From contig JARUPZ010000019.1 of the NCBI GenBank assembly GCA_031213475.1, forward strand, positions 6,597,906-6,661,905: DNA of 64,000 nt, read 5' to 3'. The stretch comes from Nereocystis luetkeana (taxonomy: Eukaryota; Sar; Phaeophyceae; Laminariales; Laminariaceae). Below the pieces are notes generated by a model. That model was not told where the DNA came from. It searched no databases and worked only from the letters and a program-made list of their open reading frames with translations. A program made the translations under genes and the position numbers. Below are positions 1 through 64,000 of this stretch, piece by piece; position 1 is the first letter of the stretch, and each line of letters starts with the position of its first letter.

Positions 1-91
1 ATGGAATACTTGATCGAAACTCGTATTTTGCACGGTGCATGTGATCCCGCGATCGCGCGTGCTGCTGGGTGCTTACGACTTTAAGTGATGA

Positions 92-200
92 TATTACGGG
101 GGACCATAGTGAATAGGACCGAATATTGTTAGTAAAAAAAATGAAATATATAGTTTTTTGTGTGTACTGTAGGTCCTATTTAATATGGACCACAGGGGTC
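92..200. mobile_element. M1 MITE copy 1 (partial right end)
   Basis: The left end begins with the M1 terminal sequence TATTACGGGGGACCATAGT and carries the central A/T-rich part. The right inverted end is degraded: it reads GGACCACAGGGG instead of the usual GGTCCCCCGTAATA. The family is described in full under the copy at 15554. Confidence 0.75.
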
Positions 201-335
201 AAGTGTTTTTCACCCCCTATTTCCGCAGTGTTTGTTCAGTTTGCCTTCCTTATCTTCCTGTTCTTCCTTTTCCTCCAAAGTTTTTCTTGTGTGCATGTCT
301 GGTTAACCTCCCCCCTTCCCAGTAGGATGCTTCAA

Positions 336-570
336 CTCATTGAAGCTGTCATCCATATGCAAGTCCGCCTCAAAAGCGGTTCTAAGTAGGATGCAGCTCA
401 CCCTTCATGCGACTCGCCAAACACCTCACGGCGCTCCGCGCTTGGTGCAAGCAATGTCTTCCTGGTCGGTGAAAACTCGACGCTGCTCCGTCCCGGCATT
501 GTAGGGATGCGAGGGTCTATGGCCACAGCGACTACGGCCATGCGTGATACTGAGTACCCCTCCCCCCCCA
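336..570 (+). repeat. R1 poly-C-tailed repeat, copy 1
   Basis: This copy runs from a TGAAGCTGTCATCCATATGC start through GGATGCAGCTCACCC and the GTAGGGATGCGAGGGTCTATGG core to GAGTAC followed by C-rich sequence. The same order of blocks recurs near 11225, 12435, 16935, 26815, 29510, 61130 and 62603. No coding capacity is visible. Confidence 0.8.
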
Positions 571-712
571 AGTAGAATGCCTCTCATAATGCAATGAAAT
601 CATCATGAAAAAGAAAAACATATATTAATAGGGACTGACTCCTACTGCATTGGCGGCAACCAACGGCGTATCGATTCCCATTTTCGTGTGCTGTACGCTG
701 ATTGGTCGACAG

Positions 713-799
713 GTGGGTGTGGAGGACATCACGGACGCCATCGAGGCGTTCGAAGACGACGTACAGTCGGTCGACATGACCACCATGAACAGGCTCTGA
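713..799 (+). CDS. Probable terminal exon of an unrecognised gene (5' partial)
   Basis: An acceptor (TTGGTCGACAG) is followed by an open frame of 28 codons ending in TGA at 797-799. It encodes an acidic C-terminus (VGVEDITDAIEAFEDD then VQSVDMTTMNRL). The same frame is open back to an alternative acceptor at 630-631, which would add 27 residues including a short hydrophobic stretch. Codon use is GC-rich and coding-like, unlike the flanks. I do not recognise the family. Earlier exons would lie to the left of the window. A T-rich stretch at 930-970 could belong to the 3' UTR. Confidence 0.5.
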   Translation: MGVEDITDAIEAFEDDVQSVDMTTMNRL

Positions 800-1575
800 G
801 CACGTTTTGCTTTTGGGGGGGGCGGGGGGTGGACGAGGCTTGTTGACGCTGTTTGTGCGCCTGCGAAGCGACGTCGCACCGCTGGCGGCGTACATATATG
901 CGTTCGTTTCCGCCAGGAAAGCTGGAAGTCTTAGGGGCAGCTTTTTTACTTGACTTGCCTTTTTTTGTCTTGCGCTGAGGAACCTCTTGTTGACACACTG
1001 TAAAAGTCTGCCGGTCGGCGGGTGGGTGGGTGGGAGGGTGGGAAGGGGCTGAACCGTTTGTTTTGCCCGCTCCTACAGCTCGTGGGTCCGGTTTGGTGGG
1101 TGGTGTCGAACAACGTGTTGAGGACCGACCTTTTTGTTGTTTATTATTTTTCGCACTCTCCGCGTAATGGCACGTCGCGCCGTTGTGCGCGACTTCGCGT
1201 CGCTGTATGCGACTTCGGGGTCGGCGTGGAGCTCGTCAAGGCAATGACCGCCTCCTATCCTGTGTATCCGGTACCCTATTTTGCTTCTGGCCCCTTTTTT
1301 TTGTAGTGCAACCCAAAAAATAGTAGGAAATGTGTACTACCGGTACACAGTAATACGTACTGTAGTACTTCACGGTGCACGACGCACGGTGGGATATTTG
1401 ACGTTTGGGTCCAGAGCGGATGACACCGCCGGCAGCCTCTCATTCCCCCTGTACAGGGTGCTCCCGAGCCTCCGCCCCCACTTTCATCCGCCCTGGACGT
1501 GCTGGCGCCCCCCTTCAGCTTGGTTTTTCGAGCTCACCTGCGCCTACCTGTAAAGCAATCATCGGCAATATTCTA
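800..1575. other. Non-coding stretch
   Basis: No exon is convincing here. It holds the probable 3' flank of the exon at 713-799, then G-rich (1018-1050) and unremarkable sequence. Confidence 0.4.
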
Positions 1576-1676
1576 TTTAGCCCTTTTAGGACCACAGTCC
1601 CGTTCTGGGCACAAACTACTTGGAATTTGAGTACGTAGTTTGTCCCCCAAAACGGGACTGCAGTTCTGAAAGGGTT
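1576..1676. mobile_element. M2 MITE copy 1
   Basis: This is a hairpin: the left arm (CCCTTTTAGGACCACAGTCCCG) and right arm (AACGGGACTGCAGTTCTG, then AAAGGG) are inverted copies around a short A/T-rich spacer containing ACTTGGAATTTGAGTACGTAG. Six more copies with the same arms occur in the window, best at 48352. Confidence 0.8.
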
Positions 1677-1984
1677 GATAAAACCCTCTTGGGAATTCAG
1701 AGGGCAAAAGTGACTGTTACAGCAGCGACAGCCGCAACGCGATTCAGGGATGTTAGTATGCATTGATTGGCGTCCCGAGTCATGATACAAATAGTCGCAC
1801 GGCACGAGGGCAACACGTCGTCCTACGCGTACGGCTGGGCGCTCACGCTGCTGGTGGAGTATTGAAAACACCGAACAAAGCTATCGATGTTTTTGCCGCT
1901 ATCTCGGTGTGCCCCAAGGGGGTTGATGACACGTCGCTGGTGGTGGACGCCCAAGTCGAATGCGTGGATGCATATGATACGCCC

Positions 1985-2350
1985 CCTTTTGGATGTGTTG
2001 TTGTCTTCACATTAAATCGTCCTTTCTACCCAGCTTCATCAGTACACCCAGTGTCCGTCCTGATTCCCTATCCTAGAGAGATACTGAGTCAGTGGTCGCA
2101 GACTGACTGTGAGACAGAGGAAGACCAAAAATAAAACCAAATCGCAAATTCAAGTGTCAAGCAAGTGAAGTGTCAGCGTACCGGGTACGAGAACACAACA
2201 ACACAAGCAAGACCGGAAAAATAAGAGCAGGAGACAATAAAACCAAAAAACCAAAAATCTGAAATGAAAAAAAAAGAAAAAAAGAAGGAAAAACAGAATG
2301 CAAACGACGCAAGGACTTCAGAAAGGCTGCTAGACGGAAAGCATGAGTAC
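1985..2350 (+). repeat. R3 dispersed repeat, copy 1
   Basis: Shared blocks are TTCACATTAAATCGTCCTTTC, CCGTCCTGATT, CGTACCGGGTACGAG, ACAACAACACAAGC and GCAAACGACGCAAG. The same blocks in the same order occur near 24600-24990, and the first part recurs inverted near 21121-21310 and 25573-25745. The A-rich ORFs across it are not conserved between copies. Confidence 0.65.
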
Positions 2351-3034
2351 CCACTTTTTGGGGGGGGCAACTATTCATACTTCAGATTTAGTGTTGGGAG
2401 TGTACAAGAAGCGATTGAATCGCGGGTAAATGAGGGCAAAAAACAGTGACGAGAATTCCGCTATACAGGTAGAACTTTATCCGACAAGGCGGTGGTCGTG
2501 CCCCCCCCCCCCCTCCCCCGACACACCCACCTTCTCGCGGCAATACCTCTACAGTAGACCTTAAACAGATCATTACCCCTCGTCAATGACCCCTTTTGCA
2601 ATAACGTTTCGAAGCGAACCGAGGGTGAGCGAGCCAATTAATTGGAGAAAGTAGGAACCTCTGACCGCTCTTAATGTCTCTCTGCGCTCTTTTTCAAAGC
2701 TCGAACGTGAAGCCGCTCGGGTGTCCTATCTCGTCTGTTTCCTTCGCTGTCTGCTTCACCGCAGTCTCTTGCCACTCTCGCGGAGAACTCGCCGTTTGTT
2801 TCTGGTGGGTGATACGTAGAAGTCTCGTTCTGGAGAAGGATAGTTCAGAGTTAACTTGTTTGTGATGTCCTCGCGAGGATAGCGAGTCATCCACACCTCC
2901 GAACTTGGCACCCAGACGCCACAAGTTGGCTACCCCGCACCATGACGTCCCCTCACCCTTCCTTGCGTCCGCCGACCCTGCCGAGGGACTGCAAACTGCT
3001 GGAGAAGAGGGCGTAGACAACCCACATCGGTGGC

Positions 3035-3290
3035 GTTCTACGATAGAGGTTCACCCTAAATTTTCTGAGGCTCCTCCATACCTCACCCCAAACTTGACAT
3101 CAGCGAAAATCGAATTGCATCCCGATGAATAATCCCGTGGCCCAAGTGTACTCAAACGTCATTTTTCGACACAAGATTGGCATCGCGGCGATTTCGGGTC
3201 AAGGAGCCCCGTCATCCAGAAACCATTATAGCAGAGCTACCTCTATCGCAGAACGCGTCATCGGCGCTTCTATTATACCCCTGGTACATT
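3035..3290 (+). repeat. R4 dispersed repeat, copy 1
   Basis: About 255 bp, including GATAGAGGTTCACCCTAAATT, a TCCCGATGAATAATCCCGT block and GATTTCGGGTCAAGGAGCCC. It is matched in inverted orientation at about 9055-9315. A short related piece lies at 36830-36895. Confidence 0.7.
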
Positions 3291-3894
3291 GTTGTTGTCA
3301 ATGCCCTCCATGACATACATTCGAGGGTTGCTCTAAAGTTCGCTTGTCTCATATTTTGTGAAGTCCCAATTAGTTGGAGTTGGTGAGAGTGACGAGAGAG
3401 ACCAGTTGGCACCGGCATAGACGGCACCCCAGCAGGTGGGGTTTGGCTCAGACTGAGAGTCTGCGTGCTTGCTATCGGTACTATACTCGTGGTCGTACTT
3501 TGCGGGGATATGGGGTATTCGTCTTGGTTCATTAAGGAAGGGCATTCAACGCCCTACAACATTTCTGCTTCGTGTTCAGTTTCGAGGTCGAGGGTTTCAT
3601 GGGGGGGGGGGGCATATCTTAGTTAGGCGGATGAGATGGACGAAGTCGACATGACATTGTATCTAACATGAACCCAAATGAGTACCAGGTATTTCCTACG
3701 GCGGGGTTTCTTGATAGTTCCGCCACAACAGCATTTCCGATTTTTCTCTTCTGCGGGGTACGTTGATATTGCGCTTGTACGCACGACGGTTACAAATTAA
3801 TCGACAGACGAATAGACAGAAGATGTCTGTACCACACAGAGGATCGCAACATAAAAGCGAAATACTTTATTTTCATTTTGAAGTTGATACTTCG

Positions 3895-4370
3895 TGGTCG
3901 AGTGCTCTGCGCAGGGCATGCTCTTCTTATGTCCTCGTATGGCTCTGCGGTCGGAGAGCTGATGACGCTCTGCCATCGCTCGTCGCGCGCTTGCTCCTCC
4001 TTCTCGCATGCTCTTCTTATGTACTTGTGGTGTTGATTGTGACAGTAGTATGCGGTTAGAGACCTGACGCTTTGTCATTGCTCGTCGCGCGCTCGCATGC
4101 TCTTGTGTACCTGTGGTGTTGGTACAACAATATGGTATCTATACTCGCTCCTCCTGCTCTGACGCCCTGAAGGCATATATGCTCTTGTGCACTTGACGTT
4201 CTCTCATCGCTCGTCGCGCGCTCGCATGCTCTTGTGGTGTTGGTACAGCAGTATGGTATCTATACTCGCTCCTCGTGCTCTGCCGCCCTGAAGGCGTACT
4301 CTTGTGCACATCACTTGTGGTGTTTGTAGGTACAACAGTATGATGGTATCTATACTCGTTCAGTCCTTGT
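3895..4370. repeat. Degenerate tandem repeat, about 110-bp unit
   Basis: The blocks GCTCGTCGCGCGCTCGCATGC, TCTTGTGTACCTGTGGTG and TATGGTATCTATACTCGCTCC recur three to four times with small indels. It runs into a GGTATGGTAC-rich simple region to about 4620. No coding signal. Confidence 0.7.
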
Positions 4371-4384
4371 ATGATTGAGCCTCT

Positions 4385-4620
4385 CGGGTGGTGTTGGTGC
4401 AGTATGGGTATGGTATGACACGTGGTACGGTACGGTGTGGCATGGTGTGCGGTGTGGCACGGTATGTGATATCGTCTGATGGTATGGTATGATGGTACGG
4501 TTTGATATTCTAGATGGAAAAAATACGGTATGTGATACGGTACGTTGGTGGTATGGTATGATGGTACGGTGTGGTGGATGTACGTATTTTATGGCTAAAT
4601 ATTGCCTGGTGGTATGGTAT
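4385..4620 (+). repeat. GGTAT/GGTAC-rich simple sequence
   Basis: Irregular reiterations of TATGGTATGATGGTACGG and similar words, directly after the tandem repeat at 3895-4370. Confidence 0.6.
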
Positions 4621-4714
4621 GTTTCAGTATCTAAGGTCTGTAAGAGTCGAATACGTCGTATGAATATAATTTGTAACGACCTAATATATCTATCATTGGA
4701 ACGTACTAATATCA

Positions 4715-5061
4715 GGCCGGTCGCCCCGGTGGTTCAAGTGGTTAACCTCGAATTCTGCTTGTGTTTTGAGTCCTGGGTTCGAGCCCCAGGGGGGTCGGAC
4801 ATTAGACTTTATTTGCAAAAATAAAAATAAAAAGGATTAAATTGTTGAGAGCGCCTTGCAGCGTATAGGTAAGCACATTTCGATGCGAGTCGACGAGGGA
4901 AGAAAAGGCTGAAATCTTCTCGCGATAAAAATGAAGGCACGTACCGTAGCGGGAAGGGGGTAGAAGAGCCTGCTATGTGACCCCGGATCTGAGTTACGAG
5001 TTGGAAGGAGAGAGAGAAGACGATGTGCGAAGATAATAAATGGGATGAGCAGAAAAAAAGG
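4715..5061 (+). mobile_element. tRNA-derived SINE, copy A (full length)
   Basis: The head is tRNA-like: an A-box region (GTGGTTCAAGTGGTTAACC) and a canonical B box (GGTTCGAGCCC) set about as far apart as in tRNA. A conserved body of about 230 bp follows (GAGAGCGCCTTGCAGCG, GATGCGAGTCGACGAGGGAAG, ACCCCGGATCTGAGTTACGAG). The 3' end is GAAGATAATAAATGGGATG plus an A-rich tail. Copies at 17855 and 22480 have the same head, body and tail. It is a Pol III retroposon by structure, not a functional tRNA gene. Confidence 0.88.
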
Positions 5062-5507
5062 GATGCGGACAGACAGACAGACAAACATATTTGCAATTAT
5101 CAAAACAGAGACCCAGTTTTACAAACTGAGAATTTGGGGTCCTGATTTCCGGTACTACAGTATGTACACCCGGCGGAGGGAAACTAGTGTGATCGCTGTG
5201 GTCGCACTGCTTGCTCCGTTGTGCGGTGGTTGGTGTGAACGAAAAAACACAGGAGTCGAAATCGGAAATCGGCGTTCGTTGTTACAGGTGAACAATAAAT
5301 ACGTAGTCCTAAGCCTCTTTACGTAGGCCTGCCAAAAACAGCAGCACGCAACAGCGTCGTCATCCGCTCACGCGCCTCTTGTAGCCGAATAAACGCAACT
5401 AGCTGTGCACGCTCGTGTACCTCTGCCGTTGTATAGGCGCAGCTGTGCATGTCAAGCGGGAACAAACGGGTGGTTACTGCTGTATTTTCTCTTATTTTGC
5501 TGTATCC

Positions 5508-5658
5508 CAACGTATACTCGGGTATTTACCCGGGTAGACCCAGAATACTCGGGTATATACCCCCGTATCCCCAGCGTATACTCGGGTTTGTACCTGGCTA
5601 CCCCCAGAGTAAACTCGGGTATGTACCCGCGTATCCCCAGAGTAAAAACCCAAGGTAT
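5508..5658. repeat. Minisatellite, about 36-bp unit x 4
   Basis: The unit contains TATACTCGGGTAT, TACCCG and CCCCAGAGTA. Four imperfect copies give repetitive peptides in several frames on both strands, typical of a non-coding minisatellite. Units are not separated by unique spacers, so it is not CRISPR. Confidence 0.8.
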
Positions 5659-5983
5659 GTGTACTAAACATTAAACAAGCCCATGCAACCTTCTTCGTCA
5701 GCCGCAACAAAACTGTGATACTAATCACGGAGCAGGGCCAACGCTATGCGTGGCTCCGCTGTCTCCCAAGTAGGTACTTTACTGCCTGGTAGCTATTAAG
5801 GTCGGACGGTCGCACGAGAAGGTCACCACGGGGGTATAAGGAGCGTTTAGGTACAAAAAGCAGCAAGCGCAAACGATATTTTCACATTTCCCTCCACAAT
5901 GGTATGATACGAGTACCAGGTTGCAGGTACGTACGAGGTATATCAGGTACTGCGTATAATTTGACACCTGGTACATATTTCAC

Positions 5984-6080
5984 ATAGTAATCAGGACCAA
6001 ATGTGCTGAGTAAAAATACTGAAATGTATAGGTTTTTGAGTATATCATGGGTCCCGATTACTCTGGTCCCCCGTAATAGA
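5984..6080. mobile_element. M1-related MITE fragment
   Basis: It has TCAGGACCAAATGTGCTGAG, the internal ATGTATAGGTTTTTG block and a right end GGTCCCCCGTAATA. The left end is diverged from the M1 consensus. Confidence 0.55.
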
Positions 6081-6900
6081 GTACAAAAACGCGAAATGAA
6101 TAGTCCCAAGTCTTATTGGCCTCGTCGAAGGCAAAACCTAACCCCAAAACGGGTCAATTGACACAAAAAATGTGATATTAATTATCCAAGTCTTACCCTA
6201 GCCTCGTCGGAAGGCAAGAGCTCAACCTAAAAGGGGAGACACATCGCAAAACGGCGGCGGAAGTGCCGACTGGTAGGAGTTTGCCTCGCAGCCCTCGACA
6301 AGTGCATCGGGTAGCAAAGCGACACAAACAGCAAACAAAAAATAACAGAACCACCTCGCTGAGTCTCTTTCGCCTGTTCCCTCGCCTCTTTGTACTGACT
6401 GCCCCCGCCCCCAAACAGATTGCTTCGCCGCCCTTCCCTTTGCAACAGACACACCCACACCTCCGTGTGTCCACGCCGCCGCATTGTTTTTCTTTCCTGG
6501 TATTGCTCAAAAGAAAGAAGCATTTTGTTTTCTTTGCACCCGAAAAAAAAAAAAAACAAACAAACAAACAAACATCCTCAAACACCACCGTTCGGCACCT
6601 GTTCGCCCGAATACGCTGGCGAAAATAGCCATCTATCTGAGACACGTAAAACACCCTCCAACAAGGCAGAGGGTGTGGTGGGACTACACGCTAAACGAAT
6701 CAAATAAAAGAGAAAGGAATGGAAAGGGAGAAAAAGGAAACACCCCCAGAACAAAAACAAAAAACTCGGGCTTTTGGGGGTGGTGCGGGGGGGGTCTCTG
6801 GAAAGGAAAAAAAAAAAACAACACACAACAAAAGTCCTCGGGAATACGAGAAAACGGGGTGCCATTTCTCCTCGGCGCCCCTGTGACGCGAAATCGTGTT
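6081..6900. other. Non-coding, A/C-rich spacer
   Basis: Several overlapping ORFs occur on both strands, but they come from A-rich, CAAACAAA and poly-purine tracts. None carries a recognisable domain or consistent splice sites. Confidence 0.4.
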
Positions 6901-6904
6901 ATGA

Positions 6905-7190
6905 ATGCCTTCGCCTAGCTAAGCTAGCACAGCACGTGCCAAACGTGGCCTATACGTCCGCTTAAACAAGCAAGCTACGAGCACATGCCAAAGCGTGCTA
7001 CTCGTACGCCTAGCTATCAACAGCACATGCACCTAGCCGCACTATTCCTAGCACATGTTAACGCCCGCCTAAATAAGCAGGCTAGCACGTGCAACGGTGC
7101 AATGTACCGGTACGCCCAACTTGCTAGCTTAGCACGCGTCAACACATGTTACGCTTGTGAATTTGATAAAAAGCTAGCACATGTCGATGC
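6905..7190. repeat. Degenerate GCTAGCACATG repeat
   Basis: The word GCTAGCACATG or a variant (GAGCACATGCC, CTAGCACATGTTAACGC, GCTAGCACGTGC) recurs every 30-50 bp about eight times. This rhythm is not seen elsewhere in the window. Confidence 0.55.
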
Positions 7191-7616
7191 CGATGTCCAA
7201 GACGTCCAGCTCTTTGAACCTGTAGGGGTTTCGATCGGTCGATTTTTGCGAAGGCGGGAGGGAGGGGGTGGTGTAAGAAAACCCGGCGAACACAATATGG
7301 GTAACATCGTAATCAGGACCAGATACATTTATCAATTATATGGGGTTATATAGGGGGATATACGGTTTTGAGGTCCATCGTGGATTGTCACTACTATAGG
7401 CCCCCATAAATAGTTGAGCGGTTATCATATGCGTAGTCCAGCAATAGAGGGAGAAGGCATGGCAACCAGAGCAGTGGCGCTCCCATCTATCCACTAGAAG
7501 GTGGACCTGACAAACCACAGCACAGGTTGCGCACCCCCCACCTTCCACCCTCTCATCCCTCCACCCTCCTCACGTATTCACAAGCCCTCCCAATGTATCC
7601 ACAAGTCCTCTCGTAA

Positions 7617-7700
7617 AACGCGCGATCGAATCATCACACCAAGCTTGCAAATATGAATTTTGAGCGATTTTTCAATCTCGCAGCTTCGCTCTTTTTGTTT
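7617..7700 (+). repeat. R7 short dispersed repeat, copy 1
   Basis: The blocks GAACGCGCGATC, AGCTTGCAAATATGA, TTTTGAG and CTCGCAGCTTCGCT recur in the same order at 24356-24440 and, weaker, at 50160-50260. Confidence 0.55.
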
Positions 7701-7944
7701 CCCCCCTTCATATCTACAAGCCGTTGTTATGGTATCCACACTTCCCCTCTATTGTTGTGGAGGCGTTACGATTTAGCATTCCTCCGAGAAGAGGAGCACT
7801 TGCCCTCTTATCTATTCCCGAATCCTCCCATCCACGCACAAGCTTTTGATGTTCAGCACCAACCACATTTACGTGCAACAAACACACGCTTCATCAGTCA
7901 GTCGGTCGTGAAACTTTTCACGCCTCGGATAGACCAGACAGACC

Positions 7945-8310
7945 ATGTACATATCATCTGCAGATCATCTACAGATCATTCCCACTCGGCGCATGACCTA
8001 GATCCTTCAAGGCAGACATATAGATAATCTATTTTTCCCGATCTAGAATATACGATTTACCGCTGCAGCTCATGCTGCCGGGTGAGTACCGTACAACATG
8101 CACCATCTAGTACAGCGCTGCCCCTATTTGAAAGAAACGCTTATATTGGATATTAATGAATACACGTTCCTTATATTTCGGGACGGAGTAGATCATCTTT
8201 CCTGGGTCGGATCTGTACGATACAGATCCTGGACATCGCACAACGACAGAGTGAGGAACTAGATGATCTATCTGTAGATGTATAGATCATGATCTATTCG
8301 AGGTGCGATG
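7945..8310 (+). repeat. R5 GATC-rich dispersed element, copy 1
   Basis: Shared blocks include CAGATCATTCCCACT, TGCCGGGTGAG, GTACGATACAGATCCTG and GATCTATTCGAGGTG. They match 53320-53600 in order and orientation. Weaker copies occur near 16020, 37690, 59400 and 60560. The repeated AGATCATGATCT palindromes are a hallmark. Confidence 0.65.
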
Positions 8311-8633
8311 CCCTTTGTTTTCGGGCGCCGGCTGAAGCAAGAAAGGTGGAAGCAGCAGGACCAGGAACTCGCGCGATGCGGGGGTGCGGCGTGGCTTTTG
8401 GCCGAGGCCCCCACACCCAAAAGCAACCTTGAGGTCTGTCTTGCGTCTTACGTTTGAATTTCGTTCACCATCGTTCATTGTCACTGGAATATCTGCGTCC
8501 TACTCCGTTCCTCACCGGTCATCATCAGAGGACCTTCAACAATCTGGGAGAAGGGATCTTTAGGTTGGTAGGCTGTTCGGATGTTTTGGTTCCTGTTGGG
8601 ATCAAGGCACGGGCGAAGACACAACCCAACCCC

Positions 8634-8684
8634 TGACTCTAACCCTAACCCTAACCCTAACCCTAACCCTAACCCTGACCCCAA
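8634..8684 (-). repeat. Interstitial telomere-like repeat (TTAGGG)n
   Basis: About six perfect CCCTAA units on the + strand (TTAGGG on -), flanked by degenerate CCCTGACC and CTCTAACC units. Unique sequence continues on both sides, so this is internal and not a chromosome end. Confidence 0.9.
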
Positions 8685-9054
8685 ACCGCAGCCGAAACGG
8701 GCCAAAACTCGCCATAAACGAGGCTACGCCGAGTTTGCATCGAACCAGGAAATTTCTCAGATGCGGACGACGATTCCGAAGTGCAGACCACGCTACACAT
8801 TTTTCAAGTCAAAAACATCCCTAAAGATCCCTTCTCCCAGACTGCTAAACCTACTCCATCATCATCATCGAATGTGTCGTGTGTCACGTATATGCGCTCA
8901 AGGGTTTCAGCATGTGTCCTATGCACTCGAGGGTGTGTGCCTTCCACCGGAAACGCACTATGGGTCCTTGTTTCCTTGCTTCAATTCCCTTCCATCATCA
9001 GAAGATGCCCATGTAGCAGTAGTGCCGGTCCCTCCTTAAGAGGGACGGTATGAC

Positions 9055-9315
9055 ATGCGCCAGCAAACAACACCGGACGCGTTCTGCGATAGAGGTAGCA
9101 CATTTCCGCTAAACTGTTTTCTGAATGACGGGGTTCCTTAACCCAAAATCGTCGGAATACCAGTCTTGTTTCGAAAAATGTATACTTGGGCAACGGGATT
9201 ATTTATCGGGATGCAGTGTGATATTTTGCTGAAGTCAGTTATCGGGTGAGGTATGGAGATCCTTATTGGAGCCTCAGAAAATTTAGGGTGAAGCTCTATC
9301 GTAGAACGCCTCCTC
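9055..9315 (-). repeat. R4 dispersed repeat, copy 2 (inverted)
   Basis: This is the reverse-complement match of 3035-3290, including GCGTTCTGCGATAGAGGTAGC, GGGGTTCCTTAACCCAAAATCG and TTATTTATCGGGATGCA. Confidence 0.7.
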
Positions 9316-10123
9316 AACCGGCACTATAATATCGGTAACCAACCGGCATTATTACTCCGCACCACCACTACACACAAGTGAGTCCCATCTGTGCCAAGCG
9401 ATCCCACAGACACAATTTATAAGACGGTAACTGGCACTATAGAGACCACGACTACTGTATACGCTTGGGCATGCACTAACAACTTCAGGCGCGTGCTACG
9501 ATGGGGCATGCCTTACACCACTCTGACCGTAAAATTCAAGGACCGGCTGATCATTCCGATTTGAGCACTCACATCAAGCTCGTTAGTACCGTTTCCCCTC
9601 GGGACTGGTGTGATACTGCCGTGCGCACTATTTCGTGCTTGTTTGTTTTTTGCCATCGACACGTATTTTTTGCTTTATTATCACAGCCTGTTTTTGTGTC
9701 CACGGGCAGGATGAAAGGGAAGTGAGCTATTAATAGTGTGATAACACCATTATCATCATCGTCAGCATCAAGCATAAAGCGGTCTTGATTGTGACGGGCA
9801 GAATTTTAGCACGCGGGATCATAGTAATCAGGACCCACCATATAGACAAAAACCTAGATTTTCCAGTATGTGTACTTGTAATACTGCTGTATTTGGTCAT
9901 GATTACCACGTTCCTCTCTAACAGCATGTTTTGGCCAAACCATGTAAATCTGTCGGTGTTCCTCAACTCAGGAAGTACCCAGTATCGTTAATCTCATTCT
10001 TGGTTCAACCATCAGGCTGTAACCCGAACTACAGCAGTATATAATTGCCCCGCTCCTTTCCCTGCGGGGCAATGTAACTCTCACACCATTAGGCAAGTCT
10101 GAACATTAATCGTAAGAGCCCTC

Positions 10124-10168
10124 TTCCTCCTCCTCCTCCTCCTCCTCCTCCCCCTCAGCCTCCTCCTC
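10124..10168. repeat. (CCT)n microsatellite
   Basis: About a dozen CCT/CTC triplets with one CAG interruption. Confidence 0.9.
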
Positions 10169-11220
10169 TTAGAATTAATGCTGCTCTTTTATATTCTACC
10201 CTGTTTTAGCGAGCGCCATAAGACACCGACTTATTATCCTTCCCTGCACCCACACGCGAGTATTGCGCGATGAACACTCGATACCTCCCTATGATAGGCC
10301 GAGAGGTGAAGCGTTACTTTTTTTCTCTCGAAAAAAAACAGAAAGTTTTTCGGGTGAGTGACCCACCAATAGTATAGAGCTCCACCTCAGAAGAGATACG
10401 TGCTACGACCCCTCTACTACTGTAGCACACGCCTGCACCCTACACGCCTACGAACGGGGAAAATTCGATTCCATCCCCGGGTTCTGCAGGGCCCTGCTTT
10501 AGGACGCGAGGGGTCGGCAAAAGTCCCTGCTATTTACAGCATTTACGGCTTCGAATCCCACGGTGGTGTCTCGGGGCAAGGGTCTAGGGATAAGGTTAGA
10601 AACGTGCTGCCCTCAGCTGGGACACCCTGTTGTTTTTGGAGTGGCTTTAACCAGGTGTGGGGCGGACGCCGCGGGCAGGCTTCTCCCTCGCGTAGTTGCG
10701 GTTTGCGGTGCGGAGAACACACTGAGATGGGCCGGTACCTCGGGCCTAAACGGAACGGAATGACAAGAGCCAGACCTTGGGTGTGACCTTGTTCAACCCG
10801 TGGAAAACGAGGCCGTGCTATCTAGGGGAAGAGGACCTGGTATCCCCATAGGCACAACTTAAAAAAAAAACACGTCAGCGTGGGGAAACAACAACATAAA
10901 ATAAGTGCTGATTCTGTATTTTTGCGTACTACGTAATGGTGGTGCACCAGTATTCGTTCGTTAATATATGGATTAGATTGTATGTGTTGTGTGTGAAGTG
11001 TCTTAAGGCAAAATGGGACAACAATGAATACCACTCGGTCCGGAAACCAAATGAACTGGGTATGCATACGCCCCCGTAGACGGAAATTTAAGCACCGTAT
11101 GTAATGCGTCTTTATACTCCAATGGTCCTTACGCTCTCGTGAAGAGAGGCATATATGTAGGGACTGTTTGAGTATTCACAATAATGCCCAAAACAATCCT
11201 TACAATTCCGGACAGGGTGG
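10169..11220. other. Non-coding stretch
   Basis: A GC-rich ORF at 10400-10786 has no recognisable domain and no clear splice context. The rest is unremarkable. The missing 3' exons of the minus-strand CBM gene should lie between here and about 1 kb, but none could be placed. Confidence 0.35.
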
Positions 11221-11224
11221 GTGT

Positions 11225-11475
11225 ATCTATCCTGGATGCAGCTCACCCTTCATGTGACTTGCCGAACACCTCACAGCGCTTGCTTCGCGCTTGGTGCAAG
11301 CAATGTTTATGCCTGGTCGGTGAAAACCCGACGTGCTCTGTCCCGGCATTGTAGGGATGCGAGGGTCTATGTCCATACTACTACGGCTATGCATGATATG
11401 AGTACCCCCCCCCCCCCCTGTCTATGGTCATACGACTACGGCCATGCATGAGATCGAGTACATCTCTCCTATCGA
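11225..11475 (+). repeat. R1 poly-C-tailed repeat, copy 2
   Basis: It has the GGATGCAGCTCACCCTTCATG start and the GTAGGGATGCGAGGGTCTATG core, then GCATGATATGAGTAC followed by about 15 C. A second short module (GGCCATGCATGAGATCGAGTAC, then CTCTCCTATCGAGTAC) is again followed by a poly-C run to about 11500. Confidence 0.8.
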
Positions 11476-11570
11476 GTACACCCCCCCCCCCCTCCCCTGC
11501 CCCCGCCCCAATCTAACTCGCCTAGCCCCCAGCAGAAAACAGAACAAAGATGAAACGAGAGAACACTCAC

Positions 11571-11665
11571 AGATACATGAACTCGGTGAGAGTCATGGTC
11601 GCCGCGTCTGGCCTATTCTTCAAGACGTGCTCCCCAATCAGCTCGGCCTGCTGGGTGGAGTCCAG
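11571..11665 (-). CDS. CBM/EF-hand gene, exon 6
   Basis: Acceptor CGCGCGCAG precedes LDSTQQAELIGEHVLKNRPD. The exon ends in TLTEFMY plus two bases before GTGAGTGTTC. Phase 0 in, phase 2 out. It is a helix-loop-helix resembling the second half of an EF-hand pair, but the loop lacks regular Asp/Glu ligands. Confidence 0.7.
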
Positions 11666-14600
11666 CTGCGCGCGGCGATAAGCGAACCCCCAGTCCCGGC
11701 CGTGCAGTGCAACGTGTGCATCGACCGAGCGAGTGTACGTCCGACAAAAATAAGCCAGCACAGTGAGAGGGCAGATAACGGCAGAGAGCGATGTCGGGGG
11801 CAAGGCGGGCGTGGTGAGGCGTGCTACGACAGGGGCGGGACCCCTTTTTGGGCCACTTTTTTTTCATGCCAGGCGAGGCGGGCTCCTTGGCTGAGGAGCT
11901 GCCAGAAGGTGGTCCCTCTATAGTACCGGTTGCCCGCCATAATGGAGCCTGTGGAATCGCTAGGCACATATTATATTCACCATGTGTGCTATTTACGGGG
12001 GGCCACAGTAAATAGGACCTACAGCACACACACACAAAAAACTATATATTTCCGTACATTTACCAACAATATCTGGTCCTATTCACTATGGTCCCCCTTA
12101 ATAGCGTGCGGAGTAGTAGTGCCGGTTGCCGCTATATATAGTGCCAGTGTTGTTGGCTGGTCCATATTGGCGCTATAGAGGGACCACTGCTGTACCCCAA
12201 TTTCGCTGGGATATCGTTCGTGTGAGTTCTTAAGGAAGGACACCTACTGCACTACTGCAGGCCATGGAATCGTCCAGCAGGTTAAATTCTCATTTATTTC
12301 TTTGTAGGGTTACTTTTCGAGTGAGGGATAAAGCTTCCTTCTCCAGCGGGGGCGAACCCTGAAAAAAAATGGTTGCGAACCCCCTCGCGGCGTGCATCTG
12401 ACGGTAAAGGGAAAGAGCAGCCAGCGTGGAAAGTTGCCATCGGGTGGGGGTGTACTCGTTTGCCATGCATAGCCGTAGTCGTACGGCCATAGACCCTCGC
12501 ATCCCCGCAATGCTGGGACGGAGCACGTCCGGCTTTCACCGACCAGGCAGACGAAATGCTTGCCCCAGGCGCCAAGCGCCTTTAGGCGCTTCATCCTACT
12601 TGGTCGGCTTCATCCTACTATGAACCGCTTGTGAGGCGGACTAGGGGTGTGTGTGGGGAGCTAGTGTGGTGTGGTGTGGGGTTGGGGGAGGTAGGGTGGC
12701 GGGGGTGCGGATGCGGGGGAGTTCGGGGGTAGGGAGGGGGGGGACGAGGCCGCAGGGCGACCACATCAAGCCGCCAACGAAGGCAGAAGAGCATTGGTCA
12801 TGGTAATTTTCGGAGCCTCACTTTTCAACATCTCTACGAAAACACTATTACGGGGCACCATAGTTAATAGGACCTATGGTACACATAAAAACCTATCTAT
12901 TTCACCATTTTTACCAACAACATTCGGTCCCATTTACTATGGTCCCCCGTAATAGATGCACGATACCTCCAGCAACAACAACAACTGCCCGAGAGCTGTT
13001 TGCATGCACACACACCGCTGGCGAACGAGCAGGAAGCTCGCGCTGGAAAAACGACGACATTTCTTCCAGACACGGAAGCAATGCCTCAGAATAAGGTGCC
13101 TCGAACGCTTTCCGGACGGGCGACGTCTCCAAAAAAACGAGGGTATGGGGATCACGATTGCCGTACAGTATAATACCCCCACGCCATCAGTCTACTGCTG
13201 TACGTATATAGCAGTACATGCCATAGCTCGGGGTGCTTATTACCCCCTCGGAAGCGTTGCAAAGGCGGCGAATAAAAGAGGGCTCACCGCGTCGAAGCCC
13301 AGCTTCTCCAAAACCTTGCCGACGTCCTCGAAAGCCAGCAGCCCGTCCGCGGAATCGAAGACATCGAACGCATCTCGAGCCTCGTTCACCTGCGTTGACC
13401 CAACACAGCACACAAAACGCACTCCTTTTTGAAGCCACCACAGCATGGATAAAAAACACGCCGCGAGGAGATGCTCCATGTCCCGTCACACTCGTAATGG
13501 CGTTGTAATAGCGAGGGGCACCATGGTCCGATCGACGAGACGTGCACCATGGTTGAAACTCAGCTTTGCAAGGTATGGTGCGATACCATACTTCGGTTGC
13601 GTCTAGCTAGAGCTGCAACTCGACTTAAGCCAACAGCTATTTACTGGTCGGACTAACACTGAGTCGTTTCCCCGAGGTGCCGACTACCCGACTTATTGGG
13701 TTTAAGGGTTTTCCATGCTTGTAGGAAGGACTATTGAAGGCGGAAATACATTGTCTTCGTTTTTGAGCGAGGCCCTCTCGGCCGGGGAGAGGGCTGATTC
13801 GGCCCGCTTTGTTCTCGCGTGAATCAAGTCGGTAAGTCGGCTGACCACCAGCTGGCTTCGACAACCGACCTGCCGACTATAGTCACTTAGCTGGCGAACG
13901 GCACCTACTGATTAGTTACTAGTCGTGAAACCCTTGCCGATTTACAGCTGTAATATCTTTCCTTCACAATAATATCCCTTGTACTGTGCCTGCATGTTGC
14001 CCGATCATTTACTACATATACTACATACAGTATATCGTGATGTCCTTCCCGACTGAAACCTCTACGAAGCTATTTCCTCCAAAAAAACATATACCTGCAT
14101 GTTGCCTAGGCCGAGCCGCTCCCCCAGCACAGATGCCTCCGCCCGCATCTTCTGCACAGCGTCCTGTTCGTCGATGGTCACCGTGATCTCCTGCCGCATT
14201 CCCTGCTCCACCTCGGCCATCGTTTCGTCGACCATTGGCCCCGCCTGCACAGGATCAGCAGCAGCAGCAGCAGCCGCACCTTGGGCCTTCGTCGCCTCGT
14301 CCATCATACGCTCCAGCTCCTGGAGCAATAACAGCAGCCCGTAGTGACGATACCCGGGAGAGAGGGAGAGAGAGGGAGAGAAAGAGAGGAGAGAGAGGGA
14401 GAGAGAGAGAGAGAGGAGAAAGAGGGAGAGAGAGAGAGGAGGGAGAGGGAGAGAGACAACATGACCAATGAGGTATGGGGAAAGAGAGCTCGAGAGCACT
14501 TTTTTGTTGCGGTGGCTCCCCCATTACATGTCGCGCTCATGAGCTGACGTTAATATAGAGCCAACAGAAACGCCAAACAGTAAGCATGCAAACTTCTTCG

Positions 14601-17600
14601 CGCGATTTACCGAACCTGGTGACACCATCGCAAGCACGACAAAATCGCACGCAAATCAATCAAGACCCAAAAAGACAGCCAACAGTAGGCAACCAGCAGC
14701 TGCACATGCGCTGCAGTAGCAGTTCAGCAGCACGTGCGTACGGTCGAGCATACACTGCAAAGCTCAAACCACCACAAAGCCGCTCTCGCTCTCCCCTCTC
14801 ATCAAAAGCAGAGCGCCGTCAATCAAGGGTCTCACCTGAGGGTCGACCTTCTCGATCACTCCGGTCTTTGTCAGCTTGCCGTCCGCATCCTGCCTGTAGG
14901 TGATGATGTTTCCCCCCTTGTCCGCCTCGCGAACGTGGGTAACGATCGCGTGGTAGAAGGCACCTTCTGGCCCGGTGTCGTATCGCACGCCGTCAGTCAC
15001 TACGAAGTCTAGAACCTGTTTGGGGGAGCAAGCAGGCAAACGGACGGACGGCACAGGGCGCCGAGGGGTGAGTTGCGCGGTAGTGAGAAGAGAACATGCA
15101 AGCAAAGAAAGAAAAATAGGCAAAGCAGGAAAAACAGACAAAGCAGGCAAAGCAGGCGAGGCAAGCAAAGCGAAGAAATGCAAAGCAAATCAGGCGAGGC
15201 AAGCAAAGCGAAGCAAGCAAAGCAAGCAAAGCAAGCAAAGCAAGCAAAGCAAGCAAAGCAAGCAAAGCAAGCAAAGCAAGCAAAGCAAGCAAAGCAAGCA
15301 AAGCAAGCAAAGCAAGCAAAGCAAGCAAAGCAAGCAAAGCAAGCAAAGCAAGCAAAGCAAGCAAAGCAAGCAAAGCAAGCAAAGCAAGCAAAGCAAGCAA
15401 AGCGAAGCAAGCAAAGCAGGCAAGGCAAGCAAAGCGAAGCCAAGCAAAGCAGGCAAGGCAAGCAAAGCAAGCAAAACACACGCACGGAAGGCGCAGTCGC
15501 CGCGGGGTGAATTTAGCGATAAGGCTCGCCGACCAACGGTTGGGTAAAATATAGTATTACGGGGGACCATACTAAATAGGACCTACGGTATACACAAAAA
15601 CCTATATATTTACCTATTTTTAGTCACAATGTTTGGTTCTATTTACTATGGTCCCCCGTAATAGCGGGATGACTTGTGCCGGAAGGCTTTCGCGTAACCC
15701 TCGCCAGAGAAGATGGTGTCAATAGCGGAGTAAGCTGTGCGGTAAGGCTCTCACGTAACCACCGCCGGACGAGGTGGGTATCATGATTCTCAGCACGCTT
15801 GCGGGCATGGGGGCGTACTCATTTGTTGCCTGCCTCAACAATTTTGACCATTGACCACGCATCCCTTTCGAGACGGAGCTTGGGGGGGGGGGGTATGTCC
15901 TCCCCACCAAACTTGCTCTGTGCAAAAAAAAGTAGTACTGCGGTACTACCTCAAAAATAATTCTGAGCAGGTCATCCCCAAACAAATCGGTGCAGTTCTA
16001 AAAAGGTTCACACGTCGGACACATGGATCAGATATATCATGACCTAGATCCTCTCAGATCCTAAACCTGCCGTCACGAGATTTTGAGCAGGATCTGTTCT
16101 AAGTACAGATCCAACCCAGCGAACATATACAGTACATCAGCAGTTCATGCAGAATATACGGACGGCCCTCACCGGGCGGGAACACGAGCTGCGCCAAGAG
16201 CTGTACGTATCAGATCGGACCTGTCTCCACCGAAGCATCTACTGTAGGTCGTGACGAAGTGCGGATCAGTGATGATGTGTCTCTAGTATTTGCACTGAAA
16301 GATCTAGATCACGAAGCGAGGGTGAGCTGATGATATTTCCGGTTTGTGATAAAAAAACGGGGGGGGGGAGGGTTGAACCCTACCTTCTTAGGGCGAAACT
16401 GGGCAAAACTGCAGCAGTCCCGTTTTGGGGGGACAAACCACTCGACATATAAGCAGTTTGCCCCCAAAAACGGCACTGCAGTCCTAAAAGAGTCAAGCGA
16501 GATCATTCTTTTCAGGCGCATGTCAAAAAGACGCCTCCTCCAAATAAAAATAAAAAAAACTCACGCGGGCGAAGTTGGGGACCGAAATGTTGATGCGAAA
16601 CTTCCCCCCCTCCGTGGGCATCATGGGCATCGTCATCGCCTCCTCCTCCCCATCCCATCCGTTGAACCCTCCGCAGTAGAGCAGGGAGTCCGCGCTCTCG
16701 AACAGGCCCTCTGGAGGGGAGTAGATGACCTCCACCGTCTCCTCCGCCGCCAGCTCGTCGTTTTCGGGGATGAAGGTTACGCTGCCGTGGGCTTGCTCGG
16801 CCGTCGTAGCTGCTGCACACAGCACGGAGGGGATGGGGGGGGTTACTCATTTGTGGCTTGCCTTAGTTATAATTACCATTGACCACGCATCTCTTTCGAG
16901 CCGGAGGCGGGGAAGGGGGGGGATGGGGGTGTACTCAATATCATGTATGGCCGCCGTATGACGAGGGGGGGGGGGCGCACTCAACATCATGCATGGCCGT
17001 AGTCGGAAGACCATAGACCCTCCCATCTCTACAATGCCGGGACGGAGCACGTCGGGTTTTCATCGACCAGGCAGACATCGCCTTCACCAGACGCGAAGCA
17101 AGCGCCGTGAGGTGTTCGGCGAGTCGCGTGAACGGTGAGTGAGCTGCATCCTACTAAGAACCGCTTTTGAGGCACAGCACGGGGAAGGAATCTGCATATT
17201 GAGTATGATAGCTGTCGCACACAGCTCAGAACGCCATCTACCTGGTGTCAGCAAGTAGCTGCGGCAGATATGATGTCAAGGGGCATCCTATCTCGGGCCA
17301 GGATGTTCAGCGTCCTCGCCGAGAGAGAAAGGCAACGAGCCTCTCCGACGATACCACGCATGTATGAGAGAGGGGAGGAGAGGTCCCGGTACTTGGGGAG
17401 GACAAACAGCTGCTGCACACAGCAAGGGAGGCATACCTGGTAAGTAGATGCCGCACACAGCACGAGAGGCCATCTACCTGGTGAGTAGCTGCTGCGCACT
17501 GCACGGAAGTCATCTATCAGTATCTGGTAAGTGCTCCATAAAGCATGGGAGACATTTTATCTGGTGTCGGCACTCGTTTTTCGTCATCAACCCCTTAAAA

Positions 17601-18178
17601 TACTACAGGGGGACATACACATATTAATAGTAGTCAGCACCCATCATACGCACATGAAACCTACCGTGTAGATGTTACACTATTTTTACTGTCACGTCGA
17701 CCCCTATTACGGGAGGCCATAGTAAATAGGCCCAAATATTGATGGAAAAAAATAGCGAAATATATAGGCTTTGTGTGTACCGTAGGTCCTATTTAGTGTG
17801 ATCCCCGTAATATTATATAGCCCCCAAAACAAAGGGAGAGAGGTGTCCCAATGAGCCGGTCGCCCCGGTGGTTCAAGTGGTTAACCTCGAATTCTACTTG
17901 TTTCAGTCCTGGGTTCGAGCCCTAGGAGGGTCGGACTTTGACTTTACTTGCAAAAATAAAAAAAGGGATTCAATTGTTGAGAGCGCCTTGCAGCGTGGGT
18001 AGGCACAATTCGATGCGAGTCGACGAGGGAAGAAAAGGCTGAAATCTTCTCGCGATAAAAATGAAGGCACGTACCGTAGCGGGAAGGGGGGAGAAGAGCC
18101 TGCTATGTGACCCCGGATCTGAGTTACGAGTTGGAAGGAGAGAGAGAAGAAGATGTGCGAAGATAATGAATGGGATGG

Positions 18179-18210
<32 letters not shown>

Positions 18211-18898
18211 TAATATGAAAAATACAAGAATAGGATCGAGGGCGAGGGAGCCTATCAACCCCAAAATTTGCACAGACAACGCTTTTTATTCACGCAGTAG
18301 TTCTTGATAAATATGCACCGAAGTGGGTCCCACAGCGCTTATTTTGGACCTACCATGGGCCTCCGTGAAAATGGCCGTATTTCGTCCTGATTACTATTAA
18401 TATGAATATTATACAGCTGTATGTTCCCACGTAAAATATCACGGGGGACCATAGTTAATAGGACCAAATATTGTTAGTATAAATGGGCAAATATATAGGT
18501 TTTTATGTATACCACAGGTCCCCCGTAATATTATTAGAGTCCCACACCAACAAAGCACAGGAGGCATCTATCTGGGAAGTAGCTCCCGCGCCAAGCTCGG
18601 GATGCATCTATTAATGCCATCTGGTAGAGGCACTCTCGGTTTGCCAAGAACGACTATTAAGACTACTACTTTAAGGTTCCGAAGGGAGACTTGGTATCCA
18701 ACCTCGTGGAAAGGAAAAAACCACAAAACATGCATCGAAGGGCATCGGAAGTATCAATAAGATGACATGATGTGGGGAATGGAAATTGGGAAACGGCTGG
18801 CAGAGAAGCGTACTATTTAGTAGGAATACTGCTGATTTACGGAAGGATATTCGGTTTATATTGGAATGGGATCTAAGCGATATTGTCGGTAGGCAAGC

Positions 18899-18932
<34 letters not shown>

Positions 18933-20694
18933 TAATAATAATCATTAGGTACCTTGGCAGACACAAGGGTGCTGTACGCTGCCACTACGCCATTACCGTT
19001 CAATAGCACCTGTGCGTACATACTGTAGATGCTCTGACCTGAGGTCTGCGGGCGTCAGGGGACATCCGGGGCACATCCCCGGGTTTCCTATGTGCATACA
19101 CCCGGTGATGTACCCAGAATGCCCCCTGATGACCACAGGTCACAAGATAAGCCGCACCTGACCGCTGGTCACACGTAGTATCCCCCTAAATACCTACCTT
19201 CCCCGTCTTGCCTTATAATGGCTTGTGATATCATCATCATATTGATGGTATTACGGGGGAACACGATGCTGTAGTGCTGCAGTACCGGTAATCATGATCA
19301 AAATATTGGTAGGTTAGTAAAAGTAGGGGGGTGATACCTGTACCTGATTTTCCTGTCCATCGCGGGTGCTTATGAGTGCCCGTGGTATGATAAGACGTAA
19401 TACGCCCCCGTGATGATGGTCATATCATAGGTTCGGCACCGTCAATGCTCGTCGACATTTTTTTATTATTATTATTTTTTTTCTCATCCCATTCATTATC
19501 TTCGCACATCTTCTTCTCTCTCTCTCCTTCCCACTCGTAACTCAGATCCGGGGTCACATAGCAGGCTCTTCTCCCCCCTTCCCGCTACGGTACGTGCCTT
19601 CATTTTTATCGCGAGAAGATTTCAGCCTTTTCTTCCCTCGTCGACTCGCATCGAATTGTGCCTACCCTTAGGCCGATTTGTGACTTGAGTATGGCAGTAC
19701 AGGTACTTACTTGTACGCATACAGCAGTAGACAGCAGCGTCCCCCCAAATTTGAGGCTGGTGTTGTTATTATCAATATTATTAATAGGTGGTTTCTCATT
19801 CGCGGTCCCGCTCTGTTGACCTCTACGATACGAGTATACCTTACACTGCTATCATGTATACTCGTGCGTACATTATGTACAGCAGTACTTATCGTGTGTT
19901 ATCATACACACCCGGGTTCACGTACGAGGCTCTGCGGCTTCGTATGCCCCTCTTTGGTGAACCAGGTACAATAGTACCTGGTGTGTACGAGTTTTCAACT
20001 TCGTTTTACGAGAAGGACGGCCGTTTCACTCGGAACTGGCTCCCTGTATACCAGGTACCAGGTATACAGCAGTGCGTGCGGCCAAGCGGCTCAGTTGTAC
20101 CCCAGCCAGCAACTGCTGTTCGCAAGTGCCGCACAGACAATATTCATCTGCAACACGATACCTACAGCAGTAGTAGTAAACCAAGGCACTGCTGTATATA
20201 CACGCAACGTCCACGAAGCAACGCACAAGTCTTCACGTCGTACAGCTACAGCAGTACCTCGCTGTAGTACAGCTGTGGTCGTAGGTCGTAGACTACACGT
20301 GTCTCATGCGTTGATCTCTTGCATGCTTGATCTCAACGTATATAGCATGATGCAAGCATGCAGCAGCATACATCAACAAACGAAAAGTAGGAAACTCCAA
20401 ATCAAGCCAATTACATTCAAAGCACAGACACCAAGAGAGCGAACGCGTACCTGACTGCATAGATAAGCGCCTATGCCCCCGCCGTGCCGTCTGCTGGACC
20501 GAGTCTGCTCGAGAAGAGGCTCGAAACGAAGTCTGAGGGCACGAGGAGCATGTCGACCGTGAAACTCCAGCGCTCGAGGAGGAGCGGTAGCGGCCCACCT
20601 CTAGCACGGGGCGAAACAGAAAGGCGTCGGAACTTATGCACGAGGCGAAGGCCACCACCGTCAGAGCGGTGCAGGTAGTGGCGGGGTACTTCAT
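11571..20694 (-). CDS. Plastid-targeted CBM25/53-like and EF-hand-like protein (six exons, 3' incomplete)
   Basis: The six exons are 20694-20451, 16812-16565, 15015-14836, 14319-14095, 13389-13288 and 11665-11571. All have GT-AG introns and matching phases, giving about 364 residues before a final phase-2 donor. Residues 1-25 form a signal peptide (hydrophobic core TALTVVAFASC) ending near SSDAFLFRP. A Ser/Arg-rich stretch follows, as in bipartite plastid presequences. Residues about 108-178 resemble a CBM25/53 starch-type binding module: VEVIYSPPEGL, a CGGFNGWDG turn, KFRINISVP, and LDFVVTDG across the exon 2/3 junction. Exon 4 is alanine-rich and probably helical. Residues 300-364 look like an EF-hand pair with degenerate loops (FDSADGLLAFEDV is one residue short). 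A role in binding plastid or periplastid glucan is inference. The coordinates cover only the exons found. Confidence 0.75.
11990..12104. mobile_element. M1 MITE copy 2
   Basis: The left arm TTTACGGGGGGCCACAGTAAAT pairs with the right arm ATTCACTATGGTCCCCCTTAAT. It lies in intron 5 of the CBM/EF-hand gene. Confidence 0.85.
12435..12645 (-). repeat. R1 poly-C-tailed repeat, copy 3 (inverted)
   Basis: GGGTGGGGGTGTACTCG, then GCCATGCATAGCCGTAGTCG, CATAGACCCTCGCATCCCC and CACCGACCAGGCAGAC: the R1 blocks in reverse. The G-rich left end is the poly-C tail read on the other strand. Confidence 0.8.
12845..12955. mobile_element. M1 MITE copy 3
   Basis: CTATTACGGGGCACCATAGTT pairs with TTTACTATGGTCCCCCGTAATAG. 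The interior holds ACACATAAAAACCTAT and CCAACAACATTCGGTCC. It lies in intron 5 of the CBM/EF-hand gene. Confidence 0.9.
13288..13389 (-). CDS. CBM/EF-hand gene, exon 5
   Basis: Acceptor GTCAACGCAG, donor GCG|GTGAGC, both phase 0. It encodes VNEARDAFDVFDSADGLL then AFEDVGKVLEKLGFDA, an EF-hand-like helix-loop-helix. Compared with the 12-residue EF loop, the Asp-rich loop is about one residue short, so calcium binding is uncertain. Confidence 0.8.
13660..13940 (+). repeat. R6 dispersed repeat, copy 1
   Basis: The blocks GAGGTGCCGACTA, TATTGGGTTTAAGG, CTTGTAGGAAGGACTATT and GGCTTCGACAACC are matched in order at 53035-53290. It lies in intron 4 of the CBM/EF-hand gene. Confidence 0.6.
14095..14319 (-). 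CDS. CBM/EF-hand gene, exon 4
   Basis: Acceptor TTGCTCCAG, donor ATGCAG|GTATAT, both phase 0, 75 codons. It contains ELERMMDEATKAQG, a seven-alanine run from a GCT/GCA tract, and EQDAVQKMRAEASVLGERLG. Predicted mostly helical, a linker between the CBM-like and EF-hand-like parts. Confidence 0.8.
14354..14458 (+). repeat. (GA)n/GAGG-rich microsatellite
   Basis: A purine tract about 105 bp long in intron 3 of the CBM/EF-hand gene, just upstream (in gene sense) of the exon 4 acceptor. In the gene sense it is a long CT tract. Confidence 0.9.
14836..15015 (-). CDS. CBM/EF-hand gene, exon 3
   Basis: Acceptor CCCCCAAACAG, donor CCTCAG|GTGAGA, both phase 0, exactly 60 codons. LDFVVTDGVRYDTGPEG is the end of the CBM25/53-like sandwich, like the MDFVFS/LDFVF..DG strands of plant starch-synthase CBM53 domains (family knowledge). 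It continues as NIITYRQDADGKLTKTGVIE. Confidence 0.85.
15085..15475 (+). repeat. (GCAAGCAAA)n minisatellite
   Basis: The 9-bp unit is nearly perfect over about 15216-15400 and degenerate on both sides (GCGAAGC and GCAGGCAAG variants). Long KQS, QAK or LLA repeat ORFs in several frames are by-products. It lies in intron 2 of the CBM/EF-hand gene. Confidence 0.95.
15554..15664. mobile_element. M1 MITE copy 4 (near-complete reference copy)
   Basis: About 110 bp. The left arm TATTACGGGGGACCATACT (then AAATAGGACC) is the inverse of the right arm GGTTCTATTTACTATGG (then TCCCCCGTAATA). The interior contains ACACAAAAACCTATATATTT and a TTTTTAGTCACAATG spacer. Flanking TA suggests TA target choice. 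There is no ORF. The structure fits a non-autonomous terminal-inverted-repeat DNA transposon. It lies in intron 2 of the CBM/EF-hand gene. Confidence 0.92.
16020..16320. repeat. R5-related GATC-rich element
   Basis: ATATCATGACCTAGATCCTC, TACAGATCCAACCCAGC and AAGATCTAGATCACGAAGCG resemble the R5 copies at 7945 and 53320 but are diverged. Confidence 0.5.
16402..16496. mobile_element. M2 MITE copy 2
   Basis: GCAGCAGTCCCGTTTTGGGG pairs with CCCCAAAAACGGCACTGCAG, around ACTCGACATATAAGCAG. It lies in intron 2 of the CBM/EF-hand gene, close to exon 2. Confidence 0.8.
16565..16812 (-). CDS. CBM/EF-hand gene, exon 2
   Basis: Acceptor GTGCTGTGTGCAG then CA completes the codon split after exon 1 (phase 1). 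Donor CCCGC|GTGAGT, phase 0. It encodes the main CBM-like part: VEVIYSPPEGLFESADSLLY, CGGFNGWDG and GGKFRINISVPNFAR. An alternative acceptor three bases further (CAG) would drop one residue. Confidence 0.85.
16845..17180 (-). repeat. R1 poly-C-tailed repeat, copy 4 (inverted, tail duplicated)
   Basis: G runs with TACTCATTTGTGG and TGTACTCAATATCATG, then a second G run with GCACTCAACATCATGCATGG. The R1 core CATAGACCCTCCCATCTC and end GCTGCATCCTACTAAGAACC follow. It lies in intron 1 of the CBM/EF-hand gene. Confidence 0.75.
17210..17585. repeat. Minisatellite built from a splice-acceptor-like unit, about 43 bp
   Basis: The units contain CATCTACCTGGTGAGTAGCTGC and GCACACAGCACG. On the minus strand each reads CGTGCTGTGTGCAGCAGCTAC, the same sequence as the exon 2 acceptor at 16813-16825. 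About four to five units are visible, and one or two more lie near 18545-18625. Confidence 0.75.
17704..17812. mobile_element. M1 MITE copy 5
   Basis: CTATTACGGGAGGCCATAGTA at the left, GGTCCTATTTAGTGTGATCC then CCGTAATA at the right. It lies in intron 1 of the CBM/EF-hand gene. Confidence 0.85.
17855..18208 (+). mobile_element. tRNA-derived SINE, copy B (full length)
   Basis: Same head (GCCGGTCGCCCCGGTGGTTC, B box GGTTCGAGCCC), body and 3' end (AGATAATGAATGGGATGG), followed by a pure A tail of about 29. Antisense within intron 1 of the minus-strand gene. Confidence 0.9.
18435..18530. mobile_element. M1 MITE copy 6
   Basis: ATATCACGGGGGACCATAGTT at the left; the right end is shortened to ACCACAGGTCCCCCGTAATA. 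Confidence 0.8.
18899..18942 (+). repeat. (AAT)n microsatellite
   Basis: About 14 AAT units with one CAAT interruption. Confidence 0.9.
19458..19668 (-). mobile_element. tRNA-derived SINE, copy D (5'-truncated, inverted)
   Basis: It starts with a T-rich tail, then CTCATCCCATTCATTATC and GTAACTCAGATCCGGGGTCAC, and ends at GAATTGTGCCTACCC. The tRNA-like head is missing. 5' truncation with an intact 3' end is the usual mark of target-primed reverse transcription by a LINE. Confidence 0.85.
20451..20694 (-). CDS. CBM/EF-hand gene, exon 1 (start, plastid presequence)
   Basis: ATG at 20694-20692; donor TCAG|GTACGCG, phase 1. It encodes MKYPATTCTALTVVAFASC, then SSDAFLFRP and a Ser/Arg-rich region ending HRRLSMQS. 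This start was chosen because it places the hydrophobic core directly at the N-terminus. The frame is open further upstream, but that part reads as unrelated sequence. Confidence 0.8.
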
Positions 20695-21435
20695 GGCAGC
20701 AAGGTGTCGTGTCGTGTACCGAACAGCGCACAAGCACGCCGGCAGCGTACATACCCAGCTAGCTCTCATCACATACATCCTGGAACCACATTGTGATTTC
20801 GCTATTAAATAGATCATGGAAGCAACTGACGAAAAAAACAAGTCGTTTTTAGAATACGCGACACTGTGCGATTCAGCCAACCAGAAACGTCAATGCATAC
20901 GGTTTGGTGAAATCTGAAGGCCACCTCGCCTGCGCGGGGGGGCACGACAGATTGTTTCTTCTAGTTTTTGCTTTCATTTTTTTCTTTTTCTCTTTTCGAT
21001 TTGTCTACGTACTTCGTGCTTCGTTTTTGATTGTTTCCTTTCGTTTCTCTATTTCATAGATTGTGTATGTCGTTCCTGTCGTATCTATTATTAATAATAG
21101 TATGATGACATGACATTACATCGCCCACTGCAGTGCTTACTGCATACGTGTCAACGTAGTATCTCTGTGGCGTAGCTTTGTGACCACATAACTTGTATCT
21201 CTTCTCAAGGTAGACGCCTCGCCAGGATTGAAGAATCGGCACGGACACTGGTTGTGCTGGATGCCGACGGGTAGAAAGAACGGTTTAATGTGAAGAACAC
21301 ACACACCACAACAGCAGAGGAGTAGTACGATTTCCTTCTCTGCTGTGGGCTGCGTCTCTGCGTCCGTGCCTCCTCGCTTTGGGCCAGTATTGTACTCCCG
21401 TAAATTACCTCTCTACTCTCTAGCCTTTCCGTAAG
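20695..21435. promoter_or_regulatory. Divergent intergenic region (shared promoter)
   Basis: 741 bp separate the start codon of the minus-strand CBM/EF-hand gene from that of the plus-strand sulfotransferase. It contains a T-rich tract (20950-21055) and an inverted R3 copy (about 21121-21310). No TATA element is convincing. Shared regulation is inference from position only. Confidence 0.45.
21121..21310 (-). repeat. R3 dispersed repeat, copy 2
   Basis: It is nearly identical to 25573-25745 over GTAGTATCTCTGTGGCGTAG, GATTGAAGAATCGGCACGG and AACGGTTTAATGTGAAGAAC. It ends in an ACAC run. Confidence 0.85.
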
Positions 21436-28998
<7,563 letters not shown>

Positions 28999-29370
28999 CA
29001 TTTATTTTCTGCCTTCCTGTTTTTTTTCTTCTGTTCAGTATTAGTGTACATGGTATTTGCACTTCGTACGTTGTACATACGTATAATATTATTTTTAGAT
29101 AGTATAACGCACAAAGTTCGCTTCGTATGGTGGGTAAAGTTGTGTCGGACGCATGGGTACAGTAGGTTAACTTTATGACAGTACGTGCTTGCCATCTAGT
29201 GCGGAAGGGCTAAGAATCCACCCCGGTGGATTTTGTTTTCTTGTTTTTAATTTATTCATCTCCCGGGGTAGTACCTGTCGGACCCCAGTGGTGTAACAAG
29301 GATGTTTTATTTTCGTTTCGCAGAGGGGAGGGGGGTTCTCGTGCGAGGAGTGATATCGAGGGATCTGGTA
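28999..29370. other. 3' flank of the sulfotransferase gene
   Basis: A T-rich stretch (29010-29100) may be 3' UTR. No further coding signal up to the M1 element. Confidence 0.4.
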
Positions 29371-29371
29371 T

Positions 29372-29480
29372 TATTACGGGGGACTATAGTAAATAGGACC
29401 TATGGTACATACGAAAACCTATATGTTTTCCAATTTTTACCAACAATATTTGGTCCTATTTACTATGGTCCCCGCAATAG
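29372..29480. mobile_element. M1 MITE copy 7
   Basis: TTATTACGGGGGACTATAGTA pairs with TTTACTATGGTCCCCGCAATAG; the interior carries CATACGAAAACCTATATG and CCAACAATATTTGGTCC. Confidence 0.92.
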
Positions 29481-29509
29481 CAGTGCGATATGGATATGGT
29501 AGTTCTCAT

Positions 29510-29812
29510 GCACCCAGGCAGAAGGGCGGAGGGAGGGTGTGCTCATGTCATGCATGGCCGAAGTCGTACGGCCGTAGACCTTCGCATCCCTACAATGCCG
29601 GGTCGGAACCCGTCGGGCTTTGACCGACCAGGCAGACATTGTCTTCATCAAACGCGAAACAAGCGCCGTGAGGTGTTGGACGAGTCGCACGAAGGGTGGG
29701 CTGCATCCCACCAAGGAACCGCTTGTGAGGCGCACTTGCAATGGGTGACAGCTTCGAATGATCAGTTCATGTGTTTTCTGGTGCGGCCATTCCCGGAGAC
29801 AGCAATGGGAGT
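29510..29812 (-). repeat. R1 repeat, copy 6 (inverted), host of the copia insertion
   Basis: CATGCATGGCCGAAGTCGTACGG, ACCTTCGCATCCCTACAATG and GGGCTGCATCCCACC are R1 blocks. The copy ends at GACAGCAATGGGAGT, directly before the GTACT target site. Confidence 0.8.
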
Positions 29813-29817
29813 GTACT
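29813..29817 (+). repeat. Target site duplication GTACT (left)
   Basis: GTACT directly before the left LTR is repeated directly after the right LTR at 36292-36296. A 5-bp duplication is standard for Ty1/copia integrases. Confidence 0.9.
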
Positions 29818-30115
29818 TGTTGACTGTGCTAAAAGATACGACGGAGATGATCCATTTTGTAGTAGGGAGTTCCATATATCGATGAGGCGTTGTGTGTGAG
29901 GGGAACATCTACGTGGAATTAGTGGCTATATTGCGGGAGAAAGGGACGTTTCATGTCTGGCAGCTTGCTGGATAATGTCCTTCGATGTTTCGTCATGGGC
30001 TGTCACTCGACAGCTCGATAATAATACAAGAGAGAGTTTCTGTGTTACTGCCGTCTTGAGTCACCAACGACGTGTTCCTGTGCCAACTACGTATACCTTT
30101 AGAGATCAATCAACA
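29818..30115 (+). repeat. Copia 5' LTR (298 bp)
   Basis: It starts TGTTGACTGTGC and ends ATCAATCAACA, so it has the TG...CA rule with a TGTTGA/TCAACA inverted end. By eye it is identical to 35994-36291 over its whole length. Confidence 0.93.
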
Positions 30116-30123
30116 CACTAGTG

Positions 30124-30385
30124 TGTTGATTGATCTCTAAAGGTATAGACGCAACTGGCACGGGAACGCGTGGTTGCTCCAGACAATAACACGGAACTCA
30201 TCTTATATTATACATCCGAGCTGTCGAGCTGACTCGCCTCATATTGAGCTACATCTATCGAGTGGTATTGGTGGGGTACACGTTACCCCGACATCCCAAT
30301 ACCCTACCACCAGAATCCCTGTTCAGCATGGAACTCCTCAATCTACGATGGATCTTACGGATCGTGTTCTTGAGCACAGTCAACA
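30124..30385 (-). repeat. Inverted, diverged LTR inside the copia element
   Basis: It begins TGTTGATTGATCTCTAAAGG and ends GCACAGTCAACA, the reverse complement of both LTR ends. The first 24 bases match the inverse of the 5' LTR end exactly; the middle is diverged but alignable (CCGAGCTGTCGAG, ATGGAACTCC, GATGGATC). With the 5' LTR it forms a long hairpin centred on CACTAGTG at 30114-30121. Confidence 0.85.
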
Positions 30386-31380
30386 TCCCCCCTGCTCACT
30401 ATACACGACCATACTCCAATATCCCCCCAGGTCGGTAACACTGTACACGACCCTACCAATGTCCCCCCTGTTCCGGTGCATGACAAGGCACGAAATAGCA
30501 GGGTTGATAGATCGCAATATCAGAATCACCTCATACCAAACTCAGAAACTCAAAACTCCAATCTGCAACTCAAAAATCAAGTCCTCGAATCAACACTCAA
30601 ATCGTCATATAATTATTCAAACGATCAAATCCAAAGCCTCTCTGTTCCAAACATGTAAAACTCTCGAAATCCAATGCCAGGTAAAACGGCACTCTTCTCG
30701 GGATTCAGCCAGGTAAAACGGCGTTGTCCGCGGAATTGATCCAAGTATATTCGTCCACTTTCAAGAAAATGTAAAACGCAAATCGACTCGAACGTAATTG
30801 TAGAAATTCCAATCCTGTCGACAAATAATCAGCGTGTTAGTTACCAAAAACCGAAAACGAAAAGTATTCAATCCGAACCGTATGCACCCCCTGGCATTTC
30901 AGTGTTCAGTCCTACCAACCTCTCTCTCAGTATTCCGAACTTCTATCCAAACCTTCCCTCGTCAGAAAACATTTTTATGTGGACCGCACACGCCCCCAGG
31001 CGCTTCCTAGTCTCACTTCAGCCTTGTCAAAAACCTACCAGGTAAATCACAAGTATCATCAGAAAAATACCACAGGAGTGGTCATGCCAATAAAAAAATC
31101 AAGTCAAGAAACTTAATGCCAGAGATCGCGAGGAACCCCGTTCCTCCGGACAAGAGTCTCCCCTTATCCCCTACTCCCGCCATAGATACACAGATCGCGA
31201 CGGTAATGCGAGATAGCACATAGGTTTCCCCACTAGAAGAATATTTGACGTTGCGACCACTCGGAAAATACCAAAAACTCTCGTGGAATCCAAATCGACC
31301 GGAAACACAATTCAAAAACAAAAAACAATGAAATCATTCATTCAGATTCACAGGCAATCACATTTCATTAGAAACCACCC
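30386..31380 (-). repeat. Inverted copia 3' region (end of pol and 3' UTR)
   Basis: It opens with TCCCCCCTGCTCA, the inverse of the polypurine tract next to the 3' LTR. TGCATGACAAGGCACGA, GCCATAGATACACAGATCGCG and AATGCCAGAGATCGC are inverse matches to 35460-35990. The match may extend to about 31380, where the inverse resembles the GFLMN end of pol. Confidence 0.75.
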
Positions 31381-31976
31381 CGATACCCCAGACACTACTG
31401 CTGTTGCCTCCGCCGCGGCTGCCTCTCCGTCCGGTCTCGTGGCGTCGCCGCAGCTCGGGTCATCCAGCTTATCCTCCTGGGTGAATCAAACGTCGCCTCC
31501 GCAGTAATGACCCGACACACACAAGGGATGGGGCGTGCAATCGAGCGATTAGGTCTGCATTGGGTGTTTTGCTCTTCCCATGTGTTAACAGCTTTCCAAC
31601 TCCTCTTTACCACTAAAGTTTCAAATGCGACTGTAAATAAACAGATGCTTGTCAACGAGAATATCTGGTCCCACATAAAATCCATGTATTCCTCGACCAC
31701 TAAATACATACCAGGTATACCCGGATGTTTCTCTTTCCATTCTACTTCTGCTGCTGTACTCTTATTGAATATTACCCCGTTCGCATACATACGAGCATCT
31801 CGCCTTTTGGTACGTACGTATCAAGTAACATGGGTGGTCCTACACATCAACTCAAAAACTTAAAAACGAGATGTCCGCGTATAAAGATATAAATATGTGG
31901 AATGCCGCAAACTAACGGAGTCTCAACTCACGTGTTGCTGTACGTAGTTGGGCTCAAGGGTTCAACACATACATAG
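31381..31976. other. Unassigned copia internal sequence
   Basis: This is where gag and protease would be expected in a complete element. Open frames on both strands (for example 31790-31395, minus) show no CCHC knuckle and no DTG/DSG protease motif. Origin unknown. Confidence 0.4.
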
Positions 31977-33971
31977 ATGATCAGACAATACTGTAACCTG
32001 CATCTCATGCCCATATTTTCCCAACTAGGTAACAGTGATCTCCGGGGCCCTCCCCTCGGCAATCGCTACACTGGTGTCTGGAGGCACACTATCATAATCA
32101 TTCGTATTGTCTCCAGCGCGCACGCTCGAAAAGCACAAATTACGAAATTCGGCGAGATTCGAACCCCCGACCCACCCTTGGGAATTATACAGCTCAATGC
32201 CAATGGAGCTCACCTGTTGGGTGGGGGTTTGTCTTTCATGCGTAGAGATGCAGGATCATACATTCAGGCTACACGGACTGTCGAGACCCCCATAGCTGCC
32301 GCAGTGTTGGCCCCTGGTAAGATGAGGAGGATCGATATTAACGATCTTCATGTTTCCCTTGCCCACTCCCATGCCGATACGCTTCGTGAGACGGCCCGCC
32401 AAATGGGCATTAAGGTTTTTGGAGAGTTGGTTTCGTGTGCCGGATGCTCAGAGGCGAAGGGGAGGAGGATGGCGGTGCCGTGGACGACCGAGTGCCGCTC
32501 CACCAGGCCTCTGGAGCGTCTTTTCGTGGACCTGTCGGGCAAGCAGCCTACGTCTGCAGGCGGTGCCGAGTACTTGATGATGATCGTCGACGACTACTCG
32601 CGGCTGGGATGGCCGTATTTCTTGCGCCGGAAGTCCGACGTCCCGGAGGTCTTCGCTGCTTTCCTCGCCGACATCAACGCCAAAGGTCGCCCGTCCATCG
32701 TGGAGTGCCTTCGCTCCGACAACGGCACCGAGTTCCTTAAGGCGCAGTTCGTGGCGATGCTCAACCACTACGGCATTCGGCGCGAGCACACGCCTGTCGG
32801 CTCTCCTAAGCATGATGGCGTGGTCGAGCGCCGGATAGCTATGACGCTGGAGCTTGCGATGGCGTCACGCCTGGAGGCCCCCCGCCTGTTCGGGGACGCG
32901 AAGATGCCATCGACGCAACCCCTCTGGGCCGAGGCCTGCAAGTACGCGAGCGACGTCATCAACATGACGGCGAGGGTGAGAGACAAGCCGGACATGCACT
33001 CTCCGTACCGGCGTTTCTACGGGAGGTCACCTTTTGCGCGGCTGCTCCCGTTCTTGAAGCCGGGCTACCACCACGTGAGGAGAGCCCTGAAGACGGGACC
33101 CAAGGCGGAGCCCTGCTTTTACCTCAACAGCGGAAATCATCACTCGGCTGACTGCTGCAAGATCCTGCTGCTGTCTGGCCAGAAGTCGTACTCCCGCGAC
33201 GTTACTTGGGAGCACCCGAGGAAAACGTTCGTGGGATTACTGCCTTCGGAGGAGGAGTGCTCTCCGCCGCCGCCGCCGTCGCCGTCCCCGGGCACGCCGG
33301 AGCCTCTGGGAGGCCCCGGCGTAGGATCCGACCAACCGTCGCCTTCCCCACTGCTGCCGCCGCAACCGCCGTCATCACCGCCGCCGCCGCAACCGCCGCT
33401 ACCGCCGTCGCCGTCACCATCGCCGTCGCTGCCGCCGTCTTCGTCACCGCCGCCGCCACCGCCATCGTCACCGCCGCCGCCGTCGCCGCCGTCGCCGCCG
33501 CCGCCGTCATCGCCGCCGTTGCCGCCGCAGCAGTCGCCGCAGCCACAGCTTTCTCAGCGTGCTGCCCGGGAGTTGGGTAGTTACAACCCAGGCCCGGAGG
33601 ATGGCGATGTACAGAGAGGCCGGACTAGGGGGGAGACTGTGAGGCACCAGGAGCTGGGTGGCCTCACCCCGAGTCCGGAGGAAGGTGACGTGCAGAGGGG
33701 CAGGACCAGGGGGGAAACTGCGCGTCACCGGGAGGCTGTGGGACATGGGCTGCTGTCGCTGATGGCAGCGAGGGAGGGTATAGGTCATATACTTTTCCAC
33801 CAAGCCCCGCCGTACGAGAATCCCCCCCTTCCCGCACGACCGGTGAGCGAGCTTTCAACGCCGAACTCGTATGCTGAAGCGTGTACGGACGAGTATTCGG
33901 CCATCTGGAGGCAGGCGATGGAGAAGGAGTATCGTGGACTGGCGGACGCGGGGACGTTTGGAGCGACGTAG
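31977..33971 (+). pseudogene. Copia pol 5' part: GAG-pre-integrase and integrase, ends at in-frame TAG
   Basis: Recognisable homology starts near 32340 (residue about 122). LHVSLAHSHADTLRE and FGELVSCAGCSEAKG form the HHCC zinc finger. The integrase core follows: Asp in LFVDLSG, Asp in RSDNGTEF, and Glu in DGVVERR 35 residues later, a canonical DD35E. The C-terminal part (YGRSPFARLLPF) leads to a long Pro/Ser linker and two copies of a GDVQRGRTRGET repeat. The frame stops at TAG (33969-33971). The same frame continues into reverse transcriptase, so one nonsense codon separates the two halves. The ATG at 31977 is arbitrary. Confidence 0.85.
33255..33545 (+). repeat. CCG/TCG-rich proline linker in pol
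   Basis: Near-continuous CCGCCG/CCGTCG triplets encode a Pro/Ser run of about 95 residues between integrase and the GDVQRGRTRGET repeats. The tract is repetitive enough to vary in length by slippage. Confidence 0.85.
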
Positions 33972-35402
33972 CAGCCAAGCGGGCTGAACGTCATCTCGGC
34001 GAAGTGGGTCTTCGCCTGGAAGTCCAACGAGCATGGTGAAGTGGTCCGGGCGAAGGCGAGGCTGGTGGCGCGAGGTTTTAAGCAGCGTGAGGGTATTGAT
34101 TTCTTTGAGACTTTTGCCCCCACCCCCGCGGCGTCTTGTTTTCGTTTGTTGGGTGCTATTGCGTGCGAGTTGGGTTTGGATTTGTGTCATTTTGATGCTG
34201 AGCAAGCGTTCGTTCAGTCGAGTTTGGAAGAGGATGTCTTTATGCGACTGCCCCCCGGTTGCGGCGAAATGTCTGGTAAGGTAGTCAGGTTGAACCGCAG
34301 TCTCTACGGCTTGAAGCAAGCGTCGAGGTCGTGGCACAACCACCTACTTACTCACATGAAGAGTCTTGGATTTGAGCAGAGCCCAGCTGATGCTTGTGTC
34401 ATGCGATTGGTCGAGTCGGGCTCTGTCTCCATTGTAACAGTGGTTCATGTGGATGATATTTTTGCTGTAGGACTCAAGACCAGGTGCGATCAGTTCTGTG
34501 AAGATCTGAACCGTCTCGTCCCGATTAACAACCTGGGCGAGTTGCGGTGGTATGCTGGTTGTCGTTTTTTGAGGGATTGGGATGCTGGTACTTTGACGAT
34601 TTCGCAGCAGGCTTTCGCTGAAAATACCGCGGCGAGGTTTAACGTTAGTTCTGGGAAGAGTAACCCACTTTCGACTGGTGTGAAACTCGAGGAGTTCGAC
34701 GAAAGTGAACCCGTGAGTGACTGGCCTTTTCGCGAGTTGGTAGGATGCTTGATGTGGCTTGCGAACCAAACACGACCGGATATTGCGAACGCGGTGCGAG
34801 CGGTAGCAAGGTATTCGAATAAGCCGAGGGAGGTACATTGGAAGATAGCGATTGGTATTTTAGAGTACGTGCTTTCTACGAGTGATTTCGGCATTACGTT
34901 CCAGAAGGGAAAGGGGCTTGACCTGGTAGCGTTTGCAGATGCAGACTATGCTAGCAAGGCCACTGACAGGAGGTCAGTTTCCGGTGGGGCTATAATGTGT
35001 GCGGGGGCGTGTGTGTGCTGGTTTTCGAGGACGCAGAAATGCGTTACGCTCTCGACCACTGAGGCCGAGTATGTAGCACTGGCAGAAACCATTAAGGAGG
35101 CGATGTTCATGCGGTATGTCTGGAGTTTTATTTTTCCGGGTTTTGGGGAGACATGCATGACGGTTTTTGAGGATAACGAGGGAGCAAGGCACCTGGCACA
35201 AAACCCAGTGTGTACGTCGAATTCGAAACACATCGACGTGCGACACCACTTTTTGCGGGAGCTTATTTTTAAGGGGGAGTTTGGTATTATCCATGTAGAG
35301 TCGGAGGAACAGCATGCAGACTTCTTGACAAAGCCACTCAACAACGCGGCTTTTCGTTACCACAGAGGTTTTCTGATGAATATTGATGCGTCTTCGAGAT
35401 AG
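33972..35402 (+). pseudogene. Copia pol 3' part: reverse transcriptase and RNase H
   Basis: It follows the TAG in the same frame (QPSGLNVISAKWVFAWK, the normal copia entry to RT); the first ATG is at 34041. RT motifs are VRAKARLVARGFKQ, ETFAPTPAA, LNRSLYGLKQASRSW and the catalytic VVHVDDIF. RNase H motifs are FADADYASKATDRRS, TLSTTEAEYVAL and HIDVRHHFLREL. All key acidic residues are present and no frameshift is seen. It ends at TAG 35400-35402. Expression would need readthrough of the upstream TAG or translation restart. Confidence 0.88.
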
Positions 35403-35980
35403 GAGGTTTTTATGTTGGTTTTCATTTCGGGTATTGTGGTTTGAACGCCGGATTAATTATTTGGGGAGAGAGCATGTATGCTATCTCGCGTTACCGTCGC
35501 GATCTGTGTATCTATGGCGGTAGTAGGGGATGGAAGGAGGCTTTCATTCGAGGGGACGGAGTCCCTTGCGATCTCTGGCATTCTATACTTTTCCTAGTTT
35601 TTATTTTTTTGGTGTAACCACGTACAATAGTGTCCTATTTTTCATGGCTACGACGTAAAATGATTTTCGTCTGAAATTGTGTGAGAGGCTTTTGAGAGGT
35701 TTTTGCTTGTCGTAAGGATGAGTTTTTCCTTTTGATATTAAGATGTTTTGGGTTTGAAGGTTCGGATACCTGATGTGAGGTTTTGAAGGTTTGATTTGAG
35801 GAATTTGATTTTTTTGATTTGGAGATTTGATGAGTTTTCAGTTTTCAATTTCATTTTTGGTTTTCGATTTTGTGCTTCAAGGGTATGAGAGTTCATTATG
35901 ATTGCGATGTGTCCACCCTGCGTTGTCGTGCCTTGTCATGCACAGAGCAGGGGGGAGGGAATTTGTATGGTCGTATGTAT

Positions 35981-35993
35981 TGAGCAGGGGGGA
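35981..35993 (+). other. Copia polypurine tract
   Basis: GAGCAGGGGGGA lies directly before the 3' LTR, the usual primer site for plus-strand synthesis. Its inverse is also found at 30386-30398 next to the inverted internal LTR. Confidence 0.8.
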
Positions 35994-36291
35994 TGTTGAC
36001 TGTGCTAAAAGATACGACGGAGATGATCCATTTTGTAGTAGGGAGTTCCATATATCGATGAGGCGTTGTGTGTGAGGGGAACATCTACGTGGAATTAGTG
36101 GCTATATTGCGGGAGAAAGGGACGTTTCATGTCTGGCAGCTTGCTGGATAATGTCCTTCGATGTTTCGTCATGGGCTGTCACTCGACAGCTCGATAATAA
36201 TACAAGAGAGAGTTTCTGTGTTACTGCCGTCTTGAGTCACCAACGACGTGTTCCTGTGCCAACTACGTATACCTTTAGAGATCAATCAACA
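35994..36291 (+). repeat. Copia 3' LTR (298 bp)
   Basis: It appears identical to the 5' LTR (29818-30115). Followed by the GTACT target duplication. Confidence 0.93.
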
Positions 36292-36350
36292 GTACTCAAT
36301 GTCATGCATGACCGTAGTCGTACGACCATAGACCCTGGCATCCCAGAAGG
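36292..36350 (-). repeat. R1 repeat fragment, copy 7 (inverted)
   Basis: GTACTCAATGTCATGCATGACC, CGTAGTCGTACGACC and ATAGACCCTGGCATCCC are the start of R1 in inverse orientation. Before the copia insertion this lay directly against the R1 copy ending at 29812. Confidence 0.7.
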
Positions 36351-37440
36351 GGGGCGGGGTCATAACAAGGGGAATGGTACCAGCAAGCGGGGGTAATCGG
36401 TCGGCACAGGTGCAGCAGAGGTGGCGAGGACGGACGGAAACATATCCGATTGCGGTGTCAACGGTGGCTTGAGGTGCGGCAGGAGGTGGTATCAGGGCCA
36501 CAGACGCGCTCTGTCCACGGTGCGTGTGATGAGGCGGACGAGCTTGGCCCCTCTTCCACGTTGTTCTCCATGTGCCGTGTCTTCGAGAACCTTTCCGCTG
36601 CTCTTGTGGAGGCTTTGTTTCCGTGTGTCACCGAGGGTGACGTTTCTGTTGGAACGTATTGGGTTGCAAGGCGTACGGCCCCACGGGGGCGGGAAAAATC
36701 CCAATCAATGATAGCAGACCGAAGGCTTTCAAATGCCCCCGTAGTCATGATTTATATTTCGTGTACGTTGTCGTGAAGATTCAATTTCGAGGCGTGCTAC
36801 GAGGGAGGTATACGAGTAGTCGCATTTTTTGGCCGAAACATTTCCGACCGACCGGGCTCCTTAACCCAATATCGTCGGAAAAAACTGAAAACCCCCTAAA
36901 AAACAGCCCTCGTTAAGATCGACCCTTCGTGTTTTACCAGGTACAATTTTACTGGTGATACGCCTATAGTATTTTGAGATTGTTCGTCGGGTTGTGCCCT
37001 GTTGTTGGCGTTTATCAAAATCAGCGTTTGGGGGAGGTATAGAGCTCCGGTGAGGAGTCTCTGAAAATTGGGGTGCTACCTACCCCTGTGCCGCAGCACG
37101 CTTTTCTCCTATATCAGCTCCCATGTCATAGATAGGCCAGTGTATGTTCGTTCCGGATGCTCCGCGGGTTCAAGCCCTCCTTGTGCCATATTGATATACC
37201 TGGTATTTACTTACGCTCATGACAGAGTTGCACGAAAAAGAGCTTTATGTGGCGGATTTCCCCTGAAGTGCCGCCAACTGGCGCAAAATACCCCCCGTAT
37301 ATACCATTTTTGGTCTAATGGCCCATCGGACCAACACACCTGGATATTCCGCCACCAAGAGGATCCCACTGAACTGGAGAATTGTACGAGACATTCAGTG
37401 CGAAAACATTGTCTTGGAGTGCGTCTCACGTAAGAAGCCC
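36351..37440. other. Non-coding spacer
   Basis: It contains a short R4 relative (36830-36895, CGGGCTCCTTAACCCAATATCG). ORFs at 36420-36780 on both strands overlap each other and show no domain. Confidence 0.4.
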
Positions 37441-37462
37441 CGACTGAAGATCGAAATCGTTT

Positions 37463-37552
37463 TTGATTGCCCCCTCCGAGCGATTCGATTGCCCCCTCCG
37501 AGCGATTCGATTACCCCCTCCGACCGATTCGATTGCCCCCTCCGACCGATAA
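37463..37552 (+). repeat. Minisatellite, about 21-bp unit x 4
   Basis: Four copies of GATTGCCCCCTCCGAGCGATTC, with GAGC/GACC and GCC/ACC variants. Confidence 0.92.
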
Positions 37553-37689
37553 GGAGGGCGCAGGGGCGGGCGGTGTACTCAATGTGGACGGAGGGATCTT
37601 GGGGGTCGAAAATCCCTAGACGCACCGCGTCGTAAAGAACGCGTCGTGAAGAAAAATGTCAACACAACGGACACATTTCCGATCTTTAC

Positions 37690-37830
37690 CTCATAGTCTA
37701 GATTTTTCAGGGCAGATAGATTCCTGGTCTGTAATATCTGGCTCACGTTGCTGGGTGGGAGACATATAGTTTGCACGATCTTTTGTATTTGACAGATCCC
37801 GGACGTCACGTAACGGGCAGTTACGAGACG
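37690..37830. repeat. R5-related fragment
   Basis: CTGGCTCACGTTGCTGGGTGGG and GATCTTTTGTATTTGACAGATCCC resemble 53400-53510. Confidence 0.5.
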
Positions 37831-37839
37831 TGCGGGGTC

Positions 37840-38200
37840 CAACACGTACCTGTGAAGGTCTTAGTCCGTTGGGCTGAAGGTAAATTGTTAACCAATCGCC
37901 TACCCAATCTAAGCCTCACAACACCCCCCCTGGAACGGACCGGATTTTACCGGTCGACGCACCACCACACGCGGTTCCAATTTCTGGGGATCCAGAAGCA
38001 TTTTTCAGGTTCTTGAGGAAACTCACTTGATCTTTGAAAAAGCGATTTCATGGTGGACGTGAGATTCGAACTCACGACCAACGACCCATGCTATGCCGTC
38101 GTCGCCATTTGTGAAGGTCCTATTAAGAGTTCGTTGGGCTAAGTAAGGTAAAAAAAGGATAACCAATCGCCTACCCAATCTACGCCTTATAACATACCGT
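37840..38200. repeat. Direct duplication with tRNA T-arm-like piece
   Basis: GTGAAGGTCTTAGTCCGTTGGGCT, AACCAATCGCCTACCCAATCTA and GCCT occur at 37850-37920 and again at 38110-38190. Between them, minus strand 38070-38040 reads GTGAGTTCGAATCTCACGTC then CACCA, like a tRNA T arm and acceptor 3' end. No matching 5' acceptor or anticodon arm is found, so it is not a complete tRNA gene. Confidence 0.5.
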
Positions 38201-38727
38201 AGTATGATCTATCCGATTTTTCGTATTGCAATGGGCCTGTCAATAGGTCAACGGCAAAAATATCATTTTTGTCGAAAGTCTGGTAACACTCATAATCTTC
38301 ACCCGAAGCCGCCCGACCCACCGGTCTCCCGCCGCCGGACAGAGAGCCATTCATTACCTCTCGATTTCCCAAGGACGTATCTATTACACGCCCTTCCCAG
38401 AACACACGGGAAGAATAGCGTTCTTACGTAAGGTTGGACGGCCATATTCCTCAGAAGGCGGTGTTTTCTTCGTTTTCAGAATGAAGGTCACGTACACGAA
38501 CGTACGTACGAGTACACCTCAAACAGATCAGTCCAGCATTTCAATGTGCACCTGCCTGTTGATCGTCCATCGCAGATGCGTCCCTGATCTTCTGTGACGA
38601 TCTGACGCACTGCCAGAGATCAAGTGCGCAGGCGGAGGTTGTTTATCTGCATGAACCATCAGGGTTCGGTCTTGACGATACGGATGGAATCCTGCGCAAC
38701 GTTTCCTGACAGAGAGATAAAAAATCT

Positions 38728-38816
38728 TGACCTTTTGTGGACTGCAGTCCCGTTTTGGGGACAAACAGCTCAGAATTTGGGTGGTTCGTCCCCAAAACGA
38801 GAGCAGTTCTAAAAGT
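38728..38816. mobile_element. M2 MITE copy 3
   Basis: GACTGCAGTCCCGTTTTGGGG and CGTCCCCAAAACGAGAGCAG arms around AGCTCAGAATTTGGGTGG. Confidence 0.8.
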
Positions 38817-38829
38817 TAAGAGTAGATCG

Positions 38830-39672
38830 TGATCATGTCCGACGACTGCATAGTGCGCTGTCGAGACTTGCCTGCTGCGCTCGTTGTAAAAGCTGAGCTG
38901 TGCACCTGTGGTATACTCGTACACGATTCAAGGCCTAGACCAACTACACATTCACCGGAGTGTGATATATATGACCAGTTCCCAAGGTCTGTATATACGG
39001 AAATGGGCTATATCGTGAAGGAAACCGGGTGACTTATGTCCTCCTTTCCTTGATCATTAGACGAAAACGAGGACACCCGCATCATGGGGCCGCCGGGCAC
39101 CATCGAGCGAGGTCAAAGACATTTTGTCGCGACAGGGACGGACCCGCCTGACCTTCGATGCGCAGAAGATAAAAAAGCGAGTCGACAGTCTGGCACACTG
39201 CACAACATACCTAGCACATGATAATCTCCAGCCTGAATCCGTGAAAAGCTGAACGCACGGACTCAAAGCGAGTGGATAGCGAGACAAAAAACACACGGCC
39301 GGGAAAAAGACGTCGCCGCGTCGAATGCACCCATCCGTACAGTTGAAGGGTGCAACCGTTCCGTGCCTCATCACATGGCGTAGAGAAGCGCTGCGCAAAT
39401 AACGTTCAGGTATAAGCTTCACCGTCAACGGTGCCGCAGGCGAAAAACATCAAAGAAAGAAGTGTGCCCCGCAAGACACGTAAAAACGATGGTTTATTTC
39501 CAGAGTTTATTCATTTCCGGTTCGGGCGCGGAGCGGCCATGAAGGGACCCCGTAGCTGGAAAGCCAGAGTCGAATTGCCCCGAAGTTGACTTATGATCCT
39601 ATCATTGAAGCCAAGCCCCGACAGAGACCGAAGAAAACAAGACAGCTACCGCCGCAGGACCACAGCTGCTCT
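38830..39672. other. Spacer downstream of the eL34 gene
   Basis: No coding signal. The part just before 39673 would be the 3' UTR of eL34. Confidence 0.4.
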
Positions 39673-39754
39673 TTAGGCCTTCTTCTTCTTCTGCTTCTCC
39701 AGGAGCACCTGCTTGACGATCTTCTGCTCCTCGATCAAGAAAGCGCGCACCACC
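39673..39754 (-). CDS. RPL34: eL34 exon 3
   Basis: Acceptor CCTCAG; one base completes Arg, then VVRAFLIEEQKIVKQVLLEK and the lysine-rich end, TAA at 39675-39673. Confidence 0.95.
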
Positions 39755-41612
39755 CTGAGGAGACGAATTCGGGAGGAAAAGCAGGACGAAAAAAGGCCGA
39801 TGAGTGAGTCACAGAAGGCGCCAGCGGGAGCGGGTAGATTGGGAACGATTGATCCCTGATCGGCGAAACGAAAACAACACGAAAATGGTGCAAACTTCCG
39901 TTCACAAATTACGATCCAGGTGTCCGAGACCTACTAGCAGTGTTCGGTAAAACAGTGTCAAGACCTAGTGTTCGGCAAGACCGAAAAGCCTCCAACGACT
40001 ACTGTTATATTACAGAAGGGGCATTTGTACTAAAACGGAAAAGCAACCGACACTACTGTACTTCGCACACCGGTTATCCCATCGGTGCCAAGCAACTTCA
40101 CCGGCAGTTCAGAGAGACCACTACTGCTGTACTATAATTTCACCGTTTCAACCAACTCACACCAAGTTGACAACAGTTACAAATTTCCTAGCGACAGTTA
40201 GACTATCTCATGTGTGTCGCGGCACATCCTATAGGGTTGCCTCCGCCTCGAGACTCGAAAACTCACCGCTGCCGCACGCAGTTAGCGCAACGCGAACCTC
40301 CGTAAGCGCGGGAAACGGTCTTCTCGCGCTTCTTCAAGTTCTTGTACTGCTTCGGGCGCAAGTGCTTGATCTGCGGTAGAAAAAGAGACGAGGTGCGTTG
40401 GGAGGTGACCGCACACAAGATATTTCTGAGCACACACAGCAGTGACAGCAACAGCAGTCTCAGTCTCCTCGTTCACTGAAGTGCGCGATGCGTCAATCTG
40501 TCGTTGAGGAACGCCCGCACAAAAGAAACGAGATTCCCTGTCAATCGCAACAACCCCAAGTGCATGTTCCACCTACTGCATGTAGTCCATGCCTCACGAA
40601 AGGCGAGGGGACACAGGTCTAACCTTATCCGCAGCAGCAAATAAAGCCGGACGATATCGGGTCAGCTGTGCTCTTCGGCGAATACGATACTGCCAGGTGT
40701 GCAGCGCTCTTCTAGGGGGGGCGTCGACGCCGAACTCTACCCAAGTCAGCACGAACCAAACCCCGGCCACGTTCTTTAAACGCCTCGAAGGGCAACGTTC
40801 AAAGCCCAATATCTCCAGAGACGTAGCGCAGCATTCAAAGCCCAACATCTCTAGAGACCTGACAATATTTTCCAACGAATCAGATGCGTATTTTTATCTA
40901 CGACACGCGAGGCTTTCAAGCTTATTACCCAGTTCGCAAAAGCGCTGCAACACCGCTTCCAACACAAAAAATACGCAGAACATACTCGCACCTGGTCCGC
41001 TTTCGTCACGTCAACAAATTGTCAGGCGATCGCGCTTTGAGTACGAAGATTTACGTACAGGGCTCGGGGCTCGGACACGACGAAATACAACATCGTCCAA
41101 GGATAAAGCACCATATCCAACTACTTTACGTACTAACTTTGTCCGACACGGACACACCGGTGTACCACGCTGTCCCAAAATATAAGGACCTTTTCGTTCA
41201 TGTACCTGGTATTTTTTTTCGACCTTGATCTAACTCTCCTCTATAGGATACAGAGTCGGTCCCACTGTTGAGCTGTGTATCTTAACCCAAAATTTCCCCG
41301 TGTTCGTGCCGATTTGAGCCTATTTTTCTCTCAACAGTATAATTCTCAACTACGGCACGCCTACTATAAAATTGAATGAAAACGGTCCTTATATTCAGGG
41401 AGACAGTCGTGTACGAGTACTAATAGTACGAGCAAAAAACTTACCCCGGGGAGGGAGATGCCGCAGTCGCCGCAGCGGGGGCCCTTGGCGGACTTTTTGT
41501 TGTAGTGCGCCACGAGCACGCCGCCGGGCGTCTTGACTACCTTGGCCTTGTTGGACAGGGTGTGGTAGGCATGGCGCCTAGTGTAGGTTACGCGCCCGTC
41601 CCCGCGAACCAT
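39673..41612 (-). CDS. RPL34: Ribosomal protein eL34 (60S), three exons, complete
   Basis: Exons 41612-41445, 40370-40267 and 39754-39673 join in phases 0 and 2 with GT-AG introns of 1074 and 512 bp, giving 117 residues, the normal eL34 length. It starts MVRGDGRVTYTRRHAYHT, then NKAKVVKTPGG. CGDCG (C-x2-C) in exon 1 and CANCV (C-x2-C) in exon 2 form the zinc site of this protein. VSRAYGGSRC and RAFLIEEQKIVKQVL are family hallmarks near the C-terminus, which ends in EKQKKKKA. It is a structural protein of the large cytosolic ribosomal subunit. No defect is seen. All three exons use GC-rich codons, unlike the introns. Confidence 0.97.
40267..40370 (-). CDS. RPL34: eL34 exon 2
   Basis: Acceptor TACCGCAG, donor CAGCG|GTGAGT. 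Encodes IKHLRPKQYKNLKKREKTVS then RAYGGSRCANCVRQ. Confidence 0.96.
41445..41612 (-). CDS. RPL34: eL34 exon 1
   Basis: ATG at 41612-41610; donor GGG|GTAAGT, phase 0, 56 codons ending GDCGISLPG. The next residues IKHLRPKQ in exon 2 align with the usual continuation. Confidence 0.96.
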
Positions 41613-42460
41613 CTATATACCGGGTACGATACACCATGTATTTAGTTAGTGCATGACACACCAAGGACGAGGTTGGCGGGGGAGAGGTGGGAAGGAAAGG
41701 TGGGAGGGAGCACGGCGCGGGTGCGTGAGTGCGGCGTTGATGGGGGGGAATGGACTTGGGGAGTGGATTTGACAGTCGAAAATGAATGGACTTCTCCGCT
41801 GGTGTTCGTTTACCACCTCGTGTATATACTCCTGGAACTGGCTCTTCCGTCTGTGCAAACCATAGTGCAGCTGTCGCTGCTAACTGCTGTGCACGCTACG
41901 TGTTGGTGTACTACACCGGTACCTGGTATGGAATACCTGGTCTACTGATATACCTGGTAGATGCCAACGACAGCCTACCCCTTGACGAGTACCTGGTGGG
42001 AGTAAACCTATAACCCTTTCATAGACTTATATATGGCAATGGGCGCGCGAAGCCTGAAAGTTTTCTCTCAAAGATATTGCCTTCAGGAAACAGCCGAAGA
42101 TGTTCTCGTACCGCCGCTAGGGAGGGGAAAAAGAGGGAAAACGTTTGATTTTGTTCCTTCCTCTCTTCAAACGGCTGTAGGCAGAGCAATTAGTTTTTCT
42201 CTTGTTGCAAATTGTCAGCACGTTACGAAAATCAGCTCGTGCGACGATGGACCTCCTATCTCGACATAAACTCAGCCCACGGACAACCCGCTTGGTGTCA
42301 GGCAAGGCCAACGAGTATAGATGACGGCCTTGACGATATCAAGTGAATTCATTATTTAGGGGGCGAGAGCTTGCCGGCGGCGTCCTACGGTTTTATCCCA
42401 AACCTGAAAAAAAAAACTACCCTGCTGGTATTTTTTAATATGCGAGACGAATCGAGAAAC
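41613..42460. other. Spacer upstream of eL34
   Basis: The eL34 promoter should lie just right of 41612. Three ACCTGGTA-type words cluster at 41918-41965 and one at 41990. No gene is supported. Confidence 0.4.
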
Positions 42461-42464
42461 TTGG

Positions 42465-43290
42465 CATACGCCTGGCCAGCGCCCGCCATAAATCACCGGC
42501 CATCGTGTAAACACGGTTACCCTAGGGTGGGTCGGAGTCTCTAATACCGAGCGCACTTCGTTCAGAATTCACGACGCAGTCGTTGGTTTTGTCGATCGAT
42601 GTCTGTCGAGGACTCCGAATCTCGCCACTTCGAACCAAACATCCGCCCGAGTTTCTTAGACCTATGCCAATGAGAAAGCAAGGTATCGATAACAAAATTG
42701 AAATTCGCAGATACCCGCCAAAAATTGTCAGAACACGCTTCCTATGGGCACGTTTGAAAGAAAAAAAAAGCGTCGAACTTTTGGAAAAGCCCGAAAAAAG
42801 CAAATCTGGGGCCGATGTTGGGCCAGGATCGGCTTGAGAAAAACTTGGGCGGTTATTTGTTTCGAAGCGGCCAAAATCCGAGTCCTTGACAGACATCGAT
42901 CGACAAGACCTACGACTGCGTCATGAATTCTGAACGGAGTGCGCTCGTTAGGGGCTCCGACCCACCATAGGGTCGCCGTCTTCACACCATGGCCGATGTC
43001 ATGTGGCGCGAGCTGACCAGGCGTATGATGAAAAAAACAATTGGCCGCTGGTGGGCACAAAACAAAAGACAACATCATTTCGGGCTTCGCGTTTCCCTTG
43101 GCATAGGTTTTATAGAACCCGATCTTGGCTCAACATCGGCCCCAGATTCTTTTGGGGGGGTTTTCCAAAAGTTTGGAACTTTCGGTTTGAAGAATCGTGC
43201 TTTCAAGCAAGCTGTACCTGAAAAGATCTGGCGGGTATCTTTGGAATTAAAACTATTTCCATGCAAGCTTTGCGTTTCCATTGGCATACT
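42465..43290. mobile_element. Foldback element with two nested inverted repeats
   Basis: Arm 1 (about 42465-42640) is the inverse of about 42865-43035: AGGGTGGGTCGGAGTC, CGAGCGCACTTCGTTCAGAATTC and TCGATCGATGTCTGTC pair with their complements. The loop of that hairpin (42640-42840) is in turn the inverse of 43080-43290, sharing AATCTGGGGCCGATGTT, GAACTTTTGGAAAA and ATACCCGCCA with more divergence. ORFs here are short and not transposase-like. Confidence 0.75.
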
Positions 43291-43299
43291 TCCTCTGTC

Positions 43300-43724
43300 T
43301 CAGTGGTCTGATCGGTTATGTTTGTATGAGCCCTTGCCGGTGTCCGATCTGGTTTTCAATGTTTTTTTCGATTTCTTCACCGTTTTTTTAGCTAGGACCA
43401 TAATTTTGTTTTTCCAGCACGCTGTTGAACCATGCGGCCGGCCGGCCGTAAAAAAAAACACAAAAAAACAGCCGTATTTCGCCCCTTTTCCAGGGGCAAA
43501 AAAGTGTTGGAAAAAAAGCTCGAAAATGGCCAAAATGGGGTATATATTCTGACCTAATTTTAGTATTGAAAATTAGTTTTTTTTCTCTTTGCATCTGCTT
43601 CGTCTGCGCTGTATCTTTCAACAAAACCCGACTATAAGGTCATCGTCAACGCCGGTCCACCCAAACAAAAAATCGCCCATAACCGACCAGACTTATGAGA
43701 CAGAGGAAGCGCATACGTAGGTAG
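43300..43724. other. Non-coding spacer
   Basis: A-rich and T-rich ORFs only; GGCCGGCCGG at 43437-43446 is a notable palindrome. No supported feature. Confidence 0.35.
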
Positions 43725-43818
43725 GGTTTTTTTTAGGACTGCACTTCCGTTTTGGGGACGAACTACTTGAAATTTGAGTCGCCCTTGTCCCCAACACGGG
43801 ACTGCAGTCCTGAAAGGA
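43725..43818. mobile_element. M2 MITE copy 4
   Basis: AGGACTGCACTTCCGTTTTGG and ACACGGGACTGCAGTCCTG arms around ACTTGAAATTTGAGTCG. Confidence 0.8.
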
Positions 43819-44261
43819 GGACAACTCCACCTTCCGCGCTGGGCAATAACTACTTGGAAATAAAGGAGAGGGAAAAAGGTGACACTCCTAAGCGAGTGGG
43901 CAAGTCGAGTACTTTAGTACGTACAACAGCAGTTGGATGTAACGTAAATAAGGGCGTTGAGTTCGCACAGGGATGCGACCGAATTTTAGCGCTTGATTTC
44001 TTCCAGATTCGGAGGCTGTTGATATCATTCGGACACGCATCTGGTCGAGAGCCTTCCGTCAATATAATGTTCGACCTTGAGTACGTAGCGCCCTTTCAAC
44101 GGTGTCGAGAAAACGAGCGCCGAAAAACGATCGCACGCCTGTGCCAACTCAACGCTCTTATTTACGGTACTACCACGAGAGTGCCCTGTCTTTCTGAGCA
44201 CGGGAAGATTTCTCCTTCAGCAGCACAACCTTACAGGGCCAAACACGTACGACATAACCCG

Positions 44262-44345
44262 TGTAAGACTGCAGTGCCGTTTCGATCTCACTCAAGTCAA
44301 ATTCCCAAGTATTTTGTCCCCAACACGCGACTGCAATCCTAGAAG
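44262..44345. mobile_element. M2 MITE copy 5 (diverged)
   Basis: AAGACTGCAGTGCCGTTTCG and CCAACACGCGACTGCAATCC arms. Confidence 0.7.
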
Positions 44346-44413
44346 ATATAAAGCCGGACACAGCGTACTAATATCAATAGGAGTACTCATCACACGAAAC
44401 TACGTAACTAATC

Positions 44414-44510
44414 GGGGTTCTCGCGGAGAGGTGACGTGAATTCAGTACGTCTGTGATTGGAGGGGTTCTCCCAGAGAGGTGACGTGAATTCAGTACGTCT
44501 GTGATTGGAG
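44414..44510 (+). repeat. 48-bp tandem duplication
   Basis: GGGGTTCTCGCGGAGAGGTG, ACGTGAATTCAGTACGTC and TGTGATTGGAG are repeated head to tail with two substitutions. Confidence 0.92.
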
Positions 44511-44744
44511 TCCAGGACTACTATCCAACCTGTCTATTTACGAGATGTTGGATCTGCTACTATCTGTGGTATGATACCACACTCCACACACCGCAATATT
44601 GAACGAGACCGGCTGTGTCGATTGTTCATCGTGAGAGCACGAAGTTGCGCGGCTATCAGATGTACGTGCACTCGCATGCATAGGTGTCGCAAGCAGGTAG
44701 AACCACACGTGACGGAGGACTTTGGTTTATCCAATACCATCCTG

Positions 44745-45125
44745 CTCGTAGCGGCCCTTCACCCCGCTCTGTAACTACTATACCAGGGTACTCGTCAAGA
44801 TGCAGTGAAAGAGACAAACGTCTTACATATATGGAAGGCAACGGATTTCGAGCGTGGGGGCGATGCTCGGATGAAGCCGCCACGACCACGTAGGAATATG
44901 TATCATCAGTTACGAGAGAGCTCCGACATATTTCCAGCTATTAATGCACGTTGCGGCCGTCCACCCCGCTCTGTAATTACTCGTCAACATGGTGTGAGAA
45001 GAGACAAATATCTTGTGCTCGTACATCGAAGGCAATGGATTTTGCTTGGGGGCGATGCTCGGATGGAGGCGCTACGACGAGTATCTACCACCAAGGTATG
45101 AGAGCTCCCATATATTGCCAGCCAT
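44745..45125 (+). repeat. Tandem duplication, about 200-bp unit
   Basis: CACCCCGCTCTGTAACTACT, GAAGGCAACGGATTTCG and GGGGGCGATGCTCGGATG recur about 200 bp later with moderate divergence. Confidence 0.8.
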
Positions 45126-45129
45126 ATAA

Positions 45130-46974
45130 ATCCAGGCATTTCTTGTCTTTTACCTGGTCCCTGGTAGAGGGCTTATTATGTACCAGGTACAAGGTACAAT
45201 GGTGCAAACTAGACCTATCGATACCCTGCGATGTCACACACCTACCACTATTCTGATACCCACAAGCCCACCAGAACAGAGCTATGGAGTAGCACACACA
45301 CAAAATCACTACCAGGTATCTTCTACACTAGGCAAGGGCACACCCGCATCTCGTATAGCATTGCATGGCTCCTGGGTAGCCGCAGTCAACCCTGAACACT
45401 TGTGAAGGGCGTTTCTGGAGAGAACCTCCGATACGGAGTTTTGAACACCTCTAAACCAATCTTGGCTAGGCGATCTCGAGCGAGAGGGCGTTGAATGCCC
45501 CACGGTCAAGCCGCACCAAAGAAAGGTTTACTGGGTATCACCGCATTTTCGGAACCTGCGCGCTGCACGCGTGCATCCCTCGGCCAATGCAGCAAGAGTC
45601 GCTAACGTTACGCGTGAACCACCGAAAGCTATGCTGGCCCTGCTCTTCCGCTCGTTTTTTCCTGTCCAATCCCTGCTTTTTTCCCCTCGTCAATTTATGT
45701 TTCGGCGCAGCACGAGCCTCCGACTCAGCAAGAGGAATCCCGTACGAGGGGCTGCTAATCTCCCCCTCCTCGCGGTTCTCACCTTCTCAGTCCAGCCCTA
45801 CTTGCTGCTCCGGAAATGTGGTGCTCGTCCGTACAACACAATCGGAAGAAACACGCCTTTGGGGCAGGGGATCAAACGTCCCCTCCCCCCTGGCAATAAT
45901 GCAACTAATATTTAGCGAATTTCCTCAGGGCAAAAGAGCTCCCGTCCCGACATCCCAACTTTCCGCCTACGAGTGCTTCGTCCCTTCGCACTCCCAGGCC
46001 AAGCGTGTCCTACGTTGGTGAGCTGCATCTGTTTGTACTCGTGAATTCGTCCCTCTTCATAGTGTTTTTTCTAAAGCTCACCCGTTTTGGGTGCAACCAA
46101 ACGTACCTCGCTATATTTTTTAATTACTTACAAATTGAATTGTTGAATCAAGAGTATTTATTATACAAAAATAGAGACGTTAAAACCCAGAGCAGACGAC
46201 AAGCAGGCAGTCCGGTCGACCCGCCTCGGCGGTGACATGGCCTCGTCCTACGTGCCCCTTCCTAGTCTCGCTCGTGCCCATCCCTGCCGCGGATGCTCAT
46301 GCTTTTGGTTTTATGACTATTCGCGAGACATACAGACACAAAAGTACGGAAATGTGGTTCGTTTTGGTAGTGGTTTCGGCCCCGGACCCGACAACCAAGT
46401 CCAGAAGAAATCCACCTCACCCTACGAACCCGCTTGTTGTATCATAGTCGACCTTCGCGACCTCTACGAGCATACCACGCGTCACTCCCAACCCCATTCC
46501 GATTTCGCCAGGCTCACGTCATGCCACCCCTCCAATTCCCATCGCGCCTCTTTTCGCCAACCCCCTGCCCCGTTTCCAACCATCCGCATTGGCTTTGCTT
46601 GCAGCGCGGCTCATTTTTTGGGGATCATATAATTTCTCCTCACCAACTCGGCTCCACTTTTTTTCGCCTCATCATTCCTGGTCCCTGGATCAAACTTTTT
46701 GGTTCAATTTTTGTTTTTAAAGCCAGGCAGAGAGTTGGAGTTGGAGCTCGAAGTCACACGCGGGGGTTATCGTAGGCGGGACAGACAGGCAGGAGAGGGA
46801 CACAGGCAGGGGTTTAGTAGCACTACGACATACGCGTGGTAAATAACCTCCCGAGTAGCTCAACACCACAACAACCAAAAACCACGCAGTAAGTAGAGTA
46901 CGATAGGCTCCCACCCTATTCTTTCCGTAGCTACAGCAACAGCAGGAGCAGCAGAGTCAGCCAGTAGAGCCACA
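45130..46974. other. Upstream region of the RBR ligase gene
   Basis: GC-rich ORFs at 45490-46780 show no domain and are not conserved in frame. The promoter and 5' UTR of the RBR gene should be near the right end. No clear core element was identified. Confidence 0.4.
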
Positions 46975-47222
46975 ATGGAAGACGAGCGGGGAGATGACGA
47001 GTACGACTACGAGTACGAGGACGATGACATCGACGACGATGATATGGCGGCGGGGATGGACTCTGGGGGCGGAGCAAGCGCCGCTCCCGCGAGGAGCGCC
47101 GGGGGGGCGTCCTCCGCGGCCGCTGCAGAGGTTGACCTCGCTCTAAGAGACGAGACCGCTGTGGCTTTCGTCGACCAGGCGCAGCTCAAGGTCCTCATGT
47201 CTAAGGTCGTCGCTGACATCAG
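46975..47222 (+). CDS. RBR ligase exon 1
   Basis: ATG with CACA upstream (CACAATGG). Very acidic first 24 residues, then a Gly/Ala/Ser stretch and QAQLKVLMSKVVADI. Donor ATCAG|GTCAGT, phase 2. Confidence 0.9.
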
Positions 47223-50200
47223 GTCAGTCATTTTGTCATTTTTCCGTCATCACGTACGAGCCAGGTATCATTTTGTTTTCGTGACGGATTTTGGTCGATT
47301 TATGGCAAGGAAAAGGGAAGGGGCGGACCTGCTGTCATTCCTAAGCGATGGGCAATTGGCAACACGCTCGCAATAATAGGAGGCAAAATCCGAAGTCCAA
47401 CATATTCCCTTTTTTTCCGTACATCTGTGTCCGGAAAAGTAAAGGAATGTAAAACCGTTTGGGTGTTGAACATATCAACACTGAAACGATCCTTACGTTT
47501 CCACCGGACGGAGTGGTACCTGGTACAGCATGCATGAGACCAGCTCTATGATGAGAGCTGATGTTGTACGTCCAGTACGTAAGAACCCTCTCGGGTGTTT
47601 TGTGTCGTTGGCAAGGAACGTGGAGCCTCTTGGCGAAGCTCTTCGGCTCAGAGCTTTGAATATATTTTTGGTAAACATCGACATGTACACCAGTCCGTAC
47701 TTGTCAAACTGCTACTGCTGTATCCTGTGCCTCAAGCCTCTATTAATAACTGTCTTGAGATCTTCGTTTGTATGACCTCTACTATGTTCAAATATCCTGC
47801 TGCCTCTTTTGAGAGCGATAGGTACCAACAACTTGTCAAAATACCATTCAAATACGTTGACGTTGGTGTTATGGGGTAGTCTTTGTATCCCCGCCGTGCC
47901 TGGATTCGGGTTCGAAACAGGTACGAAGGTACAGTCTTTTTTATAGGTTACGGCAGTGTTAATAGTATTCATATACCTCAGATTCGCCTTATTATTGCAG
48001 CATACAATATTGGTCATTTACCGGTACATTTAGTGCCGGTACTTATTATATAGTGCCTGTGTCAGAACTAAATATCGAAGAGAACTCACGGGGCATGCTA
48101 TCAATAGGTAGCCGTAGTCTCGCGGGCGCACGACAAGAATAACCAAACAAACATCACGCTCGGAATAAGGTCATTCTATGAAAAACGAAATTTCTGGACG
48201 AATTTACGAAAAGCATTTTGTTTGTTTAGTTTCGTTTTTCACTTGGTTTTAATACACCTCCCTGTCTCGGTCTCGATAATGGATATTTTACGGCGGTAGT
48301 GGGTTGTCGGATTTGTTTTACGCGCACTCGGACTATTATTAGGAGGTTAATCTAACCCTTTTAGAACTGCTGTCCCGTTTTCGGGGCAAACCACTCAAAT
48401 TGTAAGTAGTTTGTACCCAAAACGGGACTGCGATCCTAAAAGGGTTAAAGTCGCGGTGTTACCCCAAGCCAACACCTTGCATTTTCGTCTCCCCGAATTC
48501 GGAAAATAATTAATTACCTTCATTTTATAAAATGATGAAATACGTCAGCTGTGAGTTTGAGTTGAGTTTTAATTACCTTCATTCCGAATACGATTTTATT
48601 TAATCACACTTTTCTTTATACCCACGCAAGAAACCAATTTGCTTCCATGTTTAGTTTACAGGAGACTCGCAGTCGCACGCCTGTAGAAATTTGGGTGATT
48701 ACGTAGCTATACAGGGGGGTGATGTGGATACCTTCCCCTACGTGTACTGTACCGCCTCGTTATGCACAAGTTCAAGGTTACCCAATGCCTGTCTTATCAC
48801 TTCGTTCTGTGTAGACCCGAGGTAACGACCCACCTCATACGCCTCCTCAACCGCACTAAAGAGGAACCTGCCCGGGACGTTCCCGCTAGTTCCCGCCCCA
48901 CACTGATGAATAGCTGAATAGTCAAAAGATAGGACAGCAGTACGATGCAGTAGTATTATCCCATACCTTCCAGGAATTAAAATGCGGAACTCTTCGCGCC
49001 ATAATAACGAAGGAACTTACCGTTGGTAGGGCCGGGCACTGCCGAGCAGGATGTACTGGAAGCAGTGTAGCTACTGACTGAACCGGGCACTATATTCGCC
49101 AGAATTTTTTTTCTCTCGTGTCCAAGAAACACGCCACCTTATACGTCCGTACTACATACCAGGTACCAGTACAAGAGTGCGTTTACGTACGTAGGCATCG
49201 TTCCTTCGTTTCCTGGGATGTCTTTTTTTTTTTTTTTTTTTTCTGCCTCGTTTGTCTGTGCTTTCTTGTGTTAGGTTTCCCGGTGAGAGCCTACTACCCC
49301 GTGCCTCCAAAGGATGGGAGAGATGGAGTAACATTTAATTGTTGATACCAGATTGATTAACAAAAATATGCCTTCGAAAAACCATTAAACATCAAGATCG
49401 TCGCATCATTGCCACACGTTGCGTAGATTTTTCTCTTGGCTTTTTTCGTTATTGATTTTTTCTGTGTCGATTGTCGACGATGACCGCCAACCACCCCCGG
49501 CCAAATGCCATTTTGACCCCCGATTGTGACTGGAAATGTATAGCGAAAAAAACTCATTTCTTTGTAGTCCGGCGCGGCGCCTCCCCATCAACCGGCGGGG
49601 TCGATAGGCCAAGCTACGTAGGCTCGGCCAGGATGGCCAGTATATTGTTGAAGTCCAGTATACTGATTGCTTTTGACGACAGCATAATCGCTACTGACTT
49701 GAGTCAGCCAGTGCCCAGCCATAACCGTTGGGGATTGGGGAAGGGGAAGGAGCGCCCGCCATGTGACCCCGGGTCTACGTTACAAACGTTACTGCTATTA
49801 GTATGTGCCATCTACAAGTAGGGCGAGGGTGACAGATGGGATATATATTACTTGAAGCATGTGTAGGTAGTCAGTGATCATTGCTTTGTTCGGCCTTTTC
49901 CCCCAGGCCTCTGGTACTCGTTGTGTACTTAGAGCAGTTTTTTTTATTGCTTTTTGTTTTTCGGGTGGATTCGCAAGCAGTACATCACGCACTTCAGATT
50001 CCCAGCGTCGTTCGTCTTGGGTACAGCTTGTCGTGCACTCTACGTAGTGGTATTATGTTTTATAAAATACAAAATAACAGCTGTGAGATCGAGGATTCGA
50101 TCAAAACTCGTCTTCGCAAGCTGTGTGTGATGCTGGATCGTGCGTGTTACGCACGGGTTTTATTTGGCCTCGTGCAGGAAATGCATTCAAGTATCACACC

Positions 50201-53200
50201 AAGCTTGCAAATGTGATCCTGGAGGAAAGTTTAGTTTTGATCTCTCACAGCTTCGGCTTATTCTACTTTTTCTTCATATATTGGCACCGGGCATTTACGA
50301 GTACGTGTGTTTTCTCGGTAGGCTTGTAAGCAGTCGTAGCACTCTGTTCCTAAATGTGAAGACAGTTTGTATATTAATATTCGGTCAAACCGGTGCTTAC
50401 GTTTAGGGACAGATATTTCCCTAAACATAAGGGCGGTTTGTATATTAATATTCAGTCAAAATGGTGCTTATATTTAGGTACATAGTTGGCACATAGTTAA
50501 CATACCAGGTACTTGCTTGATTTGATAATCCTGACCTTGTTCGTCTAGAGTACGGGTAGGTGTTGCTGCTCTCTAGATGTCACTTTTTATCCCCCGAACC
50601 TCTCCTCTCCCCTCTTTCTCGTTCGGTGGTGGCATGTCTTTCATTTATGTACTCGTACGAGCATTGAGGGCATGCCGGTACGATCATGTTACGTACGTAC
50701 GTACGTACGTACGTACAACAACTACGAAAAGTTGGCTGTTTGATGTTCTCATCGTTCGGTCGGGTTTTGATCAGTTCATCCGCCTATTGTCCCGTCCCCG
50801 ACACTTTTTTCTTTTTCTTTCATGCGTGCTTGTTGTCCTTCGTGTTGGTGCCTGCCCTTGGCCTTACGCAGCGAGACCGTCAATATATCTGCGGATGCAG
50901 CCACGGCGTTGCTTCGACATTTCTCCTGGAATCGCGAGCGCTTATTTGACCAGGTGAGGCCCCACTCCAAGATCCCCAGCTATACAATATTCAGTATCCA
51001 TTTTTGCTTGTCTCAGTGTACATGTGGTGTGTGAATGTATTTATTTTTTGTGACTGCTGCCTGCTGCTGCTGTGCTATTTGCAGCAACAAGTCAGTTGTT
51101 TGGCTCTATGGGCACACTAGCCCTAGCCCATTGGATTGACCTCGTCTTCAGTCTACGTTGTTGCCGATACCGGTAAGTCTCGTGCGACCATACATCAGGC
51201 GTCAGGAGAGTAGCCGTAGCAGGCAGCACGACCCCGAGATGATGTAGGTACCTCGTAGTCTTTTCAGAAATGAGGGTTGGACAAGTTTCACCGAGCCGCG
51301 GCCCTATGCAACTTTATTCGCTCTTTGTGGACGCGGTGCAAAATCGTTAGTGGGTCGCGCGGCGCCGCAGAGGTGTAATGAGGCGGTAGACGTCGATGTA
51401 CGTAAAACAGCGAGTGTTTTGTGGTAGAAAATCTCCTTTTGATAGTGTTATCTGTTGATACGAGTAATGCTGTACGCATGCGTTAGAACTTGCAGCAAGG
51501 GATGCATCTTAAACAGCTCTAGCGCCACGCACGTGGGCGTGGGTGCCGAGCCTCTAAAGTTTTTCCCGCCTACAGCTAGTAATACGGGACACCTACAAAT
51601 GTTTCAGAAACAGCATTATAAGAACAGCAAGCTGAGGTTTTTTAAAAATGCAGGCCTCCCCCTGCATATATATATTTTTTCACCCTCTACCCTCCCTGGG
51701 GCGAAACCCCGACGCCTTGAGGTCGCCCTGCTGCTTCTCCCCCTGACCTTCGCTGTTACAGTAACACCTTTAATTCGATTTCCGCCGTTATCGGATCGAT
51801 TTCTGCCTGGTGCAAGTAAGAACGAGCTCCGAAAGAAAAGAGACGCATCAGATGGAAAAATAAGGAATCCAGCCTGAACCCGGATTCCTGTTTCTTATGT
51901 CCTGGACGGCTGTTGTACTCGTGTACCCGGTAGTTACAGTGAGCAGTTTATGACATTTGTACTCGCATAGCATTACCCCCAGCACTTTCAGTGTTTTCGC
52001 CGCCCGTAGTACTATACCATACTCTCAGTACTCGGGAGTAGGAAAGTACACTGGGAGCATCTGTGCAACGTTCCATCGGAGCCTCGGTCTCGTGATGAGA
52101 GTTCTATTCCCATGTTCTTTTTATACCTGGTACGAAGTATATATATATATTGGATGTACTGATAGAAGGTTTATCGGAAGCTAGATGTCGTGTATTTTCA
52201 TTTGTCGTACGATACGCCCATGTTCTACATGTGTATAATTTGTGTTCTCGGTTTTTACGTTTCGGCATGCCACCAGCAGGAGGGAGCTCTAGAAACGAGT
52301 GCACAAAGTAGTTGGGCCCAATTCTGTATGTCACGTTTTTTCGCATTTTTTTTGTTTTTGTAAATACTTATTATCAACGCACCAGACACCTGTTTCTGGT
52401 ACCTGGCGTATTGCCTACAGGCGTACGAGTTACGTACTGTATTAGCGGATACTGAAGTTGTGCTAAATCTAAAAAAGGAATGAGGCTCTTGGTATTTATC
52501 TCGGGCTCAGGATAGCGTGAGAAGCTGTTGCTATTTTTCGTGTGTTTGTGTGGCATATATACAGCAGTAGCAGTCCGGGTCCTGGGTCGGGTTTGTGCTC
52601 GGAGATGTTTGGTTGCCTTCTGCCTGCCCAAAAGCTGCCTGGGTACCCGCCAGTGGGAGCAGGAGCTTAGGCATCTGTCTCTTGTCAAAATATTGCAAAT
52701 GTGCGAAGATGACACTTTCGACCTCTGACTGGATGCCCCGTCTAGTTGTTAGTTTCCGTGCTGTTTGTGTGGCATACATAGAGCAGTAGCAGTTCAGGTC
52801 CTAGATCGTGTTTTGTGCTCGAACGTGTTTGGTTGTCCCCTGCCTGCCCAAAACCGCCTGAGTACTCGCCAGTCGGAGCAGGAGCTTAGGCATCTGTCCC
52901 TTGTCGGAACATTAAACATGTCCGGAGACACAACACGTTCGACCTCAGATGGGATGCCCATCTATTTGAGACTTGATGTTTGAGCTGTGACTTGCGAAAA
53001 ATAAGTTTCTTGTCGAACTAATTGTTATAATAGCATGTTCCCGGAGGTGCGGACTATTCAACCTACTGGGTTTCCACACTTGTAGGAAGGATGGTTCAAT
53101 GCGGGGTTTTGGGCGGGGCGGGGACAGTCGGACGGGTACGTAGGCCTGATTTGGCGCGCTTCGCTCGCGTGACTTACAAGTCGGGGTGGCGGTGAGTTGG

Positions 53201-56200
53201 CTTCGCCAGCCCACGTGCCCTCTAAAGTTAGTTTGCTGGGACATGGCCATTAGTTTAGTTTTTCGTTTCGAGATCCTGCCGACTCACAAGTATTAATACC
53301 CGGCAGTTAATTTGCGGACGGAATTATCTACAGATCATGTACGGATCATTCCCACTGCTGTATGATCTACAGTAGTTTTTCCAGAGCAGATCTATTCTCG
53401 ATTTTGTACGATCTTGCTCACGTTGCCGGGTGGGAGCCGTATGTATAACCTGCATGGTCTATGACAGATGCTTTTTGGATTGGATCTGTGACATACAGAT
53501 CCTGCACGCACATTGACAGCCAACTCGCTGACATAATTCACACTGACAGGGTAGATTGATTCTACATGATGGAGATCACGATTTACTCGAGGTGTGGACG
53601 ACTCGTGTGCTCGGTAGCCTGTCAGAGAATATCACAGGCCCGACACATTTTCCGACCCTGCTCCGACTTGGCACTCTGATCCCACGCGACTTTCTTTCTT
53701 CCTCCAAAAACAATCAGCCACAGCATAAACGAGAAGAAACCCTAAACCTATAAAATATTCGACTAAGTGTCTGACTTGTGGCAGGCTCGTATGTACGAAT
53801 ACTATTGATACTACAGTTGCAGTTCTGTCTTCGAAAGTGGAGAGTTCCGTTCATTTCGGGAGTTCCTAAGTGGTTCGCGGGCGTTAGAGGCCGAAGATGT
53901 TGCCCGCCTGACTTGTTTTGGTCTATATATGTTGCCTGTCGCCCCCCCCCCCCCCGTGACGTTTCGGGCCGCAAAACATACAAAAAAACAAACGTTTTGT
54001 GTCAAAATGAAACGTGCACTAACAATATATAGCTGCTGAATCTGACTGGACGGAACGATATCGCGCTTCTGAGTTTTTTCTGCCTATTTTAGGGTATATA
54101 GCGCGGTCGTTGCCCGCCTCCCACAGCGTGGCATATATGAGCCAGAGTCAGCAGTATCGCACAGCAGCAGCAAGTAGCGCTTGCCGTGGTTTCCTGCCAT
54201 GCCATGCCCGGAGACTGGATCGCACACTTCGTTGTCGTAGGGAAGCGCGTTGGCCGGCACGCCTTAGGGCCTTAGTCGGAGCAGGCCCACCAACTACCAG
54301 CCGGCGAGTCCCATGTTTTTTTGTCGCCTGATGTGATACGTGGTACCAGGTATATACAGCAGCAATAGTTTGGCTTGCGCTCCCTTTTCGTCAGCTCGCC
54401 ACGTGGGTTCGGCCTACCACACTACCTGGTATGATGTTGGCGGTAGGGCTGACTCCTGTTGTGTTGTCACCAACCCAAGAAGCACTCAGGAGCAGCAATA
54501 GGGTCGTGCCGTCACCAAGAAGTACAACTCAGGATCTATGCTGATGTTGCTGCATGATGCTGCATCTCTTCCGGTAGACCTATTGATAGGGGGCGCTGCC
54601 TCTCTCCTCCCAGTGCAGCGGCAGACAAGAGGGCCAGTTGGCGTTTTTTCATCAAAATTGTCTTGACAGTGGAGATGACTGACCGAGCTCGGCGTCCTCC
54701 GTCATAGGTCCTTCTTCAAGTACAGCAGTTCTGAGGTAAACGTAGCACGAATCGCGGTGGCAGATACCTGGGTGGCACATGAGAGACCTCGGTGACAGTT
54801 TGTTGGCTGGGTGACGCATGCCTAGGGGTAAAGTCCTCGGTGGCAGTTGCCTTTGTGGCCGATGTCTCTTGTGGCATACTATACTCGTCGGTGGCAAATA
54901 CCTTGGTGGTGGATGCCTGGATGGCGTAGATGAGATGCCCTCGGTGGCAGAGGGGATAGATGCCGCGGTGGCAGACGAGGTGCCGCGATGGCAGACGAGG
55001 TGCCGCGGTGGCAGATGCCACTCATCATCCCCACCCTGCTGCGCTTTGTTTTTTGCTGTCTGCGCCTTGCCGGCGCCGTCCCGAGAACGAAGAGACTACA
55101 CCCGTTGTGTAAGGGGTGATTTGATTGCTCGTGCTCATGCTGTTGGCATCCTCTTGGGAGCTCGTTGGTGCCCTTTCAGCGGCGAAGCAGGTATACTACG
55201 GCACAGCAACGTCGCGATAAACACGATTACCCGGTGTGAATCTCTTGTCATACAGCTCTAGTTTTTTGTTCTGCCTTTTCTAGTAAATAGGTAGTCTTGG
55301 GCTAGCTCTGTTGCGTTTGCTCCTTGCTTCAAGATCTCGCCTTTTATTTTGTTGGCTATGGGTTCTTGCTTTCTGCTCTTCTTGCTTCGAGTCCTCGCTG
55401 TCGGCTGTTGCTTCAAGTCTGCTGCTTTCTTGATCTTTACTCTTGCGCTCTTGCTTTTCGCTCTCTCGCATGAGGTTCCTGCATTTCGTTCTTTGCTTTT
55501 GGCTCTGTTCTTTGCTCCCCGGCCTTCGGCTCTTTCTTCCAGGTTTTCTTCATTATTTTGGTCTTGCTGCTGTGTAGCTCTCTTGGTTTTTGCTTTTAGC
55601 TCTATACTTATCTCTTACTATCGAGAAGAGCCCGTTTTGTGGAGCTTGCTCTCCCCGTTATCCCTTGGTCAGCCGGCCTCCTGGATCCTTTTTTTTCGTG
55701 GTTTTGTGTATGATACCAGTACCTATCTGGTATTACGGGGGAACATAGTTAATAGGACCAACTATTGTTCGTAAAAATGGTTAAATATATACCAGGTAGG
55801 TTTTTGTGTATACCATAGTTCTACCTGGTATTAACTATGGTCCCCCGTAATATATACATCTCGTAATTTAGGTCAGGTCTCATGCATATTTTAATGTCGA
55901 AGGTTGCCGAGAGGTGTCGACTCTTCCGCATTTCTGAAGACAGGTTGTCTGATGCAAACACTCATCGACCGACTACTTGACACGGCCCTTACTTTCCCGG
56001 ACGGAGTGGCACGCGCTTCGGTCGGGTCTCGCGTCTCACGTCTCGTCTATGGTTGTCGAAAGGTTCCGATGTTTTTCCCCGTCCTCGCTGGAACCCTACA
56101 GAAGGTTCTCGAATGCGAACGCTCTTTCACCGAGTGGATTTATCTGCCACGTCGACCCCCCCACCCCCTCCTCCCCACCCCAGCCTCCAATACGCTCCCG

Positions 56201-59200
56201 GTCTCGGGCGTTCATTTTTCCCCCTTTGCTCGACCGCATCCCCCTTTTTTTTTTCACTGACTGCGTGGAATAGGAGTAGGGTCATGTTTGGAGTACTTTC
56301 AATGGTATCTATTATACCATTTCCAAGTCTCATGAATATTAACTCATTCATTGACGCCGCGGCTTTCTGTCCTGTCCTGTACCTGTACCTTGACGATGTC
56401 CACAGTACTACTCGGCGCCTGAATTGGTGATGGCGAAGGTTGGAATCGGCTTGAGCGGGCAGAAAATGGGCGGCGAGGCGGGGAAGCGCGACGCTCTGGT
56501 GTGCCGAATCTGCTGCGACGAGAAGAAGGGGAAGGAGGCGTATGCCTTGGCGTGCAACCATCTTTTCTGTCGAGGTTGCTGGGCGGGATACCTCAGCACG
56601 AAGGTGACGTAATGTTTTTTTTTGGTGGGTTTTTCTGGTGTTCCCCACCTTTTTTTTTCTTCTTCTTCAAGAAACAGCGGTGGAACAGAGACTCGTATAT
56701 GTTTACGTGTGCTTGTCAATTTTTCGTACTTTTGCCAACTTTTTCTCTTCGTACGAGCACTTTTCGGCAAAGCGCTAAGTACTCGGACAGGGGAAGCCCC
56801 GCCGGAAACATTGGTCGAGGTCTCGGCGCGATCCGTGCACTCTGGAGCGCGTGGCGAGCGCTCAAAGTTTTTTTCGGTGGGAATGGATAAGACGATTTCC
56901 CTAGTTTCGGTACGGGAGGCTTTATTTTGTACGTACGTACCGGGTATAATGTCGTCCGTTTCCTTCGCTAGGCTCTCATGAGCTGTGCGCACACAGTCCG
57001 GACGTATACCAGATACACAACAGACAACATGTGCACAGATCCCATCGGTACGACGCTGCTGCCCACACGCCGTGCGTGTGATACACACCCATATTCGCAG
57101 TATTGCTGTGGCTGGTTGTGTTTATCGGAGCCTGCCGTCCGTATCCCACCGTCTGCCTTACCAGATACCGTATTTTTTTCATGCGCACATACCCAGGCTG
57201 ACGTATGTACCTGTGTCACGATCACCTCTCTTCCTGCTGCTTCTTCTGCGTGTTGCTGCGTGTGATCCAACATTGTCACCGCCCCAGCTGTGCTCAGCAC
57301 AGTGCGCCAAGAGCAGCAGCAGGCAGCGGACTATGCGCATGTGGCAGATCCGCGCTGTACTCTCAGTACTACAGTAGTGTTTGTTGTTGTCATCGGCGTT
57401 GACCTATGCACGTACCTGCTGCAGTGTGTGACCGACATTTTTTGCACCATACCTATCATCCCCGGATCATATACGTTTGTCGAGTCCAGTACAACAAATC
57501 GTTCGTACTAGCATCGTGTACAGCAGCATTCGTACTAATAATAAACACACTTGCAGCTTCTGACTGCTGTGTGTCCTGCACTGCCGACCGACAGATAGTA
57601 TCACATGGCATTTTACAGCAGTACTGCTGTACATGCGGTTGTACCTGTACAAGCTACTCTAAGAGATCCTGCAACAGCAATGTGTTTTAGATGGCGTAAA
57701 AAATACAACGCGCGCCAGTTGTATGAGTATACTGCTATAGCCTGATAATATTTTTCGTTTCTGAGGTTCGACTCGCACGATCCTCGTTCTTTTATTTTTG
57801 AATTTCGACTTCCAGTATTTTGTACCAGGGTACATCCAGCTTGGTTTTCGGACCTACGATTTATACGTATAATACAATACAAGTTGTGTGTTTTTACGCA
57901 AGGCCACGGAGTTTAGGCGCGCTGACGTTTGGCGTGCCTTCATACCTCAACCTTTCACAGTTGCTCCCAATACTTGGGAGCAAAGCAAAGTATGTTCAAG
58001 AAAAAACTGTAGGTACTTCGTGCACTCGCAGCATTTCGGGTTTGTACTGCAGCAGGTACTGCGAGTAGCTCGCAGTATTTCGAGGCTCTGTACTACTGCG
58101 GCTCATACTAATTCGGGATTTGCTACTGCTGCTGCTGCTGCTGTGGATACTCCCTATTGTGCTTTAAGTATCTCAGGGTTCTGCACTGCTGTGGGTACTG
58201 CAAGTATTATTGATGTCAGTATTTTGTCCGTTGGTAGTGTTCGTACTGCGAGTACTCGCAGTACCGATATACTCTCAACATGCGCAGTATCCTTGGGGGT
58301 ATATGACGTATACTTCGACCGTCGGTGTACTGTGTCGACAATTCTCAGGCCCATTGTTCGGACAAAAACACTCACAGATGGTCCCATGATCCCATGAGTG
58401 GGAGTTGGAGCAAAATTATTTCGCCGAGGACAACTCGAGTATTTCGGGAATATGCACTGCGAGGAGGATGCACTGCGAGTACTCTCAGTATCTCGAGGTT
58501 CTGTACTGCCTGTACTCCAAGTATTTCGTGTTTCGATACTGCGGGTACATATTTGCCTGTGCTCTCGGGGTTCCGTACTGCTCATACTTTCAGTACTCTC
58601 AGTAATTGGGCCTTGTCAGTACTCGCAATATGTGGCCCTTCTCAGTACTCGCAATATTTTGGTCGCCAGTACTCCTATACTGTCAGTACTCGGACTACGA
58701 ATTGTTCCCGAGCATCTCCGGTTGTATCTGTGAAACCTTTGTTTTACCCTGAGCGCCAAGAAAACATTTTCTTTGCGGGAATATATTTTGTATGTGCTGG
58801 GTTTCATTCAGCCGATCACAAAGTATTATGTCGCAACCTCGACCTCACGCAACTTTGACTTTTTGTACTTGCGTTTACGCCGCAAGCATTGAATTGATCG
58901 CCGCGAGCCATGTTCAGGATCAACATCCACTCACCGGTACTCTCTTTGATACTATTGTAGTAGTAACGATCCCACACTATTTCCACAGACAGCAGTATGT
59001 AGTCTGTGCTGAAAAGTATGTGTGTGTTTTCACATTAATGAAGGGCGGATGCAGTTATTAATAGTTCTAAACAGGTGTGCAGGTATTTCTACGAGCATTA
59101 TTTCGTTCTTGCTCCACTCCCCTAGGCACCTGCCGGACGGGAACCTCGTATAAACCTGGTAATATTGTGGTGGTTTTGTTTTTTATGAAAACAGCGGTGG

Positions 59201-62200
59201 AACAGGGGGTGCTTTCACTTCGGCGCTGTAACTCGTATGCAAAGCGGTTTTTGCTCTTTCGCTGGCTGACGGCTGTGACGCGTGTTGTTGTTCGGTCTCT
59301 CGACATACCCGAACCTGAAGCTTGGTGACTCGGTGCAATACTGCATACATTGGACAAATGACGATCTACAGCAGTAGAACAATATCTTGCCGTTATGATA
59401 TGCCGTGCCAAGATCCGTACCGTTCAGATCCCACCCGGCACTAACGTACTCGCAAGAATCGTGCCTTACACAGATCCAAACACGGTCTCATGAAATGGAT
59501 CGCGAACTTTCACATCGGGCATCTATCTATCTATCTACTGGTACATATCTGCTCCGATTTTCTAGATCATGAACTTGGCATCTGATCTGTCAAAGTGTGC
59601 AAGATTAGCGAGCGTGCCCGTCCCCCCCGAGTCCTTGCCGGTCGAAGCTGGTATGACCACCCCGGGTCCGGTCGGTGTTCCTATGTATTATCGTTGGCAT
59701 TCCGATGGGCAGAGGCATGTCCGTCTTCGGCAGCAGAAGATGGTACCGGTAGTAGATGCGTAGGAGACGGCGGCTTGACTCCTTGACTTGCCCGCTGAGC
59801 CCCCCCCCCTTATCCCTAAAACTGCAGCAGCACCACTCTGTCCGGTAATATAATCCCCGTTTGATATTCACGTAAAGAGTCCGAATGTGTGATCTTTTTC
59901 CCGGCCAAAGTTACACTTGGTACTTTTTTTGGCGGCTAAAAGAGGCGTTATTGACGCCCTCGTAACCTTGTCTCACCGCCCCTATATACTGTCAATAGTA
60001 TGTTGAGGCCAAGTCAGGCCTTGACGCGCCCCATCACCTTGCCTGACCGCCCCACACTGAAAATAGTGTACTAAAGGCCAGGCCAGGCCTTGACGCTCAC
60101 AACCTTGACTGACCGCCCCGTACACTGAAACACGTGTGTTGCCGCGACGCTTGACGCGCGCGCCCCCACCATGACCGGTCCCCTGTTTCTTCCAAGCGCG
60201 AATCACGCGTATGAGCGTGCTGTTTAACTGCAGAGCACCTGTTTTTGTGTGTGTGCTTTTTTTTTCACGCTGTAGATGTTTGGGTTGTGTGCTCCTCTCG
60301 ACGTTCGATTGATCCAATGTAAATGGGATGCTGGTATCTGTGTGTGTGTTTCGTGAGGTGGTGTGGCGAGGCGAGAGAGCGTTTGGTTGCTGTTTTGCTG
60401 GTGTTCTAGTGGCCTCTGCAGCAACACTGCAACAGCAGTTGCTGTGCTCACGTTTCGGGCGCGTGCATGCGTGCTTGCTGCCGCTGTACGAGCGGACCCC
60501 CCGCTTGGTTTCGATCGACGCGCGCGCGCGCGGTGGTATCTGAGAACAACCAAAGCCTGCACCCATCGGGCAGATCATCTACAGGAACATCATGATCTAT
60601 TAATAGATAATCTAGGATCATGATCTAAGAATAGATCATCGATAACCTTATTAACCTATCGTTGTGGGGTATTTAGTGCAGGATCTGTGCAGTATACACG
60701 TCCACCGCAGGAATCACGTCCTACTGCTGTAGATCGGGCGGGCTAAACGGGCTCCTACCCGGAAACTTGAGGTAATAGATCATACAGATCAGGAATATAT
60801 CTATCTACCTATCTGTCTGTCTCTCTGCCCTGAAAGGATCTAGATCATGATTTGATCATAGACGGCCCGTTGGGAGGTGTGCAAGACCTTAAGGTGCCTT
60901 TGGTTAGTTGTTCGCCATAGTAACCACTGAGCTACTACAGCAGCAGCGGTCAGTCAGCTCGGTGTGTTTTTATCTCTTGAAGCCCTTCACGACTGCAGCC
61001 CCGTTTGGAGACAAAACTTACTCAAATTGTAAGTACTAATAGTATTGTCTCCAAAACGGGGCTGCAGCCCTAAACCGCCCCCCCCCCCCCCCCCCCCCAC
61101 CCCCTCTATCGAGTACACCCCCACCCCCACCCCCCCCTCCCCTCTCACAGTTGGGGATGCGAGGGTCTATGGTCAAACGACTACGGCCATGCATGATATG
61201 AGAACACCCCCCCCCCCCCCCAACCCCCCCCCCCCCCCCCCCCCCCCCGCCCTCGCCTCTCACACTCTTTCGTCTACCACCGCCCGCGCCACCGCCCGCG
61301 CCACCGCCCGCGCGCGCGGTACGCAATGTACGTCGGTCGCCAACAACGAACGGGGTGCGAAACAGGTGCAAGAGGGGCCGACGTGCGTGTACACGACGTG
61401 CCCTGAGCACAAGTGTCCGCAGATCGCGAGCGAGGCCGTGTTCGCGGAGTTCGTTTCCGCCGAGGAGCTGAAGCGCTATCAGACCTTCTCCCTCACGAGC
61501 TTCGTGGACATCAACAAGACGCTGCGGTTCTGCCCCGGGAAGAACTGCGACATGGTGGTCAAGGCGCCGCTGAGCTACCCGCGCAGCGTGCGGTGCAAGT
61601 GCGGGTCCGTGTTCTGCTTCCGCTGTGGGGAGGAGGCCCACGACCCGTCGTCCTGCGATGAGCTGATGAGGTGGAAGGAGAAGTGCCAGAACGAGAGCGA
61701 GACGGCGAACTGGATCCTGGCCAACACGAAGCAGTGCCCCAAGTGCAAGACGCGCATCGAGAAGAACCAAGGGTGCAACCACATGACGTGTCGGCAGTGC
61801 AAGGTGGGTTGGGGGAGGGGGGGGGAGAGGGGGAGGGGGCGGGAGGGGGGGGGAGAGGGGAGAGGGGAGGGGGGAGGGGGGGGGGGGGGGGGTGGTACGG
61901 TAGATGTTGTTTTTATTTTCTTGGGAGTGGTGTTTCAATTGGTATACATCTATTGGTGGGTTGCTGTACGGGGTAAATAGCACCTGCGGTAAGATTTTCT
62001 GAGGCCCCCCTCACTTTTAAATGATGCGTTATACCTCAATACCTGCAGTAAATCAAAAAGTTGATTTCAAAGGGATGAAATAAAAAAAACTGTTCAGCTT
62101 CATATCGTAACCCGAATTTAACTATTCCGTGGCCTACTCTTTTTTTTTCTACTCTTTTTATCAGGTTTCATGTCGCGAAAAATACTGGAAAATAGACTGG

Positions 62201-63364
62201 TATGCATTCCAACGATAAGGCGCATGCCTTAAGGGCAGTTCCTTAGTCGAGGAGCCCGATCGATCATGACTAGTTTTTGTCCGAAATATGCTGCTACTAC
62301 CCTTCCCTCCCCCCCCCTATATAGGTTGGGTTGGCGTCGGTTGGCAGCGACACTGTAAAACATGCTGCTCACTAGCCGCCCACTACGTGAGCCAGAGTAC
62401 TTTTTTTTTTTCCTGTTTTTTTGGCGGTCGCCCTCAGCTGGTTGTCAAGTTGGATCATTATGCGAGGTGAAAAACCTTTACTCCGCGCAAGTGGGAATTA
62501 TCTTATCACGTACCAGGTAGCGTTCAAGTTAAGGCACCCAAGAGGCAGTTACATAGTACTCCCATTGCCGTGTCTGGAATTGCCTACACCGGAAATTAAA
62601 TCAACGCATTGAAGCTGTCATACATATGCAAGTCCGCCTCACAAGCGGTACTTAATAGGATGCAGCTCACCCTTCATGCGACTCGCCAGACACCTCACGG
62701 CGCTTCGCGCTTGGTGCAAGCAATATCTGCCTGGTCGGTGAAAACCCGACATGCTCCGTCCCGGCATTGTAGGGATGCGAGGGTCTATGGTCATACGAAC
62801 TACGGCCATGCATGAGATCGAGTATATATCTCCTATCGAGTACACCCCCGTCCCTATGGTAACACGCCTTGACCTTGCTTGCCATTATGCTAATTTTACA
62901 CGCGCGATGCCCTTGTTGCAAGCCGGCCGGCGTCACCTCCGGTCCGCCCTTCTCTTTCCGGCGGGTTCGCTTCTGAATCCTTTTCCCGTTTTTTTTTTTT
63001 TTTTTTTTTTTTTTTTTCATCCCATTCATTATCTTCGCACATCTTCTTCTCTCTCTCCTTCCAACTCGTAACTCAGATCCGGGGGTCACATAGCAGGCTC
63101 TTCTCCCCCCTTCCCGCTACGGTACGTGCCTTCATTTTTTTATCGTATGGCTCATACCAGCATATATATTTTCTTTCATGCTGTCTTCTTTTTTTTTGCG
63201 TTTTTGCGTTTTTGCGATTGTTGCGTCAACAAACAGGGAGAGTTCTGCTGGATCTGCATGGGGACTGGGGCGAGCACGGGTCGACGACCGGGGCTACTAC
63301 AAGTGTAACAAGTACGAGGCAAAGGAGGGCGAGGGGGATAACGACGTGGCCAAGGCCAAGGCGG
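46975..63364 (+). CDS. Ariadne-type RBR E3 ubiquitin ligase (five exons, 3' partial, gap-truncated)
   Basis: Exons 46975-47222, 50872-50953, 56406-56603, 61366-61803 and 63237 onward join in phases 2, 0, 0, 0 across 1.4-5.5-kb GT-AG introns. An acidic N-terminus (MEDERGDDEYDYEYEDDDID) precedes the UBA-like region (VNISADAATALLRHFSWNRE). RING1 has CRICC, ACNHLFCRGC and a final pair in TCVYTTC; the IBR has FCPGKNC, RCKCGSVFCFRC; RING2 has CPKCKTRIEKNQGCNHMTC. Cys in GCNHM (about residue 313) corresponds to the catalytic cysteine that accepts ubiquitin in HHARI. The Ariadne domain lies beyond the gap. Exon 5 needs two one-base corrections. Cytosolic ubiquitin ligation is inferred from the family. 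Confidence 0.92.
48352..48447. mobile_element. M2 MITE copy 6 (clean reference copy)
   Basis: CTAACCCTTTTAGAACTGCTG and the right end CGATCCTAAAAGGGTTA are inverted; between them CCCGTTTTCGGGGCAAACC pairs with GTTTGTACCCAAAACGGG. About 95 bp with TTAA-like ends and no ORF. In intron 1 of the RBR gene. Confidence 0.88.
50340..50480 (+). repeat. Tandem duplication, about 73-bp unit
   Basis: GTTTGTATATTAATATTCGG and TCAAACCGGTGCTTACGTTTAGG are repeated as GTTTGTATATTAATATTCAG and TCAAAATGGTGCTTATATTTAGG. In intron 1 of the RBR gene. Confidence 0.85.
50690..50716. repeat. (ACGT)n microsatellite
   Basis: Six to seven ACGT units, a self-complementary run. Confidence 0.95.
50872..50953 (+). CDS. 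RBR ligase exon 2
   Basis: Acceptor GCCTTACGCAG; C completes Ser, then ETVNISADAATALLRHFSWN and RERLFDQ. Donor CCAG|GTGAGG, phase 0. Corresponds to the UBA-like region ahead of RING1 in Ariadne proteins. Confidence 0.9.
52540..52975 (+). repeat. Tandem duplication, about 220-bp unit
   Basis: GTGTGGCATA, GAGCAGGAGCTTAGGCATCT and CTGCCTGCCCAAAA occur in both halves (52540-52745 and 52760-52970). In intron 2 of the RBR gene. Confidence 0.85.
53035..53290 (+). repeat. R6 dispersed repeat, copy 2
   Basis: GGAGGTGCGGACTATTC, ACTGGGTTTCCACACTTG, TAGGAAGGATGGTT and TTGGCTTCGCCAGCCCAC follow the order seen at 13660-13940. Confidence 0.6.
53320..53600 (+). repeat. R5 GATC-rich dispersed element, copy 2
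   Basis: TATCTACAGATCATG, CGGATCATTCCCACT, TTGCCGGGTGGGAGCC, GGATCTGTGACATACAGATC and TTTACTCGAGGTG match 7945-8310. Confidence 0.65.
54755..55025 (+). repeat. GGTGGCAGA minisatellite, about 20-bp degenerate unit
   Basis: CGGTGGCAGATGCC, CGGTGGCAGACGAGGTGCCG and related units are reiterated about ten times, most regular at 54940-55020. In intron 2 of the RBR gene. Confidence 0.85.
55731..55852. mobile_element. M1 MITE copy 8, with ACCTGGTA insertions
   Basis: TATTACGGGGGAACATAGTTA pairs with TTAACTATGGTCCCCCGTAATA. Relative to other copies it carries extra TACCAGGTAG (55783-55800) and CTACCTGGTA (55820-55830) words. Confidence 0.9.
56406..56603 (+). CDS. RBR ligase exon 3 (RING1)
   Basis: Acceptor GATGTCCACAG, donor ACGAAG|GTGACG, both phase 0, 66 codons. 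Contains LVCRICCDEKKGKEAYALAC then NHLFCRGCWAGYLS, six of the RING1 zinc ligands. Confidence 0.95.
58010..58720. repeat. Degenerate minisatellite of AGTACTCGCAGTATTTCG units
   Basis: Words such as CTCGCAGTATTTCG, GTACTGCGAGTA, CTCTCAGTATCTCG and TACTCGCAATATTTTGG recur at 20-40-bp spacing about fifteen times. Many are self-complementary (ACTCGCAGTACTGCGAGT). In intron 3 of the RBR gene. No coding signal. Confidence 0.75.
59400..59580. repeat. R5-related fragment
   Basis: GATCCGTACCGTTCAGATCC, an ATCT run at 59521-59536 and TTTTCTAGATCATGAAC resemble R5 parts. Confidence 0.45.
60560..60870. repeat. R5-related GATC-rich element
   Basis: CAGATCATCTACAGGAAC, ATCATGATCTATTAATAG, AGGATCATGATC and GGATCTAGATCATGATTTG. 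An ATCT/GTCT run lies at 60800-60830. Confidence 0.6.
60980..61076. mobile_element. M2 MITE copy 7
   Basis: CACGACTGCAGCCCCGTTTGG and CCAAAACGGGGCTGCAGCCC arms around ACTCAAATTGTAAGTAC. It abuts the poly-C tract. Confidence 0.85.
61077..61255 (+). repeat. Poly-C tracts with R1 fragment, copy 8
   Basis: Two long C runs (61077-61099 and about 61207-61248) surround an R1 piece (GGGGATGCGAGGGTCTATGG, GGCCATGCATGATATGAG). Located 110-290 bp before RBR exon 4. Confidence 0.9.
61366..61803 (+). CDS. RBR ligase exon 4 (IBR and RING2)
   Basis: Acceptor GCGAAACAG, donor CAAG|GTGGGT, both phase 0, 146 codons. Contains FVSAEELKRYQTFSLTSFVD, the IBR cysteines, HDPSSC, and RING2 up to CRQCK with the catalytic Cys in GCNHM. 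Confidence 0.97.
61804..61894 (+). repeat. Poly-G/GGGGA tract directly after the exon 4 donor
   Basis: Long G runs with sparse A and C start within 10 bases of the splice donor and end in about 20 consecutive G. Several G4-quadruplex-type patterns are present. Confidence 0.9.
62603..62850 (+). repeat. R1 poly-C-tailed repeat, copy 9
   Basis: TTGAAGCTGTCATACATATG, GGATGCAGCTCACCCTTCATG, GTAGGGATGCGAGGGTCTATGG and ATGAGATCGAGTATATATCTC then ATCGAGTACACCCCC. In intron 4 of the RBR gene. Confidence 0.85.
62990..63146 (-). mobile_element. tRNA-derived SINE, copy E (5'-truncated, inverted)
   Basis: A T run of about 28, then CATCCCATTCATTATCTTCG, CTCGTAACTCAGATCC and TACGGTACGTGCCTTCATTT, where similarity ends. 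The head is missing. Confidence 0.85.
63237..63364 (+). CDS. RBR ligase exon 5 (end of RING2), two one-base deficits, runs into gap
   Basis: Acceptor GTCAACAAACAG, phase 0, then GEFCWICMG, the last RING2 cysteine pair. The expected continuation (DWGEHGSTTG, then GYYKCNKYE) is present but in two other frames. The frame changes fall at two G runs of four (63260-63263 and 63290-63293), each one base short. The exon then enters the N gap. Confidence 0.85.
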
Positions 63365-63464
63365 NNNNNNNNNNNNNNNNNNNNNNNNNNNNNNNNNNNN
63401 NNNNNNNNNNNNNNNNNNNNNNNNNNNNNNNNNNNNNNNNNNNNNNNNNNNNNNNNNNNNNNNN
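63365..63464. other. Assembly gap (100 N)
   Basis: Exactly 100 N, a customary placeholder for a gap of unknown size. It interrupts the RBR gene. Confidence 0.98.
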
Positions 63465-63532
63465 GTACTCGATAAGAGAGATGTACTCGATCTCATGCAT
63501 GGCCGTAGTCGTATGACCATAGACATGCATGG

Positions 63533-63570
<38 letters not shown>
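63465..63570 (-). repeat. R1 fragment with poly-G run, copy 10
   Basis: GTACTCGATAAGAGAGATGTAC, ATCTCATGCATGGCCGTAGTC, CATGCATGGCC then about 35 G. The homopolymer next to the gap probably explains why assembly failed here. Confidence 0.8.
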
Positions 63571-63571
<1 letters not shown>

Positions 63572-63880
63572 CGTAGCAGGCGGCTTATATTCATGACACA
63601 GGCATAGCATTCAGCTCGACCTTTTTCAAGTTTTTTGTGAGGCGACTATGATTGTTTGGAGGCGGCTTGCGTCTACCTATAGGCGGCTTTTTATCCGTTC
63701 CCCGCTGGCACAGCAATGAGCGGAATGGTTTTTGTTTCTCTTGGAGAAGCATTGAACTAAACCAGCGTTTTTTATTTTTTATTCTTTCAGGAGCGTGTCA
63801 GGCATGATAGATAGCTTGAGTGAATACGAAGTCTTGGGTGGCTAAAAAAAATAAAAATAGGAGCATCGCAGGCATATCTA
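63571..63880. other. Non-coding stretch right of the gap
   Basis: A short AGGCGGCTT repeat at 63578-63690 and T-rich sequence. No RBR exon was recognised here. Confidence 0.4.
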
Positions 63881-63881
63881 T

Positions 63882-63998
63882 TATTACGGGGGGCCATAGT
63901 TAACAGGACCTATGGTACACATAAAAACCTACCGGTATATGTTTAACCATTTTTACTAACAATATTTGGTCCTGTTAACTATGGCCCTCCGTAATAGT
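63882..63998. mobile_element. M1 MITE copy 9
   Basis: TATTACGGGGGGCCATAGTTA pairs with TTAACTATGGCCCTCCGTAATA; complementary substitutions in both arms (GGCC/GGCC) keep the hairpin. Confidence 0.92.
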
Positions 63999-64000
63999 AG

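What the first reader, a model, noticed from the sequence alone, without database searches (positions are those of the whole stretch)
29818..36291. Young copia element that carries an inverted 3' end of its own family in place of gag
The two outer LTRs look identical and are bracketed by GTACT, so the whole 6.5 kb was copied and inserted as one unit. Yet directly inside the 5' LTR sits an inverted, clearly older LTR followed by inverted 3' UTR sequence. No gag, protease or ordinary primer-binding site is seen. The chimera must predate the last transposition, perhaps by template switching between co-packaged RNAs.
Basis: partly seen in the sequence, partly recalled or inferred. Interest (0 to 1): 0.72.

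Follow-up and report, generated by a model that had tools for sequence, protein, structure and literature searches.

The report
Jumping gene with inverted foreign end
A very recently inserted copia-type jumping gene has lost its coat-protein half and carries in its place a backwards piece of a related jumping gene plus unidentified DNA, probably because its copying enzyme changed strands while making the DNA copy.

Summary
The anatomy is real. Two identical 298-bp LTRs with a GTACT target duplication flank a copia element. Next to the 5' LTR lies an inverted, related LTR with its polypurine tract and 3' UTR, then about 1 kb of unidentified DNA joined to pol at 32192. The genome search was answered once. 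Sixteen other copies of this young family were fetched; 15 carry gag and protease motifs. The inverted piece is not an "older LTR of its own family" but a patchily conserved sister family ("B"). The junction hits outside the window are the same locus on four redundant contigs, so no independent chimeric copy was found and "predates the last transposition" is not shown. The break follows a palindromic leader octamer, CACTAGTG, present in 15 of 16 sisters. The target a nested B insertion would need, TAGTG, fits the family's GNWNC-like preference badly. A sister copy, L023, holds snap-back-like inversions. I favour a strand switch during reverse transcription, with nested insertion plus deletion as a live rival. 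The decisive search for B in the genome did not complete. In passing: UAG-CAG-CCA lies between integrase and RT in 17 of 17 copies.

The parts
29813..29817 (.). target-site duplication GTACT, left copy
   Evidence: right copy at 36292-36296
29818..30115 (+). 5' LTR of the host element (family A)
   Evidence: identical to the 3' LTR, 298/298; one base private against 16 other copies, shared by both LTRs
30116..30123 (+). A leader octamer CACTAGTG (palindromic), the last A sequence before the inverted piece
   Evidence: the same octamer follows the 5' LTR in 15 of 16 sister copies, and L026 has CACTAGTA; the 10 nt CACTAGTGTG are shared with L013
30124..30385 (-). inverted LTR of a related family B
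30386..31218 (-). inverted polypurine tract and 3' UTR of family B (weak similarity possible up to about 31300 in the alignment, not tested)
31219..32191 (.). unidentified DNA: no convincing homology to A pol (best E 0.08), no blastn or tblastx match in the rest of the window, no Pfam family at its cut-off; holds a tRNA-like B box on the minus strand at 32156-32165
32192..33968 (+). A pol: pre-integrase region, integrase (rve 32502-32807) and a proline-rich linker; the join to A sequence is at 32192, roughly 90 codons behind the protease motif of L013 (by eye)
33969..33971 (+). in-frame UAG, context UAG CAG CCA, between integrase and reverse transcriptase
   Evidence: present in 16 of 16 sister copies and here
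33972..35403 (+). A reverse transcriptase (RVT_2, 1.7e-43) and, by its sequence, the RNase H region
35404..35993 (+). A 3' UTR with two polypurine tracts (35945, 35982)
35994..36291 (+). 3' LTR of A
36292..36296 (.). target-site duplication GTACT, right copy

Best explanation
This is a dead-end or helper-dependent chimeric copy of a young Ty1/copia family (A), made by a strand-switching error during reverse transcription. SHOWN: the A element starts normally with its LTR and CACTAGTG, then runs into the reverse complement of a sister family's 3' end (LTR_B, PPT, 3' UTR_B), then unidentified DNA, and rejoins A behind the protease motif at 32192, so gag, protease and the leader beyond CACTAGTGTG are missing. 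INFERRED: a growing A cDNA strand ending in the self-complementary octamer CACTAGTG paired with the same octamer of a B cDNA in the same particle. It copied B in the opposite sense, picked up a further template, and returned to A. Completed LTR ends were then integrated normally, giving identical LTRs and a 5-bp TSD. Without A's leader and Gag, the product probably cannot be copied efficiently again, which fits its being found at one locus.
For: Identical outer LTRs with a 5-bp TSD, and one private LTR base present in both LTRs. The left break is directly at a palindromic octamer that is canonical A leader in 15 of 16 sisters, giving a perfect 28+28-nt palindrome with the inverted LTR_B. The 5-bp target that a nested B insertion would need (TAGTG, or CACTA on the other strand) scores -7.06 on a matrix of 16 family TSDs (15 sisters plus this copy, L015 left out), where 97.7% of all pentamers score as high or higher; the central base is A or T in 16 of 16 TSDs, but G or C here; the lowest leave-one-out score of a real TSD is -3.09. 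A sister copy, L023, with identical LTRs and TSD GGTGC, has forward/inverted/forward/inverted pieces of its own pol start plus a 426-bp perfect palindrome of other DNA, together an inverted repeat with arms of about 491 nt, as snap-back synthesis would leave. B's coding end is not found upstream of its 3' UTR (using A's pol as query), so at least one more break inside the insert is likely.
Against: LTR_B meets A flush at its TG/CA terminus, exactly what integrase-mediated nested insertion leaves. B's own leader is unknown, so the octamer pairing is an assumption. B's target preference is unknown too, and 3 of 16 real A TSDs score below -2 themselves. No microhomology with canonical A is seen left of 32192 (0 extra shared nt with L013), and the donor is unknown. 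The chimera differs from sister copies by 6-12 substitutions over about 4.1 kb, four of its five private bases lying outside the LTR, so some post-insertion time is possible. L023's palindrome could be a sequencing or assembly artefact.
Confidence: 0.55

Rival explanations
1. Nested insertion then deletion. A inserted intact at GTACT. A B element then inserted in reverse 8 bp behind A's 5' LTR (TSD TAGTG), and one or more deletions removed B's 5' part and A's gag-protease.
For: LTR_B abuts A sequence precisely at its terminus. Nested insertions and deletions are ordinary. Only one locus is known to carry the structure.
Against: TAGTG is a poor match to family A's target preference (B's own preference is unknown). 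No second LTR_B is found in the window, and neither of the two CAACA strings in 30401-32400 is followed by TAGTG. Two or three events would be needed in an element whose LTRs have not diverged. The 31219-32191 stretch is not recognisable as coding DNA of an A relative.
Confidence: 0.35
2. Assembly join of repeats from two places.
For: A is a many-copy, nearly identical family (782 first-look candidates), easily misassembled. The genome holds redundant short contigs.
Against: Four other contigs carry the left junction and the same left flank: L009, L011 and L012 at 100%, L010 at 99.93% over 9000 bases with one gap. L012 spans the whole element and both flanks. They may come from the same reads, so this is not full proof; no reads were available.
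Confidence: 0.05
3. A propagating chimeric subfamily that predates this insertion.
For: TSD and identical LTRs. Only 40 of 782 candidates were scored, so other copies could exist.
Against: All 5 junction hits have the same flanks and the same GTACT. The leader beyond CACTAGTGTG, where the primer site would be expected, is missing.
Confidence: 0.05

Closest known systems
Template-switch complex LTR elements (Angela, Opie and Squiq complexes; Sabot & Schulman 2007, PMC1950507, whole text read)
   Same: 5-bp TSD, highly similar outer LTRs and a third internal LTR, explained by abnormal template switching in reverse transcription; the Angela cases are called copia there
   Different: in their model the internal LTR lies between two complete cores of related elements in one orientation; here the internal LTR is inverted, belongs to another family, and the core is incomplete
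Ordinary nested LTR insertions
   Same: an LTR terminus flush inside another element
   Different: only one end of the inner element is present, and its target does not fit family A's preference
Retroviral and retrotransposon autointegration or snap-back (self-primed) cDNA products (recalled; one search listed one HIV review, not opened)
   Same: inverted segments inside one element arising before integration
   Different: the inverted part here is not from the same element
Gag-only or otherwise partial non-autonomous copia families, e.g. in Ectocarpus (PMC12477816, passages only)
   Same: partial elements that need helpers
   Different: those carry a gag-like ORF only, while this keeps integrase-RT and lacks gag; no copy beyond one locus was found

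Membership tests
Ty1/copia (Pseudoviridae) | integrase upstream of reverse transcriptase, copia-type RVT_2 | tested here: met
   rve E 4.9e-10 at 32502-32807; RVT_2 E 1.7e-43 after 33972
Ty1/copia (Pseudoviridae) | LTRs with TG..CA ends and a 5-bp target duplication | tested here: met
   5-bp TSDs in 15 of 16 sister copies, L015 being the exception
Ty1/copia (Pseudoviridae) | gag and aspartic protease | tested here: not met
   not found in the chimera; motifs present in 15 of 16 sister copies, so the family qualifies and this copy is defective
Ty1/copia (Pseudoviridae) | tRNA primer-binding site behind the 5' LTR | tested here: inconclusive
   no ordinary PBS seen by eye in the chimera; the PBS of the sister leader was not identified by any search
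Template-switch complex element | flanking TSD and highly similar outer LTRs from one integration | tested here: met
Template-switch complex element | extra internal LTR in the same orientation and two full cores | tested here: not met
   internal LTR inverted, one partial core
Nested LTR insertion | inner element with both LTRs and its own TSD on both sides | tested here: not met
   a single LTR_B and no CAACA followed by TAGTG in 30401-32400
Nested LTR insertion | target typical for the integrase | tested here: inconclusive
   atypical by family A's preference; B's preference unknown

The most novel reading that the evidence does not exclude
The palindromic leader octamer behind the 5' LTR is a standing hot spot at which this family's reverse transcriptase changes strand, so the family repeatedly captures other elements or host sequence in inverted orientation. 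Each such capture puts the foreign piece antisense under an active LTR, which could produce silencing RNA against the donor family.
Probability: 0.12. Interest if true: 0.65.

Novelty: new variant of a known kind. Interest (0 to 1): 0.4.

Why it matters
Inverted chimeras inside freshly integrated LTR elements would show reverse transcription changing strand as well as template, a route for reshuffling elements and capturing sequence that same-sense template switching cannot give. This family is young: 15 of 16 sister LTR pairs are identical. With two rearranged copies among the 17 loci read (this one and L023), it is a good place to measure how often that happens. If the structure is instead a nested insertion with a deletion, it is ordinary.

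Tried and rejected
Own-family older LTR: rejected as worded, because divergence is patchy (identical tips and PPT, a conserved UTR block, large indels elsewhere). An 'unprocessed cDNA ends joined tail to tail' idea, based on the palindromic CACT/AGTG between the LTRs (note), was dropped once sister copies showed that CACTAGTG is simply the family leader. I first noted the junction hits on other contigs as several copies and withdrew that when the flanks proved identical. A gene in 31398-31820 (minus): no Pfam hit at its cut-off, and stop-free runs of at least that length occur in 40 of 300 first-order Markov sequences. Rfam: 9 matches at E up to 1, all below their gathering scores; 8 reflect the LTR/LTR palindrome and 1 lies at 32165-32228. 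Other collections: RT protein in viral contigs, none confirmed; an exact 20-mer in viral contigs and genome contigs, 0 each. PDB by sequence: 12 matches for the integrase frame, 10 of them integrases and 2 in the low-complexity linker; 0 for 34041-35399. Ten other window ORFs gave no Pfam hit at its cut-off. Paper searches: 23, 24, 33, 36, 43, 46, 76, 88, 116, 128; searches returned nothing.

The key query, B and 31219-32191 against the genome, did not complete, so B's leader, copy number and target preference and the identity of 31219-32191 stay open. Thirteen of the 29 other A places listed were not read.
Full report
WHAT IS THERE. The element at 29818-36291 has identical 298-bp LTRs and a GTACT duplication. 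Reading inwards from the 5' LTR: CACTAGTG (30116-30123), an inverted LTR (30124-30385), an inverted polypurine tract (30386-30397), inverted 3'-UTR blocks up to 31218, about 970 bp of unidentified DNA, then pol from 32192. The pol holds integrase, a proline-rich linker, a UAG, RT and, by its sequence, RNase H, followed by a 3' UTR with two polypurine tracts. The inverted homology is far above chance: score 127 against a maximum of 36 in 200 shuffles.

SISTER COPIES. The one answered genome search (40 of 782 candidates scored, so a lower bound) returned 45 rows: 5 junction-bearing 5' LTRs including the window's, 29 other places that look like 5' LTRs, 6 rows that are 3' LTRs of elements in the list, and 5 inverted matches beside the junctions. 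I fetched the four other junction contigs and 16 of the 29 other places. The four contigs are the same locus: flanks match at 99.8-100%, with the same GTACT. The 16 others are the family proper: 15 of 16 have 0 differences between their LTRs and L017 has 1; 15 of 16 have a 5-bp TSD and L015 does not; 15 of 16 have zinc knuckle and protease motifs in one long frame and L023 does not. Behind the LTR, 14 of 16 read CACTAGTGTGAGCCGG, L019 has CACTAGTGTGGGCCGG and L026 has CACTAGTATGAGCCGG. So the chimera keeps 10 nt of the leader and then departs. Over 32192-36291 it differs from the sisters by 6-12 substitutions, L013 being nearest.

THE INVERTED PIECE IS A SISTER FAMILY. LTR_B aligned to LTR_A gives 193 matches, 57 mismatches and 63 gap columns (which took three bases too many on B's side). 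The last 24 nt and the PPT/U3 junction (GAGCAGGGGGGATGTTGACTGTGCT) are exact, and a UTR block is 83.7% identical over 104 columns, while the LTR middle barely aligns. I read that as functional constraint between families, not the even decay of an old copy. What lies upstream of B's 3' UTR is not recognisable as RNase H or other pol of an A relative: the best match of A pol to that stretch has E 0.08.

HOW IT AROSE. Two histories fit. (1) Strand switch during reverse transcription. The break sits at a palindromic octamer of the normal leader, and a nascent strand ending there is self-complementary. The present LTRs and TSD then come from normal completion and integration. (2) B inserted in reverse behind CACTAGTG (TSD TAGTG), followed by deletion. 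For (2) speaks the flush LTR_B end. Against it speak the target (score -7.06; 97.7% of pentamers do as well or better; the lowest leave-one-out score of a real TSD is -3.09, and 3 of 16 lie below -2; 15 sister TSDs plus this one in the matrix, L015 left out), the absence of any second B border, and the number of events in an undiverged element. The target argument assumes that B shares A's preference. For (1) speaks L023, a sister with identical LTRs and its own TSD: its pieces run forward 1-1651, inverted 2430-2356, forward 2332-2528, inverted 2581-2304, a 426-bp perfect palindrome of foreign DNA, then forward 2304-6535. This is what snap-back synthesis would leave, though a sequencing artefact is not excluded. 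I put (1) at 0.55 and (2) at 0.35. The deciding datum, B elsewhere in the genome, could not be fetched.

Anatomy confirmed. 'Must predate the last transposition' is not shown, because only one locus is known. 'Template switching between co-packaged RNAs' is close, but two sense RNAs cannot give an inversion; strand switching is the needed addition (inference).

COMPARED WITH WHAT IS KNOWN. Sabot & Schulman (PMC1950507, whole text) describe complex LTR elements with TSD, highly similar outer LTRs and an internal LTR, by template switching. Ours shares those marks but has an inverted, foreign internal LTR and an incomplete core. Ten paper searches listed no inverted case that I recognised from titles and abstract starts; four of the listed papers were opened (one whole, three in passages), so I do not claim that none is in print.

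A SIDE OBSERVATION. The UAG at 33969 is in 16 of 16 sisters and here, always followed by CAG CCA (15 of 16; L026, which differs just upstream). It ends a Gag-protease-integrase frame of 1248-1280 aa in 14 of 16 sisters; in L026 the frame length, 1278 aa, agrees, and L023 is rearranged. The RT-RNase H frame behind it is 476 aa in 12 of 16 sisters, shorter in L019, L024 and L026, and not assessed in L023. RVT_2 begins at profile position 10 directly behind the UAG. CAR-YYA behind a stop is the tobacco-mosaic-type readthrough consensus (PMC2194720, passage). Programmed readthrough between integrase and RT is therefore plausible in this family; it was not tested.

Noticed in passing
window 33969-33977; L013-L028: In-frame UAG CAG CCA at the integrase/RT boundary, conserved in 17 of 17 copies of a young family; it matches the CAR-YYA readthrough consensus. 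Perhaps programmed readthrough splitting Gag-PR-IN from RT-RH.
   Followed up: partly
L023:2625-3595 (C10): Sister copy with serial inverted/forward pieces of its pol start around a perfect 426-bp palindrome of other DNA; identical LTRs and a TSD. Either snap-back reverse transcription or an artefact.
   Followed up: partly
window 35479-35582 and 31115-31218 (minus): A UTR block 83.7% identical between families A and B, including a 42-nt stretch with one mismatch, while surrounding UTR and LTR middles have diverged: perhaps a packaging or dimer signal.
   Followed up: no
window 32156-32165 (minus), just left of the join at 32192: tRNA-like B box (GGTTCGAATC; motif recalled) in the unidentified stretch; a tRNA-derived SINE piece or a captured tRNA end.
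   Followed up: no
window 4776, 17912, 22539 (+): Three tRNA-like heads with near-identical sequence next to a 192-nt repeat family (4868, 17998, 22632): apparently a tRNA-derived SINE.
   Followed up: no
window 91-186, 5969, 12845, 15554, 17704, 18436, 29371, 55730: Repeat with ends like ATTACGGGGGACCATAGTNAATAGGACC, direct and inverted copies, MITE-like.
   Followed up: no
G000 contigs C1355, C1207, C833, C708: Short contigs repeating the window locus at 99.9-100% over the stretches fetched: the assembly holds redundant contigs, which inflates copy counts.
   Followed up: yes
TSDs of L013-L028: The family integrates at GNWNC-like targets: G first in 13 of 16, A/T in the centre in 16 of 16, C or T last in 14 of 16 (window copy included, L015 left out).
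   Followed up: partly
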